Shown here in pieces: positions 1 through 64,000 of a stretch of DNA of 64,000 nucleotides (within the stretch, counting starts at the first letter, position 1; every line of letters starts with the position of its first letter). The position numbers were made by a program, and so were the translations under genes. A model generated the notes under the pieces. The model was given only the letters and a program-made list of their open reading frames with translations, was not told where the DNA came from and ran no database searches. This stretch comes from Actinomycetales bacterium. GTDB lineage: Bacteria > Actinomycetota > Actinomycetes > Actinomycetales > Dermatophilaceae. Where the stretch lies: NCBI GenBank assembly GCA_002748155.1, contig PDRO01000011.1:1-64000 (forward strand), read 5' to 3'.

Positions 1-84
1 TCCTCGGCTGCAAAAACCCCGACCGAGGTCTTCGACGAGCAACTACGATCACTGAATCAAACTGGTGTCACATCCACCGGTTGA
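1..84 (+). pseudogene. IS30-family transposase, C-terminal end only
   Basis: Frame 1 from the window edge reads a tail containing TPTEVFDEQLRSL and ending GVTSTG-stop. This matches the typical C-terminus of IS30-family DDE transposases. The 5' part lies outside the window, so I cannot tell whether the element is intact. It abuts an IS3-type remnant directly, which points to nested or recombined insertions. Confidence 0.6.
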
Positions 85-360
85 ACCCGCCCAATACACG
101 TCCGTGACGTTCACCGCTCACTGCTCAAACACGGCATCAACGGTTCCACCGGCACGATCGGCCTGTTCACAACCGAAGCCATCCATGACGGCGGACCGAC
201 CTGGACCGACCGCCGATCCGTGGAATGGCACGTCGCTCGCTGGGTCCACTGGTACAACCACCAGCGACTCCACTCCTTGACCGGGAACGTCCCGCCCGTT
301 GAGTTCGAACACCATCACCGGCAAGCTACAACCGTGACCCCCACCCCGGAGGTCGCGTAA
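85..360 (+). pseudogene. IS3-family transposase OrfB remnant (frameshifted, internally deleted)
   Basis: QYTSVTFT is read in frame 2, and the continuation RSLLKHGINGSTG is in frame 1, so a frameshift sits near 112-120. The block after GSTGTIG jumps straight to LFTTEAI. This skips the usual DAYDNALAES segment that carries the catalytic Glu of the DDE triad. The end (EWHVARWVHWYNHQRLHS) is the classic rve_3 C-terminal region, closing with a TAA stop at 358-360. The copy is therefore dead. The 229 bases from 361 to the xerD stop show no gene. Confidence 0.75.
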
Positions 361-589
361 CCAACACACCCCCAGGGAGATCCACAACGGTTCATATCCC
401 AAGGGCAACTCGTCGCTTACATGTCAAGCCGTATATGAGGCACCTGACGCCATTTCGAAGAAAGAGCGTTGAGTGGTTCAGGACCGCACCCGAGCCTGCT
501 GGTCGTTGGGTAGAAGCACACTCCCCCATCTACCGCCCGGCGGCCAAGCCAATCGCTTTGGCCAGGGCAAGATGGCGCCCTGTCGCTCG

Positions 590-1612
590 TCAGCGTGCGC
601 GTGGATGGGCCCCGGCATACACCTCCCGGAGTGTCGCCACGGTGACAAGCGTGTAGACCTGGGTCGTGGTCACCGAAGCGTGCCCGAGCAGCTCTTGGAC
701 GACCCGCACGTCGGCGCCACCGTCCAGCAGGTGGGTCGCGAACGAGTGCCGCAGTGTGTGTGGCGACACGTGTCCGGCCAGGCCGGCCCGGGTGGCGGCG
801 GACCGCAGCGTGTCCCAGGCCGCTTGCCGGGACAGTCGCCCACCCCGGACGCCGAGGAAGAGCGCCGGTGTGCCACGGCCCTTGGCGGCGAAGACCGGCC
901 GTGCCCGGACGAGGTATGCCGTCACCGCATCCTGCGCGTAGCGCCCGACCGGGACGATCCGTTCCTTGCCGCCTTTGCCGAAGAGACGCACCTGCCCCAC
1001 ATCGGTGTCCAGGTCGTCGACGTCGAGCCCGATCGCCTCGGAGATCCGGGCGCCTGTGCCGTAGAGCACTTCGACGAGCGCCCGGTCCCGCAGCGATTGC
1101 GGCGTATCCCCCACCGACGCCGCCTCGAGCAACCGCTCGACCTCGGCCACGGTGATCGCTTTCGGCAGCCGCATCCCGACCTTCGGTGGTCGCACCCCCT
1201 CAGCCGGGTCGGTCGGGGTCTGTCCTTCGATGGCGAGGAATCGGTGTAGTCCGCGCACCGCCACCAGGGTGCGGGCTGCCGACGAGGCCGCCAGCGGGGG
1301 ACAGCCCGGGCCGCCGTCGCGGAGCGCAGCCAAGAAACCGGCGACGTGGGCCTCGGAAACCTGCTCCGGTGTGGTGATCCCATGGCCGGCGAGATAGCCG
1401 AGGTATCGGTCGAGGTCACGCCGGTATGCCGCGAGCGTATGCCGTGACGCGCCACGCTCGACATCAAGGTGGTCCAACCACCCGTGAACCGCCCGGCGCA
1501 GTTCACGGCTTGCGGCCGGATCGGCCGCGATTGCGTCGCCGGTCTCCGGCCTGGAGACCCGGCGCGCGAGTGCCGACGGCTCCGTTGGGACCACCTGGCG
1601 CGTCGTCGCCAT
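590..1612 (-). CDS. xerD: Tyrosine recombinase XerD
   Basis: This 340-residue site-specific recombinase would resolve chromosome dimers at dif together with XerC and FtsK. An N-terminal SAM-like DNA-binding domain ([19 protein letters not shown]) precedes the catalytic domain. The catalytic residues are visible: Arg in GTGARISEA, Lys in [16 protein letters not shown] (H-x-x-R), His in [11 protein letters not shown], and the nucleophilic Tyr in TQVYTLV. The ending [13 protein letters not shown] is typical of actinobacterial XerD rather than XerC. The ATG at 1612 was chosen because GTGAGGG lies just upstream and the longer ORF adds unconserved residues. Transposase debris lies just downstream. 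Confidence 0.93.
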
Positions 1613-1826
1613 GGTCAGACCCTCACCCGAGCGGCGGATTGACTCTCGCCACGCATCGTCACCGGCAGCCGGGGCGTCGCATCGACCACAAGGGTTGAGC
1701 GCAGCACCCACATGATCGTGTCCTTCGCGAATGACGTGTCTGTCTGCTTTCACGCTACGTCAGCCGGTGAAGCCCGGAACTCAGGAGCGGCGTGCCGCAG
1801 GATCGACAAACCTGCAGGTGCAGTGC

Positions 1827-1859
1827 TTGGCCCCACCTGCGGCACGCGGGTGGGGCCAA
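1827..1859 (-). terminator. Stem-loop 3' of the lipoprotein gene
   Basis: TTGGCCCCACC and GGTGGGGCCAA form a perfect 11-bp stem around an 11-nt loop, about 40 nt past the lipoprotein stop. There is no U-tract, as is common in actinobacteria. The flanks (TGCGGCA/TGCCGCA) allow an alternative pairing. Confidence 0.6.
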
Positions 1860-1900
1860 TGCCGCACGTGTCAGCACCGCACTTAACAATACACTACCAA

Positions 1901-2584
1901 TCAAATGTCATTCTTCGCGTTGAATGTGTTTCCATCGCCATAATCTGTGATCTTCAGTGGGACTTGCGTGCTCGTGAAACTGTTGTCGTCACCATACATT
2001 ACCACCGAATCGATTGGCTCGCGGAGGACGATCTCGTTCCCGGAACCATGGACCTCCAGCGTATCTGCCTTGTCGCCCACGACCTTGTTGAACTTTCCGT
2101 CAACCTCAAGGTCACCCACTGTTTCGAAGATGAGGTCCGCGTAGTTGCCCAACACCTTCAGGCCAGTACAATGGCCACGGTAATAGCGGGTAACCTTGTA
2201 TTCGACAGTACGGGCGCCGCCGTGGCAGTTCCAGACTTCGCGCTTCTCAAATGTTATTGTCGCCGCACTCGCTGGTTTACTCAAGGTAGGAGTCTTACTG
2301 AACTGCAAAGTCGGCTTAAGCGTCTGGGTGAACTGGGAATCTGTCGACATCGGTGGCTTGCTCGTAGCCTCCGGGCCCTGGCTTTCATCGGCGCCATCCG
2401 ACGGGCCTGAGGGCTCCGGTTGTTCATTCTGGGTCTGCTGTGGTTCGGGAGCTGGCGTTGACTCTTGAGAATTAGCGCCTGAGGAGGTAGGGCCGGCCGC
2501 CTCTTCGTCAACCCCGCGCGTGCAGCCACCCAACGACATCATCAAAGTCAGAACTGCTGCTAGAGCAATAGACGCGATTCTCAT
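1901..2584 (-). CDS. Secreted lipoprotein with DUF3060-like C-terminal domain
   Basis: This is a 227-residue predicted lipoprotein of unknown function. The N-terminal signal peptide MRIASIALAAVLTLMMSLGGC has an LGGC lipobox, so Cys would be lipidated. A Pro/Glu/Ser-rich linker of about 75 residues follows. The C-terminal domain has regular short beta-like repeats (GNYADLIFETVGDLEVDGKF, GSGNEIVL, GDDNSFT), as in DUF3060 proteins. The ORF track starts further upstream, but AGGAGG six nt before the ATG at 2584 decides this start. The DNA is visibly less GC-rich than its neighbours, which suggests transfer. It is a single-gene unit followed by a strong hairpin. Confidence 0.7.
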   Translation of the reverse strand: MRIASIALAAVLTLMMSLGGCTRGVDEEAAGPTSSGANSQESTPAPEPQQTQNEQPEPSGPSDGADESQGPEATSKPPMSTDSQFTQTLKPTLQFSKTPTLSKPASAATITFEKREVWNCHGGARTVEYKVTRYYRGHCTGLKVLGNYADLIFETVGDLEVDGKFNKVVGDKADTLEVHGSGNEIVLREPIDSVVMYGDDNSFTSTQVPLKITDYGDGNTFNAKNDI

Positions 2585-2800
2585 GATTACCCTCCTGGCC
2601 ATGAGTGCGAACCGATATTTAGTTGTCACGAGTTCTTACCGACTGCATGCAGCGAATTCGCAATGCTGTCACGTGCACGTCAACGACGCATCGTCGCGAC
2701 CGCGCCACAAATCAATGATAACGCACACGATGTGCCCCCGTGGCTTAACACGGAAAACTCAACCGAGCAGCCCAGCACGCCCCACCCACTGGACGACACA

Positions 2801-2845
2801 GTGTCGTTGCAGTCGGTGTCGTTTCAGTCGGTGTCGTTGCCGTCG
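2801..2845. repeat. Three tandem 15-bp repeats
   Basis: GTGTCGTTGCAGTCG is followed by two near-copies (one and one-to-two changes), giving 3 x 15 bp. They lie in the non-coding gap just downstream of vapC. No function is evident. Confidence 0.85.
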
Positions 2846-2859
2846 ACGGCGCCAGGCCG

Positions 2860-3249
2860 TCACCCGCGCATCTCGAAAGGCCGAGTCAGCTCGGGGAACA
2901 TCGGGTAGTGCCGGAGTTTGAGTGTGGCCAGATGCGCCCCGATCTGTTGAGTCGTGGCGGCGATCAGGTAGTCGGGGACACTGATTCCGGAATGAGTGCG
3001 GCGGTACTGCCGCATGAATTCGCCGGCGCGTCGGGCAACGAGCTCGGTCACTGGTTCGGGACGCAGTGTGGCCAGCAGCGACCACACCGACGAGCGTTCG
3101 TTCGAACGCATCCCACCCGTGATCTCAGCGATGGTGACGACACTCACTGCAAGGACACCGTGCTCACGACGCGCCCGGTGCATCCACCCGCGGGAGGCTT
3201 CACGACCCCGCAGATGCGCAATCAGCACGTCAGTGTCGACGAGGATCAC
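2860..3249 (-). CDS. vapC: VapC-type PIN-domain toxin
   Basis: This is a ribonuclease toxin of the PIN family, about 129 residues. The acidic residues expected for Mg2+-dependent RNA cleavage are present: VDTDVLIAHL at the N-terminus, Glu in VTIAEITGG, and Asp in SVPDYLIAATT. The GTG at 3249 overlaps the antitoxin stop (GTGA) and follows a GGGG stretch, which suits translational coupling. The ORF track uses a GTG 12 nt earlier. Such toxins typically cleave tRNA or rRNA and are held inactive by the cognate VapB. The target cannot be read from sequence. Confidence 0.88.
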   Translation of the reverse strand: MILVDTDVLIAHLRGREASRGWMHRARREHGVLAVSVVTIAEITGGMRSNERSSVWSLLATLRPEPVTELVARRAGEFMRQYRRTHSGISVPDYLIAATTQQIGAHLATLKLRHYPMFPELTRPFEMRG

Positions 3250-3506
3250 ACCGCACCCCACATCTCATCGAGGTGCGCGGCGCGGTCCGTGGCCATTCGC
3301 TCGACGTCGTCGATCTCGTCGGCCGCCAGCGCCCCGAACGAACCGTCGATCGCTGCCAGGTCGGCGGCAAGATCCGCGCTGCTGCCGGCCAACGCCTGGT
3401 CGAGCAGACGCCGGATGACACGGGCACGCGAGACACCTTCTTGCCGCGCGAGCACGTCGAGCAACTCGACCTGCCGATCATCGAGATAGATGTTCGTCCG
3501 GTTCAT
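3246..3506 (-). CDS. vapB: VapB-type ribbon-helix-helix antitoxin
   Basis: This 86-residue protein has an N-terminal ribbon-helix-helix DNA-binding segment (MNRTNIYLDDRQVELLDVLA, then GVSRARVIRRLLDQAL). The acidic C-terminal half would wrap the VapC active site. The start at 3506 was chosen because the RHH strand begins there; the ORF track adds three residues. The gene is first in a two-gene operon and overlaps vapC by 4 nt. By family precedent it represses its own promoter, which would lie in the short AT-richer stretch ending near 3530. Confidence 0.85.
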   Translation of the reverse strand: MNRTNIYLDDRQVELLDVLARQEGVSRARVIRRLLDQALAGSSADLAADLAAIDGSFGALAADEIDDVERMATDRAAHLDEMWGAV

Positions 3507-3629
3507 ACACCACAATATACGCCGCCGATGTCCTCACGTGCCCTAGTGTCGCTGCCGCTCAGGGTCGGTGGCAGAGGCCGGGCCCACCCGCGGTCGATCC
3601 GGGCGAGCGTCACGCCGGAGTCGCCCCGG

Positions 3630-4745
3630 TCAGGCGATGGCCTCGCTGATCGGAGTGCAGTCCAATCCGAATGCCTCGGCCACCCCGGGGCACGTGACCG
3701 CACCGGCATGCGTGTTGAGTCCCAGGGCCAGTGCGGAGTCGGCTTGCAATGCACCCTGCCAGCCCGAGTCGGCCAAGCGCACGGCATACGCGAGGGTCGC
3801 GTTGGTGAGCGCCCAGGTCGACGTGTTCGGCACCGCCCCAGGCATATTCGCGACGCAGTAGTAGACCGAGTCGTGCACCGGGAAGGTCGGGTCGGCGTGA
3901 GTGGTCGGCCGGCTTCCTTCGAAGCACCCGCCCTGGTCGATAGCGACGTCCACGAGCACCGAGCCGGGCTTCATCTGCGACACCATGTCGTCGGTCACCA
4001 GCTTGGGGGCTTTCGCACCGGGGATGAGCACCGTGCCGATCACCATATCCGCCGCCATCACATGCTCCCGTACCGACAGTGCGCTGGAGGCGATCTGGTG
4101 CACCCGGTTGTCGTAGCGCCAGAAGCTCAGCCGCAGCTTCTCCAGATCGGTGTCCAGCAGTGTCACGTCGGCGCCCATCCCGAGCGCGATGTTCGCGGCG
4201 TTTTGCCCGGCGACACCGGCGCCGAGCACGACGACCCGGGCGTTGGCGACGCCACCGACACCACCCATGAGCACGCCATTCCCACCTTGGGCCTTCATCA
4301 TCGCGTGCGCCCCGACCTGCGGGGCCAGGCACCCAGCAACCTCACTCATCGGATAGAGCAACGGCAGCATCCCGGAAGGCAATTGGACGGTCTCATAGGC
4401 GATCGCGGTGACCTTGCGCTTCATCAGCTCTTCGGTCAGCGCTTGGTCGGCGGCAAGGTGCAAGTACGTGAACAGGGTCAGCCCTTCACGCATCCGGTGG
4501 TATTCCTCGGCGATCGGCTCCTTGACCTTGAGCACCATGTCGGCCGCGCCCCACACGTCGTCAGCGGCGTCGAGGATGCGCGCGCCCTGGGCAAGATAGT
4601 CGTCGTCGCTGATCGACGAGCCAGCTCCGGCGCCTTTCTGGATGAGGACCTCGTGGCCGTGGCGCACCAACTCGTTGACACCCACCGGCGTGATGGCCAC
4701 CCGGTATTCGTGATTCTTGACCTCGCTGGGGATCCCGACCTTCAT
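3630..4745 (-). CDS. ald: Alanine dehydrogenase
   Basis: This enzyme catalyses reversible NAD-dependent oxidative deamination of L-alanine to pyruvate and ammonia. It is 371 residues, the same as the mycobacterial enzyme. The N-terminus MKVGIPSEVKNHEYRVAITP carries substrate-binding residues, KGAGAGSSISDDDY follows, and the Rossmann glycine motif is VVVLGAGVAGQNAANIA. The C-terminus (NTHAGAVTCPGVAEAFGL) is also typical. The ATG at 4745 was preferred to an in-frame GTG nine nt upstream because a GTGAG sits at ribosome-binding distance. It is probably monocistronic, separated from hisS by a hairpin. Confidence 0.96.
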   Translation of the reverse strand: MKVGIPSEVKNHEYRVAITPVGVNELVRHGHEVLIQKGAGAGSSISDDDYLAQGARILDAADDVWGAADMVLKVKEPIAEEYHRMREGLTLFTYLHLAADQALTEELMKRKVTAIAYETVQLPSGMLPLLYPMSEVAGCLAPQVGAHAMMKAQGGNGVLMGGVGGVANARVVVLGAGVAGQNAANIALGMGADVTLLDTDLEKLRLSFWRYDNRVHQIASSALSVREHVMAADMVIGTVLIPGAKAPKLVTDDMVSQMKPGSVLVDVAIDQGGCFEGSRPTTHADPTFPVHDSVYYCVANMPGAVPNTSTWALTNATLAYAVRLADSGWQGALQADSALALGLNTHAGAVTCPGVAEAFGLDCTPISEAIA

Positions 4746-4786
4746 CGCACTCACCCATCCCCGGCCGACCGGCCGATTCGTGTGTG

Positions 4787-4802
4787 ACGGCCCGGGGGCC
4801 GT
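4787..4802 (-). terminator. Short GC hairpin after hisS
   Basis: ACGGCC-CGGG-GGCCGT forms a 6-bp stem with a tetraloop between the hisS stop and the ald start. It plausibly terminates the hisS transcript; there is no U-tract. Confidence 0.45.
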
Positions 4803-4828
4803 TCCGCTCCGTTACGGATGGCGGCAGT

Positions 4829-6196
4829 CTAATTGGGCATCACCCGTCGCACGACCGGGTGCACATCCTCGGCGGGCGCGACCCAGGTCGCGGCATCGGC
4901 CTCGACCTGCTCACCGGAGCGGATGTCCTTGACAGCATCACCACCACCCTCGCCGGCACCCGGGAACCAGACATAGGGGATGCCGCGCCGATCGGCATAC
5001 CGGATCTGTTTCCCGAACTTCGCCGCCGACGGCGCGAGATCACACGGTATGCCGCGCGCCCGCAGCTGCGCTGCCACCGCGTCCGAGCGCTCGCGCTGGT
5101 CTTCACCGATCACGGCGACGAGCACGCACGCCGGGGTGGCCCGGCTGGCCGTCACCAGGCCCGTGCCGATGAGCAACCCGAGTAGCCGAGACAACCCGAT
5201 CGAGATGCCGACCCCGGGATAGGTCTGCCGACCATCCGACGCGAGCGTGTCGTAGCGGCCTCCGGAGCAGAAAGATCCCCACGACTCGAAGCCGACGAGT
5301 TGAGTCTCGTAGACGGTGCCGGTGTAGTAGTCGAGCCCCCGGGCAATCTTGAGATCGGCGACCAGCACGCCCGGGGCATGCCGCGCCCCTGCGTCGATCA
5401 CGGCCGCCAGTGCGTCGAGGCCGGCGTCGAGGGTCTCGTGGTGCACGCCGAGCGCGCGGACCTGATCGACGAAACCGAGATCGCCCGAGCGGATCTGGGC
5501 CAGGGCCAGGCATTGGTCGGCTTGTTCCGGGCTCGCCCCGGCCTGCTGGAGTAGCTCACGCACGGCATCGGGCCCGATCTTGTCGAGCTTGTCGACGATC
5601 CGGAGCGTGCCGGCGACGTCGTCGAGGCCGATGCCCCGATAGAAGCCCTCGGGGATCTTGCGGTTGTTGACCTGGATGACGAACTCACCAACGGGCAGCC
5701 GGCGGAAAGCGTCGGCGACCACGAGCGGCATCTCGGCCTCGAAGTGGGGCGCCAGCTCGCCGATGTCGACGACATCGATATCGCACTGGGTGAACTCGCG
5801 GTAGCGCCCCTCCTGGGGCCGTTCGCCGCGCCATACTTTCTGGATCTGGTAGCGCTTGAAGGGGAAGCTCAGCCGACCGGCGTTCTCCAGCACGTATCGC
5901 GCCAACGGCACCGTGAGGTCGAAGTGCAGGCCCAGATCCGCGACTGGGTCGCCATTCTTGTCGCCGTCAGCCAGGCCAGGCGTGCGGCCGAGGCGGGTGA
6001 TGCCGTAGATCTCCTTGTCGACGTCATCGCCCTGGCCGGCCAGCCGGTCGACCGGCTCGACGGCCCGGGTCTCGATGGACGCGAAACCGTGCAATTCGAA
6101 GGTACGCCGGATCACGTCGAGGAAGTGTTGCTCGACGATCCGCTCGGCAGGCAGGAACTCCGGGAAACCGCTGATCGGCAAGACTCTCGCGCTCAC
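4829..6196 (-). CDS. hisS: Histidyl-tRNA synthetase
   Basis: This class II aminoacyl-tRNA synthetase charges tRNA-His and has 455 residues. Motif 2 appears as KRYQIQKVWRGERPQEGRYREFTQCDIDVV. The histidine A motif is LKIARGLDYYTGTVYE, and motif 3 lies around GGRYDTL and PGVGISIGLSRL. A C-terminal anticodon-binding domain (VLVAVIGEDQ to RRGIPYVWFPG) closes the protein. The GTG start follows AAAGGA at about 7 nt. The neighbours MBL hydrolase, ppiB and relA are the usual actinobacterial context. Confidence 0.96.
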   Translation of the reverse strand: MSARVLPISGFPEFLPAERIVEQHFLDVIRRTFELHGFASIETRAVEPVDRLAGQGDDVDKEIYGITRLGRTPGLADGDKNGDPVADLGLHFDLTVPLARYVLENAGRLSFPFKRYQIQKVWRGERPQEGRYREFTQCDIDVVDIGELAPHFEAEMPLVVADAFRRLPVGEFVIQVNNRKIPEGFYRGIGLDDVAGTLRIVDKLDKIGPDAVRELLQQAGASPEQADQCLALAQIRSGDLGFVDQVRALGVHHETLDAGLDALAAVIDAGARHAPGVLVADLKIARGLDYYTGTVYETQLVGFESWGSFCSGGRYDTLASDGRQTYPGVGISIGLSRLLGLLIGTGLVTASRATPACVLVAVIGEDQRERSDAVAAQLRARGIPCDLAPSAAKFGKQIRYADRRGIPYVWFPGAGEGGGDAVKDIRSGEQVEADAATWVAPAEDVHPVVRRVMPN

Positions 6197-6228
6197 CCGG
6201 GCATCCTTTCATCCCGGAGTGGGCAGCC

Positions 6229-6924
6229 CTATCGCAGTTGACGCAGGAAGGGGTTGCGCTGGCGTTCCAGGCCGATCGTCGTGAGCGGGCCGTGCCCGGG
6301 CAGCACCAGCCGGTCGTCGGGCATCGGCAGGATCACATCACGCAGCGAGCGGTTCATCGCCGCCTCGTCGCCACCAGGCAGATCGCAGCGGCCGATCGAC
6401 CCGGCGAAGAGGACATCGCCGGCCACCAAGGTGGAGTTCACCTCGACGTTGACCCCATCCGGGCGCTCCGGCACCGTGAAGACGACCGAGCCCTCGGTGT
6501 GTCCCGGTGCATGCTCCACGGTCAGCGCCAGACCCGCGAGCTCGAGCACTTCGCCGTCGGCCACCCGGCGCACGTCGTCGGGTTCTTTCCAGGTGGCTTT
6601 GCCGCCGAACTCCTGCTCCATCATCCAGAGCATCCCGGCGTCGATCTGGGCCAGCGGGTCGTGCAGCCGGTAGGCGTCGTCGTCGTGGATGTATGCCGCG
6701 ATCCCGGACGCCCCGCAGACCGGTGTCACGGCATACACATGGTCGAGGTGTCCATGAGTGAGCAGCACCGCCGCCGGGCGCAGCCGATGCTCCTTGAGGA
6801 CCTCCCGCAATGGTTCCTCCACGCCCACCCCGGGGTCGACGACCAGTGCGTCCTCCCCCGGACCAGTGGCCAGGACGAAGCAGTTCGTAGCGAATGCGGC
6901 TGCGGGGAATCCGACGACGAGCAT
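6229..6924 (-). CDS. MBL-fold metallohydrolase (glyoxalase II-like)
   Basis: This 231-residue metallo-beta-lactamase-fold hydrolase resembles the hydroxyacylglutathione hydrolase group. The metal motif THGHLDH is intact, and further ligands are likely in EHAPGHTEGSV and LVAGDVLFAGSIGR. The C-terminal LVLPGHGPLTTIGLERQRNPFL is typical of the glyoxalase II-like clade. It lies just upstream of hisS with a 32-nt gap, probably co-transcribed, and is conserved there in Mycobacterium (Rv2581c position). The physiological substrate is unknown. Confidence 0.88.
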   Translation of the reverse strand: MLVVGFPAAAFATNCFVLATGPGEDALVVDPGVGVEEPLREVLKEHRLRPAAVLLTHGHLDHVYAVTPVCGASGIAAYIHDDDAYRLHDPLAQIDAGMLWMMEQEFGGKATWKEPDDVRRVADGEVLELAGLALTVEHAPGHTEGSVVFTVPERPDGVNVEVNSTLVAGDVLFAGSIGRCDLPGGDEAAMNRSLRDVILPMPDDRLVLPGHGPLTTIGLERQRNPFLRQLR

Positions 6925-7058
6925 TCCCCGAGCCTAGGGGAAAGCGGCCAAGGCAATGACCCGGTCACGGTTGGGCCACCCACAACCCGGCGTCGTTGCC
7001 TAGACTGGGCACCCTGTGACAGGTACGGGCGCCGGGCGGCGCATCTAGGAGGTCGTCA

Positions 7059-7847
7059 GTGCGCGACAACAAATCGGTCCTCGCGGTTGTGACTGTCTTG
7101 GCAGTCGTGGTGGGTTTCGTCGTCGTGGCGAACCTGCTGACTGCGCCACGGCCGGTCACCGCCGACCCCGAGCCCATTCCCACGAGTCAGGCCGGTGATC
7201 CCACCGGCACCGAGACGCCGGCACCGACTCCGACCCAGACAGCCCCGCCCACGCCCACACCGAGTGCTCTGGAAGGGTGCCAACCGGTGCCACCGCTGCC
7301 GACGGCCCCGATCCGGATGGACAGCCCCCCCGATCTCGAAGCCGTGCGCGGCAAGTCGTTCGTCGCCACCGTGACAACCACCTGCGGCGACATCGTCGTC
7401 GATCTCGACGGCGCAGCAGCACCGGCAGCGGTGGCCTCGTTCGTCAAGCTCGCAAACGCCGACTACTGGGTCGACACGCCTTGCCACCGGTTGACCACCG
7501 ACGGGATCCACGTCCTGCAGTGCGGAGACCCAACCGGCACCGGAGCCGGGCCGGGACCGGGTTATCACTTCGGTGTCGAGAACGCCCCGGCGGACGGGCA
7601 GTATCCGGCCGGAAGCGTGGCCATGGCCCGCTCGACCGATCCGAACAGCAACGGCGACCAGTTCTTCTTCGTCCACCAGGACACGACACTCCCGGTGGAA
7701 GGTGGGGGTTACACGCTCTTCGGGCAGGTGACCAGTGGGCTGGACCTGTTGCAGCGGATCGCTGCAGCCGGGGCCTACCCGCCTGGTGACGGCGCGCCTC
7801 TTGGGGCGATCAGCATTCTGTCCGTCTCCGTTCAACCGAAGGCGTGA
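7059..7847 (+). CDS. ppiB: Membrane-anchored cyclophilin-type peptidyl-prolyl isomerase
   Basis: This is a 262-residue extracytoplasmic proline isomerase. An N-terminal membrane segment (about residues 7-27) is followed by a Thr/Pro-rich spacer (about 30-65). The cyclophilin domain (about 85-260) shows VTTTCGDIVVDLDGAAAPA, CHRLTTDG, LQCGDPTGTG, SVAMARSTDPNSNGDQFFF and YTLFGQVTSGLDLL. The catalytic-arginine site of classical cyclophilins (FHRV) reads CHRLT, as in related actinobacterial proteins. AGGAGG precedes the GTG start. It is divergent from the MBL gene, and the DUF349 gene starts one nt after its stop. Confidence 0.9.
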   Translation: MRDNKSVLAVVTVLAVVVGFVVVANLLTAPRPVTADPEPIPTSQAGDPTGTETPAPTPTQTAPPTPTPSALEGCQPVPPLPTAPIRMDSPPDLEAVRGKSFVATVTTTCGDIVVDLDGAAAPAAVASFVKLANADYWVDTPCHRLTTDGIHVLQCGDPTGTGAGPGPGYHFGVENAPADGQYPAGSVAMARSTDPNSNGDQFFFVHQDTTLPVEGGGYTLFGQVTSGLDLLQRIAAAGAYPPGDGAPLGAISILSVSVQPKA

Positions 7848-7848
7848 G

Positions 7849-9564
7849 ATGAGCCAACCCACGACGCCACCAGAGTCCCCCGAGACTGCCGGGATCTCCG
7901 CTGAGAGCACCGACACCACCGAGACCTCCGAGACAACCAAGACTCCCGCTGAGACCGCAGGGACCTCCGCTGAGATTGCAGAGACCTCCGCTGAGACTGC
8001 AGAGACCTCCGCCGAGACTGCAGAGACCTCCGCCGAGACTGCAGAGACCTCCGCCGAGACTGCAGAGACCTCCGCCGAGACTGCAGAGGCCTCCGCCGAG
8101 GCAGCCGAGACACCAGCGACCCCCGCAGTGCCACAGGACCCCGTCACGCCGGAAACCCCCGCCACACCGCAAGACTCCGATGCCCAGGATTCCGGCACCT
8201 CGCCGCAGCCGGTCCGGCCACCGATCCCGTCCCCGGCCGAGCTGGCTGCGCACACGCCGCCAGCGGCTCCGATGCCCTCGCCCGCCCTTTTCGCGGCATC
8301 GGCCGCCCCACGGGCTGCATCGGCTTTCGGGCGTGTCGACGACAACGGCGTCGTCTACGTCAAGGTCGAAGACGGCGAACGGGAGGTCGGGTCTTACCCG
8401 GGCGCGTCGGCGGCCGCGGCCCTCGCCTACTTCGGTCGGAAGTACGAGGAATTGGCCGCTGCAGTGGTCCTGCTGCACCAGCGCGTGGACCAGACCGACA
8501 TCCCGACCAAGGAAGCCACCGACTCCCTGGCCAAGTTACGCGAACAGATCGGTCAAGCCCGGGTGGTCGGCGATCTGGCAGCTCTGCAATCCGGGCTCGA
8601 CGACATCGACGCCGCGATCGAACGACGCCGCGAATCCGAGGCAGCCGCACGGGCCGAGGCGAAGGCTGCGGCGACCGAACGTCGCGAGTCCTTGGTCACC
8701 GAGGCCGAGCGAATCGCAGCCCAACCAGAGCAACGCATTCAGTGGAAGGCCAGCGGCTCTCGGATGCGCGAGCTCTTGGACGAGTGGAAGAGCGCCCAAC
8801 GCAACGGCCCACGGATCGACAAGGACGTCGAAACCGCACTGTGGCATCGCTTCAGTGCGGCCCGAAACGGCTTCGACAAGGCACGACGCACCCATTTCGC
8901 CAGACTCGACGCCGCGCACGGCGAGGCACGTCAGGCCAAGGAGAAACTCGTCGCCGAGGCCGAGCGTCTTGCCAAGAGCCGCGACTGGGCAGTCACCGCC
9001 GGCGCCTTCAAACGACTCATGGACGATTGGCGCCGGGCCGGCCGAGCCAACCGAAGCGACGACGACGCCTTGTGGGCCCGTTTCAAGACGGCACAGGACA
9101 CCTTCTTCGCAGCCAAAGACGCGGTCGTGCAAGCCCAAGAGGAGACCTACCGCGCCAATCTGACGGTTAAGGAAGCACTCCTGGCCGAAGCCGAAGCCAT
9201 CTTGCCGGTCACGGACCTCGAAAAGGCCAAAGCCGCACTTCGGGTGATCCAGGACAAGTGGGACAAGGCCGGCCGAGTGCCCCGCGCCGATCTCGATCGC
9301 ACCGAGCGGGCCCTCCGCCGGGTCGAGCAGGCCGTCCGGGACGCCGAGGACAAGCGCTGGAGTTCGTCCAACCCGGAGGCCGCAGCCCGCGCCAGCAGCC
9401 TGGTCCAGCAGCTCGAGAAGGCCGTCGCCGGGCTCGAAGCGGATCTTGCGGCCGCCCAGGCGACCGGCAACGCCACCAAGGTCGCCGAAGCCGAGGCTGC
9501 CCTCGCCGCCCGCCGGCAATGGCTGGAGCAGGCCCAGTCAGGGCTGGCGGAATTCGGCGGCTGA
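7849..9564 (+). CDS. DUF349-domain protein with repetitive N-terminus
   Basis: This 571-residue protein is of unproven function. Residues 1-150 are low complexity, Thr/Ser/Glu/Ala/Pro rich, with eight tandem 7-residue units of AETAETS type at about residues 34-89. A short conserved stretch VYVKVEDGEREVGSYPG comes next. At least three helical DUF349 repeats follow (for example WKASGSRMRELLDEWKSA, AGAFKRLMDDWRRAGR and VIQDKWDKAGRVPRADL). It ends in a coiled coil. The ATG lies one nt after the ppiB stop, so the ORF track start (7735) is too early. DUF349 proteins are common beside relA in actinobacteria, but no mechanism is established here. Confidence 0.85.
   Translation: MSQPTTPPESPETAGISAESTDTTETSETTKTPAETAGTSAEIAETSAETAETSAETAETSAETAETSAETAETSAETAEASAEAAETPATPAVPQDPVTPETPATPQDSDAQDSGTSPQPVRPPIPSPAELAAHTPPAAPMPSPALFAASAAPRAASAFGRVDDNGVVYVKVEDGEREVGSYPGASAAAALAYFGRKYEELAAAVVLLHQRVDQTDIPTKEATDSLAKLREQIGQARVVGDLAALQSGLDDIDAAIERRRESEAAARAEAKAAATERRESLVTEAERIAAQPEQRIQWKASGSRMRELLDEWKSAQRNGPRIDKDVETALWHRFSAARNGFDKARRTHFARLDAAHGEARQAKEKLVAEAERLAKSRDWAVTAGAFKRLMDDWRRAGRANRSDDDALWARFKTAQDTFFAAKDAVVQAQEETYRANLTVKEALLAEAEAILPVTDLEKAKAALRVIQDKWDKAGRVPRADLDRTERALRRVEQAVRDAEDKRWSSSNPEAAARASSLVQQLEKAVAGLEADLAAAQATGNATKVAEAEAALAARRQWLEQAQSGLAEFGG
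7948..8115 (+). repeat. Eight in-frame 21-bp repeats in the DUF349 gene
   Basis: The 21-bp unit encodes AETAETS. There are eight consecutive copies; four of them are identical at the protein level, and edge copies have drifted (AETAGTS, AEIAETS, AETAEAS, AEAAETP). The near-identity of the central copies suggests recent expansion by slippage. Confidence 0.95.
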
Positions 9565-9673
9565 GGGCGCTGGCACGGCGAGTCCCGCTGTTGCCCTGCG
9601 GAGATGTGAACAGTCGTGCGGCGAGTCAACCGCTCCGTCCGGCACGTTGCGGGAAATGTGCACTCACACGCGT

Positions 9674-12184
9674 CTAATCGTGGTTGCCGTGTGCCGCGCG
9701 AGTGCCGGTGATCCGATAGACGTCGTAGACACCGTCGATCTTGCGGACCGCCGCCATGACGTGGTCGAGGTGGCTCGGGTCGCCCATCTCGAACGTGAAC
9801 CGCGACGTGGCGACCCGCTCGCGGGTGGTCTGCACCGACGCGGCCAGGATGTTGACGTGGTGGTCGGACAAGACGCGGGTGACATCGGAGAGCAGCCGAT
9901 TGCGGTCCAGAGCCTCCACCTGCAACTGCACGAGAAAGACACTCGCGGCCGTCGGATCCCACTGCACGGCGATGATCCGGTCAGGCTGGCGTCGTAGGGC
10001 GTCGGCGTTGGTGCAGTCGCTGCGGTGCACCGACACGCCGTTCCCCCGGGTGATGAAACCCATGATCGAGTCACCGGGGACCGGCGTGCAGCACTTGGCG
10101 ATCTTGATGTAGACGTCGTCGGCGCCGGAGACGACCACACCGGGGTCGGTCGAGCGCAGCCGGTGTCGCAATCGGCTGGGGATGGTCGCTTCGGCGAGAT
10201 CCTCGCTGGTGCCCTCTTCACCGCCGAGGGTCTGCACGAGCCGGGCGACCACGCTCTGCGCGGAGACGTGTGAATCGCCCACTGCGGCATACAGGCTGTC
10301 GATATCTTGATAGCGCAGGTCGCTGGCGATCCCGGTCAGGGTCTGGACCGACATCAGCCGTTGCAGTGGAAGCCCCTGCTTGCGCAAGTACTTCGCGATC
10401 GCATCCTTGCCCCGCTCGATGGCTTCCTCGCGGCGCTCCTTGGTGAACCACTGCCGGATCTTGTTGCGGGCGCGGGCGCTCTTGACGAAGTTGAGCCAGT
10501 CCCGGGACGGCCCGGCACCATCGGCCTTCGACGTGAGGATCTCGACGGTGTCGCCGTTCTCCAAGACCGAATCCAACGGTGCGAGACGGCCGTTGATGCG
10601 TCCCCCGATGCAGTGGTGACCCACTTCGGTGTGCACGGCATACGCGAAGTCGACCGTGGTCGATCCGACCGGCAGCGCCACCACCGAGCCCTTCGGGGTG
10701 AAGACGTAGACCTCACCACCACCGATCTCGAACCGGAGTGAGTCGAGGAACTCCCCCGGGTCGGCGGTCTCCCGTTGCCAGTCGAGCAGCCTGCGCAACC
10801 AGGCCATGTCGTTGACCGCCTGTGAGTCACCGGCGGTCGCACTGCGGCCACTCGCCTTGTACTTCCAGTGGGCGGCAACGCCGTACTCGGCACGCCGGTG
10901 CATCGTGTGGGTGCGGATCTGGATCTCGACGGCTTTGCCCTGGGGGCCGATCACGGTCGTGTGCAGGGACTGATACATGTTGAACTTCGGCATCGCGATG
11001 TAGTCCTTGAACCGGCCGGGCACCGGCTTCCACTGCGCGTGCAATGCCCCGAGAGCCGAATAGCAGTCACGCACCGTCTCGACCAGGACCCGCACAGCGA
11101 CGAGGTCGTAGATGTCCTCGAAGTCCCGGCCCCGCACGATCATCTTCTGATACACCGAGTAGTAGTGCTTGGGCCGGCCGGTCACCGTCGCCTTGATGTT
11201 GGCGTTGCGCAACTCCTCGGCGACTTCGACGCGCACCTTGGCGAGGTACTCCGCCCGAGCCGGTGCTCGGGCGGCGACCAGGTCGACGATCTCCTCGTAC
11301 ATCTTGGGGTAGAGCGTCGCGAAGGACAGGTCCTCGAGCTCCCACTTGATGGTGTTCATGCCCAGCCGGTGGGCCAGCGGCGCGTAGATCTCCAGGGTTT
11401 CCTGCGCCTTGCGGGCCGCAGACTCGGGCGAGACATACTTCCAGGTGCGGGCGTTGTGCAAACGATCAGCCAGCTTGATGACGAGCACCCGGATGTCTCG
11501 CGCCATCGCGATGACCATCTTGCGGACCGTCTCGGCTTGGGCTGCGTCGCCGAAGGTGACCTTGTCGAGCTTGGTGACGCCGTCGACGAGCGCAGCGATC
11601 TCGTCGCCGAAATCGTCACGCAGATCATCGAGGCTGTACGGGGTGTCTTCGACGGTGTCGTGCAGCAATGCCGCGGCCAGGGTCACCGGGGTCATACCTA
11701 GCTCGGCAAGGATTTGGGTCACGGACAACGGATGGGTGATGTAGGCGTCACCGCTGCGGCGGAACTGCCCAGCGTGCGCGCGTTCGGCGACCTCGTAGGC
11801 GCGTTGCACCAGTGAGACATCCGCTTTGGGATGGTGATGGCGCAGGCTCTGCAGCAGGGGCTCCAGCGCCAAGTTGACCGGCGCCCTCGAGGTGCCGAAA
11901 CGGGCGAATCGGCCGCGCAGGCGGGACGCGCTCGAGCTGAGTGACAACGTCGGCGCCGAGCGTGTCTCCGTCGGCGGGGACGCTACCGGAGCGCGAGTGG
12001 GAGTGGAGGTGGAAGGAGGTCGCGGTATCGACGTCTCATCGTCCTCGACGTGGAGCGAGGGAGACACTTCAGAGTCGGGGACGGCGCGCGGGGGTTCGGG
12101 GTCAGGTGGCTCGGAGGTGGAGGCACGCTCGGGCTCCGGCGCCGGGCTGGACACCGGGCCGACCCGCGCGACCTGGTCCGTCAT
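9674..12184 (-). CDS. relA: Bifunctional (p)ppGpp synthetase/hydrolase (Rel)
   Basis: This long RSH enzyme of 836 residues makes and degrades (p)ppGpp. A Pro/Thr/Ser-rich extension covers about the first 110 residues. The HD hydrolase domain has YITHPLSV and LLHDTVEDT. The synthetase domain has [26 protein letters not shown] and [21 protein letters not shown]. The TGS domain starts [19 protein letters not shown] cysteine-containing region ([14 protein letters not shown]) and a C-terminal ACT domain follow. Both catalytic centres look intact, as expected for the single Rel of actinobacteria. The TAG stop follows GNHD. It is convergent with the DUF349 gene. Confidence 0.96.
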
Positions 12185-12292
12185 GGCGATAGTCTAGTCA
12201 TTGCGGGGTGGGGGCCCTATTCGCCGCGTACCTACGGCGGTTTCGTTCGACGCAGTGCGGGATTCACCCAGCCAACCCCGCCGACGGCAGTC

Positions 12293-12859
12293 TCAGGTGC
12301 GCAAGATAGAGGCGACCTTGCGCCCGGGCAAGGCCGATCGACCGTTGAGTGAGTCGATCTCCAGGACGACTTCCACGGCGACGACGACGCCGCCGGCCCG
12401 TTCGACGAGATCGCAGGTCGCCGCGGCGGTGCCGCCGGTGGCCAGCACGTCGTCCATGACGAGCACACGATGGCCTTCGACGAAGGCGTCGACGTGGATC
12501 TCCAGGCTGGCGGTGCCGTATTCGAGTGTGTAGGTGGCTTCGTGAGTGTCGGCCGGTAGCTTGCCGGCCTTGCGGACCGGCACGAAACCGACACCGAGCT
12601 CGTGGGCCACGGCTGCTCCGAGGATGAAGCCTCGTGCCTCGATGCCCACGACGGTGTCGACCCGTCCGCGATACCGATCGGCGATGTGCTCCACCAGCGC
12701 GCCCATCGCAGCGCCGTCGGCCAGCAATGGGGTGAAGTCCTTGAACAGGACTCCCGGTTTGGGGAAGTCCGGGATGTCCCGGAGCAGCCCGGCGACCAAG
12801 TGCCGGATCTGTTTGTCGGTATGGTCAGTCAGGGGGCCGCTGGACCGGGTCAGGGTCAT
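12293..12859 (-). CDS. apt: Adenine phosphoribosyltransferase
   Basis: This purine-salvage enzyme converts adenine and PRPP to AMP; it is 188 residues. Diagnostic stretches are DIPDFPKPGVLFKDFTPLL, GIEARGFILGAAVA, VRKAGKLP, and the PRPP loop VLVMDDVLATGGTA. The ATG at 12859 overlaps the secF stop (ATGA), which supports this start over the longer ORF-track version. The order secD-secF-apt-relA matches Mycobacterium. Confidence 0.95.
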   Translation of the reverse strand: MTLTRSSGPLTDHTDKQIRHLVAGLLRDIPDFPKPGVLFKDFTPLLADGAAMGALVEHIADRYRGRVDTVVGIEARGFILGAAVAHELGVGFVPVRKAGKLPADTHEATYTLEYGTASLEIHVDAFVEGHRVLVMDDVLATGGTAAATCDLVERAGGVVVAVEVVLEIDSLNGRSALPGRKVASILRT

Positions 12860-13998
12860 CGTTTCGACTTCGGGGTGCGTTTGGGCTGGTTGCGTGGCCC
12901 GGTTGCCGCCCACTTGTGCACGGGACGGCCGAGGCTGTCGATGCTTCCTGCGTGGTGCGCTCCGGAGTCGTCATCCTGCGGCGTCCCGGGCTGCCCGCCG
13001 TCGTGGCGGGTCACAGCCGCGGCACTCGCCTGAGGCAGCCGAGCCACGTGGCGTGCCAACTCTTGCAGTGCTGGTTCACTGCTTCGCAGGGTGACGAGCA
13101 CCGGAGTGGCGATGAAGATCGACGAGTACGCTCCGACCGCGATCCCGACGAACAGGGCGAGCGAGAGATCGAGCAGCGTGCCGGGGCCGATCCGGGTGAC
13201 ACCGACGACAAGGATCGACAGGATCGGCAACAACGCCACGACGGTCGTATTGATCGAACGCACCAGCGTCTGATTGACCGCGAGGTTGGCCGCGCCGGCG
13301 TAGGACATCCGCCGGCTCCCCATCGCCTCGGCGGTGTTCTCGCGAACCTTGTCGAAGACCACCACGGTGTCGTAGAGCGAATACCCGAGAATGGTGAGGA
13401 AGCCGATGATCGACGACGGGGTGATCTCGAAACCGAACAGGGCGTAGATCCCGACCGTGATGACGAGGTCGTGCATGAGCGCCACGAGACCGGAAACCGC
13501 CATCTTCCACGTGCGGAAATAGATGGCCATGACGAGTGCGATGAGCAGCAGGAAGATGATCAGTGCCTGGATCGCCTTCGTGCTCACCGAAGCACCCCAC
13601 GACGGGCCGATCATGGAGGCCGAGACCGTCGCGACGTCCACATCGAACGCTTCGGCCAGCGCCTTCTTGGCTGCCTCGTTCTGGTCACCGGCGGCGACGG
13701 TCTGGACCCGCACGCCGCTGCCGCCGATAACCGAGCTGAGCACGGTGCCGTCGATCCCGGCGACCTCGATGGCGTCTTTGGCTTTCTGCTCGTAGTTGCT
13801 CGTGTCGCTCACCCCGGTGAGCCGATACTCGGAGCCGCCGCTGAATTCGATCCCGAAGTTGAGACCGCGGACCAGGATGCCGATGAGAGCCAGGGCGATG
13901 AGCACGGCCGAGAAGGAATACCACTGCTTCTGCCGGCCGACGAAGTCGATCGAGCGCCGACCGGTATAGAGGTCGTTGCCGAACTTGGCGATGTTCAT
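12856..13998 (-). CDS. secF: Protein translocase subunit SecF
   Basis: SecF is an integral membrane partner of SecD that uses the proton gradient to assist late Sec translocation. The 380-residue protein starts with KFGNDLYTGRRSIDFVGRQKQWY. TM1 precedes GLNFGIEFSGGSEYRL, which is the FGIEF(S/T)GG family signature. Five further TMs follow, with ILGYSLYDTVVVFDKVREN in the core. The C-terminal tail of about 70 residues is hydrophilic, with a basic PKRTPKSKR end. It starts 3 nt after the secD stop. Confidence 0.95.
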   Translation of the reverse strand: MNIAKFGNDLYTGRRSIDFVGRQKQWYSFSAVLIALALIGILVRGLNFGIEFSGGSEYRLTGVSDTSNYEQKAKDAIEVAGIDGTVLSSVIGGSGVRVQTVAAGDQNEAAKKALAEAFDVDVATVSASMIGPSWGASVSTKAIQALIIFLLLIALVMAIYFRTWKMAVSGLVALMHDLVITVGIYALFGFEITPSSIIGFLTILGYSLYDTVVVFDKVRENTAEAMGSRRMSYAGAANLAVNQTLVRSINTTVVALLPILSILVVGVTRIGPGTLLDLSLALFVGIAVGAYSSIFIATPVLVTLRSSEPALQELARHVARLPQASAAAVTRHDGGQPGTPQDDDSGAHHAGSIDSLGRPVHKWAATGPRNQPKRTPKSKR

Positions 13999-14001
13999 CG
14001 C

Positions 14002-15885
14002 TCACGCCCTCCCTTCGGTGGCAGCGCCAGCGGTGCCGGGCCCGACGAACCGGCCGCGTCCGGCATACCGGGTCTTGGCGCCGAGCCGCTCCGGATCAAG
14101 CCCTGACCACGGATGGCCTCCGCCGAAGAACTTGGTATGCGCAAGCACGCCGACGAGCGGGTAGGTGAAGAGGAAAACGACGAGCAGGTCGATGAGGGTA
14201 GTGACCCCGAGGGCGAAGGCGAAACCACGCACGTTACTCGCCGCGAGCACATAGAGCACGATCGCTGCGATCAGGTTGACCGCGTCGGCGGCGAGGATAG
14301 TGCGTTTGGCACGTTTCCAGCCGGCATCGACGGCGGTGACGAGTGGTCGCCCCTCACGGACTTCGTCGCGCACCCGCTCGAAATAGACGATGAACGAGTC
14401 CGCGGTGACACCGATGGCCACGATGACACCGGTCACCCCGGCCATTGTCAATCGGAAGTTGTGGGTGAAGCCGAGCAGGGTGAGCACCCCGTAGGTCGTC
14501 ACGGCCGCCACCCCCAACGACGCGACCGTCACCAAACCGAGGAGCCGGTATTGGAAGATCGAGTAGGCCACGACGAGCAGCATGCCGATCAGCCCGGCGA
14601 GCAGACCCAAACCGAGCTGCTCCTGACCAAGGGTGGGGCTGATGTCGTCCTGGGTTTGCAACGTGAACGACATCGGCAGGGCGCCGAACTTGAGTTGCTG
14701 AGCCAGCTCCCGTGCCGACTCGATGGTGAAGCTGCCGCTGATCGAGGCGACACCATTGGTGATGATGTCATTCATCTGTGGCGCGCTGATCACTTGCTTG
14801 TCGAGGACGATCGCGAAACGGTTGCGCGTCTGGTCGACGTTCTGGAACTCGACAAGCCGTTGACTCAGCTCGAGCAGCTTCTCAGCGCCGTCGGAGTTCA
14901 GCTCCAGCACCACCTCGACCTCGTTGGTCGGTTGACCGTTGGGGCCTGGCCGGTAGCCCGACGAGGCATCGGCGATGTGGGTGCCGTCTATTTCGACCGG
15001 CCCGAGGACGTATTTCTCGAGGCCGTTCGTCGAGCAGGTGACCAGCGGTTTTTCCGGGTCGTCGACGAACTCGTTGATGGCACCGGGTTGTGAGCAGTCG
15101 AGCTGCTCGAACTCTTCCGTAATGTCCGGGTCCGTGGCGAGCCAGGCCAGATCGGAGGGATCGCTCGGCGTCACCGTGGGTGTTGCCGGGGTCGTCTGGG
15201 TCGGAGAAGTCGTCTGGGGCACTGGAGTCGTCGGCGGATCGGTGCCCTCGACAGGCGCCACGGGTGTCGTGGCGGTTGCAGGGGCCTCAGTAGGCGCGGC
15301 CGGTGCGGTGGGGTCAGAGGGTTCTTGACTCAACGCCGGTGGGATGACGGCGTTGGCACCGGTTGCCGGAGCCTGCGTGGACGGCACCGGGTCCATGGTG
15401 AAGACCGGCGCGGATGTGGCCGGGGCGCCGGTCTCGACGCCGCCCAAGGTCGCGGTGGCGGTCGCCGTCGGTGTGGCCGACGGAAGGCCGGAGGTGGCCA
15501 CGAGCACTGCCCGGAACCGCAGCTGGGACGGCTTGCGGATCTGCTCCAGCGTGGCCGGATCGGGTTGACCAGGGATCGAGATGACGATGTTGCGTCCGCC
15601 CTGGGTGGTGATCTCGGCTTCGGCGACGCCGTTGGAATCGACGCGTTGAGCGATGATGTCGCGGGCCTTGTCGAGTTGACCGGCGCTGATCGAGGCATCG
15701 GAGTCGACAAGAACCGGCTCGAGCACCATCTCGGTGCCGCCTTCGAGGTCGAGGCCCAGTTTGGGGCTCCACTGTCCGCCACCCCATTGCACGCTGGCGG
15801 CGATCCCGGCGAACAACAGCACGAGGATCGTGGCAAGGCTCCATAGCGTGCGGCGCGAGCTGCGGGTGCGCGGGTTGAGAGCCAC
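14002..15885 (-). CDS. secD: Protein translocase subunit SecD
   Basis: This 627-residue membrane protein is the SecF partner. TM1 is near residues 15-30, then GLDLEGGTEMVLEP, the D1 family motif. A periplasmic P1 domain contains IVISIPGQPD. The transmembrane block has LGLLAGLIGMLLVVAYSIFQYR, GVTGVIVAIGVTADSFIVYFERVRDE and DLLVVFLFTYPL. An unusually long Pro/Thr/Ala-rich insert (about residues 140-245) interrupts P1. Inserts of this type also occur in mycobacterial SecD. The GTG start lies 6 nt after the yajC stop, so yajC-secD-secF-apt form one operon. Confidence 0.95.
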   Translation of the reverse strand: MALNPRTRSSRRTLWSLATILVLLFAGIAASVQWGGGQWSPKLGLDLEGGTEMVLEPVLVDSDASISAGQLDKARDIIAQRVDSNGVAEAEITTQGGRNIVISIPGQPDPATLEQIRKPSQLRFRAVLVATSGLPSATPTATATATLGGVETGAPATSAPVFTMDPVPSTQAPATGANAVIPPALSQEPSDPTAPAAPTEAPATATTPVAPVEGTDPPTTPVPQTTSPTQTTPATPTVTPSDPSDLAWLATDPDITEEFEQLDCSQPGAINEFVDDPEKPLVTCSTNGLEKYVLGPVEIDGTHIADASSGYRPGPNGQPTNEVEVVLELNSDGAEKLLELSQRLVEFQNVDQTRNRFAIVLDKQVISAPQMNDIITNGVASISGSFTIESARELAQQLKFGALPMSFTLQTQDDISPTLGQEQLGLGLLAGLIGMLLVVAYSIFQYRLLGLVTVASLGVAAVTTYGVLTLLGFTHNFRLTMAGVTGVIVAIGVTADSFIVYFERVRDEVREGRPLVTAVDAGWKRAKRTILAADAVNLIAAIVLYVLAASNVRGFAFALGVTTLIDLLVVFLFTYPLVGVLAHTKFFGGGHPWSGLDPERLGAKTRYAGRGRFVGPGTAGAATEGRA

Positions 15886-15891
15886 CGGAAC

Positions 15892-16188
15892 CTACTCGTC
15901 TTCCGGGACGCTGCTGGGGCTGCCGGCGCTGGGCAGTTTGATGTCGATGGCGCGCCGGTCGAAGCGCAACACGACCCCGTCGGTGACCTCCAGGTGCACC
16001 TCGGCGTCGCTGACCTCGACAACATGCCCGAACAGGCCCGAGGTCGTGCGCACGTCGTCACCGACCTCCACGGACGCCTGAATCGCCTGGATTTGCTTCA
16101 TCCGCCGTCGCTGGCTGTAGAAGAGATACCCCAACAGCAATAGGGGCATCGCAAGGAACAACAGCGAACCGAAGTCGTCGCCAAACAT
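15892..16188 (-). CDS. yajC: Preprotein translocase subunit YajC
   Basis: This is a 98-residue, single-span membrane protein accessory to SecDF. The TM helix is LLFLAMPLLLLGYLFY, followed by the basic QRRRMKQIQ and the conserved VEVGDDVRTTSGLFGHVVEV. The tail is acidic (SSVPEDE). It is first in the sec operon. The 127-nt gap to ruvB probably holds its promoter, but I see no convincing -35/-10. Confidence 0.93.
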   Translation of the reverse strand: MFGDDFGSLLFLAMPLLLLGYLFYSQRRRMKQIQAIQASVEVGDDVRTTSGLFGHVVEVSDAEVHLEVTDGVVLRFDRRAIDIKLPSAGSPSSVPEDE

Positions 16189-16315
16189 GAATCGATCGTT
16201 ACCTCATCACCGGGAATCGCGGACGGCCGGACGCACAGTGCCGCACCAGCGATCTATTGTGGCCCATTCTGACGTGCGAGGCTAACCGCCTCGCCGAGGT
16301 CGCTGCCGACCGGGG

Positions 16316-17479
16316 TCAGTCCGCCAGCGGCAACCGCGTCTGTTCGGTGCCCGACACGTGCGTTTGGTATGCCGCGGAGCCGGCTGGTGGGGTGAGCCCG
16401 AGATGGTCCCAGGCGAGTGGGGTGGCGGCCCGGCCTCGTGGGGTGCGGACCACGAGTCCCTCGCGCACGAGGAAGGGTTCAGCGACGGTCTCGACGGTGT
16501 CGGACTCCTCGCCGACGGCGACCGCGAGGTTGCCGACCCCGACCGGTCCACCAGCAAACCGGCGGCACAACGTGTCGAGGACCGCCCGGTCGAGACGATC
16601 CAGGCCTCGCGCGTCGACGTCGAACAGCGCCAGTGCGGCTTCTGCGGCGCCCTGGTCGACCACCCCGGTGCCGTGGATCTGTGCCCAGTCGCGCACCCGG
16701 CGCAGCAACCGGTTGGCGATCCGGGGTGTCCCCCGGGAGCGGCCGGCGATCTGGGTGATGCCGTCGTCGCGGGCCGGGACCCCGAGCAGTCCAGCTGAGC
16801 GCCGCAGGATGGTCACGAGGTCGGCGGTCGCGTAGAAGTCGAGATGCCCGGTGAAGCCGAATCGATCGCGCAGTGGTGCGGGCAACAATCCGGAGCGGGT
16901 GGTCGCTCCGACGACCGTGAAGACGGGCAGCTCCAGGGGGATGGCTGTGGCGCCGGGACCTTTGCCCACGACGACGTCGACCCGGAAGTCCTCCATCGCC
17001 AGGTAGAGCATTTCTTCGGCAGCTCGGCTCATCCGGTGGATCTCGTCGAGAAAGAGCACCTCGCCCTCGCCGAGAGAGGACAGAATCGAGGCAAGGTCGC
17101 CGGCGTGTTGGATGGCCGGACCCGAGGTGACCCGGATCGGCGCCTCCATCTCGGCCGCGATGATCATGGCCAGGGTCGTCTTGCCCAGGCCGGGCGGCCC
17201 GGACAGCAACACGTGGTCGGGCGGGTTGCCACGACGCCGCGCGGCTTCGAGGACCAGGCCCAACTGGTCACGGACCCGGGGCTGACCCGGGAAGTCGGCC
17301 AGCCGCCGGGGGCGCAGCGCGGCTTCCACCTCGCGTTCGCCCTCCGTGCCGCGGGCATCGACGACCCCCGCGGTCGCATCCCATGAGCCGTCGTCCCAGA
17401 CGGCGGCTACTCCGGCATCGTTCGGGACCGGGCCGTCGCCGGACGGCTCGGAACGGCTGGGATCACGTCGATCGGTCAC
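16316..17479 (-). CDS. ruvB: Holliday junction branch-migration helicase RuvB
   Basis: RuvB is the AAA+ motor that drives branch migration with RuvA; this one is 387 residues. Walker A is [12 protein letters not shown] and Walker B is [10 protein letters not shown]. The [12 protein letters not shown] sensor and the [18 protein letters not shown] arginine-finger region follow. A winged-helix domain ends with [18 protein letters not shown]. The N-terminus carries about 60 non-conserved residues. The GTG start lies 3 nt after the ruvA stop. Confidence 0.96.
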
Positions 17480-17482
17480 GGG

Positions 17483-18097
17483 TCAGGTCCTCGCCAGTCG
17501 TTGCAGAGCGGCCCGCAGCAGGGCCGGCACGTCGGGGCTGCTGCTGTCACTGAGGTCGGGCCGCTCGACAGCTATCGAGTCGACCGCGTCGTCGGCCTGT
17601 TTGGCGCTCCAGCCCAATCCCACGAGAGCCTGCTGCACCTGGCCACGCCAGGCTGCGGCGACCGATGCGGCGGGTGCGCTCGGCAGCCCGCCCGACGGCA
17701 TACCCATGCGATCGCGCAGCTCGAGCACGAGCCGCTCGGCGCCCTTCTTGCCGATGCCGGGCACCTTGGTCAGGGCGGCGATGTCGCCGGTCGCCACCGC
17801 GGCACGCAGCTCATCAGGTGAGAGGACGGCGAGCATCGCCAACGCCAGCCGTGGCCCCACCCCGGACACGGTCTGAACAGTCTCGAAGACCGACCGGCCT
17901 TCGGCGTCGACGAAGCCGTAGAGGGTCAACGAATCCTCCCGGACCACCAGTGAGGTGGCCAGTGACGTCTCGACGCCGGGCCGCAACGAGGCAGCCGTCG
18001 CCGGGGTGACGCGCACGAGCAGACCGACCCCACCGACGAGCACGACAACGCTGTCGAGACCGACCTGGGCGACCTGACCGGTCACCGAGGCGATCAT
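17483..18097 (-). CDS. ruvA: Holliday junction binding protein RuvA
   Basis: This 204-residue tetramer-forming protein holds the Holliday junction for RuvB. It begins [19 protein letters not shown] (OB fold). The helix-hairpin-helix motifs are near [15 protein letters not shown] and [19 protein letters not shown]-terminal RuvB-binding helical domain contains [15 protein letters not shown]. The start codon overlaps the ruvC stop (ATGA), indicating coupling. Confidence 0.96.
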
Positions 18098-18651
18098 CGG
18101 GCTACCTTCGGCTGCGCGCGAGCCGCCGGCCCCGAGCGGTCACGGTGGGCGGCCACCGCGGCCTTGAGCCGCTGCGCGGCGGCGCCCCGCCATAACTGGC
18201 AGATGGCGAGGGCGAGCGCGTCGGCGGCGTCCGCCGGCCGGGGCCGGCTGGGCAACGCGAGCAGCCGGGTGACCATCGCGGTGACCTGCGCCTTGTCGGC
18301 CCGGCCGCTGCCGGTGACCGCGGCCTTGACCTCCGTCGGGGTGTACGAATGGACCGGTATGCCATGCCGCCCCGCCACGAGCATCGCCACCGCCGACGCC
18401 TGGGCGGTGCCCATGACCGACATGACGTTGCTGTCGGCGAAGACCCGCTCGACGGCGATCAGATCGGGCCGATGCTCCCCCACCAGGTGCTCGAGCTGCT
18501 GCTCGATCGCGATCAGTCGCTCCGGGGTCGGGGCGCTGGCCGGGGTGCGGACGACAGCCACGTCGACCATGGCCAGCCGACGCCCGAGATCGCCCTCGAC
18601 GACACCCACGCCACAGCGGGTCAGTCCAGGATCGACGCCCAGCACCCGCAC
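18094..18651 (-). CDS. ruvC: Holliday junction resolvase RuvC
   Basis: RuvC is the endonuclease that cleaves Holliday junctions; this one is 185 residues. Catalytic acidic residues are visible in [26 protein letters not shown], and the C-terminal [13 protein letters not shown]. The GTG at 18651 has GGAGG five nt upstream, so it is preferred to the GTG four codons earlier. It leads the ruvC-ruvA-ruvB operon. A LexA-type box about 90 bp upstream indicates SOS induction. Confidence 0.95.
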
Positions 18652-18742
18652 GGCACCCTCCACATCACAAGCTCCAGATCACCGGCACGACGTGCCATGC
18701 CGCACGCCGCACAGCCGAATGGCATGATCGTCGTAGCATCTT

Positions 18743-18758
18743 CCGAACAACTGTTCGT
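18743..18758 (-). promoter_or_regulatory. LexA (SOS) box upstream of ruvCAB
   Basis: CGAAC-AACT-GTTCG is a perfect inverted repeat with the spacing of the actinobacterial/Bacillus-type LexA operator (TCGAACnnnnGTTCGA). Only the outermost base on each side deviates. It lies about 92 bp before the ruvC start. LexA control of ruvC is known in Mycobacterium. Confidence 0.8.
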
Positions 18759-18811
18759 CAGGTTACCTCGTGTCCGGCCGAAAGCCGGTCAGCGACGCGC
18801 CGAGGCCTCGA

Positions 18812-18831
18812 CCGGCGGCAGCGGCCGCCGG
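18812..18831 (-). terminator. Stem-loop directly after yebC
   Basis: CCGGCGGC-AGCG-GCCGCCGG is a perfect 8-bp stem with a tetraloop, beginning immediately after the yebC stop. It is probably an intrinsic terminator lacking a U-tail. Confidence 0.65.
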
Positions 18832-19587
18832 CTACTCGTCGTCGAGGTGGGCCAGCACCTCGTCGCTGATGTCACCGTTGGCGTAGACGTTCTGCACGTC
18901 ATCGGAGTCTTCGAGCGCGTCGACGATTCGCATCATTCTGCGTGCACCGTCCAGCTCGAGCGGCACTTCGACCGACGGCAGGAACGACGCTTCGGCCGAG
19001 TCGTAGTCGATGCTCGCCTCTTGCAGGGCGGTGCGCACGGCGACGAAATCGGATGCTCCCGAGACGATCTCGAAGGACTCCCCCATGTCGTTGATCTCTT
19101 CGGCACCCGCGTCGAGGACGACCTCGAGCAGGTCGTCCTCCGACAGCGACCCCTTAGGCACCATGACGACGCCTTTGCGGTTGAACAGATAAGCCACCGA
19201 CCCCGGATCGGCGAGACTGCCGCCGTTGCGGGTCAGGGCGGTGCGTACCTCGGCGGCAGCCCGGTTGCGATTGTCGGTGAGGCACTCGATGAGCAGCGCG
19301 ACCCCGTTGGGGGCATACCCCTCGTACATGATCGTCTGGTACTCGGCAGCTCCGGCTTCGGCACCTGACCCGCGTTTGACCGCCCGGTCGATGTTGTCGT
19401 TGGGCACCGACGACTTCTTGGCCTTCTGGATCGCGTCGTAGAGCGTCGGGTTGCCGGCCGGGTCGCCACCCCCGGTGCGCGCGGCCACCTCGACGTTCTT
19501 GATGAGCTTGGCGAAGAGCTTGCCGCGCTTGGCGTCGATGGCCGCTTTCTTGTGCTTGGTCGTCGCCCACTTGGAGTGACCGCTCAT
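18832..19587 (-). CDS. yebC: YebC/PmpR family protein
   Basis: This 251-residue cytoplasmic protein has the family hallmark [25 protein letters not shown]. It continues with [28 protein letters not shown] and [19 protein letters not shown]. Homologues have been described as transcription regulators and, more recently, as aiding translation of difficult peptides. The sequence cannot separate these roles. In actinobacteria it sits beside ruvCAB, as here. Its upstream region carries three 14-bp tandem repeats. Confidence 0.95.
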
Positions 19588-19620
19588 GCTTGTGCCCTCA
19601 CCGTTGTCCTCGCTTCGTCA

Positions 19621-19662
19621 TCTCGATGTCACGGTCTCGATGTCACGGTCTCGACGTCACCA
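19621..19662. repeat. Three tandem 14-bp repeats upstream of yebC
   Basis: TCTCGATGTCACGG occurs twice exactly and once with changes (TCTCGACGTCACCA), then continues as a partial TCTCAACG. The array sits about 35-75 bp upstream of the yebC start, where a promoter or operator would be. Confidence 0.9.
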
Positions 19663-19806
19663 TCTCAACGACCTGCCCAGCCGTGTGCGGGTCTCCGGTC
19701 GATTCGGGGTCACCGGATGTTACGAGCAGGCGTCCTCACGGACCGCCATGATCCTACCGTCGGCTTCCCGGCCGTCCAGGTATGCCGGGGTGCGCAGTGC
19801 GGGCCG

Positions 19807-20376
19807 TCACGCCCGGAACGATGCCGCGAGCTCGTCGGCGAACTCGACGGTGCGGGGCAACTCGGCATACCCGGCCAGCCGGAACAACCGCACCGTCGCT
19901 TTGCGCCGCATCCGGCAGACATCGGTGACCGCCTCGTTGTGGAAGCGTCTGGCCAGTTGCACCCGCAGCCCGGTGGCTTGCACCCGCTCCAGCAGCTCGG
20001 AACCGTAGCCGGCGTCGTCTCGGAGGATCTCGACGGCGTCAGCGCTCAACGCCATCGACAGGGCTTCGGACAGTGCGGATTCCACGTTCTCGCGCTCTGC
20101 GGGGAAAGCCGGACTCGCCGTGTCGGTGTCCTCGGCCGCAGCCAGCGACGCCGAGGCGGCATCCGCGAGCATGATCGCCGTGGCCGCGTCGAGGACCCCA
20201 GAGTTGACCAGTTCCAGAGTGGCCTCGGCACGGCGGACAACTTGGGCATCGAGAGCGGCGACGGTGCCCTCGACGCGGGCGTGCAAGCGGTCCAAGCGGG
20301 CAGCACTGTAGGAGAGATACCACCCGACCAGCACGATCAGGATGATCCCGTATTCGACGATCTGGAGAGTCGTCAC
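19807..20376 (-). CDS. Membrane-anchored LemA-like protein
   Basis: This 189-residue protein has one N-terminal TM segment (IVEYGIILIVLVGWYLSYS). A helical soluble domain follows: RLDRLHARVEGTVAALDAQVVRRAEATLELV, then LARRFHNEAVTDVCRMRRKATVRLFRLAGYAELPRTVEF. This resembles the LemA fold, where N and R residues near the C-terminal helix are conserved. The GTG start overlaps the pimA stop (GTGA), so it is the last gene of the pgsA-acyltransferase-pimA operon. Function is unknown; a link to the PIM-containing envelope is guilt by association only. Confidence 0.65.
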   Translation of the reverse strand: MTTLQIVEYGIILIVLVGWYLSYSAARLDRLHARVEGTVAALDAQVVRRAEATLELVNSGVLDAATAIMLADAASASLAAAEDTDTASPAFPAERENVESALSEALSMALSADAVEILRDDAGYGSELLERVQATGLRVQLARRFHNEAVTDVCRMRRKATVRLFRLAGYAELPRTVEFADELAASFRA

Positions 20377-21563
20377 GATGGTCCTCCCCTGGCTCCGCGC
20401 AGCAGTCGCCCGATGCGTTGGGGGCCGGTGGGAGGTGTCGGAGACATCCGCGCCGCTTCCAGGACGGTCTCGTAGACCATCTCGATCCGGTTGGTCACCA
20501 CCGACCAGTCGAAGGCCCGGGCCCGTCGGTGACCGGCGGCGGCCAGCCGAGCGCGCTCAGCCGGGTCGCGCAGCAGGACGACGAGCTGCTCGGCCAGCTG
20601 TTCGGGCGACTCGTTGGTGAAGGTGGCCCCGGCCCGACCGTTGTCGAGCACGCGCGCGAAGGCGGCCAGGTCGCTGGCCAGCACGGTCGCGCCCGCGCTC
20701 ATTGCCTCGATGAGGATGATCCCGAAGCTCTCACCACCGGTATTGGGTGCGACGTAGACGTCGACCGAGCTGAGCAGCCGGGCCTTGGTCTCGTCGTCGA
20801 CCGCCCCGAGGAACTCGGTCGCGGCCACGGCTTCGGCAGTCATGTCGTCGCGGATGTCGTCGGCGTCCCCGGGCCCGGCGACGAGCAGTCGAGTGCCGGG
20901 AAGTGCTCGCAGCACGGCCGGCATCGCAGCCGCGAGCACCGGCATACCTTTGCGTGGTTCTTCCATCCGGCCGAGGAAGGCGACGGTTGGACGCTCGGTG
21001 GTGCCCTGCCATTCGGGGACCGGTTCGGCGTCGGTGAACCGATCGACGTAGACACCGTTCGGGATGACGACAGCGTCCCCACCGAGGTGGGTGGTGACCG
21101 TGCGCCGGGCATCCTCGGAGACCGCGATCCGTCCGCGGAGCTTCTCGAGGCTCGGCCGGAAGATCGGGTAGGACACCTGCATCGCCCGGGACCGGATGTT
21201 CGAGGTGTGGAAGGTCGCGACGATCGGGCATTCGGCCGCCCAGACGGCTAGGGCGGACACACTCGGGGTGAACGGCTCGTGCACGTGGATGAGATCGAAG
21301 CTGCCGCGCTCGAGCCAGGCGGTGACCTTCGCGTTGGTCAGCAACCCGAAGTTCAGCCGCGCCACCGACCCGTTGTAGCGCACCGGCACGGCGCGACCCG
21401 CAGGCACGACGTAGTCGGGAAGCCTTGGGTCGTCGTCGTCGGCCGGTGCCAGCACGCTGACCTCGTGGCCGCGGGCCAACAGTGACTCGGCCAGGTCCCG
21501 CACGTGGTAGCCCACGCCGCCGGGGACATCGAAGGAATAGGGACAGACCAGCCCGATCCGCAT
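20373..21563 (-). CDS. pimA: Phosphatidylinositol alpha-mannosyltransferase PimA
   Basis: This GT4 glycosyltransferase (396 residues) transfers mannose from GDP-mannose to phosphatidylinositol, the first step of PIM synthesis. The N-terminus MRIGLVCPYSFDVPGGVGYHVRDLAESL is diagnostic. The acceptor side includes HVHEPFTPSVS. The donor site has FLGRMEEPRKGMPVL and the E-x7-E region GGESFGIILIEAMSAGATV. The ATG at 21563 lies 5 nt after the upstream stop; the longer ORF-track start is unsupported. It is in the order pgsA, acyltransferase, pimA, as in Mycobacterium. Confidence 0.94.
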   Translation of the reverse strand: MRIGLVCPYSFDVPGGVGYHVRDLAESLLARGHEVSVLAPADDDDPRLPDYVVPAGRAVPVRYNGSVARLNFGLLTNAKVTAWLERGSFDLIHVHEPFTPSVSALAVWAAECPIVATFHTSNIRSRAMQVSYPIFRPSLEKLRGRIAVSEDARRTVTTHLGGDAVVIPNGVYVDRFTDAEPVPEWQGTTERPTVAFLGRMEEPRKGMPVLAAAMPAVLRALPGTRLLVAGPGDADDIRDDMTAEAVAATEFLGAVDDETKARLLSSVDVYVAPNTGGESFGIILIEAMSAGATVLASDLAAFARVLDNGRAGATFTNESPEQLAEQLVVLLRDPAERARLAAAGHRRARAFDWSVVTNRIEMVYETVLEAARMSPTPPTGPQRIGRLLRGARGGPS

Positions 21564-21568
21564 CCGGA

Positions 21569-22588
21569 TCACCGGCCCCGGGCCGGGTCGAGATCGTCGA
21601 CGAACACCCGCTGCATCATGTGCCAATCCTCGGTATGCCGCACGATCGCCTCACCGAGATAGGTCGCACACGCCTGGGTCATCTGGACAACCTTCTCAGT
21701 GTCGTCGCCGTGCTCCGGGACGGGGATGCGCGGGGAGAACTCGACGACCACTTCACGCCCGCCCATGCCACGTCCGGAGCTGGCCGGGGCGTAGTGGATC
21801 GTCACGGTGAACAGTGCGGTATCCGTCTGCAGGGCTAGGGCGGCCGGTCCCTTGGCCATCCGCGCCCGGTGACCGCAGAAGTCGACCTCCACCCCGCCGG
21901 CGGTCAGGTCACGGTCGGCGAGCAGGGTGACGAAGTCGCCCCGGGCGACGGCTTCCTTGAGTGCGGTGAACGGGTCCGGCCCGCCGGTCAGCGGCAGGAT
22001 CGTCATCCCAAGGCTCTCCCGGTAGGCGACGAACTCCTGGAACACCGCTTCTGGTTTGAGGCGCTCGGCCACGGCGGTGACCGGAGCGAGGTGGCTCGTG
22101 GACCAGGCCCCGGCGGCATCCCAATTGCCCATGTGCCCGAGGAAGAAGACGACCGGCCTGCCGGCATCCCGCAGCTCCCGCACCGGGCCTTCGTGCACGA
22201 TGCGCACCATCCGGTCGAGCCGCGCAGGCGAACTGTCGGGTAGCCGGAGTGCCTCACAGAAATAACGCATGTAGGAACGCATCCCGGCGCGTACCAGCGC
22301 ATTGAGCTCGCGATCGTCGAGCTCCGGGCGCACCCGCGCGTAGTTCGCGCGGAGCCGATCGACCCCCCGCCCGCCGCGGATCACCTGAGCGTGGGCGACA
22401 GCATCGAAGAGCCGGTATGCCGCGAACGACGGCATCAGCCGTAGCGTCGGCCACCCGACCTGCCACAGCAGCGCGGTCAGCGCGTCGTTGACGGGTGCCG
22501 CGAGTGTCCCGAACACCCCGAGACCACGGCGGGTCTCGGTGCGCTGAGTGCGCTCGGTGCGCGCAGTGCTATCACTGCGATCGGTCAC
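21569..22588 (-). CDS. Phosphatidylinositol mannoside acyltransferase (PatA-type, LpxL family)
   Basis: This 339-residue member of the lysophospholipid/LpxL acyltransferase family would acylate the mannose of PIM at the cytoplasmic membrane face. The H-x4-D catalytic motif is FFLGHMGNWDAAGAW. Conserved downstream blocks are FVTLLADRDLTAGGVEVDFCGHRARMAKG and TDTALFTVTIHY. The GTG start overlaps the pgsA stop (GTGA). Position between pgsA and pimA supports the PatA assignment (Rv2611c equivalent). Confidence 0.9.
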   Translation of the reverse strand: MTDRSDSTARTERTQRTETRRGLGVFGTLAAPVNDALTALLWQVGWPTLRLMPSFAAYRLFDAVAHAQVIRGGRGVDRLRANYARVRPELDDRELNALVRAGMRSYMRYFCEALRLPDSSPARLDRMVRIVHEGPVRELRDAGRPVVFFLGHMGNWDAAGAWSTSHLAPVTAVAERLKPEAVFQEFVAYRESLGMTILPLTGGPDPFTALKEAVARGDFVTLLADRDLTAGGVEVDFCGHRARMAKGPAALALQTDTALFTVTIHYAPASSGRGMGGREVVVEFSPRIPVPEHGDDTEKVVQMTQACATYLGEAIVRHTEDWHMMQRVFVDDLDPARGR

Positions 22589-23214
22589 GGTTCGGACACC
22601 TGGGCCGACTGGGCCGCCGCCTGCCGATACACGAGGAGCATCCGCTGGCCGACCGTCACTGCGCTGGCCACGGCAAGTACGGCCAGGACCGTGGTCAGCA
22701 CCCACATCGGTGCCCCTACCCCGACCAGTCCGGTGGCCACCAGCACAGCGAAGAGCCGGTCGGCCCGCTCAGCGATCCCGACATTGCACTGCATGCCCAG
22801 GCCTTCGGCACGGGCTTTGACGTAGGAGACGACCGCACCGAGGACGAGGCAGCTCAACGTGAGAGCGGCCAGGACGAGGTTGTCGCCCTGGCCGGCGAAG
22901 TAGAGCACGAGTCCGGCGAAGATCGCGGCATCGCCGACTCGGTCGAGGGTCGAGTCGAGAAAGGCACCCCAGACACCAGGTCGCCCGGAGATCCGGGCCA
23001 TCACCCCGTCGACGTTGTCGCTGAAGACGAACGCGACGATGACGAGGGTGCCGACGAGGAACTCACCCCGCGGATAGCAGGCCAGCGCCCCGGCAATCAC
23101 GCCGAGAGTGCCGACGACGGTGACCACGTCGGGGCTCAGGCCCAGACGCAGGAACAGTTTGGCGATTGGCGTCATGATCTTGGTCCACGACGCACGTAGG
23201 AAGCGGTTGAGCAT
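22585..23214 (-). CDS. pgsA: CDP-alcohol phosphatidyltransferase (phosphatidylinositol phosphate synthase)
   Basis: This 209-residue membrane enzyme probably joins CDP-diacylglycerol and inositol phosphate to start PI synthesis. The CDP-alcohol signature D-G-x2-A-R-x8-G-x3-D-x3-D is complete in VDGVMARISGRPGVWGAFLD followed by STLD. About five to six TM helices are evident. The operon with the PIM acyltransferase and pimA argues for PIP synthase rather than PG-phosphate synthase, although both use the same fold. Confidence 0.9.
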   Translation of the reverse strand: MLNRFLRASWTKIMTPIAKLFLRLGLSPDVVTVVGTLGVIAGALACYPRGEFLVGTLVIVAFVFSDNVDGVMARISGRPGVWGAFLDSTLDRVGDAAIFAGLVLYFAGQGDNLVLAALTLSCLVLGAVVSYVKARAEGLGMQCNVGIAERADRLFAVLVATGLVGVGAPMWVLTTVLAVLAVASAVTVGQRMLLVYRQAAAQSAQVSEP

Positions 23215-23246
23215 CGCCGCTCAGCCTAACGCCGCCCGGGCCGAGG

Positions 23247-23810
23247 TCACGTTGGCCAGACGTCGGCGAGCCGCGACCGGACGTCTTCGAGCAGCAGCGG
23301 CAACGCCTTGGTCTGCCCGATGATCGGCAGGAAGTTGGCGTCACCACCCCACCGGGGCACGACGTGTTGGTGCAGGTGGGCTGCGACCCCCGCGCCGGCG
23401 ACTGGGCCTTGATTCATGCCGACGTTGAAGCCCATCGGGTGCGACGACTGCTCCAGGGCCCGCAGCGCCGTCTTGGTGAGTTCGGTGAACTCGGCGGTCT
23501 CGTCGCCGGTGAGGTCGACATAACGCGGCACGTGCCGGTAGGGGCAGATCAGCAGGTGTCCGGGGTTGTAGGGGAAGAGGTTCATCACGACGTAGCAGAG
23601 CTCACCCCGGGCCACGATGAGCCCTTCCGCGTCGTCGCGGGTCGGGGCCGCGCAGAACGGGCATCCGTCCCCAGCCTCGTCGGTGGGTCGCCCCGCCTCG
23701 ATGTAGGCCATCCGATGCGGGGTCCAGAGCCGCTCATAGCCGTCGGACACGCCGACGAAGTCACGCGGGTCTTCGACGTCCTGGTCCACGGGGTCGAGTC
23801 TATGGGCCAC
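23247..23810 (-). CDS. HIT-domain protein (Ap4A phosphorylase-like)
   Basis: This 187-residue histidine-triad hydrolase/transferase has the HIT motif AHLHQHVVPRW. A CPFC pair in GDGCPFCAAPTR with His residues downstream may bind zinc. YNPGHLLICPYRHV is typical of the family. The Mycobacterium homologue in the same position (Rv2613c) is an Ap4A phosphorylase. The GTG start used is the ORF-track one; a second in-frame GTG seven codons later cannot be excluded. It lies 32 nt upstream of pgsA. Confidence 0.9.
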   Translation of the reverse strand: MAHRLDPVDQDVEDPRDFVGVSDGYERLWTPHRMAYIEAGRPTDEAGDGCPFCAAPTRDDAEGLIVARGELCYVVMNLFPYNPGHLLICPYRHVPRYVDLTGDETAEFTELTKTALRALEQSSHPMGFNVGMNQGPVAGAGVAAHLHQHVVPRWGGDANFLPIIGQTKALPLLLEDVRSRLADVWPT

Positions 23811-23852
23811 CGCCGCCGAGCTTGCGGACCCGGGTCGGCTCGACGGCCCGGA

Positions 23853-25835
23853 CTACACCTGCGCCCGCGTGCGGATCGCCTGGAGGATCTCCGTGATCGC
23901 TTCGTCGGCAGGTATGCCGTTGCGTTGGCTACCGTCACGCATCCGGAAGCTCACCGCCCCAGCGGCCTGGTCGTCGGCGCCGGCGATCACCGTGTAGGGA
24001 ACCTTCGACTTGCTCGCATTGCGGATCTTCTTCGGGAAACGATCGTCGGATCCGTCGATCTCGACCCGGACCCCCTCGGCCGTCAGCCGGTCGAGCACCC
24101 CACGCAGGTACCCGGCATACTCGTCGGCCACCGGGACGCCCAACACCTGCACCGGCGAGAGCCACACCGGGAAGGCACCGGCGTAGTGCTCGACGAGCAC
24201 CCCGAGGAAACGCTCGATCGAACCGAACTTCGCCGAGTGGATCATCACCGGACGTTGCCGGGAACCGTCGGCGGCCTGATACTCCAGACCGAAACGCTCG
24301 GGCTGGTTGAAGTCGTATTGGATCGTCGACATCTGCCAGGTGCGCCCGATGGCGTCGCGAGCTTGCACCGACACCTTGGGTCCGTAGAAGGCGGCACCCC
24401 CCGGGTCGGGCACAAGATCCAACCCCGATGCGACACAAACATCTTCGAGCACCCTCGTGGCGATCGCCCATTGCTCGTCGGAGCCGATGAACTTGTCTTT
24501 CTTGTCCCCGGTCTCGTCGCGGGTAGACAGCTCCAGGTAGAAGTCGGACAGTCCGAAGTCCCGCAGCAACGACAGGACGAAGTCGAGCAGGTGCTTGATC
24601 TCGGCCGGTGCCTGCTCGGGGGTGACGTAGGAATGCGAGTCGTCCATCTCCAGCCCGCGCACCCGGGTCAATCCGTGCACGACCCCGGACTTCTCGTAGC
24701 GGTAGACGTGCCCGAACTCGAACAACCGCATCGGCAGGTCGCGGTAGGAGCGGCCCCGCGAGCGGTAGATGAGGTTGTGCATCGGGCAGTTCATCGCCTT
24801 GAGGTAGTAGTCGCTGCCCTCCATGTGCATCGGCGGGAACATCGTGTCGGCGTAGTAGGGCAGGTGCCCGGAGGTGTGGAAGAGCCCTTCCTTGGTGATG
24901 TGCGGGGTGCCGACGTAGTCGAACCCTTCCTCGATGTGCCGGCGCCGCGCATAGTCCTCCATCTCGCGCTTGAGCACCCCACCCTTCGGGTGGAAGACCG
25001 GCAGCCCCGAGCCCAATTCCTCGGGGAAAGAGTAGAGGTCGAGTTCCACTCCGAGTTTGCGGTGGTCGCGGCGCTCGGCTTCGGCGAGCCGGTTCAGGTA
25101 TGCCGTGAGGTCGGCTTTCGTAGGCCAGGCGGTGCCGTAGATGCGCTGCAGCTGGGGGTTCTTCTCCGACCCGCGCCAGTAGGCCGCCGCGCTGCGCATG
25201 ACCTTGTAGGCGTTGCCGATGAGTTTGGTGTTCGGGATGTGCGGCCCCCGGCACAGGTCACCCCAGGCGACGGTGCCGTCCTTGCGGACGTTGTCGTAGA
25301 TGGTCAGGCCGCCTTCGCCGACCTCCGTCGAAGCGCCTTCAGCAGCCTGTTCGGCATTGGACTTCAGGCCGACCAGCTCGCACTTGTAGGGCTCGTTGGC
25401 CAGCTCGACGAGTGCGTCCGGGTCGGAGATCTCCCGGCGGTGGAAGGTTTGGCCCTCGTTGATGATCCGTTGCATGACCTTCTCGAGGGCTTTGAGGTCC
25501 TCGGGGGTGAAGGGGTCGGCGACGTCGAAGTCGTAGTAGAAACCGTCATCGATCGGTGGGCCGATGCCGAGCTTGGCGTCCGGGTTGACCTGTTGCACGG
25601 CTTGGGCGAGCACGTGTGCGCACGAGTGACGCAGCACCTGCAGCCCGTCGGGCTCGTCGATACGCACCGGCACGACAGAGTCACCGTCGGTCAGCACCTG
25701 GGCCAGGTCGCAGAGTTCGCCGTTCACCCGGGCGACGACGATCGCCTTGTCGCCGGCGAACAGGTCAGCGGCCGTCGTCTGCTCCGCGACCGATCGCTCG
25801 TCTCCGGCGACGGACACGGTAATGCTGGCAGACAC
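23853..25835 (-). CDS. thrS: Threonyl-tRNA synthetase
   Basis: This class II synthetase has 660 residues and charges tRNA-Thr. A TGS domain is at the N-terminus. The editing domain has [35 protein letters not shown]. The catalytic core has [56 protein letters not shown] (motif 2 region) and the motif 3 region [26 protein letters not shown]. The anticodon domain is C-terminal. GAAGGAG precedes the GTG start at 5 nt. It is the first gene of the thrS-HIT-pgsA-acyltransferase-pimA run. An 876-residue antisense ORF is a shadow. Confidence 0.97.
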
Positions 25836-25953
25836 GGGGGCTCCTTCGACGATTGCGCGCGACGGTCACGCGCGGCACAAGGGTATCCAGCGCGCGACAT
25901 ACCGGTTGCCCGCGCCACCTGCCGCCCGGCTCACGCCGACGGCCTGGTGTCGG

Positions 25954-26027
25954 TGGATGTGAAGGGACTCGAACCCCTGGCCTCTCGCGTGTGAAGCGAA
26001 CGCTCTAACCAACTGAGCTACACATCC
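25954..26027 (-). tRNA. tRNA-Val (anticodon CAC)
   Basis: The cloverleaf folds fully: acceptor GGATGTG/CACATCC, D-arm GCTC/GAGC, and anticodon stem TTCGC/GCGAG with loop TTCACAC (anticodon CAC). The T-arm is AGGGG-TTCGAGT-CCCTT. The discriminator is A at 25954, and CCA is not fully encoded. Confidence 0.96.
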
Positions 26028-26223
26028 GGGTGCGGTTGCTCCGCGAGTGGTCAGGATAGCGCTCGGTCAGCCCAAACCCGAATCCGGGATGACCCGCAGC
26101 ACGGTCGCCGTGCAGCCCGCACCCGGGGGCGGGTCCCAGCCACGCAACACAGGACCCGCCCCATGTCGGAGTCTCACGATCGGCGCGTTGATCGCCCCCC
26201 CCCCGCGGGCACCTTGGCATGAG

Positions 26224-27414
26224 TCATTGGGAATAGGTCCACCTGATCGTCGGGTCAACCGACTTCAGGTCGATCAACGCCGTCGCTTTGAAAACCTCGT
26301 CCCTCGTGCCGTCGAAGACCTCACCGTCCTGAGTGATCTTGGCCTCGCCGCGCACCTGGACGTTGACATCGAAGCTGACCGTCAATGGTCGTTCTGGATC
26401 GACCGCGGGGTTGATCGCAGCTAACGGGTCATTTCGCAGAACCCACCGGAACGTATTGAGATCGGCAACGGTTTGACCTGGGCGCAGGATGATCCCGAAG
26501 GGACAGTTCGTCGGCTTGAGATCCTTCTGCTTCATGCACCCATCCAACGACGCCTTGGCGAACTGGACTATCGAGGCTGGGTCTTTCAGCGCCCACGGCA
26601 ACAGCTCAGGGCCGTCGACCTGATCGGGGCCGCGCACCGTCGCCTTAGCCGTCTCAGCCAAGGTCAGATGCGGTGCGTCACTTGTGAAGGCGTAGACACC
26701 CGGGAAGGCGGGCAGTTCCCGCGCCGCAGCAGGCACCAGCACGCCGTTGACGGAGACCGGCACATAGTCCTGGGTTTCGCCCCGGACCCGGAGCATCCCC
26801 GTGCCTGTGCCAACCTTCCAGCCATCGTCACGTTCAACGACCGGGAAGTCCACGGTCGTCGGCTGACCCCCGATGGCGAACTGCGCCGTGACGCTGGTCG
26901 GCGTCTCCTCGGTAGTCGGCGTCACGTCGATGTCGCTGATCGCCCCGTTGGCCACCGCCGACTGAGCGAGCACGCCGTCGGTCAACAGCGTCGTGTCGCC
27001 CGGATCGTCGAGGATGGCCAGTGCCGCCGTGGCGTCGCCGGTGGCGAGCGCATCGAGGTACTCATGCACTCGATCAGACGCGGTGACCACCGACGCCGAT
27101 GGAGCCGCCGACGTGGGGGTCGCCGAGGCCTGCCCATCGGTGGCCCCGCCGGCCAGTCGTGGGAATAGCAGCGCCCCCCCGACGACAATCAGCGCCAGCA
27201 CGACCGCGCCGGCGACGTAGATCCGAGTGCGGTCCGGGCGGTGTGGCCGTGACTCGGCTTCGTGCTGGCCGTCCTGCGATCTCTGGGGCGGATCCATCCG
27301 GTGTGCCCCAGTGCGCCGACCAGGCCCGTCGCCTCCAGGCGGAGCCGGAGTCCATCCGGCACCAGCCTCCGGCGCGGTCTGGTTGTCCGGCGATGGCAAA
27401 TCCTTGTCGGTCAT
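26224..27414 (-). CDS. Membrane-anchored protein of unknown function
   Basis: This 396-residue protein was not assigned to a named family. The N-terminal 65 residues are Pro/Gly/Asp-rich and cytosolic. One TM helix (IYVAGAVVLALIVVGGALLF) follows, then a Thr/Ala/Ser linker. The outside part opens with VHEYLDALATGDATAALAIL, an NTF2/DUF4878-like start. Two further beta-rich segments follow, with a CMKQKDLKPTNCPFG cysteine pair that could form a disulphide. It may be an envelope lipid- or ligand-binding protein, but this is a guess. It is monocistronic, with a C10 tract in the 3' gap. Confidence 0.6.
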   Translation of the reverse strand: MTDKDLPSPDNQTAPEAGAGWTPAPPGGDGPGRRTGAHRMDPPQRSQDGQHEAESRPHRPDRTRIYVAGAVVLALIVVGGALLFPRLAGGATDGQASATPTSAAPSASVVTASDRVHEYLDALATGDATAALAILDDPGDTTLLTDGVLAQSAVANGAISDIDVTPTTEETPTSVTAQFAIGGQPTTVDFPVVERDDGWKVGTGTGMLRVRGETQDYVPVSVNGVLVPAAARELPAFPGVYAFTSDAPHLTLAETAKATVRGPDQVDGPELLPWALKDPASIVQFAKASLDGCMKQKDLKPTNCPFGIILRPGQTVADLNTFRWVLRNDPLAAINPAVDPERPLTVSFDVNVQVRGEAKITQDGEVFDGTRDEVFKATALIDLKSVDPTIRWTYSQ

Positions 27415-27549
27415 TGTGCTCCTGTCCGAAGGTCCGGCGTCATGCCCCTAGTCCCGGGCGCTCGTCACAGCACCCTAACTGCCCGGTGCGGGTTCGGCCG
27501 GATCGGTGATAGACGATAGCCCGGGATCGTGGCGTCTAGGATTGCCGCC

Positions 27550-28122
27550 ATGTCCGGAGCAGACCGTCGGATCGATCAACCACCTCGGGTTGATCGCATC
27601 GGGTTTCTTGCCCTGGTCGCCGCAGTCCTCGCGACCGGCGCCATGGTGGGCATGCAGGTGCTCAACGAGCGCCTGAAGGGTGCGAGTGCCCCGCACGGGA
27701 TCGTGTCGTTCCAGCTGGCCGGCAGCCAGGAGTCGGCCGCAGCCATTCTGGCTCAATGGCGCGCCACTGATGCGATCGATGCCGCCAAGACCATGATGCT
27801 CCTCGATCTCGCCTACCCCATCGTGTATGCCGCGGCCTTGGCGTTGGGGCTGCGCTGGGCCGCACTGCGCGCCGGACGGCCTCGTTGGGTCCGGCACGGG
27901 CTGATCGTTGCGGTTGGCGCCGCAGTCGCCGACTACATCGAGAATGCCGGGCAGATCTGGCAGCTGTGGACGGATACCGCGTCCGCGCCGGCGGCTGGAC
28001 TCACTTTGGTAGCCGCCATTGTGAAGTTCGCACTGCTCGTCCTGGGTGTGCTCGCTCTTGTCGTGCTCATCGCCAGGCCCGGCCGTTCGGCTCGGGTCGG
28101 CACGCAAGAAGCACGTGGATAG
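27550..28122 (+). CDS. Four-TM membrane protein, unknown function
   Basis: This protein of about 190 residues has four hydrophobic helices: IGFLALVAAVLATGAMVGMQVL, MMLLDLAYPIVYAAALALGL, GLIVAVGAAVADYIENAGQIW and LVAAIVKFALLVLGVLALVVL. A loop of about 40 residues between TM1 and TM2 contains SQESAAAILAQW. The charged residues within TM3 (ADYIEN) look functionally conserved. The ATG at 27550 has AGGA eight nt upstream; the ORF-track GTG is seven codons earlier. I do not recognise the family. Confidence 0.55.
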   Translation: MSGADRRIDQPPRVDRIGFLALVAAVLATGAMVGMQVLNERLKGASAPHGIVSFQLAGSQESAAAILAQWRATDAIDAAKTMMLLDLAYPIVYAAALALGLRWAALRAGRPRWVRHGLIVAVGAAVADYIENAGQIWQLWTDTASAPAAGLTLVAAIVKFALLVLGVLALVVLIARPGRSARVGTQEARG

Positions 28123-28242
28123 CACGCGACCGCTACCCGAACGGCCCGACTGGTTTTCTTGCCTTTCAGGCCACGGTCGGGGTCACCGAAGTGATCGAGA
28201 CCGATACTCGAGAAAGCGCGCAGTGCGTCCTCCAGGCTCTCC

Positions 28243-28839
28243 CTATTGGCTCAACAGCGTTGTTGAAGGCGTCGAATGGTTGACGAGGTAGCGTGTGCTC
28301 GTCATCCCTGAGTCGCTATACGACGTGCCCACGTGAGTGAGCAGGATGTCCTCAGGGATGGCCCCGAACAGAGGAATGCCCGCACCAATGAGTACGGGTG
28401 CCACTCCGATGGTGATCTCGTCGACGAGGCCCTCTCGGAGAGAAAACTGGATTACTTGCCCGCCGTCGATATAGACACCGGAGGCGCCATCGCTATGAAG
28501 CAGCTCGCAGACTTCATCCAGAGTGCGGACAACGGTGACGTTGTCGGCCTCCTCGTCGGGCAAAGTTGTCGACAAGACGACGACCTGTTGGCCCTTATAC
28601 GGCCATTCACCGAAGGTGAGGACTTTCTCGTAGGTAGCGCGACCCATCACGATGTGGTCCGTAGCGGCCATGAAATCGTCGTAGCCGGGGGGTGCTGCCG
28701 GTCCCTGGTGCCCCCGGACGTGTTGTCGCCCTACGGGCTGGTCAGTCAGCCAGTCGATGTCACCATCGAGCCGTGCAATCTTCCCATCGAGGCTGACGCC
28801 GATAAACACGCGGCCTTTCCATGTGCGGTGGGTAATCAC
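28243..28839 (-). CDS. Dihydrofolate reductase/RibD-C family protein
   Basis: This 198-residue protein has the RibD C-terminal/DHFR-like fold. RVFIGVSLDGKIARLDGDIDWL is the typical N-terminal strand-loop. DHIVMGRATYEKVL and VYIDGGQVIQFSLREGLVDEITIGVAPVLIGAGIPLFG are the cofactor-site and C-terminal motifs of the YyaP/YwjB-type subgroup. The GTG at 28839 has GGAG upstream; the ORF-track start is 11 codons further out. Codon use is less GC-biased than neighbouring core genes. The substrate is unknown, and it is probably an NADPH-dependent reductase. Confidence 0.75.
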   Translation of the reverse strand: MITHRTWKGRVFIGVSLDGKIARLDGDIDWLTDQPVGRQHVRGHQGPAAPPGYDDFMAATDHIVMGRATYEKVLTFGEWPYKGQQVVVLSTTLPDEEADNVTVVRTLDEVCELLHSDGASGVYIDGGQVIQFSLREGLVDEITIGVAPVLIGAGIPLFGAIPEDILLTHVGTSYSDSGMTSTRYLVNHSTPSTTLLSQ

Positions 28840-29050
28840 TATATGGTTCTCCGATCTGCAATAAGACTGCACTGTGGGCTGTCCCGTGTTTTCAGGGCAC
28901 CGTGTTCTTGAGTCTTCGGCGGTGTGTCGGGTTTCGCAGTGTTCGTCGAGGACCTCTTACCGGATCTGCCTAGGCCGTGCGCACAGTGCATGAGCCGCTC
29001 CCCGCACAGACAGGCCCATATCTCGGCGGCGGGCACGCGGCTGCTGCGCG

Positions 29051-29090
29051 AACGGCCCCCGACTGGCGTTTCCGCTGGTCAGGGGCCGTT
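29051..29090 (-). terminator. Hairpin ending the tRNA Gly-Cys-Val operon
   Basis: AACGGCCCC and GGGGCCGTT form a 9-bp perfect stem, extended by GAC/GTC after one mismatch. It begins about 10 nt past the 3' end of tRNA-Val. Confidence 0.7.
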
Positions 29091-29099
29091 GCTGGCTGG

Positions 29100-29171
29100 T
29101 GGGCGATACTGGGTTTGAACCAGTGACCTCTTCCGTGTCAAGGAAGCGCGCTACCGCTGCGCCAATCGCCC
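29100..29171 (-). tRNA. tRNA-Val (anticodon GAC)
   Basis: Acceptor GGGCGAT/ATCGCCC, D-arm GCGC/GCGC, and anticodon stem CTTCC/GGAAG with loop TTGACAC (GAC). The T-arm is ACTGG-TTCAAAC-CCAGT. It is the last of three tRNAs transcribed in the order Gly-Cys-Val. Confidence 0.96.
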
Positions 29172-29202
29172 TCAGGTGCTGCTCCGCCTATGCGGGAGCC
29201 AG

Positions 29203-29273
29203 AGGTGGAGACGGGATTTGAACCCGTGTACGCGGCTTTGCAGGCCGCTGCCTCGCCTCTCGGCCACTCCACC
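29203..29273 (-). tRNA. tRNA-Cys (anticodon GCA)
   Basis: Acceptor GGTGGAG/CTCCACC, anticodon loop CTGCAAA (GCA), and T-arm ACGGG-TTCAAAT-CCCGT. It is the middle gene of the Gly-Cys-Val operon. Confidence 0.96.
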
Positions 29274-29293
29274 GTGAAGGCGGTCAACCTCCG

Positions 29294-29366
29294 AGCGGAC
29301 GACGAGTCTCGAACTCGCGACCTCAACCTTGGCAAGGTTGCGCTCTACCAACTGAGCTACGTCCGC
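29294..29366 (-). tRNA. tRNA-Gly (anticodon GCC)
   Basis: Acceptor GCGGACG/CGTCCGC, and anticodon stem CAACC/GGTTG with loop TTGCCAA (GCC). The T-arm is GCGAG-TTCGAGA-CTCGT. It is the first gene of the Gly-Cys-Val operon. Confidence 0.96.
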
Positions 29367-29375
29367 GGGTCACTC

Positions 29376-29394
29376 GTGGGGGCGATGGCCCCAC
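29376..29394 (-). terminator. Small hairpin between ppk2 and the tRNA operon
   Basis: GTGGGG and CCCCAC pair around a 7-nt loop, about 60 nt past the ppk2 stop and just before tRNA-Gly. It may terminate ppk2 or shape the tRNA leader. Confidence 0.4.
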
Positions 29395-29453
29395 CAGTGC
29401 ATCGTAGACCTTATCCGAATCGTCTGGGGGTGTCCAAACGACCTGCCCGTCCG

Positions 29454-30593
29454 CTAGCTCGAGGCGAGACGGGCCATCTCGGCGTCGACGTCGTAGTCGG
29501 GCAGCGGCCAGTCCGGGCTCATCTGCCGCAGCTTCTCCAGGATGAGCTGCTGCGCGGCATACCGGGCGTACCACTTGTGGTTCGCCGGAATGATGTGCCA
29601 GGGCGCGACATCCGTGGAGGTGCGGTCCAGCATGATCTGGAAGGCCTCCTGGTAGGCGTCCCAGTGAGCCCGGTTGTCGGTGTCACCCGGGTTGAACTTG
29701 TAGTGCTTGTCCGGCCGGCGCAGCCGCTCCATCAACCGATCCCGCTGCTCGTCCTTGGAGATGCAGAGGAAGAGCTTGACGATCTGGGTGCCGCCGTCGA
29801 CGAGGCCGCGTTCGAAGTCGTTGATCGTCGGGTAGCGCTGCTCGATGACCATCTGCGGAGCCAGGTCGAGCACCCGGACGACGAGGACGTCCTCGTAGTG
29901 CGACCGGTCGAACACCCCGATCTGACCAGGCGCCGGCAACGCCTTACGGATCCGCCATAGGAACGAGTGACGTTTCTCCTCGGGCGTCGGGGCTTTGAAA
30001 GACGTGGCCTTGATCCCGGCAGGATCAGCGTGCCGCATGACGTGCCGGACGATCCCGCCCTTGCCGGCGCTGTCCAAACCCTGTAAGACGACAAGCAGGC
30101 TGCGCTGCCCACCGGCCTTCGACTCGGCCCACAGCCGCTCCTGCCATTCACCGATCTCGTCGGCGAAGGCAACGAGCGCCTGCTCGGCGGTCTCCTTGTC
30201 TCCGTCGAAGCCCGGGGTGCTGCTCGGGTCGAAATCGGCCAGCACGAAACCCGCGTCGACCCGCAACAGCTCGCTGATCGGACGTTCGGGATGCAAGTGT
30301 TCCTTGACCGGCTCCGCGTCGACCGGCAGGTCGTAGGCGCGTGGCGCGGCCGTCGGTGGGCGCTCCCCGGTGTCGATAGGTGCGGGCTCGACCTCTGGCA
30401 GTGTCGCTGCGGAGTCAGCTCGGACCGGGACCTTCTCGAGCGTGCCGGAGAGCTTGGGACTCTTGCCCTTCTTCTTGCTCTTCTTGGCCTTGGCGCCCTT
30501 CTTGTCCTTCTTACCCTTCTTGCCGTTCGAGCCCTTCTTGACCTTGCCGGACTTCTTCGAGTCCTTGCCCTTGGTCTTCTTCTTGTTCGCCAT
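29454..30593 (-). CDS. ppk2: Polyphosphate kinase 2 (PPK2) with lysine-rich N-terminus
   Basis: This 379-residue PPK2-family nucleotide kinase uses polyphosphate and nucleotides. Walker A is VVLQGLDSAGKGGIVRHV, Walker B is GVFDRSHYEDVLVVRV, and the lid is RRPDKHYKFNPGD. LFLCISKDEQRDRLMERL is also typical. The first ~47 residues are almost entirely Lys, Gly and Ser (for example KKTKGKDSKKSGKVKKG) and lie outside the catalytic fold. This tail could bind polyphosphate or nucleic acid; that is inference. Direction (NTP synthesis versus polyP synthesis) and PPK2 class are not decided here. It is divergent from the RibD-C gene. Confidence 0.9.
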   Translation of the reverse strand: MANKKKTKGKDSKKSGKVKKGSNGKKGKKDKKGAKAKKSKKKGKSPKLSGTLEKVPVRADSAATLPEVEPAPIDTGERPPTAAPRAYDLPVDAEPVKEHLHPERPISELLRVDAGFVLADFDPSSTPGFDGDKETAEQALVAFADEIGEWQERLWAESKAGGQRSLLVVLQGLDSAGKGGIVRHVMRHADPAGIKATSFKAPTPEEKRHSFLWRIRKALPAPGQIGVFDRSHYEDVLVVRVLDLAPQMVIEQRYPTINDFERGLVDGGTQIVKLFLCISKDEQRDRLMERLRRPDKHYKFNPGDTDNRAHWDAYQEAFQIMLDRTSTDVAPWHIIPANHKWYARYAAQQLILEKLRQMSPDWPLPDYDVDAEMARLASS

Positions 30594-30654
30594 AACCGCA
30601 TCTTGCCGTATCCAGCCGACCTACGCACGGGTTGGCGGCGGGATACTGTCGCTC

Positions 30655-31425
30655 ATGCGGGTGCTGCTCGACGGCTCGGCCGGGGTGGCCGGGGTGCCTG
30701 CTGCTGATCCGGGGTTGCCCGAGCTCGCGCAGCTGTATGCCGTGCCACCGGGGCTTTCGGGTGCGGGCCGGTGGTTGCGGGCCAACATGGTTACCACCCT
30801 GGACGGAGCTGCCTTCGGCGCCGACAGTCGCTCCGGGTCGATCAACACTCCGGCTGACCGGGTCGTCTTCGAGCTGATCCGGGCTTTGTCGGATGCCGTG
30901 ATCGTCGGAGCGGGAACCGTTCGCGCCGAAGGCTATTCGCCGCTGCGGGTTGCCCCGGAGTATGCCGCACTGCGCGCGTCCGTTGGCCGCCGGCCGCCGC
31001 TTCCGTTGGTCGTCGTGAGCAACTCCGGCCGGCTACCGGAGGGCCTCGCCCAGCAGAGCTCGACGGCGCCGGTGTTGGCAGTCGTGCCGTCGCGGTGCCG
31101 ACGACTGGCTCAGCTACGCGACGTGCTGGGTCAGGATGCCGTCATCGTCGCGGGCGCCGACGAGGTGGACCTGGTGGTGGCGTTGGCTGCCGTGGCGGAC
31201 CGCGGGTGGCCGCACCTGCTCACCGAAGGCGGGCCACGACTGCTCGGCCGCCTGCTGCAGGCCGGTCTCGTCGACGAGCTGGATCTGACCATCGCACCCA
31301 GCGTCACCGCGGGCGAGGCATCCCGGGTCGTGACCGGGCCTGCCCTTGCTCCGCCGTCAGGCTTTCGGCTGCTCACGCTGCTCGAGCAGGACCACACCGT
31401 CCTGGGCCGGTGGCTGCGCGACTGA
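30655..31425 (+). CDS. Pyrimidine reductase family protein (RibD C-terminal domain)
   Basis: This is a 256-residue, stand-alone RibD-C domain. RWLRANMVTTLDGAAFGADSRSGSIN is the conserved opening. DAVIVGAGTVRAEGYSPL is the NADPH-site motif, and WPHLLTEGGPRLLGRLLQAGLVDELDLTIAPSV closes the fold. Such proteins reduce diaminohydroxyphosphoribosyl-type substrates in riboflavin or deazaflavin-related routes; the exact substrate is unknown. The start at 30655 is the first Met of the conserved region. The ORF-track version runs through the divergent ppk2 gene and is wrong. ligC follows 12 nt later. Confidence 0.85.
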   Translation: MRVLLDGSAGVAGVPAADPGLPELAQLYAVPPGLSGAGRWLRANMVTTLDGAAFGADSRSGSINTPADRVVFELIRALSDAVIVGAGTVRAEGYSPLRVAPEYAALRASVGRRPPLPLVVVSNSGRLPEGLAQQSSTAPVLAVVPSRCRRLAQLRDVLGQDAVIVAGADEVDLVVALAAVADRGWPHLLTEGGPRLLGRLLQAGLVDELDLTIAPSVTAGEASRVVTGPALAPPSGFRLLTLLEQDHTVLGRWLRD

Positions 31426-31437
31426 CAGGATGAGCCG

Positions 31438-32505
31438 ATGCGCCAGCCGATCGACCTGCCGGTCCAACCGATGCTCGCCAAGGCGGTGCCGACCGTACCC
31501 GAAGGTCCGGGCCTGGCCTACGAACCGAAGTGGGACGGCTTCCGATGCATCGTGCTCCGCGACGGCGACGAGGTGGCTTTGACCAGTCGTGGCCGCCGGC
31601 CCCTGACCCGCTACTTCCCAGAGGTGGTCGAGCAGGTCCGGAGCACGTTGCCACCCCGATGCGTCGTCGACACCGAGATCGTCGTGCGATCCGGCCCTCC
31701 GGGCGCCCAGCGCCTTGACTGGGACGCGTTGAGCCAGCGGATCCATCCCGCCCAGTCACGCATCCAGCGGCTGGCCACCGAGACCCCGGCCGAGCTGATC
31801 GCCTTCGACCTGCTCGCCCTCGACGACACAGCGTTGTTGTCCGAGCCGTTCGGCGAGCGACGCGCCCGGCTCGAGACTTGTCTTTCGGCACTGACTCGCG
31901 ACGACGCGATCCACCTGACCCGGATGACCACCGACCCGGAGCTTGCTCGGGACTGGTTCGAGCGCTTCGAGGGCGCCGGCTTGGACGGAGTGATCGCGAA
32001 GGCACTGGACTCGCCCTACCAACCGGGCAAGCGCGGCATGCTCAAGGTCAAACACAAACGCACCGCCGATGTCGTGGTCTTCGGGTATCGGGTCCACAAG
32101 TCCGGTGACGGGGTCGGCTCGCTGCTGCTCGGGCTCTATGGCCGACGGCAGGGCGAGCAGCACCTCGTCCCGGTCGGCGGGATCGCCGCCTTCCCGATGG
32201 CAACCCGGCGACAGCTCGTCGAGGAGCTCGCTCCACTGGTGATCCGGGACGAGCACGGCGACATCCGCAAAGATGCCACGGACCGGTCCCGATTCTCGGC
32301 CAGCAAAGACACCTCCTTCGTCCCGGTCCGCCCGGAGCGGGTGGTCGAGGTGGCCTACGACCAGATGGAGGGGCACCGTTTCCGGCACGCAGTCACCTTC
32401 GAGCGTTGGCGCCCGGATCGTGACCCGCGCAGTTGTCAGCTGGAGCAGGTGCAGCGGGCGGCGGCATACGACTTGGCCGAAGTGCTCGGCCCGTCCACCC
32501 CGTAG
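31438..32505 (+). CDS. ligC: ATP-dependent DNA ligase, LigC type
   Basis: This 355-residue ATP-dependent ligase has the adenylation motif YEPKWDGFRCIV (K-x-D-G). Motif III lies near CVVDTEIVV, motif IV near GLDGVIAKALDSPY, and motif V in MLKVKHKRTADVVVFG. An OB domain follows. There is no polymerase or nuclease domain, as in mycobacterial LigC. The PrimPol gene is convergent and ends 3 nt away, mirroring the LigC/PrimPol-C pairing known in Mycobacterium (Rv3731/Rv3730c), which is linked to short-gap filling in excision repair rather than to Ku-dependent end joining. Confidence 0.9.
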   Translation: MRQPIDLPVQPMLAKAVPTVPEGPGLAYEPKWDGFRCIVLRDGDEVALTSRGRRPLTRYFPEVVEQVRSTLPPRCVVDTEIVVRSGPPGAQRLDWDALSQRIHPAQSRIQRLATETPAELIAFDLLALDDTALLSEPFGERRARLETCLSALTRDDAIHLTRMTTDPELARDWFERFEGAGLDGVIAKALDSPYQPGKRGMLKVKHKRTADVVVFGYRVHKSGDGVGSLLLGLYGRRQGEQHLVPVGGIAAFPMATRRQLVEELAPLVIRDEHGDIRKDATDRSRFSASKDTSFVPVRPERVVEVAYDQMEGHRFRHAVTFERWRPDRDPRSCQLEQVQRAAAYDLAEVLGPSTP

Positions 32506-32508
32506 CCG

Positions 32509-33597
32509 TTACGGGTGCTCGCGTAGGTATCCCCCGCTGTCCGAATCGTATTCGTCGTCTGCGTAACGTTGCCTGGAGGGCTGCACGCGGGGAGGTTCCC
32601 CGGGCATCTTCGGGTAGTCCGGAGGGAAGGCCATCTCGGGCAAACCGGCGGCCACGTCCCGCTCCCACCAGGCCATCGCGGTCCCGAGATCACCCCGGGA
32701 TGGCTCGTATGCCGCCCACGGGTCTGCTTCGGCGGCAACGATTCCCGGCACCGTGTGCACGGTCAGCTCGCCAGGGTTGACATCGCCGAGCACCTCCCAG
32801 GACACCGGCATCGACACCGGCGCTGCGGGCAGCGGCCGGGGGCTGTAGGCCGCGGCGATGGTCCGGTCGCGGCAGGCCTGGTTGTAGTCGACGAAGACCC
32901 GCTCCCCACGCTGCTCCTTCCACCAGGCGGTCGTTACGAGGTCGGGGCGGCGCCGCTCCAGCTCCCGGGCGATCGCGATCACGCCGTGGCGCACGTCGAG
33001 GAACTCACGTTCCGGCGTGATCGGGCAATACACGTGCACCCCGCGGTTTCCCGAGGTCTTGGGGAACCCGGTCAGTCCGGCCTCGGCCAGCACCGCACGC
33101 AGCAGCTGCGCGGCCTCGACCGCGTCGGCGAACCCCCGCCCCGGCTGAGGATCGAGATCGAGGCGCACTTCGTCGGGATGGTCCAGGGCCTGCGGGTCAT
33201 CGGTCGCGGTCACCGGCCACGGGTGCAGGGTGACGGTGTTCATCTGCACCGTCCACGCTGCGGTAGCCACCTCGTCGACGACCAGTTGGCGGTGCCGACG
33301 GCCCGAGGGATAGGTCACCGTCACCGTGCGGGCATAGTCGGGCACGCCTCTGGGCGGGTTCTTGGAGTAGAACTGCTCGCCGTCGATCCCCTGCGGGAAA
33401 CGTTGCAGTGTCACCGGGCGACCACCGATGCGACCCAGCAGCCGCTGGCCCACGTCGCGGACGTAGTGCGCCAGATCGAGCTTGGTCACCGCGGGCCGTC
33501 CCGCCGACGCCGGCCACACCACCCGGTCCGGGCTGGAGATCCGGACCAACTGTGCCGAGCCGTCCCGGGCCGGACACTCCACGTAGGCATCGGCCAT
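32509..33597 (-). CDS. PrimPol-C type DNA repair polymerase (LigD-polymerase-like AEP)
   Basis: This 362-residue archaeo-eukaryotic primase-superfamily polymerase matches the LigD polymerase domain. The substrate-binding and metal residues lie in DEVRLDLDPQPGRGF (D-x-D) and GNRGVHVYCPI. Further family blocks are QRFPQGIDGEQFYSKNPPRGVPDYARTV and ERVFVDYNQACRDRTIAAAYSPRPLPAAPVSMPV. The C-terminus adds about 70 residues. The start at 33597 was chosen because MADAYVECPARDG begins the conserved region; no good ribosome-binding site is visible. It is convergent with ligC. Confidence 0.9.
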   Translation of the reverse strand: MADAYVECPARDGSAQLVRISSPDRVVWPASAGRPAVTKLDLAHYVRDVGQRLLGRIGGRPVTLQRFPQGIDGEQFYSKNPPRGVPDYARTVTVTYPSGRRHRQLVVDEVATAAWTVQMNTVTLHPWPVTATDDPQALDHPDEVRLDLDPQPGRGFADAVEAAQLLRAVLAEAGLTGFPKTSGNRGVHVYCPITPEREFLDVRHGVIAIARELERRRPDLVTTAWWKEQRGERVFVDYNQACRDRTIAAAYSPRPLPAAPVSMPVSWEVLGDVNPGELTVHTVPGIVAAEADPWAAYEPSRGDLGTAMAWWERDVAAGLPEMAFPPDYPKMPGEPPRVQPSRQRYADDEYDSDSGGYLREHP

Positions 33598-33696
33598 GCG
33601 GTCATGATGGCACGCGCCGCAAGCCGGCCCGTTGTGGCGCGAGCCGATTCCTCGGCGATGGCTGATCACCCGACACCTGCGCCGTAGAGTGGCCCG

Positions 33697-34119
33697 ATGA
33701 GTGACACCGGCGGTCAGTATCAGGTGCAACACAGCGACGAACAGTGGCGGGAGTTACTCTCCCCGGCCGAGTACCAGGTGCTTCGGCAGGCCGGCACCGA
33801 ACGGCCGTTCACCGGTGAATACACCGACACGACGACCGTGGGGGTGTACACCTGCCGGGCGTGCGGGGCCGAGTTGTTCCGCAGCGAGACGAAGTTCGAG
33901 TCCCATTGTGGATGGCCGTCCTTCTACGCGCCGCTGGCGCAGGATCGGGTCGAATACCACGATGACCGGTCCATGCCCGGGCGGCCACGCGTGGAGGTGC
34001 GGTGTGCCGGGTGCGGCTCCCACTTGGGCCACGTCTTCGAGGGCGAGGGCTACAGCACACCGACCGACCAGCGCTATTGCATCAACTCGATCTGCCTGAC
34101 CCTGCATCCCGCCGGCTGA
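33697..34119 (+). CDS. msrB: Peptide-methionine (R)-S-oxide reductase MsrB
   Basis: This 140-residue enzyme repairs methionine-R-sulfoxide. Two CxxC pairs (YTCRACGAELF and RCAGCGSHLGHVF) bind zinc. FESHCGWPSFY and the catalytic RYCINSICLTL are intact; the resolving cysteine may be the GWPSF-side Cys. The order msrB convergent with hemQ is also seen in Mycobacterium (Rv2674/Rv2676c region). Confidence 0.95.
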   Translation: MSDTGGQYQVQHSDEQWRELLSPAEYQVLRQAGTERPFTGEYTDTTTVGVYTCRACGAELFRSETKFESHCGWPSFYAPLAQDRVEYHDDRSMPGRPRVEVRCAGCGSHLGHVFEGEGYSTPTDQRYCINSICLTLHPAG

Positions 34120-34145
34120 AAGGCAGCCGCCACCGGGCCGGGCGC

Positions 34146-34895
34146 TCAGCGCAGCCGGGCCACGAGATCGCGAAGCTCGACCCGTGGGCCGGTAAAGAAC
34201 GGCACCTCTTCACGGACATGCCGCCGAGCCCGCGATGCCCGCAACTCGCGCATGAGGTCGACGATCCGGTACAACTCATCGGCCTCGAAAGCCAGCATCC
34301 ACTCGTAGTCGCCCAACGCGAACGACGCCACCGTATTGGCGCGCACGTCCGGGTAGTCGCGGGCCATTTGCCCGTGCTCGCGCAGCAGATCACGCCGCTC
34401 GGTGTCGCCGAGCAGATACCACTCGTAGGACCGGACGAACGGATAAACGCACACGTAACGCCGGGGTTCTTCGTCCGCGAGGAAGGCTGGGATGTGGCTC
34501 TTGTTGAACTCCGCGGGCCGATGCAACGCGGCGGCGGACCAGACCGGCTCGAGGTGCCGACCGAGCCGGGTGCGCAGGACTTGCTGGTATGCCGCTTGCA
34601 GCGGTTCGATGGCGGGGGCGTGCCACCACAGCATGAGATCGGCGTCGCCGCGGAGGCCGGCGACGTCGTAGCAGCCGCGGACCACGAGATCGTCAGCGCG
34701 CAATCGGTCGAGCACCGATTCGACCTCGTCGGTCAGGCCGCTGCGACCTCCTGTGCCGTCCGAGCCGCCACCAGAGCTGTCATCGGCAGAGTCACCGAGA
34801 CGTTCGGCGACCCGGAAGACCGACCACATCGTGTAGCGAATGGTGTCGTTCAGCTCGCGGATCCGGGCGGGTCTGGGTTTTCCGGTCGGTGGCAT
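34146..34895 (-). CDS. hemQ: Coproheme decarboxylase HemQ (chlorite-dismutase family)
   Basis: This 249-residue enzyme performs the last step of the coproporphyrin-dependent haem pathway, turning coproheme into haem b. Family blocks include [50 protein letters not shown], and [17 protein letters not shown] with the expected Tyr. [44 protein letters not shown] closes it. The ATG at 34895 has GAGGA seven nt upstream. Other pathway genes in the window are hemE and hemH. The adjacent protoporphyrinogen/coproporphyrinogen oxidase gene usual in actinobacteria is absent here. Confidence 0.93.
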
Positions 34896-34927
34896 AACCC
34901 CATCCTCGCAAGCGAGACCAGCCGAGC

Positions 34928-36211
34928 TCAATCACCGGCCGCAGCCGCAGCGAGGATGGGAGCCGCGATCTCGATCTGCCACTCCCGGGCACCGTTCGAG
35001 CGCAACTGCGAGGCGAAACCCGCGACCGACTGGTCCTCGGGTGGAGTCCACAGAAGTCGCCGGACCACATCGGGTGTCACGAGGTTCTCGACCGGAACGT
35101 TGTGCTGCTCACCGAAGTCGGCCAGTGCCTGGCGTGCCGCGGACAAACGAGCAGCCGCCGCCGGGTCGCGGTCGGCCCAGACCCGAGGTGGTGGAGGGCC
35201 GTTGCCCGGCAGGGTCAGCAACGGCAGTGACTCGTCGGGTAGCGCCAACGCCTTCTCGATCGCCTGCAACCACGCCTTGGCGTTGCGAGTGGCGGGCCGC
35301 AGCTCGCGGCGTCCCGCAAGGTCGGCAGCGTCCTTGGGTGGGGAGCTGGCCAGTGCGACGATCACCGCGTCGGGAATCACTCGGCCCGGCGCGATGTCCC
35401 GGCGTTGCGCGATCCGGTCACGGGTATACCAGAGCTCCCGGACCACCGCGACGCCCCGACGGCGCCGGATCTTGTGGATCCCGGACGTGCGCCGCCACGG
35501 ATCGATCCGCACCGGGGGTCCCGCATAGTGCGCAAGCGCTTCGAACTCCTGCTGTGCCCATTCCCATTTGCCTTGTTCGTGCAGGTCGGCCGCCACAGCG
35601 TCACGGAGCTCGACGAGCACCTCAACGTCGAGGGCGGCATACCGTAGCCAGGCCTCCGGCAGGGGCCTGCGAGACCAGTCGACCGCGGAGTGCTCTTTGG
35701 CCAGCGACAGTCCCAGATAGTGCTGGACGGCCGCGCCGAGGCCCACTCGGGGCAGGCCGGCCAGGCGAGCACCCAGTTCCGTGTCGAACAACCGGGTGGG
35801 GCGAAGGCCGACACCGGCCAGGCACGGTAGGTCCTGGGTGGCAGCGTGCAGCACCCATTCGGCCTGGCCGATGCCGTCGTTGATCGGACGCAGGTCTGGG
35901 CAGGCCACCGGATCGAGCAGCACGGTGCCGGCCCCGGCGCGGCGCATCTGCACGAGGTAGGCACGCTGGCCGTACCGGTGCCCCGACGCTCGCTCGGCAT
36001 CGATGGCCACCGGCCCGGTGCCACGGGCGACGACACCTGCAACCGAGATCAGGGTGCGCTCGTCGACGACGACCTCGGGTATGCCGTCCACCGGCGTCGT
36101 CAACGGAGTGACGACGGGTGCTTCCTTCGGCTGCTCCGAATCTCTTTCCGGGTCTCTTCCCCCCTGATTCTCAACCGTGTCGTCGGCTGCCCCCGGGGCG
36201 TGCCGGGTCAC
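34928..36211 (-). CDS. rnd: Ribonuclease D (DEDD 3'-5' exonuclease with HRDC)
   Basis: This 427-residue nuclease belongs to the RNase D family of tRNA/RNA 3' processing enzymes. The DEDDy motifs are [22 protein letters not shown] (D-x-E), [24 protein letters not shown] (D), and [16 protein letters not shown] (Y-x3-D). An HRDC domain follows ([29 protein letters not shown]). The GTG at 36211 overlaps the DUF3000 stop (GTGA), deciding the start. The pair DUF3000-RNase D near hemE is conserved in actinobacteria. Confidence 0.93.
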
Positions 36212-36789
36212 CGCCGCGTGCCCGGCAGGGCGACGACGCCCTCGGGCAGCGGTGGCAGTCCCGCTATCGTGCACAGCAGGTCCGACCACGCCAAGAAGTG
36301 CGGGCCGACGTGATCGTCGAGCGGAGTCCACGACGCGCGGACTTCGACCTCCACCGTGGTCTGGTGGTCAGCGAGCCCGCCGAATCTCTCGGACACCACC
36401 CGGGTAACGGTACCGGCGGCGGCAGTGAATCCGACATCGTGCGTTCGGAGAGAGTCGAGCAGCCACGCCCAGCCCACCTCACCGAGAGACGGATCCGCCG
36501 CGAGCTCCGGTTCGAGTTTGGCCGTCGTGAAGGTGACGGCCCGCCATACGCCTTCCCAGGGCTCAGGAGCCGACGGGTCGTGCAGCAGCACGAATCGGCC
36601 GGACGCGAGGTCTTCGTCCGTGTCGGCTACGGTGACCTCGGCCGAGAGAGCCACCGCATGCGGCGCGATCCGCTGTGGGGCCGGCACCTCGGTGACCCGC
36701 ACTTCGGGACGCAACCGAACCTCTCGCAAGCCGGCGATGGCCCGCGTGAAGTCGGCGACATCGTCGCCCGGAAGGGTCCGTCCTCGCAC
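36208..36789 (-). CDS. DUF3000 family protein
   Basis: This 193-residue actinobacterial protein has no known function. It opens FTRAIAGLREVRLRPEVRVTEVPAPQRIAPHAVALSAEV. Other conserved blocks are GRFVLLHDPSAPEPWEGVWRAVTFTTAKLEPELA and HFLAWSDLLCTIAGLPPLPEGVVALPG. No membrane segment or catalytic signature is visible. The GTG at 36789 is the likely start; an upstream GTG/ATG adds 25 unconserved residues. It is translationally coupled to RNase D. Confidence 0.85.
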   Translation of the reverse strand: MRGRTLPGDDVADFTRAIAGLREVRLRPEVRVTEVPAPQRIAPHAVALSAEVTVADTDEDLASGRFVLLHDPSAPEPWEGVWRAVTFTTAKLEPELAADPSLGEVGWAWLLDSLRTHDVGFTAAAGTVTRVVSERFGGLADHQTTVEVEVRASWTPLDDHVGPHFLAWSDLLCTIAGLPPLPEGVVALPGTRR

Positions 36790-36950
36790 CCTTGCAGGGT
36801 ATGCCGCCCACACCCCGGACGGGCCTAGACGCGCCGAAGAGCGCCGGGCGACCACACCGGGCATCAGCCGCGCCGCACATCAGCCCCACCGGGGATGGAC
36901 GAAGCCATGAGCCACACCACGCACGGCGACAGCGGCGATAGCCTCCTTCG

Positions 36951-37790
36951 GTGTCCGTAGTGTTGGCCCTGCTCTCGTCCGTCGTGTGGGGTTCGAGCGA
37001 TTTCGCCGCCGGGTTGCTCTCGAAACGTCTCGCCGTGTTGGCGGTCGTCGGCTGGTCCCAGGCCATCGGCCTGACCGCAGTCAGCATCGTGGTTGCGTTC
37101 CAGGGCCTACCATCAGCGGCTTTCTATGCCTGGGCTCCGTGGGCATTCGCCGCCGGGATCTGCGGGACGCTCGGCCTGCTGGCCTTCTACCGGGCACTGG
37201 CCACCGGCACGATGGGAGTGGTTGCCCCGATCGCTGCCCTCGGGACCGCCATCCCCGTGTTGCTCGGGGTGCTCACCGGTGACCAGCCCAGTGTGTTCGC
37301 GTGGTTAGGGATTGTCGTGGCCATCCTCGGGGTGGCGCTGGCGAGCGGCCCCGAGCTGCAGCAGGGGCTATCGGCTCGGCCCGTGCTGCTGGCCGCCCTG
37401 GCGGCGTTCGGATTCGGGCTGACCCTGTTCGCCATCGATCGTGGCTCCCGGGTCACCCTGCTCCACACCTTGTGGGGAATGCGCCTGACCAGCTGCTTCG
37501 GCTTCGCTCTCATGGCCGTCGGCACCCGGTCGCTCGGCGCCGACCCCCGCGGCTCGCTGCGCTGGCTGGCCGGCATCGGCATCGCCGATCTCGGGGCCAA
37601 CGCGCTCTTCGGTGCGGCGTCATCGATGGGGATGGTCAGCGTGACGGCTGTGATCGGTTCGCTCTACCCGGTGGTGACCGTGCTGCTAGCCCGACGCATC
37701 CTCGCCGAGCGACTCCGGTCGGTACAAGTGGTCGGGGTCGTCGTCGCGATGACCGGAGTCGTGCTCATCGCCGGCTCCGGGGCAGGCTGA
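36951..37790 (+). CDS. EamA/DMT-superfamily transporter
   Basis: This 279-residue inner-membrane protein has ten predicted TM helices in two EamA repeats. The first starts LALLSSVVWGSSDFAAGLLSKR and the second RPVLLAALAAFGFGLTLFAIDRG. Typical EamA features are GTAIPVLLGVLTGDQPS, GSLYPVVTVLLARRILAERL and GVVLIAGSG. The substrate (metabolite or amino acid) is unknown. It is a single gene with a hairpin 3' of the stop, inserted between DUF3000 and hemE on the opposite strand. Confidence 0.85.
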   Translation: MSVVLALLSSVVWGSSDFAAGLLSKRLAVLAVVGWSQAIGLTAVSIVVAFQGLPSAAFYAWAPWAFAAGICGTLGLLAFYRALATGTMGVVAPIAALGTAIPVLLGVLTGDQPSVFAWLGIVVAILGVALASGPELQQGLSARPVLLAALAAFGFGLTLFAIDRGSRVTLLHTLWGMRLTSCFGFALMAVGTRSLGADPRGSLRWLAGIGIADLGANALFGAASSMGMVSVTAVIGSLYPVVTVLLARRILAERLRSVQVVGVVVAMTGVVLIAGSGAG

Positions 37791-37797
37791 ACACGCC

Positions 37798-37813
37798 ACA
37801 CGACACGTCGTGT
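37798..37813. terminator. Bidirectional hairpin between EamA gene and hemE
   Basis: ACACGA-CACG-TCGTGT is followed by TTT on the plus strand, 8 nt after the EamA stop. As hemE converges on it, it may serve both genes. Confidence 0.6.
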
Positions 37814-37834
37814 TTCACTGCTCGTCGGCTCAGC

Positions 37835-38869
37835 TCACTGTTCGTGGATCAACTCGACGACCCGGGTCAGCACGTCCGGATCGGTCTCCGGCAGCACGCC
37901 GTGTCCGAGGTTGACGATGTGCCCCGGCGCCTGCCGACCCTCGGCGACGATGCCGAGCACCCGCTCGCGCAGCACCGGCCACGGCGCGAAAAGCAGCGCC
38001 GGGTCGAGATTGCCCTGCACGGCATACCCGGGCCCGATCCGGGCCACCGCATCGGTGAGCGAGACCCGGTAGTCGACCCCGACGACCTCGCACCCTGCGC
38101 CGGCCATCGAGGCCAGCAACTCACCGGTGCCGACCCCGAAATGGATCCGCGGCACGCCGAGATCGGCCACCGCCGCCAACGCCGCGGCCGAGTGGGGCAA
38201 CACGTGCCGCTCGTAGTCGACACGCGACAACGCCCCCACCCACGAGTCGAATAGCTGCACGAGCCGGGCACCGGCCTGCACCTGCACCCGCAGGAAGGCA
38301 CCGGAGATCTGAGCCAACCGCTGGCACAACGCGTTCCACAGGCCGGGGTCGCCGTGCATGAGGGTCTTGGTGTGCACGTGGTTACGACTGGGGCCGCCCT
38401 CGACGAGATAGGAGGCCAGCGTGAAAGGCGCCCCGGCGAAGCCGATCAACGGGGTGCCGCCGAGCTCGGCCACGAGCAGCCGGACCGCTTCGATGATCGT
38501 CGGGACGTGCTCCGGGGTCAGCTCCGGAATGCGGTCGAGATCGGCCCAGGTGCGCACCGGGTCGGTGATGACCGGCCCGACCCCGGCGACGATGTCGACG
38601 TCGACACCGACCGCCCGCAGCGGCACAACGATGTCGCTGAAGAAGATCGCGCCATCGACACCGTGCCGGCGCACCGGCTGCAGCGTGATCTCCGTGACCA
38701 GGTCGGGGCGGAAACATGCTTCGAGCATCGGCACGCCCGCGCGGACCGCCCGGTATTCCGGCAGTGACCGCCCGGCCTGACGCATGAACCAGACGGGGGT
38801 ATGCCGCACCGGGCGGCGGCAGGCTGCCGCGACGAGGGGGCTGCTGTCCGGCTCTGGCTGCTCGCTCAC
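37835..38869 (-). CDS. hemE: Uroporphyrinogen decarboxylase
   Basis: This 344-residue enzyme makes coproporphyrinogen III. The signature [22 protein letters not shown] is complete. [35 protein letters not shown] and [17 protein letters not shown] are all typical. The GTG at 38869 follows GATGGG and starts [10 protein letters not shown]. The much longer ORF-track version (593 aa) adds a non-conserved N-terminus that overlaps the divergent DUF4349 gene and was rejected. Confidence 0.95.
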
Positions 38870-39107
38870 GGAAACCCATCCTCGCACCCCGAGCCCGGAC
38901 TGCCCTGCCGCGTGAAGACGAGACCTTGGCGTCTGCGTCGAGACCGGATCGCAACCTGATCGAGGCAACCTGGAGCTGACCCACCCCCTCTGGATCATCG
39001 AGAAGGTTGGATGCCGCGGATTGTCCCGGGCGGTACCGGCCAGAGCGAGCGAGACCACGAGCGAATCGATGAAGGAAACATCGATGAAGGAAACAGGGAG
39101 AGGCGCC

Positions 39108-40211
39108 ATGACTCCAATCACCACGAACGCGAACGGTGGACCGGCTGACCACAGTGTCGACCGGCACGGGTGGGCCGACCACCGAACACCGTCGAGCCGG
39201 ACCACCATCGGTCGCCGGACGCGCACGACCGTCCTGGGAGTGCTGACCCTGATGCTCGTCGCAGTGGCCCTCGGTGCCTGCTCAAGCGAGCCGATCGAGG
39301 ACAGCGCCCGCGAGCCGGATGTAGCCAGTGCTCCCCCGGTCGTCGACGAGGGCATGAGTGCGTCCGAACTCGATTCAGCAGAGTCGGCTCCGATGCCGCA
39401 GGACCGGGCCGGAGCGCCCCCCGCGAAGGCCGCGGCCACCCCGGTCGAGGTAGCCGAGCCCAAGATCGCCCGCACCGCAGCGGTCGCGATGACGGTGGAA
39501 GACATCGGGCCAGCCGCAACGCTGGTGCGAACGGCGATCACGGGACTGGGCGGACACGTCACCGACGAAGCGCTCAACACGACCGATCTGCCGCCGTCGG
39601 CCCTGCCGGAGGACACGGCGGTGCAGCCCAGCCCAGTGCCCGGCTACGCCAACTACGGCCGGATCACGTTCGCGGTCCCGGCCGACCGGCTCGATGAGGC
39701 CATCGAAGCCGTCTCCGCCCACGGGACGGTCATCCAGCGCACGACCTCCAGCCAAGATGTCACCGCCACCTACGTCGACACCGAAACACGGATCGCCACT
39801 CGCAAAGCCAGCATCGAGCGGATCCGGGCTCTCATGGCGCGGACCGAGACCATCGGTGAGATCGTCCAACTCGAGGGTCAGTTGGCCGACCGCGAAGCCG
39901 ACCTCGAGTCGCTACAAGCCCAGCTGCGATGGCTGGAGGGGCAGGTGTCGATGTCCAGCCTCACCGTTGTGCTGGCCACCGACCCCGAGCAGATCCCCGA
40001 TCCCGACGAGGACAACGGGTTCGTGTCGGGGCTGCGCGCCGGGTGGGCGGCCCTGACCGACAGCTTGGTCGCGCTCCTCAAGGTCATCGGCGCGGTGGTG
40101 CCGTGGCTGGTCCTCGGCCTGCTTCTGGGCTGGCCGGCTTGGCGGGCGTGGCGCTCGCGGAGACGGCGGGCTGCGACCGAGCCAACGCAGGAACCCGACG
40201 AACAACCGTGA
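39108..40211 (+). CDS. DUF4349 lipoprotein with coiled coil and C-terminal TM
   Basis: This is a 367-residue predicted lipoprotein. A twin-basic leader [23 protein letters not shown] has an LGAC lipobox around residue 60, giving an unusually long n-region. The DUF4349 domain reads [28 protein letters not shown] and [25 protein letters not shown] coiled coil ([27 protein letters not shown]) precedes one C-terminal TM helix with a basic tail. GGGAGAGG precedes the ATG at 39108. Two earlier ATGs lie in a duplicated 15-bp unit (TCGATGAAGGAAACA at 39066 and 39081). Function is unknown. Confidence 0.75.
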
Positions 40212-40428
40212 CCCGAGTCACCGTCACCGGGCGCCCCGCAATGGTTACCGACGAGTAGCATTGCCGCAGGACGGCTCCGCTGCCCGATTGGGTGCTGCCC
40301 GGATGGGTTGTGCTGGTGCCGTTCATGTCGGCACTGCCCAGCTCTTCGGCAGCCTCCGGGCTCCGGGCCGCACGGGCCGCCGCACAGCCTGGTCCGCAGC
40401 CTGATCACCCGCCGAGGAGGCACCTAGC

Positions 40429-41664
40429 ATGGCCCGAGCCCTAAGAGAAGTCGTCTTCGTCGAAGGGGTACGTACGCCCTTCGGCAAGGCCGGCGACAAG
40501 GGCATCTATGCCCAGACCCGCGCCGACGATCTGGTGATTCGTTGTATCCGCGAACTGCTCCACCGGCACCCCGAGCTGCCGAAGGAGCGGGTCGAGGAGG
40601 TTGCCATCGCGGCGACCACCCAGATCGGCGACCAGGGGCTGACCATCGGCCGGGTCGCGGGGTTGCTCGCTGGCCTGCCCAAGAGCACTCCTGGCTACGC
40701 CATCGACCGGATGTGTGCCGGAGCGATGACGGCGGTGACCACGACCGCGGCCTCGATCGCTACCGGATCGATCGACATCGCCATTGCCGGAGGTGTCGAG
40801 CACATGGGGCATCACCCGATGGGTCAGATGGTCGACCCGAACCCACGGATCGTCGCCGAGCGCCTCGTCGACCCGAGTGCTCTCGACATGGGTAAGACCG
40901 CAGAGAACCTGCACGACCGGTTCCCGCAGCTGACCAAGGAGCGGGCCGACGCCTACGCCCAGGCCTCGCAAGCCAAGACGGCCGCGGCATACGCGGCTGG
41001 CAAGATCCAGCCCGACCTCGTGCCGATGGCCACCCGCCACAAGGAGAAGGGCTGGGGCTTGGCCAGCGTCGACGAGCCGCCGCGCCCGGGGACGACGATG
41101 GATGATCTGGCCACCTTGCGCACCCCGTTCCGGGCCCGAGGCAACGTCACGGCCGGCAACGCTGCCGGCCTCAACGACGGCGCCACCGCGTGCCTGATCG
41201 CATCCGAGCAGGCAGCAACCGAGCTCGGTATGCCGGTGCGCATGCGTTTGGTCTCCTCTGCTTTCGTCGGGGTGGAGCCGGAGTTCATGGGTATCGGCCC
41301 GGTGCCCTCGACGGAAAAGGCACTCGAAAAGGCCGGGCTCACCATCGATGACATCGGCCTCTTCGAGCTCAACGAGGCCTTCGCCGTCCAGGTGCTGACC
41401 TTCCTCGACCACTTCGGTATCCCCGACGACGACCCACGGGTCAACGAATACGGTGGTGCGATCGCGGTCGGTCACCCGCTCGCCTCCTCCGGGGTGCGGC
41501 TGATGAACAATCTGGCCCGCCAGTTCGCGGATCACCCCGACGTGCGGTATGGACTCACGTCGATGTGCATCGGGCTCGGTATGGGCGGCACGGTGATCTG
41601 GGAGAACCCCCACCACGCCGACTTCGTCTCCAGCGTGGGTTCCGACGACGACAAGGTGGCCTGA
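40429..41664 (+). CDS. fadA: Acetyl-CoA C-acyltransferase (3-ketoacyl-CoA thiolase)
   Basis: This 411-residue thiolase performs the last step of beta-oxidation. The acyl-accepting Cys is in YAIDRMCAGAMTAV. The second half has FELNEAFAVQVL, the base His in YGGAIAVGHPLASSGVR, and the CIGLGMGGTVIW cysteine. It is the first gene of a fadA-fadB operon; fadB starts two nt after its stop. Together they would form the trifunctional-type complex for fatty acid breakdown. Confidence 0.95.
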   Translation: MARALREVVFVEGVRTPFGKAGDKGIYAQTRADDLVIRCIRELLHRHPELPKERVEEVAIAATTQIGDQGLTIGRVAGLLAGLPKSTPGYAIDRMCAGAMTAVTTTAASIATGSIDIAIAGGVEHMGHHPMGQMVDPNPRIVAERLVDPSALDMGKTAENLHDRFPQLTKERADAYAQASQAKTAAAYAAGKIQPDLVPMATRHKEKGWGLASVDEPPRPGTTMDDLATLRTPFRARGNVTAGNAAGLNDGATACLIASEQAATELGMPVRMRLVSSAFVGVEPEFMGIGPVPSTEKALEKAGLTIDDIGLFELNEAFAVQVLTFLDHFGIPDDDPRVNEYGGAIAVGHPLASSGVRLMNNLARQFADHPDVRYGLTSMCIGLGMGGTVIWENPHHADFVSSVGSDDDKVA

Positions 41665-41666
41665 GG

Positions 41667-43784
41667 ATGAACGAGCGCAAACCCTACGAAGAGGTCGTCA
41701 CCCACTTCCTTCCGCGTGACGTGCAACTGGTCCTGCCCGACGGCAGCAGCGCCGGCACCATGGTGCTCATCACCATGGACAACGGCTTCGACCACACGAA
41801 ACCCAACTCCTTCGGCCTGGCCGGGCTGACTGAATACCGGACGGTGCTCGAGGCCGTGAAGAAGCGGGTCGAAGCGGGCGAGGTGCAGGCTGTCGGTCTC
41901 ACCGGCAAGCCGTTCATCTTCGCCGTCGGCGCCGACCTCGTCGGAGTGCCGACCGTGGCCACCTGGGATCAGGCCCTGGAGCAGGGTCAGCTCGGGCATC
42001 AGGCGTACACGGCGATGATGGACATCGGCGTGCCGAGCTTCGCCTTCATCAACGGCGCCAGCTTGGGCGGTGGCCTGGAGATTGCCTTGGCCTGCTCCTA
42101 CCGCACCGTTTCGGCCGGTGCCCCGGCGATCGCGTTGCCGGAGACCTTCCTCGGGCTCGTGCCCGGGTGGGGTGGCTGCTACCTGCTGCCCAACCTGATC
42201 GGCCCGCAGAAGGCGCTGTCGGTCATCATCGACAACTCCCTGAACATGAACAAGATGATGAAGGGGCCGCAGGTCCTCAACCTCGGCATTGCCGACGCGA
42301 TGTTCGAGCCGGCCGACTTCTTGGAGTCTTCGATCGCCTGGGCAGCACAGGTCGTGGCCGGGCAGATCACCGTCGAACGGCCCGAGGTCCCCCGCGACGA
42401 GCAGTCATGGGAAGCCCCGCTCATGGCCGCGAAGATGATGGCCGACATGAAGACCGGCGGTCAGTCCCCGGGTGCCTATCGGGCTCTCGACCTGGTCCGT
42501 GGCGCTCGCACCCGCACCCGTGACGAGGCTTTCGCTGCCGAGGACAAAGCGGTCGCCGATCTCATCATGAGTGACGAACTGCGCGCCAGCCTCTACGCTT
42601 TCGACCTCGTGCAACGGCGGGCCAAGCGCCCGGCCGGGGCCCCGGACAAGTCGCTGGGCCGCCCGGTCACCAAGGTCGGCATCGTCGGTGCCGGCCTGAT
42701 GGCCAGTCAGCTCGCCTTGTTGTTCATCCAGCGCCTCGAGGTACCGGTCGTGATGACCGACCTCGACCAGGAGCGGGTCGACAAGGGCGTCGGCTACGTG
42801 CACGCGCAGCTGGCCGACCGGGCCAAGAAGGGCCGGCTCAGTGAAGACAAGCTCAAGCGTTATTCGGCCTTGATTTCCGGCTCGACGAGCAAGGAGGGGT
42901 TCGCCGACGCCGAATTCGTCATCGAGGCTGTCTTCGAGAAGATGTCCGTGAAGAAGCAGGTCTTCGCCGAGTGCGAGGCCGTCGTATCCGACACCTGCGT
43001 GCTCGCGACCAACACATCCAGTCTCTCGGTCACCGAGATGGCCGCCGACTTGGCCCACCCGGAGCGGGTGGTCGGTTTCCACTTCTTCAACCCGGTTGCG
43101 GTCATGCCGTTGTTGGAGATCATCCCTGGCGAGCAGACCGACGAGGCCACCCTGGCCACGGCGTTTGCGGCCGGCAAGACCCTGAAGAAGACGTGCATCC
43201 TGGTCAAGGATTCGCCGTCGTTCATCGTCAATCGGTTGCTCGGTCGTTTCCTCGGCGAGGTCAGCAAGGTCGTCGACGAGGGCACGCCGATCGAGGTGGC
43301 CGACAAGGCTTTCGCGGGCTTCGCCCCGATGCCGCCGTTCGTGCTGCTCGGGCTAGTCGGCCCAGCGGTCGCGTTGCACGCCAGCGAGACCCTGGCCGCT
43401 GCGTTCCCGGACCGATTCCAGGAGTCCGAAGGGCTCAAACGGGTCGTCGAAGCCGGCAAGACTGCCTTCTACAAGGTCGAGGCCGGCCGGCCCAAGCTCG
43501 ACCCGGAGGTGCTCGAGCTGCTGCCCAAGCCGGAGAACCCGGTCGAGCTGACCGCTGAGCAGGTCCGCGAGCGGGTGCTCGGGGCGCTGGCCGAAGAGAC
43601 CCGGCTCATGCTCGACGAGGGAGTGGCCCAGTCACCGATGGACATCGACTTGGCCATGATCACCGGCGCCGGCTTCCAGTTCTGGAACGGCGGGCTCACC
43701 CCGCTGCTGGACCGCACCGGGGTCGCCGAACACGTCACCGGCAAACGGTTCCTGCCGAAGGGTGCAGCCAGCCTGCCCGGCTGA
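41667..43784 (+). CDS. fadB: 3-hydroxyacyl-CoA dehydrogenase/enoyl-CoA hydratase, FadB type
   Basis: This 705-residue multifunctional beta-oxidation protein has two enzymatic halves. The N-terminal crotonase part has VGLTGKPFIFAVGADL and INGASLGGGLEIALACSYR, with the oxyanion-hole glycines and LPETFLGLVPGWGG. The NAD-binding fold is KVGIVGAGLMASQLALLF. The dehydrogenase half has NTSSLSVTEMAADLAHPERVVGFHFFNPV and ends in the usual dimerisation domain. The ATG at 41667 lies two nt after the fadA stop; the ORF-track start inside fadA is too early. A strong hairpin follows. Confidence 0.95.
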   Translation: MNERKPYEEVVTHFLPRDVQLVLPDGSSAGTMVLITMDNGFDHTKPNSFGLAGLTEYRTVLEAVKKRVEAGEVQAVGLTGKPFIFAVGADLVGVPTVATWDQALEQGQLGHQAYTAMMDIGVPSFAFINGASLGGGLEIALACSYRTVSAGAPAIALPETFLGLVPGWGGCYLLPNLIGPQKALSVIIDNSLNMNKMMKGPQVLNLGIADAMFEPADFLESSIAWAAQVVAGQITVERPEVPRDEQSWEAPLMAAKMMADMKTGGQSPGAYRALDLVRGARTRTRDEAFAAEDKAVADLIMSDELRASLYAFDLVQRRAKRPAGAPDKSLGRPVTKVGIVGAGLMASQLALLFIQRLEVPVVMTDLDQERVDKGVGYVHAQLADRAKKGRLSEDKLKRYSALISGSTSKEGFADAEFVIEAVFEKMSVKKQVFAECEAVVSDTCVLATNTSSLSVTEMAADLAHPERVVGFHFFNPVAVMPLLEIIPGEQTDEATLATAFAAGKTLKKTCILVKDSPSFIVNRLLGRFLGEVSKVVDEGTPIEVADKAFAGFAPMPPFVLLGLVGPAVALHASETLAAAFPDRFQESEGLKRVVEAGKTAFYKVEAGRPKLDPEVLELLPKPENPVELTAEQVRERVLGALAEETRLMLDEGVAQSPMDIDLAMITGAGFQFWNGGLTPLLDRTGVAEHVTGKRFLPKGAASLPG

Positions 43785-43835
43785 TCAGGTCCTCCTTGAC
43801 GACGACATTGACGGGCTGATCGCCCGCACAACCTC

Positions 43836-43868
43836 GGCCCGGGTCATGCCATCGGCGCGACCCGGGCC
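43836..43868. terminator. Terminator between fadB and the convergent synthetase-like gene
   Basis: GGCCCGGGTC and GACCCGGGCC form a perfect 10-bp stem with a 13-nt loop, followed by GTGTTTT on the plus strand. CCAGGTGTTTTCC is then repeated at 43867 and 43884. Confidence 0.8.
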
Positions 43869-43909
43869 AGGTGTTTTCCGGCTCCAGGTGTTTTCCAACC
43901 AGGGGCTGC

Positions 43910-45526
43910 TCAGCGACTGGCCCATCCGGCGAGCTCGTCGCGGCGGATCTGGCCGGCAGTATCGCGCGGGATCGAGTCGACGAAGACGACCGACTTGAGC
44001 TGCTTGTATTTCGCCAGTTCGGAGCCCACGTGCCGGATGAAGTCGAAAGGCTTCGCCGTGACACCGGGCTTGAGCTGGATCAGCGCGTATGGTGCTTCGT
44101 CGCCGGGCGAGCCGGCGATGGCGACCGGGTAGACGGCGGCATCAGCAACTGCGGGATGCTCCCGGAGCACCGCCTCGATCTCGGCGGGGCTGATCTGCAG
44201 GCCGCGGCTCTTGATCAGCTCTTTGCAGCGTCCGACGATGCGCATACAGCCTTCCCGGTCAACAGTGACCAGGTCACCGGTGTGCAGCCACCCGTCGGCG
44301 TCGAGCATCCGGGCGGTCGCCTCCGGCTCGTTGTGGAACCGCAGCATGACGCTGTCGCCCGTGCACCACATCTCCCCCGGCGCCGACTCGCCTGTCTCGG
44401 GCACCACGACGTCCTGACCGGTGGCCGGGTCGACGACCCGGGTGCGTACGTTTGGCACCGGCATACCAACCACCGTTTGGTCGATGTCGGTGCGCCAGCG
44501 GGGACGGAACGAGGCGATCGGGGACATCTCGGTCATCCCCCAGCCACAAACCAGGTCGCAGCCGATCCGGTCCACGAGTGCCTCGGCCACGGCGGGGTCC
44601 ATGCTCGAAGCACCGCTGATCGCCAAGTCGGCGCACGACCAGTCCACCGTGTCGACCGACGGGTCGTTGGCGAGGAACGATGCGATGCCCGGCACGATGA
44701 ACAGCACCGTGGGGCGGTGCGTGCGCACGAGGTCGAGGAACGGTACCGGGCTGAACGCCGGCATCGTGAGCACCGGGAACCGCCGCCGCAGCCCGAAGTT
44801 CGCCAACGCCGTGATGCCGTAGCCGTGGCTCATCGGGACGACCCCGAGCAGCCGCGAACCGGGCGGGATCGGCTCACAGTAGACCGGGAACTGCAGCACG
44901 TTGGCGATGATGTTGCGGTGGGACAGCTCGACCGCCTTGGGCAACCCCGTGTAGCCCATCGACATCGGCAGCGCCGCCACGTGGGTGGCCGGATCGATGT
45001 CGAGCGTGGGCGGGTCGGCCGGTGTCGCCAGGACGTCGTCGTATGCCGTGTGCCCCCCGGCTATGGCCGCTTCCCGGCCGCCGGGTCCGGCCACGATGAT
45101 GTCGCCCGGTGTCAGCCCGACCCGGGTGGCCGCGTCGAGCACCTTGGCCAGGTTGCCGACTTCGGTGACCACTCTCCCGGCTCCGGCGACCTTGAGGACG
45201 TGAGCCGTTTCGCGGACCTGGTAGGCGATGCTGGCCGCCGAGGCCGCGGCGCCACTACGGACGATGCCCTGGAAGGCGGTGATGAACTCGGGCGAGTTCG
45301 GCAGCACGAGCGTGACGACGTCGCCGGGCCCGATACCCTGACCAGCCAGCCAGGTTGCGAAAGCCATGGCGTGGTCGCGGACTTGACCAAAGGTCAACCG
45401 GGTGTCGGTCGCGTCGTGGATCACCGCGACCTGGCCTGCTTCGTCCTCGGAAAGGCCACCGAAGACGAACTCGGACAGGCTGACGTTCGGGATGTCCAGG
45501 TCGGGTGTGACCGGTTGAAACTCCAT
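43910..45526 (-). CDS. Acyl-CoA synthetase-like (ANL superfamily) protein with altered active site
   Basis: This 538-residue protein resembles 4-coumarate/medium-chain acyl-CoA ligases throughout. ISGASSMDPAVAEALVDRIGC, CGWGMTEMSPIAS, GDSVMLRFHNEPEATARML, HTGDLVTVDREG and CKELIKSRGLQISPAEIEAVL are all typical. Two core motifs deviate. The P-loop, usually SSGTTGLPKGV, reads MSMGYTGLPKAV, and the C-terminal PRxxxGKI motif reads PRDTAGQIRRDEL, so the adenylation lysine is Gln (codon CAG). Normal adenylation would be impaired by family knowledge. The start at 45526 is the first Met of conserved sequence, with a weak ribosome-binding site. It is convergent with fadAB. Confidence 0.8.
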   Translation of the reverse strand: MEFQPVTPDLDIPNVSLSEFVFGGLSEDEAGQVAVIHDATDTRLTFGQVRDHAMAFATWLAGQGIGPGDVVTLVLPNSPEFITAFQGIVRSGAAASAASIAYQVRETAHVLKVAGAGRVVTEVGNLAKVLDAATRVGLTPGDIIVAGPGGREAAIAGGHTAYDDVLATPADPPTLDIDPATHVAALPMSMGYTGLPKAVELSHRNIIANVLQFPVYCEPIPPGSRLLGVVPMSHGYGITALANFGLRRRFPVLTMPAFSPVPFLDLVRTHRPTVLFIVPGIASFLANDPSVDTVDWSCADLAISGASSMDPAVAEALVDRIGCDLVCGWGMTEMSPIASFRPRWRTDIDQTVVGMPVPNVRTRVVDPATGQDVVVPETGESAPGEMWCTGDSVMLRFHNEPEATARMLDADGWLHTGDLVTVDREGCMRIVGRCKELIKSRGLQISPAEIEAVLREHPAVADAAVYPVAIAGSPGDEAPYALIQLKPGVTAKPFDFIRHVGSELAKYKQLKSVVFVDSIPRDTAGQIRRDELAGWASR

Positions 45527-45748
45527 CGTTGGGGCGCTCTTTTCGTCGATGTGGGCAAGCGAGCCGGCCGCGGCAGCGACCGGCAGGACCGCAAGTCTAT
45601 GGGTGACCCGCCATCGATGTGATAACTGCCACACCACTTCCCCGAACCCGTCCTGAGGTATGTCGCCTGCGAGCCGGACCGGAGGGATCATCCATGACCC
45701 GGTGTGCATCCAGCGGCTGTCATCTCATCCGTGGCATAGGATCAAGAC

Positions 45749-47290
45749 ATGTCTACCGACTACCGTCAACGGGTCGGGACGTTGATCCGGGATGCCCGTC
45801 GGCACAAGGGCTTCACCCAGAGCGAGCTGGCCCGGCTGCTGGCCACCAGCCAAAGCGCGGTGGCCCGGATCGAGCAGGGGCAGCAGAACCTCTCCCTGGA
45901 GATGCTGGCCCGGATCAGCGAGGCCCTCGACTCCGAGATCGTCAGTCTCGGTCAGTCCGGTGCCCAGCATCTGCGGATCGTCGGGGGTCGCCCGTTGACC
46001 GGCTCGATCGACGTCAAGACCTCCAAGAACGCCGGAGTCGCCTTGCTGTGCGCCTCCCTGCTCAACCGAGGTCGTACGTGCCTGCGCAATGTCGCCCGGA
46101 TCGAGGAGGTCAACCGGATCCTCGAGGTGTTGCAGTCGATCGGGGTGCGCACCCGGTGGCTGCCGGAGAGCAGTGACCTGGAGATCACCCCTCCAGCCGA
46201 GCTGGACCTCGAGCGCATCGACATCGACGCAGCCCGTCGGACCCGGACCGTGCTCATGTTCCTCGGGCCGCTGTTGCACGACCACCGGTCGTTCCGTTTG
46301 CCCTATGCGGGTGGTTGCGACCTCGGCACACGCAGCGTCGAACCGCACCTGTCGGCGTTGCGCCCCTTCGGTTTGCGCGTCGAGACAACCCAGGGCTTCT
46401 ACGCATGCACGGCCGAAACACAGGTGCCGGCGAAGCCGATCGTCTTGACGGAGCGCGGTGACACAGTCACCGAGAACACCCTGCTCGCTGCGGCTCGCGT
46501 GCCCGGCACGACCGTGATCCGCAACGCCAGCCCGAACTACATGGTCCAGGACCTGTGCTTCTTCCTGCAGCAGCTCGGGGTGCACATCGACGGCATCGGC
46601 ACCACCACCCTACGGATCACCGGCTGCCCGGACATCAACGTCGATGTCGAATACTCACCCAGCGAGGACCCGATCGAGGCCATGAGCCTGCTCGCGGCGG
46701 CCGTGGTCACCGAGTCCGAGATCACCATCCGTCGCATACCGATCGAGTTCATCGAGATCGAGTTGGCCACTCTCGAGACGATGGGGATGCGCTTCGACAT
46801 CTCCGGCGAATACGCCGCAGCCAACGGTCGGACCCGCCTGGTCGACCTCACGACGATCCCCGGCCCCTTGCGCGCGTCGATCGACAAGATCCACCCGATG
46901 CCGTTCCCGGGCCTCAACATCGACAACCTGCCGTTCTTCGCGCTGGTCGGCGCGATGGCCCAGGGCCCGACGATGCTGCACGACTGGGTCTACGAGAACC
47001 GCGCCATCTACCTCACCGAGCTCACCAGACTGGGTGCGCGTGTGCAGTTGCTCGACCCGCATCGGGTGCTCATCGAAGGTCCGACCCGATGGCGTGCCGC
47101 CGAGGTCATGTGCCCACCTGCGCTTCGCCCCGGCGTCGTCATCCTGCTCGCCATGCTCGCCGCACCGGGCACCTCGGTGCTGCGCAACGTCTACGTGATC
47201 AACCGTGGCTACGAGCGCCTGGCCGATCGATTGAACCGGCTCGGCGCGACCATCGAAGTCTTCCGGGACCTGCACACCGACTACTACTGA
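45749..47290 (+). CDS. XRE helix-turn-helix fused to a MurA-like enolpyruvyl transferase
   Basis: This 513-residue protein has an XRE-type HTH at residues ~5-65 (RRHKGFTQSELARLLATSQSAVARIEQG). A complete EPSP-synthase/MurA-like domain follows. The Lys-Asn pair is in VKTSKNAGVALL (about 92-93), the MurA active-site Cys is retained in YAGGCDLGTRSVEPHL (about residue 190), and an Asp sits in FPGLNIDNLPFF. YENRAIYLTELTRLGA matches the MurA C-terminal motif. Either it is a peptidoglycan-precursor enzyme with DNA binding or a regulator that senses UDP-GlcNAc. Neither is established from sequence. It is monocistronic, divergent from the synthetase-like gene. Confidence 0.85.
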   Translation: MSTDYRQRVGTLIRDARRHKGFTQSELARLLATSQSAVARIEQGQQNLSLEMLARISEALDSEIVSLGQSGAQHLRIVGGRPLTGSIDVKTSKNAGVALLCASLLNRGRTCLRNVARIEEVNRILEVLQSIGVRTRWLPESSDLEITPPAELDLERIDIDAARRTRTVLMFLGPLLHDHRSFRLPYAGGCDLGTRSVEPHLSALRPFGLRVETTQGFYACTAETQVPAKPIVLTERGDTVTENTLLAAARVPGTTVIRNASPNYMVQDLCFFLQQLGVHIDGIGTTTLRITGCPDINVDVEYSPSEDPIEAMSLLAAAVVTESEITIRRIPIEFIEIELATLETMGMRFDISGEYAAANGRTRLVDLTTIPGPLRASIDKIHPMPFPGLNIDNLPFFALVGAMAQGPTMLHDWVYENRAIYLTELTRLGARVQLLDPHRVLIEGPTRWRAAEVMCPPALRPGVVILLAMLAAPGTSVLRNVYVINRGYERLADRLNRLGATIEVFRDLHTDYY

Positions 47291-47416
47291 CCGGCACCAC
47301 AGACGCTCGAGCTGCTGGAGTGTTCGCGTTGCCCCGATCGCTCGCCCACAAGGGCACCGAAGCCGACTCCAGGTCAATGCGATTGTCCCACTAGCCCGCT
47401 CGCCGCAGCGGCCGGT

Positions 47417-49291
47417 TCACAGGGTCAAGGTCGCCGCGAGCCGGTCGGCGATCGCTCCGGGCGTCAAGCCGATCTCCTCGAGCAGTTCGGCGCGGCTGGC
47501 GTGACTGAGGAAACGCTGGGGTATGCCGTGCAGGTGCACCGGAGTATCGAATCCTCCGTCACGCATGGCCTGGGTCAGGTGGCTGCCGACACCACCGACG
47601 ACGAGGTTGTCCTCGATCACGGCGACGGCACCGGCCTGTCCGGCCAGGCTCACCAGGTCAGCGGAGACCGGTAGGCACCACCGAGGGTCGACCACCTGGA
47701 CCCCGGCACCTCCGACAGCGAGCTTGTCGGCCACCGACATCGCGACCGGGACCATGTCACCGACACCGACGATGAGCAGGTCGACCTGCTCCCCGGCGTC
47801 GAGGTCACGGAGGATGTCGACGGTGCCGTGTCTGCGCACCGCCGGCAACGGCGGTGGCGGGTTCTGTTTGGAGAAGCGCAGCACGGTCGGTGCGTCGGAG
47901 ATCTCGACGGCTTCGTCGAGTGCTCGGACTAGCTCGTCGGCGTCTCGGGGGGCGCAAACCCGCACTCCTGGCATGAGACCGGTGACCGTGAGATCCCACA
48001 TGCCGTTGTGGGAGGCACCGTCGGCGCCGGTGATCCCGGCCCGGTCGAGCACCACGGTGACTCCTGCGCCGTGCAGGGCACAGTCCATGAGCAACTGGTC
48101 GAAAGCCCGGTTGAGGAAGGTGGCGTAGACGCACACGACCGGGTGCAGCCCGGCATACGCCAGGCCTGCGGCCATCGTCACGGCGTGTTGCTCGGCAATC
48201 CCGACATCGAAGACCCGGTCGGGGAAGCGCCGGGCGAAGTCCTCCAGACCCACCGGTATGAGCATGGCGGCCGTGAGGGCGACGACATCGGAGCGGCGCT
48301 GCCCCACCTGGACGATGGCGTCGCTGAACTCATCGGTCCAGATGCGACCCTTCACTTGCAGGGGCAGGCCGGTCTCGGGGTTGATCTGGCCGACCGCGTG
48401 GAACTGGTCGGCTTCGTGTGCGCGGGCCAGACCGTAGCCCCGGCCCTTCTGGGTGATGGCATGCACAAGCACCGGCCCACCGAAGGAGCGGGCCTTGCGG
48501 AGTGCCGATTCGAGAGCCAGCGTGTCATGGCCGTCGATCGGGCCGACGTACTTCAAACCGAGGTCCTCGAACATCCCCTGCGGGGCAACGATGTCCTTGA
48601 TGCCCTTCTTCAGCCCGTGCACCGCCCCGTACATGGCCCCGCCGATCAATGGGGTCCGGGACAGGGTGGACCGGCCCCAGTCGAGGAAGTGTTCGTAGCC
48701 TTGGGTCGTGCGCAGAGTGGCCAGGTGATCGGCCAAGCCACCCTTGGTCGGCGCGTACGAGCGGGCGTTGTCGTTGACGACGATGACCAGTGGCAGGTCC
48801 GGCTCGGACGCGATGTTGTTCAGCGCCTCCCAGGCCATTCCTCCGGTGAGGGCACCGTCACCGATCACTGCGACCGTGTGCCGGTCGAGGCGGCCCTGCA
48901 ACCGGCGGGCCGTGGCGATGCCGTCGGCCCAGGACAACGCGGTGGACGCGTGCGAGTTCTCGACGATGTCGTGTGGCGACTCGGCCCGGCTCGGATACCC
49001 TGACAAGCCCCCTTTGGCGCGCAACGTGCCGAAGTCGCGTCTCCCGGTGAGCAGCTTGTGCACGTAGGCCTGGTGACCGGTGTCGAAGACGATGGCGTCT
49101 GCCGGCGAGTCGAAGACCCGGTGGATGGCCACTGTGAGCTCGACGACCCCGAGGTTGGGGCCTAGATGCCCGCCGGTGCGGGTCACCTGGGTGATCAGGA
49201 AATCGCGGATCTCTTGAGCCAGCTGCGGCAACTGTTCCGGTTGCAGTGTGCGCAGGTCAGCGGGTCCGTGGATCGAGTCGAGCAGTGCCAC
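47417..49291 (-). CDS. dxs: 1-deoxy-D-xylulose-5-phosphate synthase
   Basis: This thiamine-diphosphate enzyme of 624 residues makes DXP from pyruvate and glyceraldehyde 3-phosphate, the entry to the MEP isoprenoid pathway. [38 protein letters not shown] and [17 protein letters not shown] (the GDG...N ThDP motif) open the protein. [27 protein letters not shown] and [17 protein letters not shown] follow. A GTG start is used without a clear ribosome-binding site. It is convergent with the XRE-MurA gene. Confidence 0.96.
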
Positions 49292-49392
49292 CGGCCGGGA
49301 GGGTCCTTTCGGATCTGGAGTCGTTCGAGTCTAGATCACCAAAGTGACCGAGCTGACCAGCCGAGCCGGGTGACGGACACGAGGAGGTCGGC

Positions 49393-49764
49393 TCATAGGC
49401 GCGGCACGAAACGCCCACCCTCGAGCGCCTCGTGCACCAGCTCGGCGCTCCGGCGAGTCGAGACCAGGCGCAGCCCCTCGGCCTCGATGGCCGTCATGAC
49501 CTCAGCCAGTCCCTCGGGCGGCAGGTGCGGGCCGAGCTGCACCCGCACGTCACGGTAGGCCTGGCGCATCACCTCGACCTGGCCGGCGACATGACGCTGG
49601 GCCAGCCACGCGAGCGCGACCGGGTGCTTGCGCCACCCGGCATACCGTCGATAGTCGGCCGGGCACTGGTCGAGCAGCCAGGCCAGTGCTCGCTCCTGCC
49701 AGCCAGGAGCCTCCGGTGGGGGCACTCCCGGAGGCCACCCGGGTGGGACTGTCGCACTCACCAT
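49393..49764 (-). CDS. Small hypothetical protein
   Basis: This is a 123-residue soluble protein I do not recognise. The N-terminus is Pro/Gly-rich (VPPGWPPGVPPPEAPGW). The rest is helical with LDQCPADYRRYAGWRKHPVALAWLAQRHVAGQVEVMRQAYRDVR and an Arg-rich end. The coding style matches its neighbours and codons are strongly GC-biased at third positions. The ATG at 49764 is the first Met before that conserved-looking stretch. It sits upstream of dxs on the same strand (about 100 nt gap). Confidence 0.6.
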   Translation of the reverse strand: MVSATVPPGWPPGVPPPEAPGWQERALAWLLDQCPADYRRYAGWRKHPVALAWLAQRHVAGQVEVMRQAYRDVRVQLGPHLPPEGLAEVMTAIEAEGLRLVSTRRSAELVHEALEGGRFVPRL

Positions 49765-49879
49765 TCGAGTATGCCGCGCCCCGCTGACAGTGCGCGCGGC
49801 CGACTGGACGCTAACGGGTCGCGTAACGGGCCTTCCGTGCCGTCGACATTCCGGGGCCGATCTGCGGGAGAATGCCGGG

Positions 49880-50401
49880 GTGAGGCCAGATCGACCGCTA
49901 CTCCTGCTCGACGTGGACGGCCCGCTGAATCCATATGCCGCCCCGTGGTTCGGCACCATGCGCGCTGCCGACGGCTACGACTTCCATGAGGTCGGACCGA
50001 TCGGGGGCTTCGAGGCGCTAAGGGTGGCACTGAATCCGCGCCACGGTCTCTGGCTGCGGTGTCTCACCGAGATCTTCGATCTCGTCTGGGCGACGAGCTG
50101 GTGTGACGACGCCGACCGGTTGCTCGCACCGCTGCTGCGCTTGCCCCGTGAGCTGCCGGTCATCGACCTCGTGCCACCACGGATTCACCATGGTCAGCAT
50201 TGCTGGAAGACCGACCGGATCGCTGAGTGGGTGGGCCAGCGGCCGTTTGTGTGGGTCGATGACGAGATCAATCACCACACCCATGACCGGTTGGCTGGTT
50301 TCCCGTGGCTGGGCCCGCATCTTGCCCTGCGGATCGAGCCACACCTCGGCCTCCGCGAGACCGACATCGACCTGTTGGTCGACTTCGCTCGGCGGCTGTG
50401 A
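49880..50401 (+). CDS. HAD-superfamily protein (HAD_SAK-like)
   Basis: This 173-residue protein has the HAD nucleophile motif in PLLLLDVDGPLNPY (D-x-D). VWATSWCDDADRLLAPLL is a likely motif II region (Thr/Ser), and FVWVDDEINHHTHD supplies the acidic motif IV. This arrangement resembles the HAD_SAK_2 family named after RNA-repair contexts. No partner for RNA repair is adjacent. The GTG at 49880 follows GCCGGG. It is divergent from the small hypothetical gene. The substrate is unknown. Confidence 0.75.
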   Translation: MRPDRPLLLLDVDGPLNPYAAPWFGTMRAADGYDFHEVGPIGGFEALRVALNPRHGLWLRCLTEIFDLVWATSWCDDADRLLAPLLRLPRELPVIDLVPPRIHHGQHCWKTDRIAEWVGQRPFVWVDDEINHHTHDRLAGFPWLGPHLALRIEPHLGLRETDIDLLVDFARRL

Positions 50402-50443
50402 GGGGTCGGGTCCGCTAAGCCGCTCATACCTTCCCGGACCTCG

Positions 50444-50533
50444 CCGGTTCCACTTGCCAGCCGTCTCACCCCTGCGCATATCTGCACACCGGTTCCACTT
50501 GCCAGCCGTCTCACCCCTGCGCATATCTGCACA
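50444..50533. repeat. Two tandem 45-bp direct repeats
   Basis: A 45-bp unit starting CCGGTTCCACTTGCCAGCCG occurs twice back to back (50444 and 50489), followed by a partial CCGGTGCGG. It lies in the roughly 300-bp gap between the HAD gene and acnA. The copies look identical, implying recent duplication. The rest of the gap holds only the acnA terminator. Confidence 0.92.
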
Positions 50534-50660
50534 CCGGTGCGGCGAGGCAACCTCGCTCTGCCTCTCGTCACGAGATTTGTGACCAGTCAAGCGCTTACTC
50601 GCAAGGGGAGACCCGGGCGGGCTGGGGCAGGCCGGGCGGGCTGGAAGAGGCGGGACGGCT

Positions 50661-50689
50661 GGGGAGGACGCCGCAGAGGCGCCCTCCCC
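50661..50689 (-). terminator. acnA terminator hairpin
   Basis: GGGGAGG-A-CGCC and GGCG-C-CCTCCCC pair (11 bp, one mismatch) around a GCAGA loop. It begins 10 nt past the acnA stop. Confidence 0.75.
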
Positions 50690-50698
50690 CAAGCCGAC

Positions 50699-53380
<2,682 letters not shown>

Positions 53381-53410
53381 GTCGGCTCCTCCAATCACTT
53401 GCTATTTATC

Positions 53411-53420
53411 TTGACATCAA
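53411..53420 (-). promoter_or_regulatory. Operator-like palindrome in the acnA promoter region
   Basis: TTGACATCAA (TTGA-CA-TCAA) sits in a locally AT-rich stretch 31-40 bp before the acnA start. A TAGATT -10-like element is just upstream on the minus strand, so a bound protein would overlap the transcription start. A MarR-type regulator of aconitase is known in Streptomyces (TamR). That this is a TamR-type site is inference. Confidence 0.4.
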
Positions 53421-53499
53421 ACTAATCTACCATCGACCGCCGGACCCTGGCCAAACGGCCGATGGCGGGCCCGCACCCGCACGAAGCGGCGGTTGCCGG

Positions 53500-54852
53500 C
53501 TATCGCACAGGCACCTGGTCGGCGGAGGCGGTCCGATCGAGGGTCGCCACGCATTCCACGTGATGGGTCATCGGGAACAGATCGTATGCCGTGAGCCCCG
53601 CGAGCGCGTAACCGCGGTCGGCGGCATACCGCAGATCCCGGGCCAGAGCGGCCGGGTCACAGGCAACGTAGACGACCCGCCGGGCTCCCAAACCGCAGAC
53701 CGTGTCGATCACCTCACGACCGGCGCCGGTGCGCGGTGGGTCGAGCACGACTAGGTCCGCTGGGCCGAGGTCAGGACCGAGCCGTTCCGCCCGCGCCGAG
53801 TGCACCTGCAACCACGGCCGGTCGGCACTGTTGACCGCGGCGAGCCGACTCGCCCGCGGGTCGCTCTCCACCGCGACGACCGAACCCGCCGGCCCGACCG
53901 CGTCGGCCAGGGGGACCGCGAACAGCCCGACACCGGCGTACAGATCAAGCACCCGGTCCCCCGCCTGCGGCGCCAGCTCGCCAAGCACCCGGGCGAGCAG
54001 GATGCCTGCGGCTTTCGGGTGCACCTGCCAGAAGCCGCGTGCATCGACCTCGAACTCCCCGCTCCAGCTCATGGTCTCCACCCGTTCGCGCACGGCCGGG
54101 TGTCCGGCGCCGATGTCAGGAAGCACGAGGGCTGCGCCGATGCTGGGCGCCACGGCATCCACGACCCGGCATCCCGGCCACTGCGTCGACAGGACACCGG
54201 TGCCGATCAGCGCTTCGGCGGCGATCACGCAGTCGGTCAACCCCACGACCTCGTGCGAGCGGTGTCGGCGCAATCCGGCTCGACCGGAGGGGTCGACGGC
54301 GAATCCGACCCGGGTGCGCCATCGCAGTCCGTCAGCGATCTCGGCATTACTGCCAGGCGCCTCGACGCGCACCGGCACCTCGAGCCCGGCCAATCGGGAT
54401 AGTTGCTCGGCCACCACCGCCGCCTTGAGCTCCCGCTGTGCTTCGAGGGCGACATGCTGCCAATCGCACCCACCGCAGCCACCTGGCCCGGCATACCCGC
54501 ACGGTGCTGCGACCCGATCGGCGCTGGCGCGGATGATCTCGATCGCGTCCGCGCGCAGGAAACGGCGCCCGTCCGAGCCTTCGGTCACTCGTGCGAGCAC
54601 TCGCTCGCCGGGCAGGGTATGCCGCACGAAGACCACCCGTCCCTCGTGCCGGGCCACACAGTGACCTCCGTGGGCGACCGGGCCGACCTCGACCTCGATC
54701 ACGGAACCGACCAACGAGTCGACCCGCGACAGCACTGGACTGGTGTCGCCGGACCGCGAACGCCCACGCCGAGCCAATTGACCACCTCGCCGGCGTGCGT
54801 GCCGACCCACCTGCCCCGGTCTCGACTGCTCACTCGACTGCTCACTGCTCAC
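53500..54852 (-). CDS. TRAM-domain SAM-dependent RNA methyltransferase (TrmA/RlmCD-like)
   Basis: This 450-residue predicted RNA uridine-C5 methyltransferase has three parts. The N-terminal TRAM domain starts VIEVEVGPVAHGGHCVARHEGRVVFV. A four-cysteine Fe-S-type cluster is C-GYAGPGG-C-GG-C-DWQ plus a later Cys. The SAM domain has VLDLYAGVGLFAVPLADAVG and DLVVLDPPRTG. The catalytic Cys is in VVYVACDPAALARDLRY. The GTG start runs through an SSEQSSEQS duplication and lacks a ribosome-binding site, so a start near VDSLVGSVIEVE is possible. The target (tRNA versus 23S rRNA) is not determined. Confidence 0.88.
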   Translation of the reverse strand: MSSEQSSEQSRPGQVGRHARRRGGQLARRGRSRSGDTSPVLSRVDSLVGSVIEVEVGPVAHGGHCVARHEGRVVFVRHTLPGERVLARVTEGSDGRRFLRADAIEIIRASADRVAAPCGYAGPGGCGGCDWQHVALEAQRELKAAVVAEQLSRLAGLEVPVRVEAPGSNAEIADGLRWRTRVGFAVDPSGRAGLRRHRSHEVVGLTDCVIAAEALIGTGVLSTQWPGCRVVDAVAPSIGAALVLPDIGAGHPAVRERVETMSWSGEFEVDARGFWQVHPKAAGILLARVLGELAPQAGDRVLDLYAGVGLFAVPLADAVGPAGSVVAVESDPRASRLAAVNSADRPWLQVHSARAERLGPDLGPADLVVLDPPRTGAGREVIDTVCGLGARRVVYVACDPAALARDLRYAADRGYALAGLTAYDLFPMTHHVECVATLDRTASADQVPVR

Positions 54853-55058
54853 GCAGCGAGGTTACGTCGGCCCATAGGCTGGTCGTGCCTGCTGCCTTGG
54901 GACCTGCCATGTCGAGCGGGTCGGACGCGGACCGGAACGTCCTGGAAGCCGAGCCCGGAAAAATTCTGGCTACCGGATGTCCGGATCTGGATACCGTGAG
55001 CGACAAATCACCAGAGGCATGACCCGTGCTTCACGAACCTCAACGGAAGGACACCGAC

Positions 55059-55415
55059 ATGCAGTTCATGCTCCAGTACTACTACGACCCCACCACCCAG
55101 CCCGCCGAGGATTCACCAGAAGCGGCCTGCGAGTTCCAGGAGTGGATGGCGCGTGCCAAGGCCATGGCCGAGGCCGGCGTGTCCGTGGCGGGAGCACCGT
55201 TGCTCCCCCCGGAGACCGCGACCACCATCCGCAAGACGCGTGGGTCCTTCACGACTACCGACGGCCCGTTCGCCGAAACCAAGGAGGTTCTCGGGGGCTT
55301 CGACCTCATCGAGGTCGCCGATCTCGACGCTGCCCTGGAGTGGGCACGCAATGTGCCCGGGGACAGCGGGACCGTGGAGGTCCGCCCGGTGATGAACCTC
55401 GACGACCTGGGGTAG
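55059..55415 (+). CDS. YCII/DGPF-domain protein
   Basis: This 118-residue YCII-related protein has MQFMLQYYYDP, FTTTDGPFAETKEVLGGFDLIEVADLDAALEWARNVP and VEVRPVM. The TDGPFAETKE block is the DGPF signature. AAGGA lies 7 nt before the ATG at 55059. It is followed 3 nt later by an ECF42-type sigma factor, the standard pairing for that sigma group. A possible ECF promoter pair (TGTCCG at 54979, CGAC at 55002, 17-bp gap) lies about 55 bp upstream; this is weak evidence. Confidence 0.88.
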   Translation: MQFMLQYYYDPTTQPAEDSPEAACEFQEWMARAKAMAEAGVSVAGAPLLPPETATTIRKTRGSFTTTDGPFAETKEVLGGFDLIEVADLDAALEWARNVPGDSGTVEVRPVMNLDDLG

Positions 55416-55418
55416 TTC

Positions 55419-56657
55419 GTGCCCAACAGGCCACACAGCACGGCTCCACGAGGGTCGGCCGTCGCGGCAGCCTTTGCCGCCCACTGGCCGACCCTCGTGG
55501 CCCGGCTGGCCCGCCGCTATCACGACCTGAGCCTGGCCGAGGAGTGCGCGGCCGAGGCGTTCGTCGAGGCGACGAAGGCCTGGCGCGGCGGCGTGCCGGA
55601 CGAGCCGGGCGCCTGGCTCTGGACGATCGCGCAGCGGCGGGCGATCGACCGGTTGCGCCGTGAGGCGCGCTTCGCCGATCGCGCGCACCTGCTGGCTCAG
55701 CCCGACGGCGCTGTTGCCCAAGAGGCCGACGATCCGCTCCACGACCACCTTGCTCTGCTCTTCGGCATGTGTCACCCGTGCCTGTCGCCGGAATCACAGG
55801 TGGCGCTGACACTTCGCTGCCTTAACGGTCTGTCGACACGACAGATCGCCGCCGTGTTCCTGACCCCGACCGACACGATGACCCGGCGGTTGACCCGGGC
55901 CCGGGACAAGCTCGCCGCGAATGCCGTCCCGTTCCGGATCCCGGAACCCGAACGGTGGCCGGAACGGATCGACAGTGTGCTCGAGGTCATCTACCTCACG
56001 TTTACCGCAGGTCATGCTGCCCGTGACGGAGCCTCATTCATCCGTGGCGACCTCTGCGACGAAGCCCGCTGGCTGGCATCGCTCGTCGAACGGGTAGCTC
56101 CGTCCGACCCGGAGGTCCTCGGGTTGCAGGCGCTGCTCGATCTCACGGACGCCCGTCGTCCCGCGAGGCGGGGTGAAGGCGATGCTCTCGTGTTGTTGGC
56201 CGACCAGGATCGTCGCCGCTGGGACCGCGATCTCATCTCATCCGGTCGGCAGCGGCTGACTCGCGCTATGCGACAGAAACGACTGGGCCGATTCCAGATT
56301 CAGGCAGCGCTGGCCGCCTGCCACTCGATGGCGCCGAGTTGGGAGCAGACCGACTGGCAAGCTGTCGTGCACTGGTATGGCGCTCTGCTGGCTTTCGACG
56401 ACAGCCCCGTGGTGCGCCTCAACCGAGCGGTCGCCGTGGCCTGCGCCGGTCACCCGGACGAGGCGCTCCGTGAGCTCGATGATCTCCACGATGCCCTCTC
56501 GGGATATCACTACTACTGGGTGGCCCGATCTGACGCGCACGAACGGGCTGGTAACCCTGCCGCAGCTGCTGCCGAGCTGCACCGAGCTCTGGCACTCAAC
56601 CCACACCCCAGCGAGCTACCTTCTCTGCAGGCCCGAGTAGCTCGGCTGGGCCCATAG
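55419..56657 (+). CDS. ECF42-group RNA polymerase sigma factor
   Basis: This 412-residue extracytoplasmic-function sigma factor has a large C-terminal extension. Region 2 is LARRYHDLSLAEECAAEAFVEATKAWRGG with GAWLWTIAQRRAIDRLRRE. Region 4 is LTLRCLNGLSTRQIAAVFLTPTDTMTRRLTRARDKL. A ~220-residue helical DUF6596/TPR-like extension follows (RLNRAVAVACAGHPDEALRELDDL). There is no anti-sigma gene. ECF42 factors are paired with DGPF proteins and are thought to be controlled through that extension. The GTG starts 3 nt after the DGPF stop. Confidence 0.9.
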   Translation: MPNRPHSTAPRGSAVAAAFAAHWPTLVARLARRYHDLSLAEECAAEAFVEATKAWRGGVPDEPGAWLWTIAQRRAIDRLRREARFADRAHLLAQPDGAVAQEADDPLHDHLALLFGMCHPCLSPESQVALTLRCLNGLSTRQIAAVFLTPTDTMTRRLTRARDKLAANAVPFRIPEPERWPERIDSVLEVIYLTFTAGHAARDGASFIRGDLCDEARWLASLVERVAPSDPEVLGLQALLDLTDARRPARRGEGDALVLLADQDRRRWDRDLISSGRQRLTRAMRQKRLGRFQIQAALAACHSMAPSWEQTDWQAVVHWYGALLAFDDSPVVRLNRAVAVACAGHPDEALRELDDLHDALSGYHYYWVARSDAHERAGNPAAAAAELHRALALNPHPSELPSLQARVARLGP

Positions 56658-56791
56658 ACATAGGTCATGTCGGCGACCACTCCCGCAGAGCGGCTGCGAA
56701 TCGCGCTGGGCATCGAGATCCGGGCGGGCGGCCAATTCAATATGCGGACAACCAGCAGCATCACGCTGACGTGCTCATTTCAGCGAGGTGA

Positions 56792-57574
56792 TCACTCCAG
56801 CGGGGTACGCCCGCGGAGCACGAGCACCAGTCCCACGCCGATCGCGGCGGCATAGGCCGGCCAGCCGAGGACGATCTTGGCGATACCGAGCGCCTCGACC
56901 TGGCCTTGCAGATACAGCGGCACCTGGATCGATAACCGCACGACCGAGAGCCCGACGAGCACCCAGCCGAGCCGGGAGGCAACCCGGACGATCCCCTCGT
57001 GGGTGCGCCACGCGGTGAGCGCCTCGGTCATCGCGGCAGCATCCGCATCGTCGGCAGCCTGCTGAGCGGCCCGCTCGGCATCCGTCAGCTCGTTGCGGGC
57101 CGCGCGTCCGGCCTTGCTGCTGGCTGCCCGCACCCGCGCCGAAGCGCGCTCCAGCTCCGGATCCCCTGCGGCGATGAGGAAACCGAACAACGGCCAACGG
57201 ATCAGGTTCGTCACGGTGAACAGCAGCCCCGAGAAGCCGGTCTGGATCATCCCCGGCAAGAACGCGTCCTGAGCCCGGCCGGTCCGGGCAGCGAAGAACG
57301 CAGCTATCGCCACCCCGATGAGCGATATCCCGACGTAGCGCAGCGTCGATCCCTGAATCAGACGGGCGACGGCAACGACGACCGCGATGAGGACGGCAGC
57401 GATGGCGGCGTTGCGCACCTGGTCAGTGACGTTCCACGCGACAACGAAGACGATGGTCGGCACCGCCGACTCGATCGCTCCACGCCACCCTCCGAAGGTG
57501 GTGGCCAACCGGGCACGCAACAACTCCTCGACAGTGGGTGGGGTCGGCCCGGCGCCGGACGTGCGGTCAGCCAT
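56792..57574 (-). CDS. DUF3159 membrane protein
   Basis: This 260-residue polytopic membrane protein has about six TM helices. It opens TVEELLRARLATTFGGWRGAIESAVPTIVFVVAWNVT. GFSGLLFTVTNLIRWPLFGFLIAAG is the most conserved-looking stretch. A central charged coiled segment rich in Ala, Arg and Asp (ERASARVRAASSKAGRAARNELTDAERAAQQAADDADA) lies between TM sets. The ATG at 57574 is preferred to the longer ORF-track version. Function is unknown; the DUF3710-DUF3159 neighbourhood is conserved in actinobacteria. Confidence 0.85.
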   Translation of the reverse strand: MADRTSGAGPTPPTVEELLRARLATTFGGWRGAIESAVPTIVFVVAWNVTDQVRNAAIAAVLIAVVVAVARLIQGSTLRYVGISLIGVAIAAFFAARTGRAQDAFLPGMIQTGFSGLLFTVTNLIRWPLFGFLIAAGDPELERASARVRAASSKAGRAARNELTDAERAAQQAADDADAAAMTEALTAWRTHEGIVRVASRLGWVLVGLSVVRLSIQVPLYLQGQVEALGIAKIVLGWPAYAAAIGVGLVLVLRGRTPLE

Positions 57575-57647
57575 GGCTGGGCAGGGTCCCGAATGCTGGG
57601 TCGAGGACAGCCCGCCCATCACGACGCTGCGTTCCTCGGCCGGTCAC

Positions 57648-58451
57648 TCAACGCACCTCGGTGATCTCGGGTCCGCGCTCGAACGGTTTGAGGTCCTCGG
57701 CCTTGCGCTGCTTGCCCGACCGGCTCGTCGCCACTGCGGAGCTGTCTCCCTCAGTCGGCTGCGTGCTCTCGGCCGCCCCGTCGTCAGCACCGTCACTACC
57801 GGCGTCGCGGGCCACCGGCACTCGCAACGGCAACAACTCGCGAGGTGCCATGGCTTCGCTGCCGCGCACGACCACGACCTTGCGGACCACGTCGAGGATC
57901 CCGGCAGCACCTGGACCATCCGTGGCTGCCGCTCCGCTGAGCACTGCCCGCAGGAACCATCGTGGGCCGTCTATGCCGAGAAAGCGCATCCGGGTGCCGT
58001 TCGGCAGTCTCGCTTCCAGTTGCTTCCCGAACGGACCGTCGCTCACGTCGACGGCGCCACCCTGGGCGAGCACGCTCTGACTGATCTCGGTGCGCAGTTG
58101 CTCCCACACTCCCTGGGTCCTTGGCGCGGCAAACGCCTGGAGCTGGACGACCGAGTCGTCGAGCACGAGTTGCACGCCCATGACCTGCTGACCGGTCTTG
58201 TCGACTTCGAGCCGTAGTTGCATCCCGTCGACCTCGGGCACCCAGAGGCCTCCGAGGTCGATGTATCCGTCACTGTCGTCGACCTCATCGCGGTCGAAAG
58301 GACCGTGCAGGCGGCTGAGCGTCCCCTCCATCTCGCTGGGGTCGTCGTCACCGGCCGTCTGCTCGGCAGCGGCGTCGTCGAGGTCGTCGTCGGCCGCAAG
58401 TAGGTCGGCGTCGGCCGGTGGTTCCTTGGCGCGGCGGCGGAAGATCCCCAC
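57648..58451 (-). CDS. DUF3710 family protein
   Basis: This 267-residue protein has an acidic N-terminal tail and a folded domain from GPFDRDEVDDSDGYIDLGGLWVPEVDGMQLRLEVD. It continues GVWEQLRTEISQSVLAQGGAVDVSDGPFGKQLEARLP, and GTRMRFLGIDGPRWFLRAVLSG is the core. No catalytic motif is known to me. The GTG at 58451 (VGIFRRRAKEPPADA) has AAAAGGA six nt upstream, which decides the start. It lies 64 nt after dut on the same strand. Confidence 0.87.
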   Translation of the reverse strand: MGIFRRRAKEPPADADLLAADDDLDDAAAEQTAGDDDPSEMEGTLSRLHGPFDRDEVDDSDGYIDLGGLWVPEVDGMQLRLEVDKTGQQVMGVQLVLDDSVVQLQAFAAPRTQGVWEQLRTEISQSVLAQGGAVDVSDGPFGKQLEARLPNGTRMRFLGIDGPRWFLRAVLSGAAATDGPGAAGILDVVRKVVVVRGSEAMAPRELLPLRVPVARDAGSDGADDGAAESTQPTEGDSSAVATSRSGKQRKAEDLKPFERGPEITEVR

Positions 58452-58515
58452 GTGGTGTCCTTTTCGGTCGCGTTTCGTTGCAGCGGTGCAGTGGTGCAGG
58501 CCAGCTGCGGGCCGG

Positions 58516-58986
58516 TCAGCCGCCGAACCCTCCGCTGGCTCCGTGGCCAGTGTCCCCCCGGGAGCTGTCCGGGAGCGAATCGGTGACAACGAACTTGGCC
58601 CGCTCGACCCGTTGGACCACCAGCTGGGCGATCCGATCACCCCGGTGCACCGTGAACGGCGCCGTAGGGTCGAGATTGACCAGGTTGACCAGGATCTCGC
58701 CGCGATAGCCGGCGTCGATGGTGCCGGGAGCGTTGACGATCGTGATCCCGTGCCGGGTGGCCAGGCCGGAGCGCGGGTGGGTGAAGGCGGCATACCCATC
58801 GGGCAGGGCGATGGCGACGCCGGTGGGCACCAGAGCTCGCTCGCCGGGCAAAAGGACGAGCTCGATCCGGGCATACAGGTCGGCTCCGGCGTCGCCGGGG
58901 TGGGCGTAGCCGGGCACCGGGAGCTCAGGGTCGAGCCGCGCCAGCGAGATGTCGAGGCCGGCCTCGGCCGGCTCGGCGTCGATCAT
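58516..58986 (-). CDS. dut: dUTP diphosphatase
   Basis: This 156-residue trimeric dUTPase removes dUTP and supplies dUMP. Motif 1 is [10 protein letters not shown], motif 2 is [10 protein letters not shown], motif 3 is [18 protein letters not shown], motif 4 is [12 protein letters not shown], and the C-terminal motif 5 is [14 protein letters not shown]. The ATG overlaps the DUF4193 stop (TGATG), so the two genes are coupled. The longer ORF-track start was rejected. Confidence 0.96.
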
Positions 58987-59285
58987 CAGGCCAGGCACTC
59001 CTTGCAGATCATCTGGCCGTTCTTCTCGGCGGCCAGTTGACTCCGATGGTGGACGAGGAAACATCGCGAGCACGTGAATTCGTCGGCCTGGCGGGGCAGG
59101 ACCCGATAGGACAGCTCCTCACCGGACAAGTCGGCGCCCGGGAGCTCGAAGCCCTCGGCGACGTCTGCCTCGTCGACATCAACGGCCGACGACGACTTGT
59201 CGACCCGACGGGCCTTGAGCTCCTCGAGCGAGTCCTCGTTGAGGTCGTCGTCGGTCTTGCGTGGAGCGTCGTAGTCGGTCGCCAT
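58986..59285 (-). CDS. DUF4193 zinc-ribbon-like protein
   Basis: This 99-residue acidic protein is conserved across actinobacteria. [27 protein letters not shown] opens it. The C-terminus has two CxxC pairs ([14 protein letters not shown] and [10 protein letters not shown]), predicting a zinc ribbon. Function is unknown. GAGGAGGAG lies nine nt before the ATG at 59285. It is the first gene of a DUF4193-dut(-DUF3710) operon. The 222 bases upstream to suhB contain no gene; DUF3093 and Cei, which lie here in Mycobacterium, are absent. Confidence 0.9.
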
Positions 59286-59507
59286 CTCGTGGTTCTCCTC
59301 CTCGCGAGTGTCAAGTCTGCACAACACCCGAAGACTGCGTTTTGTGCCCAGCGACCGCGGTCACGCTGCCGCGACTGACCGTTCGGCCGATGCGGGCGGC
59401 ATTGTTTCCCATTCGCGGCGACGTGTCACCTGGTGTCCGTATGCCGGTGTGATCCCGGTGCACCGTCGCCCTCGCGAGCGGGAAAGCTGCAGGAACGAAT
59501 GCGGTGG

Positions 59508-60320
59508 TCAGTGTGCCACAAGCCGGCCCAGAGACTCGTGCAAGGCCGGGTTGGCGGCGAGCACGAGGTGTTCGCCGGGGTGCCCGCCGGCACCATCGGT
59601 GACCACAGCCCCGGCCTCTCGGGCGATCAACCAGCCCGCAGCCAGATCCCACGGTCTCAGGCCCGATTCGTAGAAGGCGTCGACCCGGCCATCGGCGACC
59701 ATGCAGAGGTCGACAGCTGCACTCCCGCAGCGACGGATGTCCCGCACGTGCGGCAACACCCGGGTCAGTAGCCGGGCCTGGCGGGCTCGCGCCTCGGCAC
59801 GGTACCCGAATCCGGTGGCCACCAGGGCTCGGGACAGTTCGTGCTCAGTGCCGACCACAATGGCTTGCGGATCAGGGCGCTGGGAGACCGTACGCCGAGC
59901 GCCGGCCCCCGCGGCGGCACTCCACACGGTGTCGAGCACCGGTGCGTGCACGGCACCGGCGATAGGCATCCAGTCCGGGCCAGCGGGTGACCCGACCACC
60001 GCCGCCACGGATACGGCATACATCGGCAGGTCGTAGAGGTAGTTCGTCGTGCCGTCTATGGGGTCCACGACCCAGGTGATCCCGGTGCTGCCGACCCGGT
60101 GGGCACCTTCTTCACCGAGCAAGCCGTCCTGCGGACACGACTCGGCGATCCGTTTGTGTAACAAAGCTTCCGACCGTGTGTCCATATCGGTCACGACATC
60201 GGTGTTGGAGCTCTTGGTATCAGTGGCCAGGCGGATCGGTCGCTCGTCGCGGATCAGCCGCCCAGCCTCGAGGGCCAACGCGACCGCGATCCGTTCCAAC
60301 GCCGCCCCGTCGTAAGCCAT
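59508..60320 (-). CDS. suhB: Inositol monophosphatase family protein
   Basis: This 270-residue Mg2+-dependent phosphatase would release myo-inositol, feeding the PI pathway encoded at 20-23 kb, though related members act on other substrates. Motifs: LLGEEG, WVVDPIDGTTNYLY, and SGLRPWDLAAGWLIAREAGA. GGAG lies six nt before the ATG at 60320; the ORF-track start is five codons earlier. It starts 11 nt after the hemH stop, on the same strand. The position matches mycobacterial suhB near dut. Confidence 0.9.
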   Translation of the reverse strand: MAYDGAALERIAVALALEAGRLIRDERPIRLATDTKSSNTDVVTDMDTRSEALLHKRIAESCPQDGLLGEEGAHRVGSTGITWVVDPIDGTTNYLYDLPMYAVSVAAVVGSPAGPDWMPIAGAVHAPVLDTVWSAAAGAGARRTVSQRPDPQAIVVGTEHELSRALVATGFGYRAEARARQARLLTRVLPHVRDIRRCGSAAVDLCMVADGRVDAFYESGLRPWDLAAGWLIAREAGAVVTDGAGGHPGEHLVLAANPALHESLGRLVAH

Positions 60321-60331
60321 GTCCTGCTCCA

Positions 60332-61462
60332 TCAATCACGACCGCACAAGGCCGGCTTGTGCTCCTGAAGGTTGGGACAGCAACCGGTCCGGCACAACGA
60401 AGGCCACGTGTCCGAAGCAGCGACCGGACCGGCCGGTTGGATCCCCCGGGCCTCGGCGGCCCGTTCGACGAGCAGGTCGACCAAGCCGGACACGAAGTCC
60501 GCAGCGACGCCGACAGTGGGCACCCGCACGAATCGCAGGCCCAGTTCGGCGGCCGTGGCCGCCGCTTGAGTGTCGAGATCCTCGATGACCTCCATGTGGT
60601 CGCAGACGAAACCGATCGGCACGACCACGGCCGTCCTGGCGCCCTCGGCGGCCAACTCACGGAGGGCGTCGTTGATATCCGGTGCCAGCCATCGCTGACT
60701 TGGCGGCCCGGACCGGCTGCAGAAGACCAGCCGAGTACGCGGCTGCCGCCCGATCCTCTCGGCCAACTCGCTGGTCAAGGCCGCCGCGACGTCGAGATGC
60801 TCGCGCAGGTAAGCGTGCCCGTCACCGTCGCCGGGGCCGGACAACTCGTCCATGGTCTCGGGAATCGAATGCGTGACGTAGAGCACGACGAGGCGTTCGG
60901 GTGGCTCGGCCCGCTCGGACAGGGTCGCGACCGCCTCACACAGCAACCGTGCCTGCGGACCTCGGAAGGCGGCAGTAGCGGCATACGGCGCGAGTTTGTC
61001 GACCACCAGCTCGATGCCCTCGTCGCGTGCCGCGGCATCCCCCGCGGCCAGATCCTCGCGATACTGCCGACATCCGGAATAGGAGGGGTAGGCGCTCGTC
61101 ACAACCACGACGAGGCGGCGCCAGCCACGGTCAGCGGCATCACGCAGTGCCTCGAGCACGCTTGGGCTGGAATGCCGGTAAGCCGTGAGCACGGACCGGT
61201 GAGCCCCGCGTCGGGTCAGCTCGGCCTCGATCGCCATGGCCAACTCACGAGTGAGGCGCGGCAGCGGGCTCTCGCCCCCACGGGCCAGGTAGTGCTCGGC
61301 CACCGAGACCAATCGCTCGTCCGGCACCCCCTTGCCTGCGGTCACCCGGCGCAAGAACGGCATGACCTGGGCCGGGGTCTCGGGGCCACCGAAGGACAGC
61401 ACGAGCACGCCGTCGTAGGGATCGAGATCCGAAGCCGGGGCCTCACGCGGGGTGCTGGTCAT
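60332..61462 (-). CDS. hemH: Ferrochelatase (coproporphyrin ferrochelatase, [2Fe-2S] type)
   Basis: This 376-residue enzyme inserts Fe2+ into coproporphyrin III in HemQ-containing actinobacteria. DGVLVLSFGGPETPAQVMPFLRRV opens the fold. LTAYRHSSPSVLEAL and YVTHSIPETM carry the active-site His region, and PIGFVCDHMEVIEDLD has the Glu/Asp. The C-terminus CRTGCCPN and PALC holds four cysteines for the [2Fe-2S] cluster of actinobacterial enzymes. The ATG at 61462 starts MTSTPREAPASD; the longer ORF-track start is unsupported. It is divergent from sepH. Confidence 0.94.
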   Translation of the reverse strand: MTSTPREAPASDLDPYDGVLVLSFGGPETPAQVMPFLRRVTAGKGVPDERLVSVAEHYLARGGESPLPRLTRELAMAIEAELTRRGAHRSVLTAYRHSSPSVLEALRDAADRGWRRLVVVVTSAYPSYSGCRQYREDLAAGDAAARDEGIELVVDKLAPYAATAAFRGPQARLLCEAVATLSERAEPPERLVVLYVTHSIPETMDELSGPGDGDGHAYLREHLDVAAALTSELAERIGRQPRTRLVFCSRSGPPSQRWLAPDINDALRELAAEGARTAVVVPIGFVCDHMEVIEDLDTQAAATAAELGLRFVRVPTVGVAADFVSGLVDLLVERAAEARGIQPAGPVAASDTWPSLCRTGCCPNLQEHKPALCGRD

Positions 61463-61779
61463 GGCGCTATCCAACTTAGCCGGTGTCGGCTCATGCCGGT
61501 CGGGGCCGGTCAACTGTCGGCCAAGGGCGCAGCGAGCGCCAGGGACACGGAGGGCCACGTCGAGCACGAAGAAGGTCACAGCCGGGTCGGGAATGGTGCA
61601 TCCTCCACCGGCGTGGCCCCTTCCCCTGCCCCGGTTCGGATGAGACAGTCAGAGTCGTAGCGAAGTCGCAGCGAAGTCGCAGCGAACTTGCTCGGATCAC
61701 TGGCCACGGTCGCCGAGGCCGTTGGATCGATCGCCGTCGCCCGCGTAAGCGGCGATCACGACACAACCGGAGAGGCACG
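61463..61779. other. Divergent intergenic region (hemH/sepH)
   Basis: These 317 bp have no supported gene. They contain three 11-bp tandem repeats (GTCGTAGCGAA, then GTCGCAGCGAA twice) at 61654-61686, about 95-125 bp upstream of the sepH start. The region should carry both promoters, but no clear -35/-10 pair was found. Confidence 0.7.
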
Positions 61780-63069
61780 ATGCGCGATCTGCGCCTGGTC
61801 GGCGTCCACGAGGACGGCGCTCACCTACTGCTGTCCGACGATGTCGGCGAGCGCTTCCGGCTGCCGCTCGACGAAGCACTGCGCGCCGCGGCTCAGCGAG
61901 ACCGACCCCGCTTGGGTCAGCTGCAGATCCGGATCGAAGGTGGCGCCCGGCCGCGTGAGGTGCAGGCCATGATCCGCTCCGGTCTGTCGGCCGCCGAAGT
62001 CGCCGATCGGGCCGGCTGGCCGGTCGAGAAGGTACACAAGTACGAAGGTCCGGTGCTCGCTGAACGCGAGTACGTTGCCGGGCTCGGGCGCTCTACCCCG
62101 ATGCGGTCCCGCGGTGGGCACGCCGCAGTGACACAGACTCTCGAGCAGCGGGTGCTCGAACGGCTGGCGACTCGCGCCGTCGAGCCCGACGCGGTGGCTT
62201 GGGACTCGTGGCGCCGGGAGGGCACCGAGTGGACGGTCGCCGTGACCTTCGCGGCCGGCGGACGGCAGCGACAGGCACACTGGTATTTCGACGTGCCGAC
62301 CCACACCCTGCTCGCCCAGGACGACGAGGCTCGTTGGCTCAGCGAAGAAGAGCCGACCGACCTCGACGAACGATCCGAGACCCCGCCCTACGACGTCGAG
62401 GCCGACGGTGGGCTGCATCCACCAACTCGACCCCGCGGAACCACCCGAGCCGAAGTCGCTGCACACACCAAGAACCCGACCGACCGGGTCGACCTCGTCG
62501 TGTCGCTGCGGGAACGATCGAGCGCCCGCTCCCGACGTAGGTCCAGTCGTCGTCGGGCAGAGCCGGTGACCTTGCCACTGGACAGCGCCGAGGGCAATGC
62601 GGATCCCCCCGAGTCGGTGAACGAACTGGTCGAGCGGCCAGCGCCGGCAACCCCGGACGCCGACCCAACACACGCCGACCCAACACACGCCGACCCAACA
62701 CACGCCGAAGCACCCACGTCGGAACACGTCCCGGCCGAAGCCGAGGATGGGGCGAACGGCGTAGATGTGGCCGATCCCGAGCCGCCACCGGCGACCGATC
62801 GTGGTCACGGATCACGCGCAACCGGTCTCGCCGCGCTCTTCAGGGCGGGCGACCTAGGCACCGGCGACTCCGACACATCCGGCGCCGGAGAAGAACCGTC
62901 CGCCACGCCACGTAAGCGCGGCTCTGGCCGGCGCCGAGGCTCGCGGACGCCGGTGCCGAGTTGGGACGACATCGTGCTCGGCACCCGCACGCGCGACGAC
63001 GGACCCGCTGAGAGTGATCACGACGAGCAGGCCGAGGCGCCCGATCGGATCTCGGCACAGGAGTCGTAG
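61780..63069 (+). CDS. sepH: Septation protein SepH
   Basis: This 429-residue actinobacterial cell-division protein stimulates FtsZ assembly in Streptomyces. The conserved N-terminal region (DUF3071) reads MRDLRLVGVHEDGAHLLLSD. An HTH-like segment follows (SGLSAAEVADRAGWPVEKVHKYEGPVLAERE), then WDSWRREGTEWTVAVTF with WYFD. The rest is a long, disordered, acidic and Pro-rich C-terminal half. Three tandem DPTHA repeats (15-bp units at 62659-62703) occur there. The tail ends in RKRGSGRRRGSRTPVPSWDDIVLGTR. GGAGAGG precedes the ATG at 61780. Confidence 0.93.
   Translation: MRDLRLVGVHEDGAHLLLSDDVGERFRLPLDEALRAAAQRDRPRLGQLQIRIEGGARPREVQAMIRSGLSAAEVADRAGWPVEKVHKYEGPVLAEREYVAGLGRSTPMRSRGGHAAVTQTLEQRVLERLATRAVEPDAVAWDSWRREGTEWTVAVTFAAGGRQRQAHWYFDVPTHTLLAQDDEARWLSEEEPTDLDERSETPPYDVEADGGLHPPTRPRGTTRAEVAAHTKNPTDRVDLVVSLRERSSARSRRRSSRRRAEPVTLPLDSAEGNADPPESVNELVERPAPATPDADPTHADPTHADPTHAEAPTSEHVPAEAEDGANGVDVADPEPPPATDRGHGSRATGLAALFRAGDLGTGDSDTSGAGEEPSATPRKRGSGRRRGSRTPVPSWDDIVLGTRTRDDGPAESDHDEQAEAPDRISAQES
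62659..62703 (+). repeat. Three in-frame 15-bp repeats in sepH
   Basis: GCCGACCCAACACAC occurs three times exactly and encodes ADPTH units in the disordered linker. It signals slippage-driven length variation. Confidence 0.95.
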
Positions 63070-63124
63070 CCGGCCGGGGGCAGTGACGTGGCCGACGGAG
63101 CTGGAGCGCCGGGCGGAGCGCCGC

Positions 63125-64000
63125 TCAGGCCGAGCGTGCGGCCCAGTGGAACAAGGGGATGGCTCTCTCGTCCTCGGTGACCGACCCGTGCTGGCCGATC
63201 AAGGCAAGTGCCTCGGGACGCATCCGGACCGAGTCCACGACCGCGACCGATCCGAGGCAGCCGACGACGACATCGCCGATCCGGGGCACCGAACGCTCCT
63301 GCACCAGTGAGGGATCGCCAAACAGCCCGGCGGCAGTGGCCTCGTCGCGGCGCCAGATCCGCACGGTATCCCCGAGCCGCGCTCGCCAGGTCTGGACCAC
63401 GTCGTCTACCGCCCCGGGCCGGCAATAGAGCTGAACCGAGCGTGGTTCGCCGCCGACGTGCCGCACTCCGTCGAGGAGTGTGGGTTCGCGTGCCAGGTCG
63501 ACCCGGTCGGCGTAGGGGATGTCGACCATGCCGTGGTCGGCGGTGACGTAGACGGCGGTGTCGTCGGGCACCGAGGCGACCAGTCGCCCCAGCTCGGCGT
63601 CGACCCGCTCCAACTCCGCGGTCCATTGCCACGAGTCGACACCGTGCTCATGCCCGATCCGGTCGACATCCCCCCAATAGAGGTAGACCAGTGCCTGCGG
63701 TGCCGCCTGCACCGCCTCCAGACTGGCATCGACCCGTCCGGCCAGGTCGGCGGCCGCCCGGAACCGGCCGCCACGTAGCGCCGCGTTGGTCAGCCCTGAG
63801 CCGTCGAAGAAGCCCGGCCCGATCCGGGTCACCCGGACGTCTTCGGCCTCGGCCGCTTCGAAGACCGTCGGCTCGGGTTGCCAACGCCGGGGATCGGGGC
63901 CGGCAGCGTCACCGATCCGCCAGGACAACTCGTTGAGAATGCCGTCGACCTCGGGCACGAGCACCTCGTATCCGACGAGGCCGTGCGCACCCGGCGGCAA
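63125..64000 (-). CDS. Alkaline phosphatase-family nucleotide pyrophosphatase/phosphodiesterase, 3' part
   Basis: At least 291 C-terminal residues are present; the gene continues beyond the window. The type I phosphodiesterase/nucleotide pyrophosphatase core is visible in LVYLYWGDVDRIGHEHGVDS (metal Asp and His), AVYVTADHGMVDIP (Asp-His), and a late His. The N-terminal metal site and nucleophilic Thr/Ser lie outside. It is convergent with sepH. The substrate is unknown. Confidence 0.8.
   Translation of the reverse strand: MPPGAHGLVGYEVLVPEVDGILNELSWRIGDAAGPDPRRWQPEPTVFEAAEAEDVRVTRIGPGFFDGSGLTNAALRGGRFRAAADLAGRVDASLEAVQAAPQALVYLYWGDVDRIGHEHGVDSWQWTAELERVDAELGRLVASVPDDTAVYVTADHGMVDIPYADRVDLAREPTLLDGVRHVGGEPRSVQLYCRPGAVDDVVQTWRARLGDTVRIWRRDEATAAGLFGDPSLVQERSVPRIGDVVVGCLGSVAVVDSVRMRPEALALIGQHGSVTEDERAIPLFHWAARSA

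Follow-up and report, generated by a model that had tools for sequence, protein, structure and literature searches.

PutA, BirA and NadR are trigger enzymes, in which a single polypeptide combines an enzyme with a DNA-binding domain and controls the pathway it belongs to; we know of no trigger enzyme with a fused DNA-binding domain for MurA. How MurA is controlled has long been asked. Known layers of control are proteolysis, activator proteins and UDP-MurNAc feedback, and a MurA acting as its own transcription factor would add a further one. In the Pseudomonas MurA-LpxC control, the conformational state of MurA serves as a regulatory signal, and MurA is locked in the closed state by UDP-MurNAc, which feeds back (PMC9995270).

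The window analyzed here, a 64,000-nucleotide stretch of contig PDRO01000011.1 from an Actinomycetales bacterium of the Dermatophilaceae, carries a gene that joins a helix-turn-helix (HTH) domain of the XRE type to a MurA-like enzyme. We take SCO5998 (MurA2) of Streptomyces coelicolor to be the orthologue of this fusion protein. According to the excerpts of two accounts, SCO5998 was named MurA2 as one of two UDP-GlcNAc transferases, with a predicted DmdR1 site beside the gene (PMC12161575), and has a SigB-dependent promoter (PMC8346170); the same excerpts contain no mention of the HTH, of an operator or of relatives in which the protein is the sole MurA. A search of the open-access literature returned no paper on the HTH, operator or sole-MurA status of the fusion and none for the operator strings, and SCO5998 and SCO2949 appeared in passing mentions only. 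The gene and the parts of its product are as follows.

45749-47290, + strand: HTH-MurA fusion gene, a single ORF with an ATG start, 513 amino acids plus stop
45773-45940, + strand: XRE/HTH_3 DNA-binding domain, residues 9-64 (Pfam HTH_3, E 3e-12)
45845-45874, + strand: recognition helix T33-S-Q-S-A-V-A39-R-I-E42, of which residue 39 covaries with the operator
45941-45970, + strand: linker, residues 65-74, variable in sequence and nearly fixed in length
45971-47257, + strand: MurA (enolpyruvyl transferase) fold, residues 75-503, from profile and structure matches

The preliminary description of this locus had placed an HTH ahead of a complete enolpyruvyl-transferase fold, and this was confirmed by Pfam, NCBIfam, AlphaFold2 and Foldseek. 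Pfam HTH_3 matched residues 13-64 with 46.8 bits against a gathering cut-off of 23 (E 3e-12), and EPSP_synthase matched residues 79-495 (E 2.3e-43). The score for the NCBIfam MurA subfamily NF006873 passed its cut-off (324 versus 297), whereas the match to the MurA equivalog TIGR01072, although strong, fell below the curated cut-off (308.5 versus 392.7). The best NCBIfam match of the HTH, TIGR03070 (HipB-like), was also below its cut-off (46.2 versus 71.65). MurA structures ranked first in a phmmer search of the PDB. The AlphaFold2 model, for which an alignment of 50 sequences was the input, had a mean pLDDT of 90, with linker residues 65-69 below 50; with Foldseek, MurA filled the top ranks (1uae, TM 0.95 over the target), and NikO and AroA ranked lower. 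Among 107 distinct homologues, the HTH was about as conserved as the enzyme domain (mean entropy 0.65 versus 0.60 bits) and the linker had an identical length in 102. The Streptomyces loci among the homologues collected shared ~73-75% identity over the full length, HTH included. A chance HTH match was rejected, since almost all close homologues found have both domains in one chain. Three other MurAs (L161-L163), with matches reaching into the HTH region, had no HTH recognisable by eye. In one genome (G045:C1:1261843-1263368) the fusion gene is split into two frames, by a sequencing error or a real frameshift.

In the window, the gene is flanked by genes for a thiolase, a fadB-like protein and an AMP-ligase, and on the convergent side by dxs and then an aconitase gene. 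The order thl-fadB-fusion-dxs was found in relatives, and in Streptomyces the aconitase gene lies divergently upstream. Within the window, no peptidoglycan gene was seen in the transcription unit of the fusion. Between the dxs and aconitase genes there is an exact 45-bp tandem duplication (50444-50538, 2.1 copies). Elsewhere in the window, a 21-bp unit is repeated 7.9 times at 7946-8111 (93% alike and probably translated as a 7-residue repeat), three tRNA genes lie in a row on the minus strand at 29100-29366, and a fourth tRNA gene is located at 25954-26027.

The 107 homologues were aligned to E. coli MurA, with agreement at the known E. coli positions, and the active-site residues of the window protein were located.

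46025-46030, + strand: Lys93-Asn94 (E. coli K22-N23), invariant in 107/107
46316-46318, + strand: catalytic Cys190 (E. coli C115), in the Cys-loop, invariant in 107/107
46451-46468, + strand: E235-R-G237-D-T-V240, replacing the E. coli UDP-GlcNAc loop K160-V-S-V-G-A165; E, G, D, T and V invariant in 107/107
46922-46924, + strand: Asp392 (E. coli D305), invariant in 107/107

The Cys-loop YAGGCDLGTR, the Lys-Asn pair and the Asp, which the preliminary description had read as kept, are thus present, and the equivalents of R91, R120, H125, R331, R371 and R397 are invariant as well. Around the UDP-GlcNAc site the family departs from E. coli MurA: K160 is replaced by E, S162-V163-G164 by G-D-T, A165 by V and D369 by P in all 107 sequences, P121 by T or S, and D123 mostly by E. 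The canonical loop (K160/S162-V163-G164) and D369 are therefore absent from the fusion family. In E. coli MurA, the altered loop positions presumably bind the nucleotide moiety of UDP-GlcNAc. D369 is a fosfomycin contact in MurA (PMC4062475). In a tree with other MurAs the fusion proteins formed their own well-supported clade on a long stem; this clade alone was used, the Asp/Cys labels of the non-fusion MurAs in the tree being unreliable. Judged by these residues, the fusion is a protein of MurA-like chemistry with a remodelled nucleotide pocket, and the invariant E-x-GDT-V loop suggests that the nucleotide is bound in a different manner.

Such a pocket raises the question of which substrate is used. 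The invariant loop, the change of D369 to P, the long stem branch and the TIGR01072 score below cut-off would all fit an enzyme half whose acceptor is another nucleotide or nucleotide sugar, in which case the protein would not be a peptidoglycan MurA. The loop, the D369 change and the profile score also count against a plain MurA assignment, in that a fusion living beside a second MurA could have a different affinity or even a different substrate. The distribution of the fusion makes a different acceptor improbable: many closed genomes with MurB have AroA and the fusion, and no further MurA candidate. All of 120 genomes of the window's family, assigned to the Dermatophilaceae in the GTDB sense from named loci, had a TIGR01072 match, and only 34 had one exceeding the cut-off (canonical MurA); in 53 of the 120, the window's own genome not counted, the single match was the fusion. 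In closed genomes that are 99-100% complete (G015, G051, G092, G094, G102, G118, G125, G132, G297 and G487), PF00275 detected AroA and the fusion and nothing else; G067 had extra PF00275 pieces that are AroA-like in appearance. MurB was present in every closed genome tested. In a Nocardioidaceae-like family the fusion was found in 61/61 genomes, 42 of which had nothing else (in one of these, G546, the fusion lies in two contig-end pieces). Streptomycetaceae-like genomes carried the fusion and a second MurA, and the genus g43, sampled at G043, lacked the fusion but had two other MurAs.

The preliminary description had left it to be checked whether the genome has a separate canonical murA. No other MurA was found in the window's genome (1.7 Mb), but its assembly is 75% complete, and complete relatives were used instead. 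In closed genomes that have MurB and no MurA other than the fusion, the latter should be functional and essential, and the simplest reading of the gene content is that it performs the MurA step, often as the only MurA, in two actinobacterial families. Many relatives (L111-L139) have a further MurA in which Asp replaces the catalytic Cys (PGGDAIGSRGLDLH), a type that is known from Mycobacterium and is fosfomycin-resistant, and others an additional Cys-type MurA (GGCRIGDRPI). The fusion always has Cys, and the Dermatophilaceae thus mix Asp and Cys kinds of MurA.

Directly upstream of the fusion start codon lies an 18-bp palindrome, TATCTCA-N4-TGAGATA. With at most 3/14 mismatches it was present upstream of 104/107 homologues, in nearly every case with its end 9-13 nt from the start codon, whereas shuffled upstream sequence had on average 6.7 mismatches at best. 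After the addition of 80 short loci, 79 of them readable, the palindrome was found in 139/146 distinct homologues. A TANNNT -10 element, typically ending ~6-7 nt before the start codon, was located 4-14 nt before the start in 106/107. Such spacing predicts a leaderless transcript. The TA at the right edge of the palindrome is the start of the -10 element, so that the operator overlaps its own promoter; we infer from its place between -35 and -10 that it has the geometry of repression. A role of the palindrome as an RNA structure was rejected, because transcription is predicted to begin downstream of it. In the window, the two elements are as follows.

45721-45738, + strand: operator site CATCTCATCCGTGGCATA, left half ATCTCA intact, right half degraded, 3/14 mismatches
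45737-45742, + strand: -10 element TAGGAT (TANNNT), overlapping the operator edge, 6 nt before the ATG

The recognition helix of the window protein (TSQSAVARIE) is of the common type, and L005, from the other genome of the same genus, has an intact palindrome, CATCTCACAGACGAGATA. The degraded right half-site in the window is a point against self-regulation; regulation in this strain may be weak, and the general claim rests on the family.

The strict operator pattern was then searched for in 80 whole genomes, and the sites were compared with gene coordinates. It was found in 34/42 genomes with the fusion and in 0/38 without it (Fisher p 3e-15); every site was at the fusion's own start, one per genome, and no other target was found in the 80 genomes. 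A wider regulon was rejected, since one-mismatch sites away from the fusion start occur at about the same frequency whether or not a genome has the fusion. The operator of a global regulator was likewise rejected, because there is one site per genome, only in fusion genomes, and it covaries with the fusion HTH.

This covariation is centred on residue 39 of the recognition helix, which by alignment we take to correspond to Gln33, a classical specificity residue, in the 434 repressor. Where residue 39 is T or G, base 3 of the operator is A (AACTC..GAGTT) in 17/17 cases; where it is A, N, H or V, base 3 is T or G in 122/122 and never A (p 4e-22, relatedness ignored). On the protein tree, the A state of the operator required at least four changes. 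Across 89 full-length sequences, none of the 513 columns had higher mutual information than residue 39, and its helix neighbour, residue 36, came second. When the recognition helix is rewritten, the palindrome is gone (5/5, against 2/141 otherwise). These five are L190, L193 and L211, with TGTDIEQIE-like helices (G082, G102 and G116, respectively), L213 with STTESTVERIE (G097), and L167 with TQPSAV (G021). The preliminary description had named a degenerate HTH across homologues as what would speak against its reading; in most homologues the HTH is instead intact, and it changes in concert with a private operator. We conclude that the fusion HTH almost certainly reads its own promoter. The palindrome could in principle belong to another regulator and the fusion HTH be idle, and the SigB promoter and predicted DmdR1 site of the S. 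coelicolor gene, as given in the excerpts (PMC8346170; PMC12161575), would agree with this. A single site per genome that occurs only with the fusion, covaries exactly with fusion residue 39 and is lost when the fusion helix is rewritten makes an idle HTH highly improbable.

Two observations weigh on the other side. In a small clade (L014, L041) the helix is kept and the operator is degraded, and in G082, G102 and G116 the fusion persists as the only MurA with a rewritten helix. The latter genomes indicate that catalysis and DNA binding are separable, catalysis being indispensable and regulation dispensable.

Taken together, the fusion is probably a working MurA that also regulates its own transcription, and this self-regulation is most likely autorepression. 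The protein would act as a UDP-GlcNAc enolpyruvyl transferase, catalyzing the first committed step of peptidoglycan synthesis, and would bind the palindrome as a dimer, thereby blocking RNA polymerase, so that the MurA level would be set by the concentration of free protein. In many Dermatophilaceae and Nocardioidaceae it would do so as the only MurA, and in Streptomyces it would work beside a second one. The preliminary description had offered a trigger enzyme, or a second MurA with a DNA-binding tether. An active enzyme is indeed to be expected from its sole-MurA status, and the tether covaries with an operator; as a "second" MurA the description does not hold, for the fusion is often the only one.

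The self-regulating MurA can be imagined in two versions. The liganded state might also change operator affinity, through UDP-GlcNAc or through UDP-MurNAc feedback that closes the two-domain fold: the apo or UDP-MurNAc-bound protein would repress and the substrate-bound form release the DNA, or the reverse. A putative ligand-gated trigger enzyme of this kind is plausible, if short of probable. The union of HTH and enzyme in one chain with a linker of nearly fixed length, and the reported locking of MurA by UDP-MurNAc (PMC9995270), favour it, but the low-confidence start of the linker in the AlphaFold2 model speaks against a rigid allosteric link. Alternatively, the HTH might sense the amount of MurA alone, ligands being without effect, and the fusion would be a compact means of holding an essential enzyme at a set level. 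The single private target per genome, with no other target seen, agrees with such a concentration sensor, as does the loose coupling suggested by the first part of the linker; the almost fixed linker length (102/107), and the closure of MurA on its ligand, a state already used as a signal in Pseudomonas (PMC9995270), argue against it. We regard ligand-independent sensing as possible and hold it tentatively.

If the self-regulating MurA is ligand-gated, the only MurA of many species in two families would read the UDP-GlcNAc/UDP-MurNAc state and adjust how much MurA is supplied, by way of a single private operator. Fosfomycin is an antibiotic that targets MurA, and inhibitors locking the conformation of the enzyme could alter its expression as well. 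The present analysis provides a defined operator and specificity residue, and lineages whose helix has been rewritten serve as natural knock-outs of the regulatory half.

Compared with known systems, the fusion shares with canonical MurA (E. coli type, TIGR01072) the fold and the catalytic Cys, Lys-Asn, Arg and Asp residues, but has an N-terminal HTH, a private operator, the E-GDT-V loop and P for D369; it forms a deep separate clade that scores below the TIGR01072 cut-off. The Asp115-type actinobacterial MurA (Mycobacterium-like, fosfomycin-resistant) has the same fold and coexists with the fusion in some relatives; unlike it, the fusion keeps the Cys in 107/107 and carries an HTH. With XRE regulators of the HipB-like type it shares the HTH fold and a palindromic operator, its HTH being joined to an enzyme domain instead. 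The Pseudomonas MurA-LpxC control acts by protein contact, whereas the fusion is predicted to act by DNA. The fusion resembles PutA, BirA and NadR in having enzyme and DNA-binding domain in one protein, with ligand gating putative in its case.
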